This document shows, piece by piece, positions 1 through 43,795 of a stretch of 43,795 nt of DNA. This DNA comes from Patescibacteria group bacterium. Its GTDB lineage: Bacteria > Patescibacteriota > Minisyncoccia > Minisyncoccales > JAHCRE01. The notes below the pieces were generated by a model. The model made no database searches. It was not told the origin of the DNA and was given only the letters and a program-made list of their open reading frames with translations. Location of the stretch: positions 1 through 43,795 of the forward strand of contig JAHCRH010000005.1 of the NCBI GenBank assembly GCA_020148025.1. Direction: 5' to 3'. The position numbers were made by a program, and so were the translations under genes. Positions within the stretch are counted from its first letter, which is position 1. The number at the start of each line of letters is the position of its first letter.

Positions 1-6646: not shown

Positions 6647-8197
6647 ATGGAGGACTATTATCTTAAAGTTAATAAAGCTTCTGATCTTAAAGATAAAAAA
6701 GAAAGAATAATTTTTCGGACTTTGGAGATTTTGCCTGGTTTTTTAAGCTGGGCGATTTTATTTTTAGTTGTCATTTTATCTTGGCAAAAGCCAATTTTGG
6801 TAGCTATCTTTGTTATTTTTTTTGTAATTTTTTGGTTGTTTAGAACAATCTATTTTTCATTTCATCTCCGGGCCGGCTATCAAAAGATGAAAGAGCACGA
6901 AAATATTGATTGGCTGGAGAAGCTTAATCAACTGAAAAATAGAAATTGGAAAGACATCCATCATTTAATAGTCTTACCAATGTATAAAGAGCCTTTAGAG
7001 ATTATTAGAGAAACCTTTAAAGCTTTAGAGAATACTGATTATCCTAAAGATAAAATGATTATAGTTTTAGCTTGTGAGGAAAGAGCTGGAGGGCAAGCAA
7101 AAGAAATTGCCAAGATTATTGAAAAAGAATTTGCCAATAAATTTTTCAAATTTTTAGTCACTTTTCATCCCCCAGATTTACCCGGAGAGATTGCTGCTAA
7201 AAGTTCAAATGAGACCTTTGGGGCAAAAAAAGCCAAAGGGCTCATCATCGATCCTTTAAAAATCCCCTATCAAAATATAATTTTTTCTTCTTTTGATGCT
7301 GATACTAAAGTTTTTCCAAAATATTTCAGCTGTTTAACTTTCCATTATTTAACCTCGAAAAACCCAACCAGAACTAGTTTTCAACCCATTCCTCTTTTTA
7401 TTAATAATATCTGGCAGGCCCTTGGTATTTCTCGAGTTTTTTCCTTTTCCTCGACCTTCTGGCACACTATCAATCAGCAAAGGCCGGAAAAATTGATTAC
7501 TTTCTCTTCCCATTCAATGAGTTTTTTAGCCCTAGTTGATACTGGATTCAAACAGACCAATGTAGTTTCTGATGATTCGAGAATTTTTTGGCAATGCTTT
7601 TTAAAATATGACGGAGACTATAAAGTTCAGCCTATTTTTTATCCGGTTTCAATGGATGCTAATGTTTCTCGGAGTTTCTTTAGAACTTTAATCAATATCT
7701 ACAAACAACAAAGAAGGTGGGCTTATGGAATAGGGGATATCCCTTATTTTCTTTTTGGTTTTTTGAAAAATAAAAAAATCCCAATTTCAAAAAAATTTTC
7801 TTTAGGATTTGAGTTAATTGAAGGGCACTTATCTTGGGCCATTGCCTCGATTTTAATTTTTCTATTAGGCTGGTTACCTTTAGTTTTGGGAGGAGAGGAG
7901 TTTAAGCAGAGCCTAATTTCTTATAATTTACCTTTAATAACCAGAAATATTTTAACCTTAGCAATGATAGGCTTGATTGGGTCTATCTATTTTAGTCTTA
8001 ATTTACTTCCTCCTAAACCCCCTGAATACGGTCGGCTCAAATATTTATTTTTTGCTTTTCAATGGTTTTTGATTCCCCTAACAATGATATTTTTTGTTTC
8101 GCTACCAGCTTTAGATGCCCAGACAAGATTAATGTTAGGAAAATATATGGGTTTTTGGCCGACTGAGAAATTTCGGAGAAATTTCGAAGGAGGCTAA
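6647..8197 (+). CDS. Membrane glycosyltransferase, family-2/cellulose-synthase-like
   Basis: YKEPLEIIRETFKALENTDYPKDKMIIVLACEER, SSFDADTKVFPKYF, QQRRWAYG (QxxRW-like), TM helices. The listed ORF start 6581 lies inside tRNA-Glu, so ATG 6647 is preferred. Confidence 0.85.
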   Translation: MEDYYLKVNKASDLKDKKERIIFRTLEILPGFLSWAILFLVVILSWQKPILVAIFVIFFVIFWLFRTIYFSFHLRAGYQKMKEHENIDWLEKLNQLKNRNWKDIHHLIVLPMYKEPLEIIRETFKALENTDYPKDKMIIVLACEERAGGQAKEIAKIIEKEFANKFFKFLVTFHPPDLPGEIAAKSSNETFGAKKAKGLIIDPLKIPYQNIIFSSFDADTKVFPKYFSCLTFHYLTSKNPTRTSFQPIPLFINNIWQALGISRVFSFSSTFWHTINQQRPEKLITFSSHSMSFLALVDTGFKQTNVVSDDSRIFWQCFLKYDGDYKVQPIFYPVSMDANVSRSFFRTLINIYKQQRRWAYGIGDIPYFLFGFLKNKKIPISKKFSLGFELIEGHLSWAIASILIFLLGWLPLVLGGEEFKQSLISYNLPLITRNILTLAMIGLIGSIYFSLNLLPPKPPEYGRLKYLFFAFQWFLIPLTMIFFVSLPALDAQTRLMLGKYMGFWPTEKFRRNFEGG

Positions 8198-8222
8198 AAA
8201 CCAAAGGAGAGGTCGGGAGGAT

Positions 8223-8274
8223 TGGGTATCCCCCCGTAGTGGAAATATTAAAACCGCAAGGTTTTAAGGAGCGG
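8223..8274 (+). repeat. Palindromic repeat family P5, copy 2
   Basis: gggtatccccccgtagtggaaatat-taaaacc-gcaa-ggtttta-aggagcgg, similar to 31-99. Confidence 0.55.
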
Positions 8275-8373
8275 TGTTAGTCGAGCGAAGCGAGACGTGC
8301 CGCGACTTTTGGCCGACAGAAAAAATACGAAAATAGTAACCAGTAACGAGCAGCGAAAGGAATCTCCGGTTAC

Positions 8374-10548
8374 TTACTCTAAATGGATTCTTTCCCGAGA
8401 TTTCTCTAACCTTTCCCTTAATGAGGGATATTTCTTTAATTCAGGATCTTCTTCTAAAATTTCTTTAGCTGCTTTTCTAGTTTTTTCGACCAAGAATATA
8501 TCTTTTAAGGCTGACATTGCTAAATCAGGAATTCCCCATTGCCTCTGACCCAAAAAATCACCAGGCCCTCGAATTTTTAAATCCTTTTCAGCCAGCTCAA
8601 AACCATTTTCAGAAGAAATCAGAGCTTTCAATCGCTGATGAGTTTTCTTAGCTGGGGAATCAGTAAATAAAAAGCAGAAAGATTGATATTTTGATCTTCC
8701 TACTCTTCCTCGAAATTGATGGAGTTGGGCTAAGCCAAATCTTTCTGCTCCCTCAATCATCATTACCGTGGCATTGGGAACATCAATTCCCACTTCTATT
8801 ACCGAGGTTGAGACCAAAATATCAATTTTTTTATCTTTCCTGCCTTTGCCAGAAAAATGTTTCATTATCTCCTCTTTTTCTTTTGTAGTCATTTTTCCGT
8901 GTATCATTCCAACTTTTAAATCAGGAAAAACAATTTTTGACAATTTTTGATATTCCTCCTTTACTGCCCTTACCTCAGCCCAGCTTAAAACTTCTTTTTC
9001 TATTTTTTTCTTATCACTAGGCTCAATTCTCGGACAAATAACAAAAACCTGCCTTCTTTTTTTAACAACAGAACGTATAAAATCATAGGCAGCCTGACGA
9101 TTTTCTGGGGAAATCACCTTAGTGACGATTTTCTTCCTTCCCCTTGGTAGTTCATCAATTAAAGAAAGATCAAGATCACCATAAATAGTTAGGGCTAAAG
9201 TCCTTGGGATTGGGGTAGCGGTCATTGATAACAGGTGGGGAATTATTCTTGTTTTTTGTTGCTTGTTGCTTGTCGCTAATTTTGCCCTTTGTTCTACTCC
9301 AAACCGATGCTGTTCATCTAAGACAACCAGAGCCAATTTTCCAAAGCGCACCCTTTCTTGAATTAAGGCATGGGTGCCAATTAAAAGATCAATTTCTCCT
9401 TTTTTTAATTGTTCTAGAAGTTTTTCTCGAGAAATCTTGATGACTTTATTTTTCCTCCAGTTCTTAGCGACTCCCTGGGGGATTGCTTTTTTAGAAATAA
9501 TCTTATTTTCTTTTCCAGTCAAAAGCCCGATGTTCAAATTAAATTTTTTTAAAAGTTTGGAGATTCCCTGAAAATGTTGCTTAGCTAAAATTTCGGTTGG
9601 AGCCATAAAGGCCGCTTGGAAACCTGCCCTTACCACGTTTAAAGCAGCCAATACCGCCACCACTGTTTTTCCCGAACCAACATCACCTTCCAAAAGTCTG
9701 TTCATCGGTCTTGGTTTCTCAAGATCTTTCAGAATCTGCCAGGCTGATTTTTTTTGAGCGTCAGTTAACTCGAAGGGCAGGCTTTTAATAAAGTTCTTAA
9801 TTAACCGGAGATTAAAAGGAATTGAAATTGCCCTTTCTTTAGAGATTTTTAATTTCTCTCTTAAAACAAAAAGGGAAATAAAAAAAAGCTCCTCAAAAGA
9901 AAATCTTTTCTGAGCCTTCTTGGCTAAGGTTAAGGAATCCGGAAAATGAATCTGCCAGATAGCTCTTTGAATTGGCAAAATTTGAGAATCCCTCATTACC
10001 TTTTCTGGTAGAGGTTCAGGAATTTTCTTCTTGAACTTGACCAAAAGGGGTTTTAGAATGAATCTTAACCACCTCGAAGATAACCCTTCAGTTTCAGGAT
10101 AAACGGGGACAATTCTTCCAGTGTGAATTAGAGCTTTGGCTTGACTGATTTTCTCATAAGCCGGATTTGATAGATAGAGCCCTTTATCTCCAAAAGTTAT
10201 TTTTCCAGCCAAGCATAAATTATCTCCTGGCTTTAAAACTTTTGTTAAATAAGGTTGGTTAAACCAGACCACCTTTATTGCTCCCGATTTGTCCTCAACT
10301 ATTGCCTGAGTTAAAATCATTCTTTTTTTCCAGGTTCTGATATTTTCAATTTCCAGAATTCTTCCCTTAATACAACAGGTTTCATTAAGTCTTACTTGAG
10401 ATATTGGAATTATGTTTGAAAAATCCTCATAGCGATGAGGAAAGTGATAGAGGAGATCCCTGATTGTTTTTATCCCTAATTTTTTAAGCCTTTTTTGATA
10501 AGCAGGGCCAACCTGAGAAAGTTTGGCAATGGGAGTAGATAATTGCAT
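8374..10548 (-). CDS. recG: ATP-dependent DNA helicase RecG
   Basis: LLEGDVGSGKTVVAVLAAL, MAPTEILAKQHF, VVLDEQHRFGVEQR, MTATPIPRTLALT, GRVGRSKYQSFCFL. Confidence 0.95.
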   Translation of the reverse strand: MQLSTPIAKLSQVGPAYQKRLKKLGIKTIRDLLYHFPHRYEDFSNIIPISQVRLNETCCIKGRILEIENIRTWKKRMILTQAIVEDKSGAIKVVWFNQPYLTKVLKPGDNLCLAGKITFGDKGLYLSNPAYEKISQAKALIHTGRIVPVYPETEGLSSRWLRFILKPLLVKFKKKIPEPLPEKVMRDSQILPIQRAIWQIHFPDSLTLAKKAQKRFSFEELFFISLFVLREKLKISKERAISIPFNLRLIKNFIKSLPFELTDAQKKSAWQILKDLEKPRPMNRLLEGDVGSGKTVVAVLAALNVVRAGFQAAFMAPTEILAKQHFQGISKLLKKFNLNIGLLTGKENKIISKKAIPQGVAKNWRKNKVIKISREKLLEQLKKGEIDLLIGTHALIQERVRFGKLALVVLDEQHRFGVEQRAKLATSNKQQKTRIIPHLLSMTATPIPRTLALTIYGDLDLSLIDELPRGRKKIVTKVISPENRQAAYDFIRSVVKKRRQVFVICPRIEPSDKKKIEKEVLSWAEVRAVKEEYQKLSKIVFPDLKVGMIHGKMTTKEKEEIMKHFSGKGRKDKKIDILVSTSVIEVGIDVPNATVMMIEGAERFGLAQLHQFRGRVGRSKYQSFCFLFTDSPAKKTHQRLKALISSENGFELAEKDLKIRGPGDFLGQRQWGIPDLAMSALKDIFLVEKTRKAAKEILEEDPELKKYPSLRERLEKSRERIHLE

Positions 10549-10592
10549 AAATTAAAAAATGCAAAATAACAAATGAAAATTAGAATTTATTA

Positions 10593-10665
10593 TGCCCTCG
10601 AGAGGACTCGAACCTCTACTCTCAAGTTCCGCAAACTTGCATTTTATCCATTAAACTACGAGGGC
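10593..10665 (-). tRNA. tRNA-Arg(GCG)
   Basis: Reverse complement gccctcg...cgagggc, anticodon stem caagt/acttg with loop ttgcgga, T-arm agaggttcgagtcctct. Confidence 0.9.
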
Positions 10666-10673
10666 AAATTTTC

Positions 10674-10705
10674 ACCAAGCACATAAATTCCTTATGTGCT
10701 TCGGT
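10674..10705. repeat. Palindromic repeat family P3, copy 1
   Basis: accaagcacataa-attcc-ttatgtgcttcggt; similar to 17146-17176. Confidence 0.6.
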
Positions 10706-10777
10706 TTCAATTTAACATAAATTTTTCTTTACTTCAAGTTGACTTAATTAATTTTAATAGATAAGATTAAAATACAA

Positions 10778-10864
10778 GGAGAGGTGGTTGAGCGGTTCAA
10801 AACAGCGGCTTGCTAAGCCGCGACCGTTAATAGCGGTCCGTGGGTTCGAATCCCACCCTCTCCG
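10778..10864 (+). tRNA. tRNA-Ser(GCU)
   Basis: ggagagg/cctctcc acceptor, anticodon stem gcggc/gccgc with loop ttgctaa, long variable arm. Confidence 0.95.
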
Positions 10865-10874
10865 CTTTTATTCT

Positions 10875-10963
10875 GGAGGGGTGCCAGAGCGGACGATTGG
10901 GATGGTCTTGAAAACCATTGTAGGTGAAAGACCCTACCGCAGGTTCGAATCCTGCCCCCTCCG
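10875..10963 (+). tRNA. tRNA-Ser(UGA)
   Basis: ggagggg/cccctcc acceptor, anticodon stem atggt/accat with loop cttgaaa, long variable arm. Confidence 0.95.
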
Positions 10964-11164
10964 TAAGGTTCGCCCGGAGATGAACTCCTTCCCTTCTTAA
11001 ATGTGATTACTAACTTAATTGTGTTTTCTGTCATTTTACTTTGGGGACCACGACTCAAACATTCTTCTGAAGGAGAAAGATCATAAATTTAAATTATACA
11101 TTAATGCCTTAGATGAACTAAAATTGTAGCTTAAATTAATTTAACCTTATTTAACTCTCCGCAG

Positions 11165-11192
11165 GCGAAATCTCATCGGTTTCGCTTTTTAG
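11165..11192 (+). terminator. Probable intrinsic terminator
   Basis: gcgaaa-tctcatcgg-tttcgc followed by ttttt. Confidence 0.5.
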
Positions 11193-11249
11193 TTTTACCT
11201 TGAAATTTTCCTTAAGTAGGAATACTCTAAAAATAGAGAAACCCATTCT

Positions 11250-11906
11250 ATGAAAGAAACAATTAGGAAAATTTTATTACTGTCATTATATCTTTCCATT
11301 CTTTTTCTTATTATTGTATTACCCATTAATAATGTAGAAGCAAGAAGCGGATGTTGTTCTTGGCACGGTGGGGTCTGTACCTATAAATGCCCCGATGGTG
11401 TTAATGTTGGGTATATGTGTTGTGATGGAACTTCCCTCTCAGCAAAATGTGCTCCCTACTACCCGAGGTGTCCTACTAAACCAACGCCGAAGTGTCCTAG
11501 TTATTCCACTTATAACTCTTCCTCTGATTCCTGCGAGTGCAACTATGGATATATAGCTTCAGGAGGTGAATGTATCAATGCTGATACCTATTGTCATGAT
11601 AAATATGGTTCTCATTCGAGCTATGATATTTTATCGAAGGATTGCAAATGCGATTACGGATATACGTTAATGGATGGTAAGTGTGTTAAGCCAGAACCAA
11701 TTGAGGAACAACCAGCTAAGGAACAGTCCAGCGAGCAACCACCAGCACCACAAAGAGGTTTGCCAGCGCCAGAGGAACTTACTGCTGAAATTCCTAAAGA
11801 AGGTAGCGGTGAAGGATCTATTTTAGGGTGGATTATAGGAATAGGAATTGTAGCATATCTTTTCTACACATTTAAAAAAAAGAAAAGACCTATCGCTAGG
11901 CAATAA
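11250..11906 (+). CDS. Cys-rich secreted, C-terminally membrane-anchored surface protein (two EGF-like Cys modules)
   Basis: Signal peptide; repeated module C..(S/D)YG/S..Y(N/D)..S.(S/K)DC.C(N/D)YGY....G.C; C-terminal TM + KKKKRP tail. Confidence 0.6.
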   Translation: MKETIRKILLLSLYLSILFLIIVLPINNVEARSGCCSWHGGVCTYKCPDGVNVGYMCCDGTSLSAKCAPYYPRCPTKPTPKCPSYSTYNSSSDSCECNYGYIASGGECINADTYCHDKYGSHSSYDILSKDCKCDYGYTLMDGKCVKPEPIEEQPAKEQSSEQPPAPQRGLPAPEELTAEIPKEGSGEGSILGWIIGIGIVAYLFYTFKKKKRPIARQ

Positions 11907-11907
11907 A

Positions 11908-11991
11908 ATGCAACTCTCAAAAGAATCCATAGAAGAATTTAAAGAAATCCATAAGAAAGTCTTCGGAGAAGAGAATAGAAATCTAACATGA
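11908..11991 (+). CDS. 27-aa small ORF MQLSKESIEEFKEIHKKVFGEENRNLT, overlapping the tcmP start (ATGA)
   Basis: ATG 11908, TGA 11989-11991 overlaps ATG 11988; too short for the supplied ORF track. Confidence 0.45.
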   Translation: MQLSKESIEEFKEIHKKVFGEENRNLT

Positions 11992-13061
11992 AGCCCATAG
12001 AATTCTTTAAAAGCAAAAAGTCTTGGTCAAGGATGAAAGATAAGATTTTAGGTTGTTATTTGGTGCCGTATATAAACAAAGTGAAACAATTTAAAAAAGC
12101 GGTAGTTATCATAGATGGCTTTGCTGGATGCGGAATATACGGTGATAAAAGCGAAGGTTCTCCGATTATAATATGTAAAATTTTAGAAAGTTATAACAAG
12201 AAAGGAATAAAAGCCATCGGTATTTTTATCGACAGCGATCCAGGGTGCTTTAAGGAGTTAGAAAAGAATATAAAATATTTTAAAGATAAGGGCATAGCCA
12301 TTACTGAATTTGCTGATTTTCGAGAAATTGTACCAGAAATTATTAAGGTTGCTGAAAATTCACCAACCTTTTTTTATATTGACCCCTTTGGCATCGCTGG
12401 ATTAGAGTTTCGACACTTAGAAAATATATTTGAAAAAGTTAATAGATCTTCAACAGAGGTATTAGTTAATTTTAACTACCGAGTATTTTATAGAGAAATT
12501 AAGGCGCACCCCGAATTAGTAAGAGATGTTATGGATGGAGAGTATTATAAAGAGATTTTAAAGGATAAAACTCTTTCTAATGACCAAAAGGAAAAAAAGA
12601 TTTTAGAGAAGTACAAAGACTTATATCGAAAATATTTTAACTTTGTTGGATCCTGCCCTGTAATGTATAAAGACGAACAGGATGCTAAATATCATTTGAT
12701 ATTTGCAACTTCACATTTCGATGGCCTTAGATTAATGAATGACATAATGGGTAATGTTTATAGAGAATTTTATACCAAGGGTAGGCTTTTTGATACCACG
12801 CCTCCGGAAAAAAGAAGAGATTTAAAGTCATTAAGAGAAACCGTCATTAATTTAATGAGAGAAATTGGAATTACAAATAGGGAAAACATAAAAAAGATTT
12901 TAGTTCCAAAATCATTCATGAGATATAAAGAAGGAGATTATAATACATTGATCTCGAAATTGATAAAAGCAAGAAAAGTTTATAGTAAAACTGGCAGGTC
13001 TCGGATTAACGACCAAACACCAATCTCTCTGACTAAATTTCCTCAAGAGCCTAAAAAGTAG
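11988..13061 (+). CDS. TcmP-like (three-Cys-motif partner) protein
   Basis: VVIIDGFAGCGIYGDKSEGSPIIICKILE, FFYIDPFGIAGLEFRHLE; methyltransferase-like DxFxGxG and DPFG motifs. Confidence 0.7.
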   Translation: MKPIEFFKSKKSWSRMKDKILGCYLVPYINKVKQFKKAVVIIDGFAGCGIYGDKSEGSPIIICKILESYNKKGIKAIGIFIDSDPGCFKELEKNIKYFKDKGIAITEFADFREIVPEIIKVAENSPTFFYIDPFGIAGLEFRHLENIFEKVNRSSTEVLVNFNYRVFYREIKAHPELVRDVMDGEYYKEILKDKTLSNDQKEKKILEKYKDLYRKYFNFVGSCPVMYKDEQDAKYHLIFATSHFDGLRLMNDIMGNVYREFYTKGRLFDTTPPEKRRDLKSLRETVINLMREIGITNRENIKKILVPKSFMRYKEGDYNTLISKLIKARKVYSKTGRSRINDQTPISLTKFPQEPKK

Positions 13062-13096
13062 TACAATGAAAATGTAGGTAGCGAATTATTATAGCT

Positions 13097-13966
13097 ATGA
13101 GAAGATTTAAAAAACTTCCTAAAATAACACGGAAATCTTTACTTTATCGAACTAATGTCGAATACGGAGATTTTTGCATCAATCATGTTGAAGGTTGTTC
13201 GCATGGATGCAGGTATCCTTGTTATGCTATGCGAATGAAGATAAGGTGTGGAGCCGTTAAAAATTACAAGGAATGGATTAAGCCCAAAATCGTTAAGAAC
13301 GCTCTAGAATTATTAGAAAAAGAAATTCCAAGATATAAAGATAAGATAAACTTTGTTCATCTGTGTTTTTCTACCGACCCCTTTATGTACAGACAAAGAG
13401 AAGTGAGCAATCTTACCCTTAAAATTATTGAGAGGCTTAATAAAGATAATATTCGTTGCACCATTTTAACTAAAGGAGTTTACCCTCAAAAATTAGTGGA
13501 CACCGGGAAATATAGCAAGAAGAATATATATGGAATAACCCTTGTTTCTCTAAATAAAGACTTTAAAAGAAAATTTGAGCCATTTAGTGCTTCATTTAAA
13601 GACAGAATAGAAGGTTTAAAATATCTTCATAAGAAGGGTCTTAAAACTTGGGTAAGTATGGAACCTTATCCTACTCCGAATTTAGTTCAGCAGGACCTTT
13701 TAAGGATTTTGAGAAAGGTTTCTTTTGTGGATAAAATTATATTTGGGAAACTGAATTACAATGTAAAATCGAGCCAGTTTGAAAATAGCGGAGAGTTTTA
13801 TCAGGATTGTGCCAATACAGTTATTAATTTTTGCAAGAGTAATGGAATTGAGTATCACATAAAATACGGCACTCAAAAGGAAGATAATAAGAAGACAGAA
13901 AAGATTTTTAAAATGAGGAGGACAGCCCAAAAAGAGATATCTAAGGTTTTATCTTTGCCAATTTAA
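13097..13966 (+). CDS. Radical-SAM-like (spore-photoproduct-lyase-like) protein with atypical Cys spacing
   Basis: NHVEGCSHGCRYPCYAMRMK; HLCFSTDPFMYRQ; TILTKGVYPQKL; VSMEPYPTP. Confidence 0.65.
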   Translation: MRRFKKLPKITRKSLLYRTNVEYGDFCINHVEGCSHGCRYPCYAMRMKIRCGAVKNYKEWIKPKIVKNALELLEKEIPRYKDKINFVHLCFSTDPFMYRQREVSNLTLKIIERLNKDNIRCTILTKGVYPQKLVDTGKYSKKNIYGITLVSLNKDFKRKFEPFSASFKDRIEGLKYLHKKGLKTWVSMEPYPTPNLVQQDLLRILRKVSFVDKIIFGKLNYNVKSSQFENSGEFYQDCANTVINFCKSNGIEYHIKYGTQKEDNKKTEKIFKMRRTAQKEISKVLSLPI

Positions 13967-14098
13967 TAATAGACCGTAGCTAGTAATTCTCTCATTTGTT
14001 TTAAAGCGCCTTCCGGATAGCCAAACACTTCTTCCCATTTCAAGGTTCTAAAATCGTCCGCTAGACCGAGCCAAATCAAAAAAGCCCATCGCTGGGCT
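13963..14098 (-). pseudogene. Possible coding remnant (…QRWAFLIWLGLADDFRTLKWEEVFGYPEGALKQMRELLATVYY-stop)
   Basis: Open minus-strand frame with protein-like composition, no good start, runs into a terminator hairpin. Confidence 0.25.
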
Positions 14099-14104
14099 CT
14101 TTTA
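14083..14104. terminator. Intrinsic terminator, probably bidirectional
   Basis: aaaaaagccca-tcgc-tgggctctttta. Confidence 0.6.
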
Positions 14105-14138
14105 TTTATTTTATTCTTTTAATTTGTCCTTTATAGGT

Positions 14139-14561
14139 TCAACCCCTAAAGTCTTGAGTGAAATCGCAATTTGGAAAATTAGAACAACCATAAAATTTGC
14201 CAAACTTACCTTCTTTTATAACCAAAGAAGCTCCGCATTTAGGGCAGGCCTTTTCTGTTTCTTTTATTTTCTTGTAAATTTCTTCCCCCTTTCTATTAAA
14301 TAGATTTCGGCTCTTTTGGATGTATCTCCATAAGAAAAAGGAGCCAAAGAGCATAAATACCATCGTTGTGATTAAAAGATATATATTAAATGGAGTAGAG
14401 AGTAATGCTCCTCCAAACATAAATCCTATACCAAAGCTTATTTCAAAATACAAACGGCATTCATTCGCCGATTCTAATTTCCTGCTATCAACGAGGTAAA
14501 TGTCCTCGATACTGTAGCGCGCTTTAAGATTTCTTAAATCTATTTGTCCCTTTTCAGCCAT
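14139..14561 (-). CDS. Membrane protein with C-terminal topoisomerase-type zinc finger
   Basis: CPKCGASLVIKEGKFGKFYGCSNFPNCDFTQ; two TM segments upstream. Confidence 0.75.
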   Translation of the reverse strand: MAEKGQIDLRNLKARYSIEDIYLVDSRKLESANECRLYFEISFGIGFMFGGALLSTPFNIYLLITTMVFMLFGSFFLWRYIQKSRNLFNRKGEEIYKKIKETEKACPKCGASLVIKEGKFGKFYGCSNFPNCDFTQDFRG

Positions 14562-14562
14562 G

Positions 14563-14754
14563 TTATTTCTCCTTTACTTTTTTGACTAGTGTTTTTAAGA
14601 GCGCCTTCTTTTCTTCTTCAGGCATTTCTGGGGGAAGAGACTTTTCTATGATTTCCAAGGCTTCTTCATAAGAAAGGAAGCCTTTTTTCATAAGGTTGTT
14701 CATGATTTCGAATATGAGTTGAAGTGGATCAAATGGGCCGAATCTTATAGCCAT
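14563..14754 (-). CDS. Small hypothetical protein
   Basis: 63-aa ORF immediately upstream of, and co-directional with, 14139..14561. Confidence 0.4.
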   Translation of the reverse strand: MAIRFGPFDPLQLIFEIMNNLMKKGFLSYEEALEIIEKSLPPEMPEEEKKALLKTLVKKVKEK

Positions 14755-14841
14755 AGGATTAGAATTAATTAAGACCCTCTAGTTTCAATTCTAATAGTTT
14801 ATTATGGGGTTGTCTATGTTTTTTAATTTAAAGTATTACTT

Positions 14842-15291
14842 CTATCTCAAATTTAAGATAATTATTCGACCATTGTACACGGTCTTTCCTTGCCATCTTA
14901 ACCTCTTTTCATTTAGAGGGACAAGGATTAAAATAGAGTTAGAGAAATTTGGTTTATTGTCAAGCAGTTGAAAATGAGTTATTATTAAAGAAGCTAAAGA
15001 TTTCGTCAGCTCTTTTACAAACGGATTGTATTTGAATTTTTGGATTAACTCTTTTATCAAAGGATTTTGATAACCGATCGCGAAATAAAGACCACTGAGA
15101 ATTTTGGCTTGACATTTCGGGCACTTTCCCCCTTCTTGCAATCTTTTTGGCTTTTGGCAAAGACAGTATTGATATTGAGAAATTTCCAGAATAGATTTAC
15201 AATCTTCACAAAGATAGCTTCCTTCCCGGCCACAACTAAAACAAAATTCAGGAAAAAAGATATTTAATAAAAATTTTTTAATTTTTTCCAT
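14842..15291 (-). pseudogene. ComF-like protein truncated in the phosphoribosyltransferase domain
   Basis: N-terminal double zinc ribbon (CFSCGREGSYLCEDC, CQKPKRLQEGGKCPKC) up to LVPLNEKRLRWQG, then unrelated 17-aa tail and stop. Confidence 0.6.
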
Positions 15292-15330
15292 AATATTTAC
15301 CCAGCAGTACAATGCCATTGTCCTACTGGG
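15292..15330 (-). repeat. Palindromic repeat family P4, copy 1, abutting the comF-like start codon
   Basis: Reverse complement ccagtaggacaatggcattgtactgctgggtaaatatt immediately followed by ATG. Confidence 0.6.
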
Positions 15331-15425
15331 TTTACAGTTCTTTCCAAATTGAGTTATAATTAGCTTGAAGATTGTTTTTTAGTTTTAAAGTGTTATTATA
15401 AAAGATGGTCCGGTTCCCTTTTAAA

Positions 15426-16520
15426 ATGGGCTTTAAGAGTTACTTAGGGATAGATGTTGGAACTTCCGGAATAAAAATTGTTCAATTATCACTTCGAAGA
15501 GAAAGAATAAAATTAGAAAAATATGGTGAAGCAACTGTTCGAATTTTTTATAAGGAACCCTTCCGAACTTTTGAGAAAAGTACTCTTTTGCTATCTGATC
15601 GAGATATCGCCCGGGCAATTTTAGCTATTTGTAAAGAGGCAAAAATTTCTGAGAGGAAAGCTATTTTTTCAATCCCCGATTTTACAAGTTTTTTTACCAG
15701 TTTTAATTTACCACCAATGAGCAGAGAAGAAATTTCTCAAGCAGTCAGATTTGAAGCTCGTCATCACATTCCCTTACCTTTAGCTGAAGTGAGTTTAGAC
15801 TGGTCAATAATTGAAGGAGAATTAAGTGCTCGAAAAAAAGTTCCTCTAAAAATCTTGTTGGTGGCTGTGCCCAACAACGTTATTAATCAATATCGCCAAA
15901 TAGTTGTTTTGTCAAATCTTGAACTTAAGGCTTTAGAAGCTGAAGTATTCGGGCTGGTAAGATCTTTAATCGGAGATGATAAAAGGCTAATTGTTTTGCT
16001 AGATATCGGAGCTCAAAGCACAACCTGCAATATCGTTGATCAGGGAATTTTAAAACTTAGTCATAGTTTTGATGTAGCTGGAAATGAATTAACTCAAGTT
16101 TTAGCTAAGGCATTAAATATTGATTATTCAGAAGCAGAAAATTTAAAAAAAACTCATGGCCTAAAATCTTTAATTTCAGGCCCATCTACCGTTAAGAAGA
16201 ATCAAGAGATTCCCTTAATTACCAAGAAGGTTGGAGAGATTTTAAGGCCTTTAATTGATCTAATTTTAACTGAAACAAAAAGAACTTCTCAAAATTTTTA
16301 TCAGGCTAAGGGAAAAAAAGTTCAAAGGATAATTATTTCCGGCGGTTCGGCCTTGCTCCCCGGTCTTAAAGAATATTTTTCCCAGGCCCTTAAAAAAGAA
16401 GTAGAGATTGCCAATCCTTTTTCCAATATTTTATACCCTCCAATTCTCGAAGGGACTTTAAAAAAAATGGGACCCTCTTATGCCATAGCCGTAGGCATGG
16501 CCCTAAGAGGACTCGAGTAG
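15426..16520 (+). CDS. pilM: Type IV pilus assembly protein PilM
   Basis: YLGIDVGTSGIKIVQLS, LDIGAQSTTCNIVDQGIL, IISGGSALLPGLKEYF; upstream ATG at 15405 also possible. Confidence 0.9.
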   Translation: MGFKSYLGIDVGTSGIKIVQLSLRRERIKLEKYGEATVRIFYKEPFRTFEKSTLLLSDRDIARAILAICKEAKISERKAIFSIPDFTSFFTSFNLPPMSREEISQAVRFEARHHIPLPLAEVSLDWSIIEGELSARKKVPLKILLVAVPNNVINQYRQIVVLSNLELKALEAEVFGLVRSLIGDDKRLIVLLDIGAQSTTCNIVDQGILKLSHSFDVAGNELTQVLAKALNIDYSEAENLKKTHGLKSLISGPSTVKKNQEIPLITKKVGEILRPLIDLILTETKRTSQNFYQAKGKKVQRIIISGGSALLPGLKEYFSQALKKEVEIANPFSNILYPPILEGTLKKMGPSYAIAVGMALRGLE

Positions 16521-16586
16521 ATAATAGATAATAGATGATGGGAATCCAAAGTCTAAAATCCAATATCTAAAATCCAGTATCTAAAT
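16518..16586 (+). repeat. Heptanucleotide dyad array filling the pilM-pilN spacer
   Basis: tagataa tagataa tagatga tgggaat ccaaagt ctaaaat ccaatat ctaaaat ccagtat ctaaat-ATG. Confidence 0.8.
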
Positions 16587-17117
16587 ATGGCAATAGAAAT
16601 TATTCCAAAAAAAGAAGTTAAACCTTCTCCGTGGCAAAATACCTTGCTTGGCTTTTTAATTTTTTTATTTTTGATTTCCATTTTAGGTTACTTTGGCTTA
16701 GATTATTTTGTTAAAAAAGCTGATAGGCAACTTCAGGAGCTGAATGAGGAAATAACCAAAGCAAGATCTCCTCAACGAATTGCCCTGGAAAAAGAAGTTT
16801 TAGATTATCAAGAGAAGATCGAAGATTTCTCTTTTTTACTTGCTAACCACCAAAAGAGTTCAAATTTTTTTGATTTTCTTGAAGAAATTACCCACCCTGA
16901 GGTTTTCTTTTCTGAGCTAAATTTGGATACTAAAGAAAATCGAGTTAGACTTTATGGTCAGGCTGAGAGTTTTCAAATCTTGGGTCAACAACTACTAATT
17001 TTTCGAAAAGCCGAATTTATTGACACTTCGAGATTATCAGAAATTAGAATTGGAGAAGAAGGAAAAATCGAGTTCACTTTTGATTTTTCTCTCAATCCAA
17101 AATTGTTTACCCGGTAG
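16587..17117 (+). CDS. pilN: PilN-like fimbrial assembly protein
   Basis: Bitopic protein after pilM, IPKKEVKPSPWQNTLLGFLIFLFLISILGY. Confidence 0.7.
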   Translation: MAIEIIPKKEVKPSPWQNTLLGFLIFLFLISILGYFGLDYFVKKADRQLQELNEEITKARSPQRIALEKEVLDYQEKIEDFSFLLANHQKSSNFFDFLEEITHPEVFFSELNLDTKENRVRLYGQAESFQILGQQLLIFRKAEFIDTSRLSEIRIGEEGKIEFTFDFSLNPKLFTR

Positions 17118-17145
17118 TGAAATCTCTACTGCCGGGTTTTAATAA

Positions 17146-17176
17146 ACCAAGCACGTAAGAAGTTATGTGCTCCGGT
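17146..17176. repeat. Palindromic repeat family P3, copy 2, at the pilO start
   Basis: accaagcacgtaa-gaag-ttatgtgctccggt. Confidence 0.6.
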
Positions 17177-17182
17177 AAATCT

Positions 17183-17740
17183 ATGTCTCGATTAACTTTA
17201 ATTATCATTTGTTTCTTTCTCATTTTATTAATAAGCCTTTTCCTAATCTGGCCAAAATATCAAGAGTTGAGAGCTCTTAAAGTTGAAGTTGAAGAAAAGG
17301 AAACTGAATTCCGATACCTGGAGGAATATTTTTCAAAGCTTAACCAGCTTTCCCAGGAACTTAAAAAATATGAGGCTCAACTTTCAAAAATTGATTTTGC
17401 TCTTCCCTCCGACTCTTCTTTGACTTTACTTTCTTTAATGAATTTTCTTCAAAAAGCAAGTTCCCAAAACGGTTTAGTTTTTAAAGAATTTAGTTCATTT
17501 TCGATAATTTTACCAAAACCACTAGCTGAAATTTCTAGTCCTCAAGAATCTCAACTTCCTTCCGGGATCAAAGAAATCTATCTTAATTTTGAAGTTGCTG
17601 GTTCTTATTCTGCTTTGAAAAATTTCCTTAATACCTTAGAAAAAAGTGCCAAACTTATCGAGGTGGAAGATGTCTCTTTTTCTTTTGGAGAGGAAGAGAT
17701 TTTTTCTTTTGGTTTAAAAATAAAAACTCACTCTTATTAA
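17183..17740 (+). CDS. pilO: PilO-like pilus assembly protein
   Basis: Bitopic, coiled coil, position after pilN; upstream ATG 17165 lies within the P3 palindrome. Confidence 0.65.
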   Translation: MSRLTLIIICFFLILLISLFLIWPKYQELRALKVEVEEKETEFRYLEEYFSKLNQLSQELKKYEAQLSKIDFALPSDSSLTLLSLMNFLQKASSQNGLVFKEFSSFSIILPKPLAEISSPQESQLPSGIKEIYLNFEVAGSYSALKNFLNTLEKSAKLIEVEDVSFSFGEEEIFSFGLKIKTHSY

Positions 17741-17747
17741 AAGATCT

Positions 17748-18017
17748 ATGGTTCTTACTTTTATCGAACCCAAAAAAAGGCAGAAATATCTAATTTTTAT
17801 CTTAATTGTGGTGATTTTTGGAATTGTTTTTCTAATCTGGAATTATTTTTTAGCAAAACCCCAGCCTCCTTCTTTTAAACATCTGCCACCACCTGAGATA
17901 AAAATAAATTTTGAAATATTAAAAAGTCCAATTCTGGATGAACTCCAGTTATTTGAAGAAATCTCTCCTTTTGAAGAAGAAATCGGTCGAGAAAATCCCT
18001 TTATACCCTATGAATAG
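17748..18017 (+). CDS. Small bitopic protein in the PilP position
   Basis: One TM, Pro-rich tail, between pilO and pilB. Confidence 0.45.
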   Translation: MVLTFIEPKKRQKYLIFILIVVIFGIVFLIWNYFLAKPQPPSFKHLPPPEIKINFEILKSPILDELQLFEEISPFEEEIGRENPFIPYE

Positions 18018-18097
18018 ATATTAGATGCTGGATATTAGATAGTAGATAATATTAAAAAGAGTCCAAAATCTAACACCTAATATCTAAAATCTAAGTT
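18015..18097 (+). repeat. Heptanucleotide dyad array filling the spacer before pilB
   Basis: tagatat tagatgc tggatat tagatag tagataa ... taacacc taatatc taaaatc taagtt-ATG. Confidence 0.8.
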
Positions 18098-19825
18098 ATG
18101 ACATTAGTTCAACAATTGGTTCAAAAAAAGATTTTAGATAAAGAAAAAGCCGCTTCTTTAGAGTTTGAGATTAAAAGCTCAGGAAGAAAAGAAGAAGAGG
18201 TAATTTTAGGAAAAAAAATAGTTTCTGAGAGTTTTTTATTTAAGTTAAAGAGCGAAAATCTTAAAATACCATTAAAAGAAGTTCTTCCAGAAGATGTACC
18301 TTTTAAAGTCTTAGAGCGAATCCCTGAGGAATCAGCCAAGTATTACAAAATGATACCCATCGGTAAAAGAGATGATCTTTTGGAAGCTGGAATGATCTAT
18401 CCAGAAGATTTAAAAGCTCAAGAAGCTCTTAAATTTTTAACCCGTCAGGAAAAATTGTCTTATAAAGTTTTCTTAATTACCCCCACTACTTTTAATAATC
18501 TCTTAAGGCAATACCGAACTTTAAAAAAAGAAGTCACTAAGGCTTTGGAGGAGTTAGAAGAAGAAATGAAAGGGGAGAAGGTTAAGGTCAAACCCTTGGC
18601 TGCTGCCGAATTTGAGAGGTTAGTCGAAGAGGCTCCGATTTCTAAGGTGGTGGCCGTGATGTTAAGACACGCGGTGGAGGGAAGGGCTTCTGATGTTCAT
18701 ATCGAACCAACCAGAGATAGATTAAAAATTCGCTTTCGTTTAGACGGAGTCTTACACTCCTCTCTTCTTTTGCCTCTTAGAATTCATCAAGCAGTGGTAG
18801 CCAGGGTAAAAATTCTGTCTAATATGAAAATTGATGAGATGAGAGTACCCCAAGATGGTAGATTTTCTACCAAAATTGATGGCAAGGACATTGATTTTCG
18901 AGTTTCTACCTTTCCAACCACTGAAGGAGAAAAAGTGGCGATTAGAGTTTTAGATCCTTCAAAAGGGATATTAAGCTTAGAAGAATTGGGAATGATTGGT
19001 AGAAATCTTAGGGCGATGAAAGAGGCAGTAAAAAAACCCTACGGTATGATTTTAGCCACCGGCCCCACTGGGGCAGGGAAAACCACTACCCTGTATGCAG
19101 TTTTAAAAATTTTAAATCAGGAGGGAGTAAATATTGTTGCTTTAGAGGATCCGGTCGAATATTACATCGAAGGAGTTAATCAGTCTCAGATGAGACCAGA
19201 CATCGGTTATACTTTTGCCACCGGCTTACGGCATGTTGTCAGGCAGGATCCTGACATTATTATGGTTGGAGAAATCCGAGACGAGGAAACAGCTTCCTTA
19301 GCCACCCACGCTGCTTTAACTGGTCATGTTGTTTTATCTACTTTGCATACCACCAATGCTTTAGGAACGATCCCTCGACTTGTTGATTTGGGAATTCAGT
19401 CCTATTTAATTCCTCCCACTTTGAGCATCTCTTTAGCCCAGAGATTGGTTAGGAAATTGTGTCCAGAATGTAAAAAGAAAATCAAACCAAAACCAAAAAT
19501 CAGAGATTTAATTTTAAGAGGAATTGAGTCTTTTCCTCCTGAAGCCAAAAAAAATTTTAAAATTTCAAAAGACTTTTCAATTTTTGAGCCTAAGGGTTGT
19601 AAAAAATGTCGTTTTGAGGGTTATTCTGGTCGAATTGGGCTTTTTGAAGTTTTAGAAATGACCGATAGCCTTTCTGAGTTGATCTTCAAAGAGCCTTCAG
19701 AAGTTAAGATTGCTGAAGAAGCTAAAAATCAGGGAATGGTTACAATGAAACAAGACGGTATCTTAAAAGTTTTAGATGGTATCACTTCAATTGAGGAGGT
19801 TTTGAGAGTGGCAGAGGAAAAATAA
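18098..19825 (+). CDS. pilB: Type IV pilus assembly ATPase PilB/GspE
   Basis: ATGPTGAGKTTTLYA Walker A, DPDIIMVGEIRDEETA, CPECKKK...CKKCRFEGYSGRIGLFEVLE. Confidence 0.95.
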   Translation: MTLVQQLVQKKILDKEKAASLEFEIKSSGRKEEEVILGKKIVSESFLFKLKSENLKIPLKEVLPEDVPFKVLERIPEESAKYYKMIPIGKRDDLLEAGMIYPEDLKAQEALKFLTRQEKLSYKVFLITPTTFNNLLRQYRTLKKEVTKALEELEEEMKGEKVKVKPLAAAEFERLVEEAPISKVVAVMLRHAVEGRASDVHIEPTRDRLKIRFRLDGVLHSSLLLPLRIHQAVVARVKILSNMKIDEMRVPQDGRFSTKIDGKDIDFRVSTFPTTEGEKVAIRVLDPSKGILSLEELGMIGRNLRAMKEAVKKPYGMILATGPTGAGKTTTLYAVLKILNQEGVNIVALEDPVEYYIEGVNQSQMRPDIGYTFATGLRHVVRQDPDIIMVGEIRDEETASLATHAALTGHVVLSTLHTTNALGTIPRLVDLGIQSYLIPPTLSISLAQRLVRKLCPECKKKIKPKPKIRDLILRGIESFPPEAKKNFKISKDFSIFEPKGCKKCRFEGYSGRIGLFEVLEMTDSLSELIFKEPSEVKIAEEAKNQGMVTMKQDGILKVLDGITSIEEVLRVAEEK

Positions 19826-19828
19826 ACT

Positions 19829-20194
19829 ATGAAACAAATTTTATTGGTTGAGGACGATCCATTTGTAATTGATATTTACACCACTAAATTAAAAGAGGCT
19901 GGATTTTTTATTGAGATAGCCGAAGATGGCGAAGAGGCTTTAAGGAAAATAAAAGAAAAGAAACCCGACCTTTTAGTTTTAGATATTGTTTTGCCTAACA
20001 TTGATGGCTGGGAACTCCTTGAAAAAATTAGAACCGAATTAGGTTTTGAAGATTTAAAAGTAGTTGTTCTTTCCAATCTCAGCCAAAAAAGCGAGGTAGA
20101 AAAAAGTTTAAAATTTGGAGTAATAAAATATTTTATTAAAGCTCATTTTACTCCAAGCGAAGTGGTTGAAGAAATAAAGAAAATATTAGGATAA
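19829..20194 (+). CDS. Stand-alone response-regulator receiver (CheY-like)
   Basis: ILLVEDDPFVIDIYTTKLKEAGF...DLLVLDIVLPNIDGWELL...VVVLSNLS...FIKAHFTPSEVVEEI. Confidence 0.9.
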   Translation: MKQILLVEDDPFVIDIYTTKLKEAGFFIEIAEDGEEALRKIKEKKPDLLVLDIVLPNIDGWELLEKIRTELGFEDLKVVVLSNLSQKSEVEKSLKFGVIKYFIKAHFTPSEVVEEIKKILG

Positions 20195-20196
20195 CC

Positions 20197-21270
20197 TTGA
20201 TTATGAACTATTCTTCTCAACTTAGGGAACTATTAAATTTTACCATCCAAGAGAAAGCTTCTGATTTACATATTTCAGTTGGTCACCCTCCGGTTTTAAG
20301 GATAACTGGCCGGCTTGTTCCTTTAATTAAATTTAAAAAAATTAATCCTGAAGATTCTCAGGGGCTAGCCTTTGCATTAATGACAGAAGAACAAAGAGAA
20401 AGATTTCTTCAGAAAAAAGAAATCGATTTTTCTTATAATTTTGAAGGAAGAGCAAGATTTAGAATTAATATTTTTTTTGCAAGTGGAAATATCTCTTCTG
20501 CTCTTCGTCTCATTCCGGCCAAAATTCCGACTATTGAAAAATTAAATCTTCCTTCAATTCTCCATCGATTTACCAAGCCCTCTCAGGGATTTATTTTGAT
20601 TACCGGTCCCTCATCTCATGGAAAATCCACAACCCTAGCGGCTCTACTTGATGAAATAAATCATACCAGAAGTAATCATATAATTACTATTGAGGACCCA
20701 ATCGAATACGTTTTTGAAGATGACCGTTGTATTATTGACCAAAGAGAAGTTTATCAAGATACAATCTCTTTTGCCCAGGCTTTAAGATCAACTTTTCGTC
20801 AAGACCCCGATGTAATTATGGTGGGAGAAATGAGAGATTTAGAAACCATGGCTACCGCTATTTCTGCTGCTGAAACCGGGCATTTGATTTTTGCCACTTT
20901 ACATACCAATTCAGCTGCCCAGACCATCCATCGAATTGTTGATTCTTTCCCCCCACAACAACAAAATCAAATTAGAACCCAATTATCTACCTCTCTTTTG
21001 GGAGTAATTTCCCAAAGATTAATTCCCAGAACTAAAGGGGGTTTGATACCTACTTGTGAAATAATGCTTAATACTTCAGCTGTGGCTAATTTGATTCGGG
21101 AAAATAAAATTCATGAATTGCCCCTGGTCATCGAGACCTCAGCTGAAGCCGGAATGGTTTCTTTAAATAGGTCTTTAGCCGATTTAGTCAGGGCAAAAGA
21201 AATCTCTTTCGAAAATGCCTTACTTTATTCTCTTAATCCAGCTGAACTAAAAAAACTTCTTAGATACTAA
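20197..21270 (+). CDS. pilT: Twitching motility ATPase PilT
   Basis: ITGPSSHGKSTTLAALLD, RQDPDVIMVGEMRDLETM, ATLHTNSAAQTIHRIVD. Confidence 0.95.
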   Translation: MIMNYSSQLRELLNFTIQEKASDLHISVGHPPVLRITGRLVPLIKFKKINPEDSQGLAFALMTEEQRERFLQKKEIDFSYNFEGRARFRINIFFASGNISSALRLIPAKIPTIEKLNLPSILHRFTKPSQGFILITGPSSHGKSTTLAALLDEINHTRSNHIITIEDPIEYVFEDDRCIIDQREVYQDTISFAQALRSTFRQDPDVIMVGEMRDLETMATAISAAETGHLIFATLHTNSAAQTIHRIVDSFPPQQQNQIRTQLSTSLLGVISQRLIPRTKGGLIPTCEIMLNTSAVANLIRENKIHELPLVIETSAEAGMVSLNRSLADLVRAKEISFENALLYSLNPAELKKLLRY

Positions 21271-21321
21271 ATTTTTGACGGTTGCCCCGCACCAGAAACT
21301 TTGTTTCGGTACGGGACTAGT

Positions 21322-21349
21322 CCAGCACCGAGTTTTGCTCTGGTGCTGG
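21322..21349. repeat. Palindromic repeat family P2, copy 1
   Basis: ccagcacc-gagttttgctct-ggtgctgg. Confidence 0.6.
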
Positions 21350-21381
21350 GGATACCTTTTATAAAGGAGTCCAAGAAAAAT

Positions 21382-22593
21382 ATGAGATTTAATTATCAGG
21401 CCAGAACTAAAACTGGTTCACCTCAGGCCGGAACAGTTGAGGCTTCTTCCAGAGAGGCAGCTGTAGCTCTTTTGGAAAAATATGGGCTTTATGTCACTTC
21501 TTTAGAAAGAACAACAGCAGTACCAGTTTTTTTTAGAAAAATAAAGCTTTTCCAGAGAATTTCCTCAGGCGAGATAGTCGGTTTTTCTAGACAACTAGCC
21601 ATTATGTTTAGATCGAGAATTCCAATCGTAGAGATTTTTTATACCCTGGCTAAACAGACCAAAAATCCACTTTTTAAAGAAAAAATTGTTCAAATTGCTG
21701 AAGATGTAGAGGGAGGAGTTTCTCTTTCTTCCACCTTGACTAAGCATCCCAAAATTTTTAGTCAATTTTACGTCAGTATGGTTAAATCTGGCGAGGTTTC
21801 TGGAGAACTTGCAGAAGTTTTAGATTATTTAGCTGACCATTTGGAAAGAGAAAAAGATTTCCATTCAAAAATGACTGGAGCAATGATTTATCCTGCCATG
21901 GTTTTAATAGTTGTCTTAGTCGTGATTTTAGCCATGACTCTTTTCGTTATTCCCCAATTAGGAGAAATGATAAGGGAAATGGAAATGGAAATTCCTCTTA
22001 TGACTGAACTTGTTTTGGGTTTTTCTGATCTTTTGAAAAAATGGGGAATATTTTTTCTTATCGGTGTTGTTATTTTGATATTTCCCTTTTTCCGATTTTT
22101 AAAAACTAAAGAGGGAAAGAAAGCTTTTGCTAAGTTTTCCTTGAAAATTCCTATACTGGGTGGCTTTTTGAAAAAAGTTTACCTTACTCGTTTTGCTGAG
22201 AATTTATCAACCTTAATTTCCGGAGGCTTGCCAATTGCCCGGGCTTTAGAAATCACCGCTGATATAGTTGGAAATGATGTTTACAGAACCATCATTTTGA
22301 GAACTCGAGATGGAGTAAGAAGAGGAGAGACGATATCTTCTATTTTAGAGGGGTATCCTGAAGTTATCCCTCCTTTGTTTACCCAAATGACCTTAGTTGG
22401 AGAAAAGGCTGGTCGAGTAAGTCCGGCCCTAATGAGTATTGTTGGTTTTTACAAAAAAGATGTTGACCGAACTCTTGATAATTTCGTCAGTTTTCTTGAA
22501 CCCCTTTTAATTATTTTCTTGGGAGTAGTAGTTGCCGGATTAATGATTAGTGTTTTAATGCCGATCTATCAAGTTGCTTTGGGGGGATTCTGA
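21382..22593 (+). CDS. pilC: Type IV pilus inner membrane platform protein PilC/GspF
   Basis: FNYQARTKTGSPQAGTVEA, FSRQLAIMFRSRIPIVEIF, GVRRGETISSIL...LPIYQVALGGF; aaggag 12-13 nt before ATG 21382. Confidence 0.9.
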   Translation: MRFNYQARTKTGSPQAGTVEASSREAAVALLEKYGLYVTSLERTTAVPVFFRKIKLFQRISSGEIVGFSRQLAIMFRSRIPIVEIFYTLAKQTKNPLFKEKIVQIAEDVEGGVSLSSTLTKHPKIFSQFYVSMVKSGEVSGELAEVLDYLADHLEREKDFHSKMTGAMIYPAMVLIVVLVVILAMTLFVIPQLGEMIREMEMEIPLMTELVLGFSDLLKKWGIFFLIGVVILIFPFFRFLKTKEGKKAFAKFSLKIPILGGFLKKVYLTRFAENLSTLISGGLPIARALEITADIVGNDVYRTIILRTRDGVRRGETISSILEGYPEVIPPLFTQMTLVGEKAGRVSPALMSIVGFYKKDVDRTLDNFVSFLEPLLIIFLGVVVAGLMISVLMPIYQVALGGF

Positions 22594-22627
22594 TATTAGA
22601 TATTAGATATTAGATTGTTCAAAAAGA

Positions 22628-22675
22628 GGGGGTGTCCCCACCTTTTCGCAGTTGCGCAAAAGGAGGGGGTTTCGC
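22628..22675. repeat. Compound palindrome downstream of pilC
   Basis: ggggtgtcccc followed by ccttttcgca-gt-tgcgcaaaagg (one bulge) in AT-rich spacer. Confidence 0.5.
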
Positions 22676-22763
22676 TCCGCTCAATTTATCCACACCTTGA
22701 CTTGATAAAAATTTGCTATAATAAAAAATAACCCACTTAAAGGGTTAAGATAAAAAATTAAAA

Positions 22764-22845
22764 GGTCGAATCCCCCACTAACTTTGTCCTTTTAAAGAAA
22801 GAATAAAAAATAGTCTTCTCTTGGGACAAAGTTAGTGGGGGAGAA
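22764..22845 (+). promoter_or_regulatory. Inverted-repeat leader element, copy B (18-bp perfect arms 22772-22789 / 22824-22841)
   Basis: ggtcgaatCCCCCACTAACTTTGTCC ... GGACAAAGTTAGTGGGGGagaat; 37 nt before ATG at 22879. Confidence 0.75.
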
Positions 22846-22878
22846 TGATAATTTAATAATACATAATTAAGAACTAAA

Positions 22879-23301
22879 ATGAATAAAAAAGGTTTTACCT
22901 TAATCGAGCTTCTGGTGGTTATTGCCATCATTGGAATTTTAGCTTCTATTGTTTTGGTTAGTTTGGGTGGTGCAAGAGACAGAGCCAAAGATGCCAGGAT
23001 AACAGCTGCTTTGGGACAACTACGAAGCGTAGGTGAGATTTTCTACAACGATAACAATACTTATACCGGTTTAGATGCAGATTCTGATGAAGACACACTC
23101 GCAGCCGATATTGCCGGTCAGGGAGGGACATATACCATCCTAATAGATGCTGATGGGGGTGGTTTTTGTGCTGCCTCTTCGTTGAATACGGGCGGTTATT
23201 GGTGTGTTGATAGTGGATTAAAGTCTGCAAAAGATGCTGATGGAACGCTTACTAACTGTGTTGCTGCTTGTAGTGTAGCCAATACCTGTGCCTGTGACTA
23301 G
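22879..23301 (+). CDS. Type IV pilin (prepilin)
   Basis: MNKKGFTLIELLVVIAIIGILASIVLVSLGGARDRAKD class III leader. Confidence 0.9.
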   Translation: MNKKGFTLIELLVVIAIIGILASIVLVSLGGARDRAKDARITAALGQLRSVGEIFYNDNNTYTGLDADSDEDTLAADIAGQGGTYTILIDADGGGFCAASSLNTGGYWCVDSGLKSAKDADGTLTNCVAACSVANTCACD

Positions 23302-23347
23302 AATTTAATTTTATTGATGGGTTAGAGTCGCTGGATCTGAATATACA

Positions 23348-23845
23348 ATGCTAGTTTTTCTTAAAAAATCTAAGAATTTTCTTTTATTTAGAAACCAACG
23401 ATTTTTAACTGGTTTTACTCTAATTGAACTTTTGGTAGTTGTGGCTATTATTGGACTTTTAGCTTCTATGGTTTCAGTTGTTGCCAGAGAGGCTCGAAAT
23501 AGGGGTAAAGATACAAAAATTCAGACCAGTTTATCGCAAGTCAGATTTGAAGCCGCCTTGATTTATAATAGAGATGAGAGCTATGAAGATCTCTGTTGTA
23601 CTGCTGCTACTGTTCCTCCTTGTGGCGATTTTAATACCCTTAATAACAATAATGATAATCTTAGGATAATAGAAGACGAAGCCAGAAAATATAGTGATTC
23701 TGATCCAGATTGCTATGTTAGCGCTGATGGTGATTCTTATTGCGTTCAGTCCCCCTTAGTCACAGGAGATTCCTATTGTTTAGATTCGACTGGATATGCC
23801 GGAACAATCGCCAATTGTGCTGCCGGAAATATTAGTTGTCATTAG
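23348..23845 (+). CDS. Type IV pilin-like prepilin
   Basis: GFTLIELLVVVAIIGLLASMVSVVAREARNRGKD. Confidence 0.85.
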   Translation: MLVFLKKSKNFLLFRNQRFLTGFTLIELLVVVAIIGLLASMVSVVAREARNRGKDTKIQTSLSQVRFEAALIYNRDESYEDLCCTAATVPPCGDFNTLNNNNDNLRIIEDEARKYSDSDPDCYVSADGDSYCVQSPLVTGDSYCLDSTGYAGTIANCAAGNISCH

Positions 23846-23866
23846 TTGCCTTCTATAATTATAAAA

Positions 23867-23890
23867 ATGGGGCTTCGCCCCATTTTTTGT
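23867..23890 (+). terminator. Intrinsic terminator
   Basis: aatgggg-cttcg-ccccatt-ttttg. Confidence 0.8.
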
Positions 23891-23918
23891 TTGGCAATAA
23901 ATCGGATATAATAAAAAA

Positions 23919-24692
23919 ATGGAACTGATTTTATTTTTTTATTCTTTTATTTTTCTTTTTGGGTTGGCAATAGGTTCTTTTTTGAATTGTATAATTTATC
24001 GCTTAGGGATAGAAGCAAGTTTTTTAATCGATCGTTCTTATTGCCCTTATTGCAAACATATTTTGAGTTGGCAAGATTTAATTCCTGTTTTGAGCTTTCT
24101 AATTTTAAAAGGAAGATGCCGGTATTGTAAAAAAAAGATATCTTTGCATTACCCACTTGTTGAATTTTTCACGGGTATTTTGTTTATTCTTGTATTACAT
24201 TATGCTTCTCCAAATTTACTCATTACGGGTTACGGGTTACTGGTTACCAGTTTTTTAATTGTCATTTTCGTTTACGACTTAAAACACTATATTATTCCAG
24301 ACAAGATTATTTATTCGGCAATCGGAATCACTTTTCTATATCGATTATTTGGAATTCAGAATTTAAAAAGTATTACAAATCCTACTTTAGCAGCATTTGG
24401 AGCCGGAGCGTTTTTTGTGTTTATTATCCTAATTTCAAAAGGTCACTGGATGGGGGTAGGTGATGTTAAATTGGCCTTTTTTATGGGTCTTTTTCTTAAT
24501 TTTCCAAATATTCTAGTTGCCTTATTTTTGGCCTTTTTTATTGGTGCTATAATAGGAATGGGATTGATTTTGACTGGTAAAAAAACTCTGAAGAGTAAAG
24601 TTCCTTTTGGACCATTTTTGGTAACGGGAACCTTTACCGCTTTCTTTTTGGGAAATCAAATAGTGAATTGGTATTTAAATATTTTTCAATGA
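23919..24692 (+). CDS. pilD: Prepilin peptidase (A24)
   Basis: GSFLNCIIYRL, CPYCKHILSWQDLIPVLSFLILKGRCRYCKKKISLHYPLVE, MGVGDVKLAFFMG. Confidence 0.95.
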   Translation: MELILFFYSFIFLFGLAIGSFLNCIIYRLGIEASFLIDRSYCPYCKHILSWQDLIPVLSFLILKGRCRYCKKKISLHYPLVEFFTGILFILVLHYASPNLLITGYGLLVTSFLIVIFVYDLKHYIIPDKIIYSAIGITFLYRLFGIQNLKSITNPTLAAFGAGAFFVFIILISKGHWMGVGDVKLAFFMGLFLNFPNILVALFLAFFIGAIIGMGLILTGKKTLKSKVPFGPFLVTGTFTAFFLGNQIVNWYLNIFQ

Positions 24693-25240
24693 AAAAATCT
24701 TGCGATAAAGAAGGCTTCACCCTTGTTGAAATTTTAGCCGTACTTTTTATTATTGTTTTGTTGTCAGGAATAATTTTTGCCAATTATCGGACAGGCGGGC
24801 AACGATTTGCCCTCCAGAGATCTGCTAATAAATTAGCTCAAGATATAAGAAGAGCCCAGCAAATGGCAATGTCAGCAAAAGAATGTGAGGAATGTGGAGG
24901 AATAGTGCCCCAAAGCGGATATGGAATTTATCTTGAAGTCGCAAGTCCTTATATTTATAAATTATATGCTGATACAGATCCAAATGAATTCTTTACTCCT
25001 GGAGATACTATAGTTGGACCTCCTTATATTGAATTAGAAAAAGGAGTATTGATCCATGACATAGATACGCCTCCCCAAAAAGTCAGCATTAATTTTAAAC
25101 CTCCTGATCCAAGTGTAAAAATAAAGCCTGACATAGGAAGCGATCTGGACAAAGTAACAATCACCCTTGCCCTAGAAGCCGATCCATCAAACACTAAAAC
25201 AATAAAAGTAAATAAGGCCGGCTTAATTGAAATAGAATAA
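24689..25240 (+). CDS. Minor pseudopilin (GspH-like)
   Basis: EGFTLVEILAVLFIIVLLSGIIFANYR; ATG 24689 overlaps the pilD stop. Confidence 0.8.
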   Translation: MKKSCDKEGFTLVEILAVLFIIVLLSGIIFANYRTGGQRFALQRSANKLAQDIRRAQQMAMSAKECEECGGIVPQSGYGIYLEVASPYIYKLYADTDPNEFFTPGDTIVGPPYIELEKGVLIHDIDTPPQKVSINFKPPDPSVKIKPDIGSDLDKVTITLALEADPSNTKTIKVNKAGLIEIE

Positions 25241-25330
25241 AATCATTTAGACATATTAACTTAACATCTAAACATATAAACACTAAATTTAAATTTTGTT
25301 AAAATGCTTAAATACTTAAATGTCAAAACG

Positions 25331-25873
25331 ATGAAAAAAGGTTTATCCAGCACCACTTTTCCGAAAAGAAATGGTGCTGGGTTTACTCTATTAGAGACAA
25401 TCATAGCAATTTTTATAATTACAATAGGAATTGTTGGAGTTTCAAGCCTGGTTTCTCAGACAATTGGTTCGGTTACTATTTCTTCACAAAGATTGATTGC
25501 CGCCTATTTAGCCCAGGAAGGAATTGAGATCGTTAGAAATATCAGAGATACAAATTGGTTAGAAGATGTAGCTTGGGATGAAGGTTTAGGGGTGGGTGAT
25601 TGGGAAGGGGATTATACTGACACTCAGAGTTTCTTTTATCCATGTTCTCCTATTCCCTTCACCTGCCCAACTCGTGGATTTCCTCTCCATTCCCTGAAAA
25701 TTAATGGCGGATTTTATAATTATTCATCGGGGACTGATACTGAGTTTCAAAGAAGAATCACTATTTTTGATAAAACAGCCGATATGTTTAAAGTCTCAGT
25801 TTCAGTAGGTTGGCGAGCAAAAGGAAAAACTTACCAAATCGAAGCTCAAGAGAATTTATATAATTGGCGATAA
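25331..25873 (+). CDS. Minor prepilin (PilV-like)
   Basis: GAGFTLLETIIAIFIITIGIVGVSSLVSQTI; listed start 25304 is inside an octamer array. Confidence 0.8.
   Translation: MKKGLSSTTFPKRNGAGFTLLETIIAIFIITIGIVGVSSLVSQTIGSVTISSQRLIAAYLAQEGIEIVRNIRDTNWLEDVAWDEGLGVGDWEGDYTDTQSFFYPCSPIPFTCPTRGFPLHSLKINGGFYNYSSGTDTEFQRRITIFDKTADMFKVSVSVGWRAKGKTYQIEAQENLYNWR
25347..25380. repeat. Palindromic repeat family P2, copy 2, inside the prepilin leader peptide
   Basis: ccagcacca-cttttccgaaaagaaa-tggtgctgg. Confidence 0.65.
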
Positions 25874-25886
25874 TCACAATGAAACA

Positions 25887-26453
25887 ATGAAAAATAAAGG
25901 TTTGACTCTCATTGAAATGCTGGTGGCCCTGACTATGTTTTCTATAATTGTAGGAGCCATTTCTGGACTTTTTATTTCCGGTATTCGCTCTCAAGGAAGG
26001 GTTTTAGCCACTCAGGAGATTTTGGACCAGACAAGCTATGTTATGGAATACATGGGCCGAGCAATAAGGATGGCCATAAAAGATCTGAATGGTGAATGTA
26101 CTTCAGTGGCTAACTTAAATTATGAAAAAACTAGTTCAGGAACAGGCGGAATAATATTTAAAAATTATGACGGTATATGTCAAGAATTCTTCCGGGAATG
26201 GGACGCAATGGAGGGAGTTCATCGTCTAAAAGAAATAAAAGGAGTGACCGGGAACTATTTGACTTCTCCTAATTTAGATGTGGTCTCCTTTAATATCGGT
26301 CCCGATGCCAGTTGGGACCAAAATGATACTGATCAGCCAAGAGCAACTATTTTTTTAGAAATAGAAAGTGGAAGACCTATGATAACAGGATCACCGCCTA
26401 AAATCCAAATTCAAACCTCAATGTCTCAAAGAAGTTTAGATGTTTTAAGATAA
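25887..26453 (+). CDS. Minor prepilin (PilW/GspJ-like)
   Basis: MKNKGLTLIEMLVALTMFSIIVGAISGLFISGIR. Confidence 0.8.
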   Translation: MKNKGLTLIEMLVALTMFSIIVGAISGLFISGIRSQGRVLATQEILDQTSYVMEYMGRAIRMAIKDLNGECTSVANLNYEKTSSGTGGIIFKNYDGICQEFFREWDAMEGVHRLKEIKGVTGNYLTSPNLDVVSFNIGPDASWDQNDTDQPRATIFLEIESGRPMITGSPPKIQIQTSMSQRSLDVLR

Positions 26454-26456
26454 ACT

Positions 26457-27074
26457 ATGTTTGGAGTTTCAAAAAAAGGTGTTTCTATTTATCTTGCCAT
26501 AATGATTATGTTTATTTTGTTAGCTATTGGTTTGGGGATAAGCGTGATTATAGTTTCGCAAATGAAAATGATAAGAGGAATGGTAGATTCGGTAATTGCC
26601 TTTTGTGCTGCCGATACCGGAATTGAAAGAATATTGCATGAAGCTAAAACCTGTTATCGGGCTGGTTGTCCTTCGCCGCCTTGCTATCCACCAGAGGATA
26701 CTTGCGCTTCGCCTTGCAGACCGGATTGTTGGGGGCTCTTGGAGGATTCAACATTCCCTGATAATTTAGATACGGATATAAATTATGAAGTAATTCATGA
26801 ACATTGTCCCGATTTTGATGGCGATGAGGTAATAACTGGTTGTGGTGATTGTGCTATTTGTCCTGATACCGATTTATGTATAATTGCGGCTCATCTTGGT
26901 GAATCTCCTCCTTCAGACCCCAAATTTGATTTTGATGGCAATGGAATAATAGAATTTATACCCGATCTTAGTCTAGTAGCTCTTAAAGTAGGCACCAGCT
27001 GTAGTGGCTATAATAATTTCGAATCAACTGGAGAATTTAGAGAAACCAGAAGGGCAATTGAAGTTACAAGATAA
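26457..27074 (+). CDS. PilX/GspK-like protein with dockerin-like Ca-binding repeats
   Basis: GVSIYLAIMIMFILLAIGLGISVIIVSQM; DFDGDEVITGCGDC...DLCIIAAHLG and FDFDGNGIIEFIPDLSLVALKVG. Confidence 0.6.
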   Translation: MFGVSKKGVSIYLAIMIMFILLAIGLGISVIIVSQMKMIRGMVDSVIAFCAADTGIERILHEAKTCYRAGCPSPPCYPPEDTCASPCRPDCWGLLEDSTFPDNLDTDINYEVIHEHCPDFDGDEVITGCGDCAICPDTDLCIIAAHLGESPPSDPKFDFDGNGIIEFIPDLSLVALKVGTSCSGYNNFESTGEFRETRRAIEVTR

Positions 27075-27173
27075 ATGATTCCGAAAATAAGAACCTGACT
27101 TCGTCAGAGCCTTGATTTCTTGCTCCGCTCGAAATTAAAAATCCCTTATCAGGGTTTCTTTTTAAAAATTCTT

Positions 27174-27728
27174 TTACTCTTTAACTATTTCTCCTATTAT
27201 TTCCAAAGTCTTTAAGACTACCATTGCTTTTGTCAGCTTTCTTTCTTTTTTTGGCGGGAAATAAAATCTTTTAACTAAAATTCTATCTTTAAATACTACC
27301 CCGATATCTACCTGGCCTACTCTTTTTTCCGGAAATTTTGGATCAGGCCTTGAAATTATTCCGGTAATTCCAATTCCAATATCAGAGCCTTTAATTTTTT
27401 TCTTTGCTTTTTGAGCCAAAGCTTCAGCTATTTTGGGACTATAAACTGAATATTTTTTAATTAATTTTCTTGGAATTCCCAAAGCAATTTTTTCTTGAAC
27501 AGAATAAGGAACAAAACCACCTTTTGTAATTTCTGAAGCTCCAGGAATATTAGTTATTGTATTTATTAAAGCTCCTCCAGTGCAAGATTCCATTGTAGCT
27601 AAAGATAGTTTTTTTCTTTTCAAATTTTTAACTAAATTTTTAGCTGAAAATTTAATTTTTTTCTCAAGAAATCCTTTTTTAAATTTTTCTTTTCTTAAAT
27701 TAATTTCTTCAAAATGTTTCTTAATCAT
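27174..27728 (-). CDS. CinA C-terminal domain protein / nicotinamide-nucleotide amidase (PncC)
   Basis: LATMESCTGGALINTITNIPGASEITKGGFVPYSVQEKI ... GIGITGI. Confidence 0.85.
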   Translation of the reverse strand: MIKKHFEEINLRKEKFKKGFLEKKIKFSAKNLVKNLKRKKLSLATMESCTGGALINTITNIPGASEITKGGFVPYSVQEKIALGIPRKLIKKYSVYSPKIAEALAQKAKKKIKGSDIGIGITGIISRPDPKFPEKRVGQVDIGVVFKDRILVKRFYFPPKKERKLTKAMVVLKTLEIIGEIVKE

Positions 27729-28570
27729 AATTTTAAAACGTAGGGTAAGTTTCTTTTTCCTTTTGCCTTTTGATACCTTTTTAAAATCAAATCAATTTTT
27801 GACTTTTTTATTTTAAATTTTTTTGTAATTTTCTTCTTTGAGATTTTTAAATTCTCAATAGCAGATAAAACTGTATCAATTTCCAAATAAGAGGCCCCAA
27901 TTTCTCCTTCATCTGTTTGGTCTTTCCATAATTCAGGAGAAGGAGCTCTTTTTAAAATTTCATCTGGAATTTCTCTGAAGAAACTGGCCATTTTGTAAAC
28001 CTGGGTTTTATAAAGATTATTTATTGGTTCAATTCCTGAAACTCTATCGCCCCCGATTGTAAAATATCCCAATCTTTCTTCGCTTTTACCTTCACTTCCA
28101 ATGACAATAGCACGCTTTACCGCTGATAAATCAAATAAAATTTTCATTCTTTCTCTGGCCATTAAATTCCCCTTTCTGATTTTTAGGTTCCCACCTTTAA
28201 ATTTTTTTAGAATTTTCCAGCTTAAATCAACTTGTTTATTTATCGGAATGGTAATTAAATTTTCTTCTGGCAATTTTAAATTTTTTGCTAATTTTTCAGT
28301 CAAAATCAGACTTTCTTTTGAAGAAATTCCCAGATAAGGCATTCTTAAAAAATAGACATTTTTGGGACCTAAAGCCTTAATGGTCAGAGTAGCAGCCAGG
28401 GCAGAATCAATACCCCCTGATACTCCAATTACCGCTTTTTTGAAATAATATCTTTTAAAATAATTTCTTATCTCTCTAATTTTTTTTCCAGTAATCTTTT
28501 TGATTCTTTTCTGAGTCAATCCTAAATGAGGAGGAACTTTTTCAAAATTAATGTAGGTTTTCCTAAACAT
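27725..28570 (-). CDS. nadE: NAD+ synthetase
   Basis: AVIGVSGGIDSALAATL, VIGSEGKSEERLGYFTIGGD, APSPELWKDQTDEGEIG. Confidence 0.92.
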   Translation of the reverse strand: MFRKTYINFEKVPPHLGLTQKRIKKITGKKIREIRNYFKRYYFKKAVIGVSGGIDSALAATLTIKALGPKNVYFLRMPYLGISSKESLILTEKLAKNLKLPEENLITIPINKQVDLSWKILKKFKGGNLKIRKGNLMARERMKILFDLSAVKRAIVIGSEGKSEERLGYFTIGGDRVSGIEPINNLYKTQVYKMASFFREIPDEILKRAPSPELWKDQTDEGEIGASYLEIDTVLSAIENLKISKKKITKKFKIKKSKIDLILKRYQKAKGKRNLPYVLKL

Positions 28571-28574
28571 ATTT

Positions 28575-29198
28575 TTAGGTAGAATACAATTTCTTTTCTT
28601 TAATATACTTTAGCACCTTTTTTGGAACCAAAGAGGTTAAATTTTTACCGTTTTTTATTCTTTCTCGAATTTTAGTAGCTGAAATTGCTATATTCAAATT
28701 TATTTTTATTATTTTTTTAAGAGTTTTTTTTGATTTTTCTTTGAATTTTTTAGGAAGCTTTTTTAAATTAAATTGATGCCAAGATCTGGTGAAAACTACA
28801 AATTGAGCGAGGTCTAAAACCCTTAAACCTCCTTTCCATTTCCCTTCGATAATTTCTCTCAAGGAATCTTCACCAATTAACCAAAAAATTTGGCAGTTTT
28901 TCAGCTTTTTTCTAAAAAATTTGAGTGTTTCAATAGTGAAACATTTCCTCTTTTTTTTGACTTCATAATCTGAGATTTCAAAACAAGACTTTCTTTTGAT
29001 TAAAAGCTTTGTCATTAAAAATCTATCTCTAGCTGAAGGTATTTTTTCTTTTTTTAAAGGAGGAAGGCCTGAAGGCAAGAAAATAATTTTTTCTAAATTA
29101 AGTTTTTTAAAAGCAGTTTCCGCTAAGATCAAATGACCAAAATGAGGAGGATTGAAAGCTCCCCCCAAAATTCCAATCTTTGAAATTTTTCTTTCCAT
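28575..29198 (-). CDS. nadD: Nicotinate-nucleotide adenylyltransferase
   Basis: IGILGGAFNPPHFGHLILAETA, ISATKIRERI. Confidence 0.92.
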   Translation of the reverse strand: MERKISKIGILGGAFNPPHFGHLILAETAFKKLNLEKIIFLPSGLPPLKKEKIPSARDRFLMTKLLIKRKSCFEISDYEVKKKRKCFTIETLKFFRKKLKNCQIFWLIGEDSLREIIEGKWKGGLRVLDLAQFVVFTRSWHQFNLKKLPKKFKEKSKKTLKKIIKINLNIAISATKIRERIKNGKNLTSLVPKKVLKYIKEKKLYST

Positions 29199-29243
29199 CT
29201 TTAAATTATAACTAATTTTTGTATAATAATAAATAAGAAGTTA

Positions 29244-31893
<2,650 letters not shown>

Positions 31894-31895
31894 AT

Positions 31896-31933
31896 CCGGT
31901 AGGACAATGATGTTGTAATACTGGGTAAATATT
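31896..31933 (+). repeat. Palindromic repeat family P4, copy 2, 3 nt before the rodA/ftsW start
   Basis: ccggtaggacaatgatgttgtaatactgggtaaatatt-gag-ATG. Confidence 0.6.
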
Positions 31934-31936
31934 GAG

Positions 31937-33028
31937 ATGAGACCTTTTTTAATTCATTTTAAAAAACTGGATTGGGTTATTATTATCTCCGTTCTTTTAC
32001 TTGTTGGAATTGGCCTTTTATCAATATATAGTTCTTCTTTAGCTAAGAAAGATTTTTTGAATTTTAAAAAACAAATTATTTTTTTGACAATTTCATTTTT
32101 TTTGATGATATTCTTTAGTTTTTTTGACTGGCGGATCTTTCGGGAAAACCCCTATTTAATTTTATTCCTTTATTTTTTTTGTTTAATTAGCTTAATCGGC
32201 CTATTTTTTTTCGCTCCAGAAATTAAAGGAGCAAAAGGCTGGTATAGATTGGGACCCATTTCAATTGATCCGATCGAATTTACCAAAATTATTTTAATAA
32301 TTTTATTAGCCAAATATTTCTCAATGAGACACGTTGAGATGTACCGGATAGGCCGTATTTTAATTTCCGGATTTTATATGGCAATTCCAGCTATCTTAAT
32401 TTTCTTTCAGCCAGATTTGGGATCAGTTTTAATCTTAATTATCTTATGGGTTGGAATTTTAATTATTTCTGGAATAAAAGTTCGCCATTTTTTAATTCTC
32501 TGTCTTTCTTTTCTTTTAATTTTAATCTTAATTTGGTCTTTTTTCCTTAAGGATTATCAAAGACAAAGAATTATCAGCTTTTTCCAGCCAAGAATTGAGC
32601 CTTTAGGGACGAGCTGGAGCGGAATTCAGGCAAAAATTGCCATAGGAGCAGGTTCGATTTTTGGTCAAGGGTTAGGTTCGGGTTCCCAAGTTCAATATGG
32701 CTTTTTGCCTGAGCCTCAGACCGATTTTATTTTTTCAGCAATTGCTGAAGAAATGGGAATTTTAGGAATCGGGGTTATATTTTTTTTATTTTCTTTTTTA
32801 GTTTGGCGGATTTTAAAAATTGCAATGTCTTCTCGATCTAATTTCCCTCGTCTCTTTGCATCAGGTTTAGCTATTCTTTTAGTTTCCCAGATTTTTATTC
32901 ATATCGGCATGAACCTTGGGATTATACCAATCATCGGTATTCCTCTGCCTCTAATAAGTTATGGAGGAAGTAGTTTAATCAGCAACTTCATTAGTTTGGG
33001 TATTTTGCAAAGTTTCAAGGTTCATTAA
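31937..33028 (+). CDS. rodA: SEDS-family peptidoglycan polymerase (RodA/FtsW)
   Basis: GAKGWYRLGPISIDPIEFTKI, FQPDLGSVLI, LPEPQTDFIFSAIAEEMG, IGIPLPLISYGGSSL. Confidence 0.88.
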   Translation: MRPFLIHFKKLDWVIIISVLLLVGIGLLSIYSSSLAKKDFLNFKKQIIFLTISFFLMIFFSFFDWRIFRENPYLILFLYFFCLISLIGLFFFAPEIKGAKGWYRLGPISIDPIEFTKIILIILLAKYFSMRHVEMYRIGRILISGFYMAIPAILIFFQPDLGSVLILIILWVGILIISGIKVRHFLILCLSFLLILILIWSFFLKDYQRQRIISFFQPRIEPLGTSWSGIQAKIAIGAGSIFGQGLGSGSQVQYGFLPEPQTDFIFSAIAEEMGILGIGVIFFLFSFLVWRILKIAMSSRSNFPRLFASGLAILLVSQIFIHIGMNLGIIPIIGIPLPLISYGGSSLISNFISLGILQSFKVH

Positions 33029-33092
33029 AACTTTTTGACTAAAGACTATAAACCATTATAATTTAACTAGTTCTAATTTTTTAATTTTTAAA

Positions 33093-35411
33093 ATGAGAAT
33101 TCCATTCAAAACTCGATCTCTTAAAATAGCTAATCTCTGCCAAAAAATTAGCAAGATTATAATTTACTCTTTGGTATTTTTATTGCCGATCTTTTTTTCC
33201 CCTTTTACTTTAGACATCCTTGATTTTAATAAACAGATATTGCTAATTATTTTAGTTTCTATTGCCCTTTTGTTTTGGCTAGTAAAGATTTTGATTTCAG
33301 ATAGACTCGAGCTCAACTTCAGTTTTCTAAATATTCCGGTTTTAACTTTTTTTCTAATTTATGGCTTTTCAGCAGTCTTTTCTCAATGGCGATACCCCAG
33401 TTTTTGGGGCTGGCCACTCAATGTTAGTCAGGGTTTTTTAACACTGCTTTATTTTCTGATTTTTTATTTTTTGATTGCTAATATTTTTGCTAAAAAAAGA
33501 GAGATCTTCTGGCTTCTCTTTCTTTTTGTTATTTCCGGAGCAATAGCTGCTTTGTTTTCAATCTCCCAGATTTTTGGTAAATTCCCTCTGCCCTGGGATT
33601 TTGCTAAACTCACCTCTTTTAATACCATTGGAACCCTAAATTCACTTTCAATATTTATAGCTTCTCTTTCACCCCTGGTAATTCCCCTGATTTTTTTAGC
33701 TGAAAAAAAGTTGATTAGACGAATACTAACAATTTCTGTCTTTATTTTCTTGATTTATCTTATTTTGGTTAATTTTTGGATAGCCTGGATAGTTTTAATT
33801 TTAGGTATCTCAATTCTTTTTATTTTTGGTATTTTAAATCTCAAGAAAACTGGCGAGAGTTATTTAATTTGGTTGCCGATGCTTCTTTTAATTATTAGCC
33901 TTTTCTTTTTAGTCTTTAGAATTTCTTTAATCCAAATTCCAATCGAGGTCTTACCAGCTCAAAGAACAGAATTAAATATTGCCAAAAGCGTTCTTTCTAA
34001 AAACCTATTTCTGGGAACAGGTCCCGCAACCTTTATTTTTAGTTATTCAAATTTCAAACCCGTTGAGATAAACCAGACAATTTTTTGGAACATCCGATTT
34101 GCCAGTGGTGCCTCAGAAGTCCTTGATAAACTAATTACTACTGGAATTTTAGGAATTGCCGCTCTATTTTTCATCTTTGGGATATTTCTTTGGTCAGGCT
34201 TTAAACATCTAAGAGAGAAGATTACAAGAAAGGATAAAGATTGGCTACTTCCTTTGGGAGTTTTTTCCAGCTTTCTTGGTTTAGTTTTTAGCCAATTTCT
34301 CTATCCCTCTAATCTTACTTGGCTGTTTTTCTTTTGGTTGTTATTGGGAGTTTTTGTTGCCCTATTTCCAAAAATAAAAAGCTGGGCTTTTAAATCTCCT
34401 CCTTTAGTTTTGGTAGGTCTTTGTGTGTTAATTTTTCTCTTGGGGATAGGGCTTTCTTTTGCTGGATTCGAGCATTATCTTGCTGAGATAAAATATCTTC
34501 AGGGCTTGGAAGCTTGGCGACAGGGTCAGACAAGCCAGGCAATTAATTATTTAAGAAAGGCAATTGATTTGAATTCTGGTTTAGATAGTTATTGGAGAGA
34601 TCTCTCTCAGCTTTATTTAGTTAGATTAAATGAGATCTCGCCTAGGGTAGATTTATCGCCAGAGGAAACCGGAGATTTAATCAATAGTATGTTGGATTCT
34701 TCAAGAAGAGCAACTGAGATTTCCCCCCAAAATGTGGCCAATTGGAACGTTAGGGCATTTATCTATCAAAATTTAATTGGTCTAGTCGAAGGAGCTGAGG
34801 ATTGGGCCCTTGGAAATTTCAAAAAAGCTGCAGACCTCGAGCCTAAAAATCCCTATATCTTTACTGAGATTGGCAAAACCTATCTTATTAAGGCCGATAT
34901 TTCTACTCAATTGGGAAACGAGGAGGAGAAAACTGAAAATTTGGCTCTGGCCCAAAAGAATTTTCAAAAAGCTCTGGAATTAAAATCAGATTACGCCCCC
35001 GCTCATTTTCAAATTGCTATGATCTATGTCAGACAGGGTAAAACAAAAGAGGCGATCGAGAAGTTAGAAGTAACAAAATTAGTCACCCCCCTTGACATCG
35101 GTTTAGCTTTCCAGCTTGGACTTTTATATTACAATGATAATCAGTTGAATTTAGCTAAGGCTGAGTTTGAGCAAGCAGTAAGCATTGATGAGAATTATTC
35201 CAATGCCCGCTATTTTTTAGGATTGATTTATGACCGGCAGGGAAACAAAGATAAAGCCATTAAGCAATTTGAAAGAGTTGAAAAGTTAAATCCTGATAAC
35301 CTGGAAGTGAAGAGGATTCTAGTCAATTTAAGAAAGGGTTTACCGGCTTTAGAAGGGATTCAACCCCCGGAACTACCAATTGAAGAGGCACCACCAGAGA
35401 TAGAAAAATAA
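33093..35411 (+). CDS. O-antigen-ligase-like multi-TM protein with C-terminal TPR repeats
   Basis: Many TM helices, then AINYLRKAIDLNSGLDSYWRDL... FQKALELKSDYAPAHFQIAMIYVRQGKTKEAIEKLE. Confidence 0.75.
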   Translation: MRIPFKTRSLKIANLCQKISKIIIYSLVFLLPIFFSPFTLDILDFNKQILLIILVSIALLFWLVKILISDRLELNFSFLNIPVLTFFLIYGFSAVFSQWRYPSFWGWPLNVSQGFLTLLYFLIFYFLIANIFAKKREIFWLLFLFVISGAIAALFSISQIFGKFPLPWDFAKLTSFNTIGTLNSLSIFIASLSPLVIPLIFLAEKKLIRRILTISVFIFLIYLILVNFWIAWIVLILGISILFIFGILNLKKTGESYLIWLPMLLLIISLFFLVFRISLIQIPIEVLPAQRTELNIAKSVLSKNLFLGTGPATFIFSYSNFKPVEINQTIFWNIRFASGASEVLDKLITTGILGIAALFFIFGIFLWSGFKHLREKITRKDKDWLLPLGVFSSFLGLVFSQFLYPSNLTWLFFFWLLLGVFVALFPKIKSWAFKSPPLVLVGLCVLIFLLGIGLSFAGFEHYLAEIKYLQGLEAWRQGQTSQAINYLRKAIDLNSGLDSYWRDLSQLYLVRLNEISPRVDLSPEETGDLINSMLDSSRRATEISPQNVANWNVRAFIYQNLIGLVEGAEDWALGNFKKAADLEPKNPYIFTEIGKTYLIKADISTQLGNEEEKTENLALAQKNFQKALELKSDYAPAHFQIAMIYVRQGKTKEAIEKLEVTKLVTPLDIGLAFQLGLLYYNDNQLNLAKAEFEQAVSIDENYSNARYFLGLIYDRQGNKDKAIKQFERVEKLNPDNLEVKRILVNLRKGLPALEGIQPPELPIEEAPPEIEK

Positions 35412-35430
35412 AAAGTTTAAAGTAGTGGTT

Positions 35431-35605
35431 TGACCCCCCACCTATTTTGTCGTTTAATTTACTGGCGGCACACTAAAAGAATAGTTTGTTCTCCTAGGGG
35501 AGGACCGGGCTATTCGCCCACCGTGTGCCGCAGAATTTAAACACACTTTTCCGTTGTATTTCTGTAAAAACATGAATTGAGAGAAAAAATAGGTGGGAGG
35601 GTTGA
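35431..35605 (+). ncRNA. Candidate structured RNA / inverted-repeat element, copy C, upstream of rpoB
   Basis: Outer tgaccccccacctatttt / aaaataggtgggagggttga; inner gcggcacac (35465-35473) / gtgtgccgc (35523-35531); gggc-tattc-gccc hairpin. Confidence 0.5.

Positions 35606-43795: not shown

Follow-up and report, generated by a model that had tools for sequence, protein, structure and literature searches.

Why does a pilus operon carry 66 nucleotides of repeated heptads between the stop codon of pilM and the start codon of the next gene, and does this array belong to that junction? CPR genomes are small and their operons tightly packed, yet some lineages gain inserts of 60-100 bp where genes of an operon meet, as in the pilus operon and at rpoB-rpoC. 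The window, meaning the whole stretch of 43,795 nucleotides analysed here, is contig 21 of a 615-kb, 25-contig Patescibacteria MAG (the host genome, G000). Its nearest named relative is Patescibacteria CR_Bin_039 (G001, the sister species), with a PilM that is 87% identical. The host genome was rebuilt fully from stretches, G001 nearly so (minus about 19 kb) and a third genome, G026, was sampled in part; all genomes compared are MAGs of 79-100% completeness and absences are provisional.

An inverted heptad array fills the pilM-pilN spacer

The array spans window positions 16518-16586 (69 bases) and reads TAGATAA TAGATAA TAGATGA TGGGAAT CCAAAGT CTAAAAT CCAATAT CTAAAAT CCAGTAT CTAAAT-ATG. Its parts and flanking genes are:

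15405-16520, plus strand: pilM, 371 aa (Pfam PilM_2, E=1.1e-38)
16518-16520, plus strand: TAG stop of pilM, which is the opening triplet of the array (from the sequence)
16518-16538, plus strand: left arm, three G-type heptads TAGATAA TAGATAA TAGATGA (from the sequence; TRF period 7, 100% matches)
16539-16545, no strand: centre TGGGAAT, at which the heptads change orientation (from the sequence)
16544-16585, minus strand: right arm, inverted heptads of period 7/14 (TRF period 14, 3.1 copies)
16587-17117, plus strand: open reading frame in the pilN position, 176 aa, its ATG immediately 3' of the array (ORF list)

Read on the minus strand from its outer to its inner end, the right arm is TAGATAC TGGATTT TAGATAT TGGATTT TAGACTT TGGATTC, and on the coding strand it places no G beside the downstream ATG. 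An earlier note on this DNA had described a dyad of heptads running from the pilM TAG to the ATG of the next gene; the sequence it gave is the one we read, the right half does reverse-complement to TAGAT-type units, and both boundaries are as described. The self-match of the array is 0.61 at lag 7 and 0.67 at lag 14, compared with 0.316 +/- 0.06 in dinucleotide shuffles, and 0 of 5000 shuffles reached this periodicity, which rules out chance and leaves the claimed period-7 signal intact. The label pilN fared less evenly, in that it fits the position of the gene and lacks domain support: a Pfam search of the 176-aa frame gave 0 matches, while its neighbours match PilM, PilO and T2SSE/PilB. No Shine-Dalgarno-like motif lies within 25 nt upstream of this frame.

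Similar arrays occur throughout the genome

Further heptad arrays in the window include:

18015-18097, plus strand: second TAGAT-family heptad dyad, running from the TAG stop of an 89-aa ORF to a pilB-like ATG, with a paralogous right arm
22592-22615, plus strand: one-sided array of (GATATTA)n heptads where a pilC-like gene ends
39361-39430, plus strand: rpoB-rpoC heptad dyad with AAAGTTG / CTTAAAT units

The last of these agrees with the remark in the earlier note that rpoB-rpoC has the same architecture built from another unit. Period 7 is the dominant lag in the genome, with smaller excesses at the multiples 14 and 21 and, in G000, at 8. We counted 70 period-7 segments in G000, where a 3rd-order Markov null gave about 7 (mostly runs of N), and 86 versus 3 in G001, and both genomes hold about 30 intergenic heptad arrays. 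Most long arrays are dyads with G-type heptads on the left and C-type heptads on the right, and they fall into several unit families that differ by locus (TAGATNN, TAGGGTT, GAATNAN, NAGTATN, AAAGTTG). Positions 1 and 3-5 of the TAGATNN heptad hardly vary, A or G stands at position 2, and the bases at 6-7 are free. The pilM-pilN array is thus not special to its junction, like architecture being found at 18015-18097, at 39361-39430 and among the intergenic arrays at large.

Other repeats were seen alongside these. Octad arrays (TAACATNN, a core of 6 plus 2 free bases), with the C-type arm on the left, sit between same-strand genes at window positions 3036-3113 and 25241-25303 and at C7:46511-46575 of G000; at the 3036 junction the sister species has GAATTAT heptads. 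A gene for a class I tRNA synthetase also contains perfect heptad runs (AATTTGA x4.7 at 3466-3498 and CTTGTCG x4.3 at 4611-4640), and 7-nt slippage seems to be active in coding DNA as well. Separately, a 436-bp unit is tandemly duplicated at 699-1565, where a 127-aa ORF is present twice, the copies being 85% alike.

The array is absent from the sister species

Between G000 and G001, 392 reciprocal best hits (median 84% identity) defined 323 orthologous spacers. The pilM-pilN spacer measures 66 bp in G000 and 1 bp in G001, where the junction reads CTCGAATAA-A-ATGGCA. Because the sister junction is simply TAA-A-ATG, the pilM-pilN array is a lineage-specific insert, apparently gained after the split of the two species. 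Spacers at C7:45167, C7:57830, C7:61663 and C6:1546 are likewise array-filled in G000 and 0-3 bp long in G001, and this insertion polymorphism at five orthologous junctions is of the kind expected of MITE or foldback elements. No clear target-site duplication was found at the compared junctions, whose short AT-rich targets are ambiguous. The suggestion in the earlier note that the array links pilM to pilN is not supported by these comparisons, given the 1-bp spacer in the sister species. We also rejected a conserved pilMN regulatory element: the sister species has no array, and among the pilM ends of 30 relatives clear heptads occur only in G000, G026 (an AATAACC dyad) and G015 (a short one-sided run), with three different units. 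In G026 (L175-L191), near-identical AATAACC-heptad elements with two distinguishable ends were seen at several loci, including pilM-pilN (L076).

At other junctions both species carry dyads built from differing units, as at rpoB-rpoC (AAAGTTG in G000, GAATTAT in G001), C7:54902 (TAGGGTT versus AAGTATT) and C20:14240 (TAGGGTT versus TAGATNN, 93 bp each). In eight orthologous dyad-holding spacer pairs, of which C21:18018 has an identical unit in both species, the two spacers resemble each other somewhat more than mismatched pairs do (p=0.012), and therefore some arrays at shared junctions may be old, their units having turned over. An array common to both species at C7:57150 has GAATAAT x3 in one and x5 in the other, a two-heptad difference that reads as a signature of 7-nt slippage.

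Copy-number change of this kind would also be expected if the arrays arose in place, by 7-nt slippage together with quasi-palindrome template switching that copies one arm, starting from local stop-codon sequence. The dominance of period 7 genome-wide, the greater similarity of adjacent heptads within one arm than of heptads from other loci, and the opening of the array on the stop codon itself all fit such an origin, as does the report that, among long SSRs, heptamers are the most frequent class in many bacteria and are attributed to polymerase slippage (Mrazek 2007, as cited in PMC4679880). Nevertheless we regard an in-place origin as unlikely, since the pilM-pilN spacer shows a clean 66-bp gain over a 1-bp spacer and since polarity, heptad order and arm pairing, described below, speak against it.

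Polarity, heptad order and arm pairing

The TAGAT dyad is present in 6 of 247 genomes of the order, drawn from six families, and in opposite polarity (the backward control used for this search, the core being letter-palindromic) it is found in 0 of 247. GAAT dyads occur in 33 of the 247 genomes, as against 2 isolated opposite-polarity matches, although this set takes in some shorter GAATTACGAAT palindromes that perhaps represent another element. Polarity is family-specific, because the AATAACC family (G026) and the TGTCAAA and octad TAACATNN families (G000/G001) have the opposite, C-left arrangement, and it is essentially fixed for the TAGAT and GAAT dyads. Phage-borne spread was rejected, with the TAGAT dyad found in only 11 stretches among 2.9 million viral contigs. 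A different pattern was noticed on contig 64 of G038 (L192), where GAATTACGAAT...ATTCGTAATTC inverted pairs stand at 1229, 2037, 2716, 3458 and 4243, at intervals of 680-810 bp, every pair lying in the gap that follows one or two small genes; the series resembles either a gene-cassette array with attC-like sites or the result of repeated short palindromic insertions.

Different loci moreover share the order of their heptads. In 8 of 22 array pairs of G000 and 28 of 62 of G001, the common order beat all 60 within-array heptad permutations, and the order of TAGAT heptads, counted from the outer ends, is kept between CPR families in the right arm (p=0.001) and in the left arm (p=0.02), whereas counting from the inner ends revealed no conservation between families; these tests draw on 12-15 arrays in each genome and on 13 TAGAT loci, some of which are not independent. 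Order shared across loci and CPR families points to dispersed copies and not to independent slippage. This observation is in line with the near-identical AATAACC copies of G026, and copies related by descent, like the inverted terminal arms seen as dyads at dozens of loci, are characteristic of MITE and foldback elements.

If each arm had been copied from its partner, arms of one locus should match best, and the opposite was observed. With cleaned arms of fixed length, same-locus arms pair worse than arms from different loci, re-pairings scoring as low in a fraction of 0.0024 for the TAGAT family and 0.0031 for the GAAT family; of two earlier tests, one was open to arm-length bias and the other mixed in non-family arrays. 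Such anti-matching argues against both a selected RNA or DNA hairpin and self-templated growth of a palindrome, and we infer that perfect palindromes have been purged. It also distinguishes between models for the origin and persistence of inverted repeats.

Many arrays sit flush between stop and start codons

Among arrays of at least 45 bp, 19 of 31 (61%) leave 10 bp or less of other spacer, compared with 1% of intergenic bases. While 28 of the 31 lie between same-strand genes, this is not significantly above other spacers (p=0.10), and some arrays stand between genes that diverge or converge. For half of those between same-strand genes, the array touches or overlaps the upstream stop, and stops in all three frames occur within 35 nt in 18 of 30 array spacers versus 102 of 571 others (p=8e-7). 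Genes led by an array have no Shine-Dalgarno-like motif (0/25 versus 125/987 other genes, p=0.06) and a G content of 4% in the 25 nt upstream (14% in others), with starts taken from a simple longest-ORF caller that makes start-side distances approximate. This junction targeting can arise by survival, as inserts elsewhere break genes and stop-bearing arms are tolerated at gene ends; however, because the enrichment is so large, target preference or selection is likely also at work.

Selection for function could alternatively explain the strong preference for tight operon junctions. The array would then be an intercistronic element whose first arm provides an all-frame stop and whose second arm provides a G-free, unstructured leader for translation without a Shine-Dalgarno sequence, to which S1 or a cold-shock-type protein might bind. 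The flush fit, the three-frame stops and the G-poor, motif-free leaders are as it predicts, the asymmetry between left and right arms tracks gene direction in most of 13 TAGAT loci (rank 30 of 4096 labelings), rpoB-rpoC arrays stand in both sister species, and a translational role has been proposed for TAACTGA repeats ending 1 nt before starts (MacGregor, PMC4679880). Yet the sister species and most of 30 relatives manage without an array at the pilM-pilN junction, C-left families such as AATAACC put their G-rich arm beside the start codon, arrays also separate divergent and convergent genes, and the unit is not conserved, such that we consider this explanation rather improbable.

RNA structure and candidate enzymes

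The pilM-pilN array has a predicted RNA fold of -13.6 kcal/mol (z -2.6, a modest value), with z -3.7 for the copy at 18015 and a non-significant z of -0.5 for the rpoB-rpoC copy. Such folds would be compatible with an mRNA hairpin or a transcription attenuator between pilM and pilN, the role raised in the earlier note. However, a G+C-rich stem followed by a U-tract, as in an intrinsic terminator, is not present; no terminator-like site or U-tract was found in 16518-16586 and no forward promoter-like site within the array. Together with the poor pairing of arms within a locus and the empty junction of the sister species, this makes an attenuator very unlikely.

REPINs depend on a RAYT (HUH Y1) transposase. 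Y1_Tnp (PF01797) was not found in the array-rich G001 (91% complete), and on this ground we rejected a REPIN/RAYT element. The only such match in G000 is an HUH Y1 transposase fragment within the window (29253-29490, PF01797, an 85-aa open frame), which adjoins a 15-bp tandem CGTCCTCGAGCAATT. A single RVT_1 domain (E=4.3e-19) lies at C19:11199-11777 of G000 and was not found in the sister species. Neither an HUH Y1 transposase nor a reverse transcriptase appears to be required for the arrays. If a telomerase-like or other reverse transcriptase added heptads at each 3' end of a DNA break, and the ends were then joined head to head as in a telomere fusion, this would account for fixed head-to-head polarity, one core in both arms and TTTAGGG-type units, and genomes with GAAT dyads are weakly associated with RVT_1 (19/33 versus 75/214 others, p=0.02). 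We nonetheless find this route scarcely credible, as RVT_1 was not found in G001 and G026, the two genomes richest in GAAT dyads, and heptad order common to several loci would be unexpected.

Discussion

We believe that the array is probably, though far from certainly, a copy of a non-coding element that is dispersed over the genome and has the form of a miniature foldback (MITE-like) structure with arms of heptads. Dispersal of such an element is favoured by the gain of whole arrays, by their fixed polarity and by the heptad order that loci share, and transposition-like insertion would be its mode of spread. The element would consist of two inverted arms, each of 3-7 tandem heptads with a conserved core of about 5 bases and about 2 free bases, around a short centre. 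It would have inserted between pilM and pilN after the split from the sister species and been tolerated by sitting between a stop and a start codon. There, the G-type arm would supply stops, the pilM TAG itself in this case and generally all three frames as 7 mod 3 = 1, the C-type arm would give the next gene a G-poor leader, and copies may later gain or lose heptads by 7-nt slippage.

Several observations weigh against the foldback element. No transposase partner was found in the searches for Y1_Tnp and RVT_1, the compared junctions gave no clear target-site duplication, and the strong preference for tight operon junctions could also reflect selection for a function. Several heptad families coexist, and at rpoB-rpoC, C7:54902 and C20:14240 the unit differs between the two species, which means that a single mobile sequence is insufficient without replacement or unit turnover.

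More broadly, and with less than even confidence, we propose that CPR bacteria carry an undescribed class of mobile foldback elements, namely inverted heptad arrays that insert specifically at operon stop/start junctions (pil, rpoB-rpoC and others), bring their own all-frame stops, have fixed polarity and arms kept from perfect complementarity, and are replaceable by elements with other heptads. A literature search found no description of CPR heptad dyads, although subscription journals were mostly outside its scope and it is weak evidence of novelty. Should the arrays be mobile, one can ask, and test, what carries them and how they choose their targets; should they be under selection, they offer a way of placing stops and leaders between genes that needs no Shine-Dalgarno sequence.

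Comparison with known systems

Cyanobacterial STRR heptamers and the P6b heptad hairpins of tRNA-Leu(UAA) introns are degenerate heptads flanking a loop. One class of the tRNA-Leu intron is TDNGATT, which TTAGATT/TTGGATT would fit. Those heptads are one-sided or lie inside structured RNA, in contrast to the CPR arms, which show no hairpin-like co-variation. Foldback (FB-type) transposons, among them Tetris and Galileo, resemble the arrays in having inverted arms of short tandem repeats, in being apparently non-autonomous and in changing copy number within arms, but they are eukaryotic, with far longer units and elements, and the CPR arrays have no demonstrated transposase or target-site duplication (PMC4079207). 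The MITE BrickBuilt of Porphyromonas gingivalis is similarly an intergenic miniature element with tandem repeats and several copies per genome; its 23-nt repeats are direct, its inverted ends are short and it lies 49-591 nt from genes, whereas the CPR arrays are flush (PMC4596501). REPINs share short inverted repeat pairs, intergenic location and fixed polarity (PMC3116915), and differ by the lack of a Y1_Tnp match in G001 and of heptad periodicity in REPs.

The combination seen in the CPR arrays was not found described in the literature searched, and the nearest known sequences include the TAACTGA heptamer repeats, which are intergenic in Beggiatoaceae, Cyanobacteria and Bacteroidetes (MacGregor 2015, PMC4679880). 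TAACTGA repeats use a single fixed unit in direct orientation, with one inverted set among 170, while long CPR arrays are mostly inverted dyads with a core plus variable bases and many units per genome, and their units differ from TAACTGA. Their placement is nonetheless alike: as in the CPR arrays, which lie near starts and over upstream stops without a Shine-Dalgarno motif, TAACTGA repeats are 7-nt intergenic units directly before starts (the commonest end being 1 nt upstream), overlap upstream stops, carry three-frame stops, usually lack a Shine-Dalgarno sequence, differ by 7-nt indels between strains and are patchily distributed (PMC4679880).

Follow-up and report, generated by a model that had tools for sequence, protein, structure and literature searches.

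So far, protein-coding palindromic elements have been regarded as peculiar to Rickettsia and Wolbachia. In these bacteria, short palindromic repeats occur outside genes, but many lie in frame in unrelated housekeeping genes, where they form extra peptide segments (PMC10969869, PMC3767692). In the Candidate Phyla Radiation (CPR), extra segments are known from rRNA genes, and insertions of more than 10 bp were reported for 31% of one 16S gene set (PMC9698310). Our literature search found no paper that joins the CPR with miniature inverted-repeat elements. To our knowledge, almost no gene regulation has been described in CPR bacteria. Pilins form surface structures thought to be important for CPR episymbionts in reaching their hosts.

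Here we analyze two copies of a hairpin, A and B, that precede pilin-type genes in one CPR genome. The window is the whole analyzed stretch of DNA, 43,795 nucleotides of a Patescibacteria group bacterium. In all likelihood, both copies represent a non-autonomous palindromic mobile element of the ultra-small Parcubacteria, inserted in a pilin 5' leader that was already there, immediately after the motif AAAGGTCGA. The interpretation as such an element is based on its patchy spread, insertions in RNA genes and in frame in protein genes, empty sites in sister species, and 4-bp direct repeats.

Two hairpin copies in pilin-type leaders

The features of the two loci are as follows.

532-540, plus strand: leader motif AAAGGTCGA of the A locus, from a motif search of the own genome
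542-560, plus strand: left arm of copy A, from arm pairing
561-654, plus strand: interior of copy A, with a GGAGCC-GAA-GGCTCC mini-hairpin adjoining the right arm
655-673, plus strand: right arm of copy A, from arm pairing
674-677, plus strand: right direct repeat GAAT of copy A (the left one is at 539-542)
710-1093, plus strand: T4SS_pilin gene (PF18895, domain match) behind copy A
21301-22593, plus strand: pilC-like gene (T2SSF, PF00482), the anchor for finding orthologous leaders
22714-22722, plus strand: extended -10 TGCTATAAT of the pilin gene
22761-22769, plus strand: conserved 5'-leader motif AAAGGTCGA of the B locus, older than the hairpin
22768-22771, plus strand: left direct repeat GAAT of copy B, a probable target duplication whose T overlaps the first arm base
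22771-22789, plus strand: left arm of copy B, TCCCCCACTAACTTTGTCC, from arm pairing and the window arm search
22790-22823, plus strand: variable interior of copy B, from sequence and arm pairing
22824-22842, plus strand: right arm of copy B, GGACAAAGTTAGTGGGGGA, from arm pairing and the window arm search
22843-22846, plus strand: right direct repeat GAAT of copy B, from sequence
22879-23301, plus strand: type IV pilin gene (N_methyl, PF07963, domain match) behind copy B

In each copy the arms are complementary at 19 of 19 positions, with 34 nt between them in B and 94 nt in A. These perfect 19-bp arms confirm the description of B in an earlier note on this DNA as a hairpin of the same family as A with a 34-nt interior. 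The aaagaaagaat core, which that note considered to be shared, is indeed common to both interiors, and copy B looks like a copy A shortened by an internal deletion. The left flank AAAGGTCGAA, not mentioned in the note, is also identical in both copies. The distance from the right arm to the ATG is 36 nt in each (673 to 710 for A, 22842 to 22879 for B). The window contains four arm matches with at most three mismatches, where 0.13 would be expected (0 of 100 shuffles), and the whole genome (614,750 bases, 25 contigs) contains no arm pairs other than copies A and B. The predicted folding energy is -39 kcal/mol for the B element alone and -55 kcal/mol for A; thermodynamically, copy B would fold into a very stable hairpin. 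An Rfam search of the window at the gathering score yielded only tRNAs and no RNA family at the element. A mini-hairpin beside the arm (GGAGCC..GGCTCC or similar) is real in copy A and in the copies L018 and L080; as a defining part of the element it was dropped, with 7 of 28 long copies having one against 2.3 expected.

The TATAAT noticed earlier at 22717-22722 is present and belongs to an extended -10 of the form TGnTATAAT. Because orthologous leaders in both a congener (G001) and a genome from the same family (G002) retain this upstream sequence, copy B is very probably located in a 5' UTR of about 150 nt, as had been proposed. A small AACCC...GGGTT hairpin noted nearby does exist at 22730-22746 but is not kept in the relatives. 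The pilin context holds for copy B, with its type IV pilin, whereas the gene behind copy A encodes a VirB2/TrbC-like T4SS_pilin, which belongs to another family.

The window also contains a second palindrome family, ACCCCGTTAGAAAA..TTTTCTAACGGGGT, located between genes at 1638-1651/1760-1773. Elsewhere (L005, L139), this family is found next to a copy in G039 and, in G002, upstream of the promoter for the pilin. Another long inverted repeat with a similar start, CCCCCCACCTATTTTGTCG..AATAGGTGGGAGG, is found at 35434-35459/35575-35600.

The leader motif and the empty sites in relatives

The nine nucleotides directly before the element are AAAGGTCGA at both loci. In the own genome this motif is present upstream of at least 12 other genes (among them the leaders C2, C3, C9, C10, C14, C15, C17 and C24), mostly 26-49 nt before the ATG, and is 11.5-fold enriched in 80-nt upstream regions. 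In relatives across the order (L138-L147, L208-L267) it recurs before pilin and other genes, and the distance to the ATG in uninterrupted leaders is 21-49 nt. The motif precedes the pilin gene behind pilC in 9 of the 12 relatives examined. Of 243 genomes from the order, 64 contain the strict pattern AAAGGTCGA-N30..60-GFTLIEL, against none for the reversed-pattern control; in the class sample, about ten genomes outside the order have it too.

Among 69 pilin leaders, TATAAT occurs upstream of the motif in 29 (6.5 expected) and downstream in 5 (10 expected). We infer from this enrichment upstream, and not downstream, that AAAGGTCGA is transcribed in most of these leaders; the same distribution led us to reject the motif as a promoter -35. 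Shine-Dalgarno-like cores after the motif are scarce, being present in 8 of the 69 pilin leaders and in none of 12 own-genome leaders. For a comparison of the motif with the 16S tail, the MAG yielded no 16S 3' end. A literature search on the string returned, among the matches listed, unrelated papers only, and the motif is apparently new to the literature. It provides a concrete, testable leader signal for pilins.

Neither G001 nor G002 has the hairpin in its orthologous leaders, be it at the A or the B site. There, the leaders continue uninterrupted through AAAGGTCGA (GGTCGAA...) into an AT-rich leader. In the window, both sites read AAAGGTCGAAT, then the hairpin, then GAAT, that is, an insertion with a repeat of 3-4 nt (GAA/GAAT) rather than a clean 4 nt. 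In further relatives, no hairpin was found between the motif and the ATG in the motif-bearing pilin leaders downstream of pilC. The earlier note had located the function of the leader in its conserved closing stem and the distance from there to the start codon, and had named a comparison of pilin leaders across related genomes as a check. This comparison leaves the suggestion unsupported. By sequence comparison, the part of the leader really conserved across the group is AAAGGTCGA, not the hairpin. The conserved spacing is the distance from AAAGGTCGA to the ATG and pre-dates the insertion. Conservation of the arms, in turn, is explained by the element being a mobile palindrome with copies in protein genes as well as in rRNA and RNase P RNA.

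Both own-genome copies occupy the same position of the same 9-nt motif, which is more than random insertion would give. Thus, target choice, copying between the sites or selection has to be added to the explanation: the AAAGGTCGA leader is either a preferred target or a place where hairpins are retained. A broader proposal is that AAAGGUCGA is a new 5'-leader element of mRNAs for pilins and some envelope or secreted proteins throughout the order, which replaces the Shine-Dalgarno sequence 20-50 nt before the AUG, and that it attracts or retains mobile palindromic hairpins because a folded hairpin next to it preserves or tunes the leader. We consider this proposal tentative and, as a whole, rather unlikely.

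Palindromes of other kinds also adjoin the motif. In two of G214's pilin-type leaders (L030 and L080, minus strand), AAAGGTCGA is directly followed by other hairpins (GACCCCGCATGGGCGGGGTC, GACTCGCATAGGCGAGGTC, GACACTGAGC..GCGAAGTGTC), and in L208, L210, L141 and L245 CCCC-type palindromes (e.g., CCCCGCACCTTTT..AAAAGGTGCGGGG) adjoin it on the 5' side.

Spread of the palindrome family and explanations for the hairpin

A covariance model of the arm pair was run against 247 genomes of the order plus further genomes sampled from the class. Carriers were 16 of the 247 and 16 of the roughly 267 additional class genomes, a few of the weakest matches being doubtful. Most carriers have one or two copies. 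The arm consensus is YCCCCCACTAACTTTG/CAAAGTTAGTGGGGGR, and the element length is mostly 68-170 nt. One genome stands apart: G214 (Staskawiczbacteria, AlinenSediments bin 5022) contains at least 13 copies, with exact arms occurring at least seven times, whereas none were found in 11 other sampled species of its genus. In a collection of 85,488 genomes, exact arm pairs were found in Parcubacteria only. Exact arms without a partner are rare, and in the 247 genomes no unpaired or widely spaced exact arms point to an autonomous partner or a transposase gene with matching ends; an autonomous transposon was sought via exact arms and none was found.

The arms covary. In 22 distinct arm pairs, 96% of cells pair, and 9 of 16 pairs changed on both sides. 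Cells with changes on both sides number 41 against 11 in shuffles (0 of 500), and sliding the partner abolishes the signal. This covariation fits upkeep of the palindrome, which could equally well come from selection on the hairpin or from correction within the palindrome.

Copies are located inside 16S rRNA (L006, L069), 23S rRNA (L047, L050, L052) and a class A RNase P RNA (L011, matched at 86 bits across the insert). In the 16S rRNA of G032 (L006, 1499-1635), two diverged palindromes stand in tandem and are followed by a third of different sequence. Fourteen protein genes carry in-frame copies; all 13 with measured lengths are 2 mod 3, that is, in frame once four extra nucleotides are counted, and contain no stop. 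The hosts were named by inspecting the sequence rather than by a family search. In G214 they include NifS, an MBL-fold protein, MiaA, HtrA, IleRS, MutM, LysRS, SecA, SmpB, the start of a type IV pilin, and others; beyond G214 they are TrmH in G181 and a DinB-like protein in G425. The encoded peptide is [SP]PTNF...KLVG[DG] or a close variant, always in the PTNF/KLVG frame. For six of the G214 genes (HtrA, MBL fold, LysRS, NifS, MiaA, MutM), sister species have empty sites, and the net gain is the element plus 4 nt. The remaining copies are intergenic or in leaders.

Perfect 4-nt direct repeats flank ten copies, all outside G214: TGAA (L063, L068), CAAG (L065), TTTA (L066, L072, L092), TCAA (L015, L071, L088) and TTGA (L086). 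The flanks of in-gene copies in G214 (L019-L034, L079-L085) are different: left flanks fit YTYR and right flanks fit YRAR, the two sides being non-identical, usually with YTCR at one end and YTTR at the other. Simple target duplication would not explain these flanks; they look as if one side had been carried over. The empty sites show insertion; absence from orthologues, patchiness, a burst in a single species, direct repeats, covariation, and hosts among both RNAs and proteins were likewise observed.

These observations bear on other explanations of the hairpin. It could be a functional cis-regulatory leader of pilin mRNAs, acting as a thermosensor or through stability or translation control, and possibly derived from a recruited mobile hairpin. 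Indeed, A and B both precede pilin-type genes with the same 36-nt spacing, one G214 copy is located 36 nt ahead of a T4SS_pilin-like gene and another where a type IV pilin gene starts, and of 69 other pilin leaders, 4 have CCCC-type palindromes immediately upstream of the motif, against 1.2 expected. However, the hairpin is missing from the same leaders of G001 and G002 and from other pilC-linked leaders, most copies are away from pilin genes, and the spacing is accounted for by the older distance from motif to ATG; behind the motif, the 69 leaders are uninformative, as the pattern that selected them excludes hairpins there. We therefore regard a regulatory role as improbable. A role as intrinsic terminator or attenuator in the pilC-pilin interval is hardly credible: the hairpin is stable and does stand between two genes of a pilus operon, but its right arm is followed by GAGAATGATAATTT with no T run, it lies downstream of the pilin's own -10, and related copies are found inside coding genes.

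Copies in 16S and 23S rRNA and in RNase P RNA, with their long perfect stems, could also suggest an RNA-level intervening sequence that is excised from transcripts by an RNase III-like activity, whatever the host. Yet all 13 measured coding copies keep the frame with a 4-nt gain and lack stops, which would be needless if the segment were removed before translation. Because coding copies preserve the reading frame, this explanation was rejected as very unlikely.

Under the mobile-palindrome explanation, an enzyme acting in trans, with staggered cuts of 3-4 nt, may move the element, whose insertions would survive where the hairpin is harmless. In leaders the hairpin would be extruded, and in the folded state AAAGGTCGA would remain some 36 nt away from the ATG, a distance like that in uninterrupted leaders. 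Structured RNAs would tolerate it as an extra helix and protein genes as an in-frame peptide loop, [SP]PTNF...KLVG[DG]. On this reading, the pilin leader probably tolerates the hairpin as a passenger, and its effect on pilin expression, if any, would be secondary.

Comparison with known insertions and palindromic repeats

The element resembles the insertions in CPR 16S and 23S genes as an extra segment in the rRNA of the same bacteria. The insertions discussed in the review of these genes are mainly self-splicing introns and protein-coding insertions (PMC9698310), whereas here a family of hairpins of about 70-150 nt is common to rRNA, protein genes and leaders.

Another comparison is with bacterial MITEs (Correia/NEMIS, ERIC, BOX, RUP and others), which are small, have inverted ends, make short target duplications and occur in several copies per genome. 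Terminal inverted repeats are present here as well. The signs of a target-site duplication are mixed: perfect 4-nt repeats flank ten copies, A and B have GAA/GAAT, and in G214 the YTYR/YRAR flanks are non-identical. Unlike in MITEs, exact arms in the 247 genomes led to no autonomous transposon with matching ends, the arms account for nearly all of the hairpin, and its interior shows hardly any conservation from copy to copy.

By its features, the element appears closest in kind to the Rickettsia palindromic elements (RPEs). Like the RPEs, which are palindromic repeats of about 100-150 bp, it occurs in several copies (here mostly 68-170 nt) and is inserted in frame in unrelated protein genes, 14 in this case, with empty orthologues. 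RPE families belong to Rickettsiales, whereas exact arm pairs of this element were found in Parcubacteria only in the 85,488 genomes; hence, we call it RPE-like and not an RPE. It also differs in being often shorter (about 72 nt), in its almost free interior, in its additional presence in rRNA and RNase P RNA, in the strong covariation of its arms, and in the clear 4-nt direct repeats at some copies. The CPR family thus provides a second, apparently independent case of protein-coding palindromes, in organisms with equally small genomes. It enters rRNA and RNase P RNA and, in one CPR bacterium, about a dozen genes, many of them housekeeping, and its insertions constitute many natural tests of how proteins and RNAs tolerate inserted segments.
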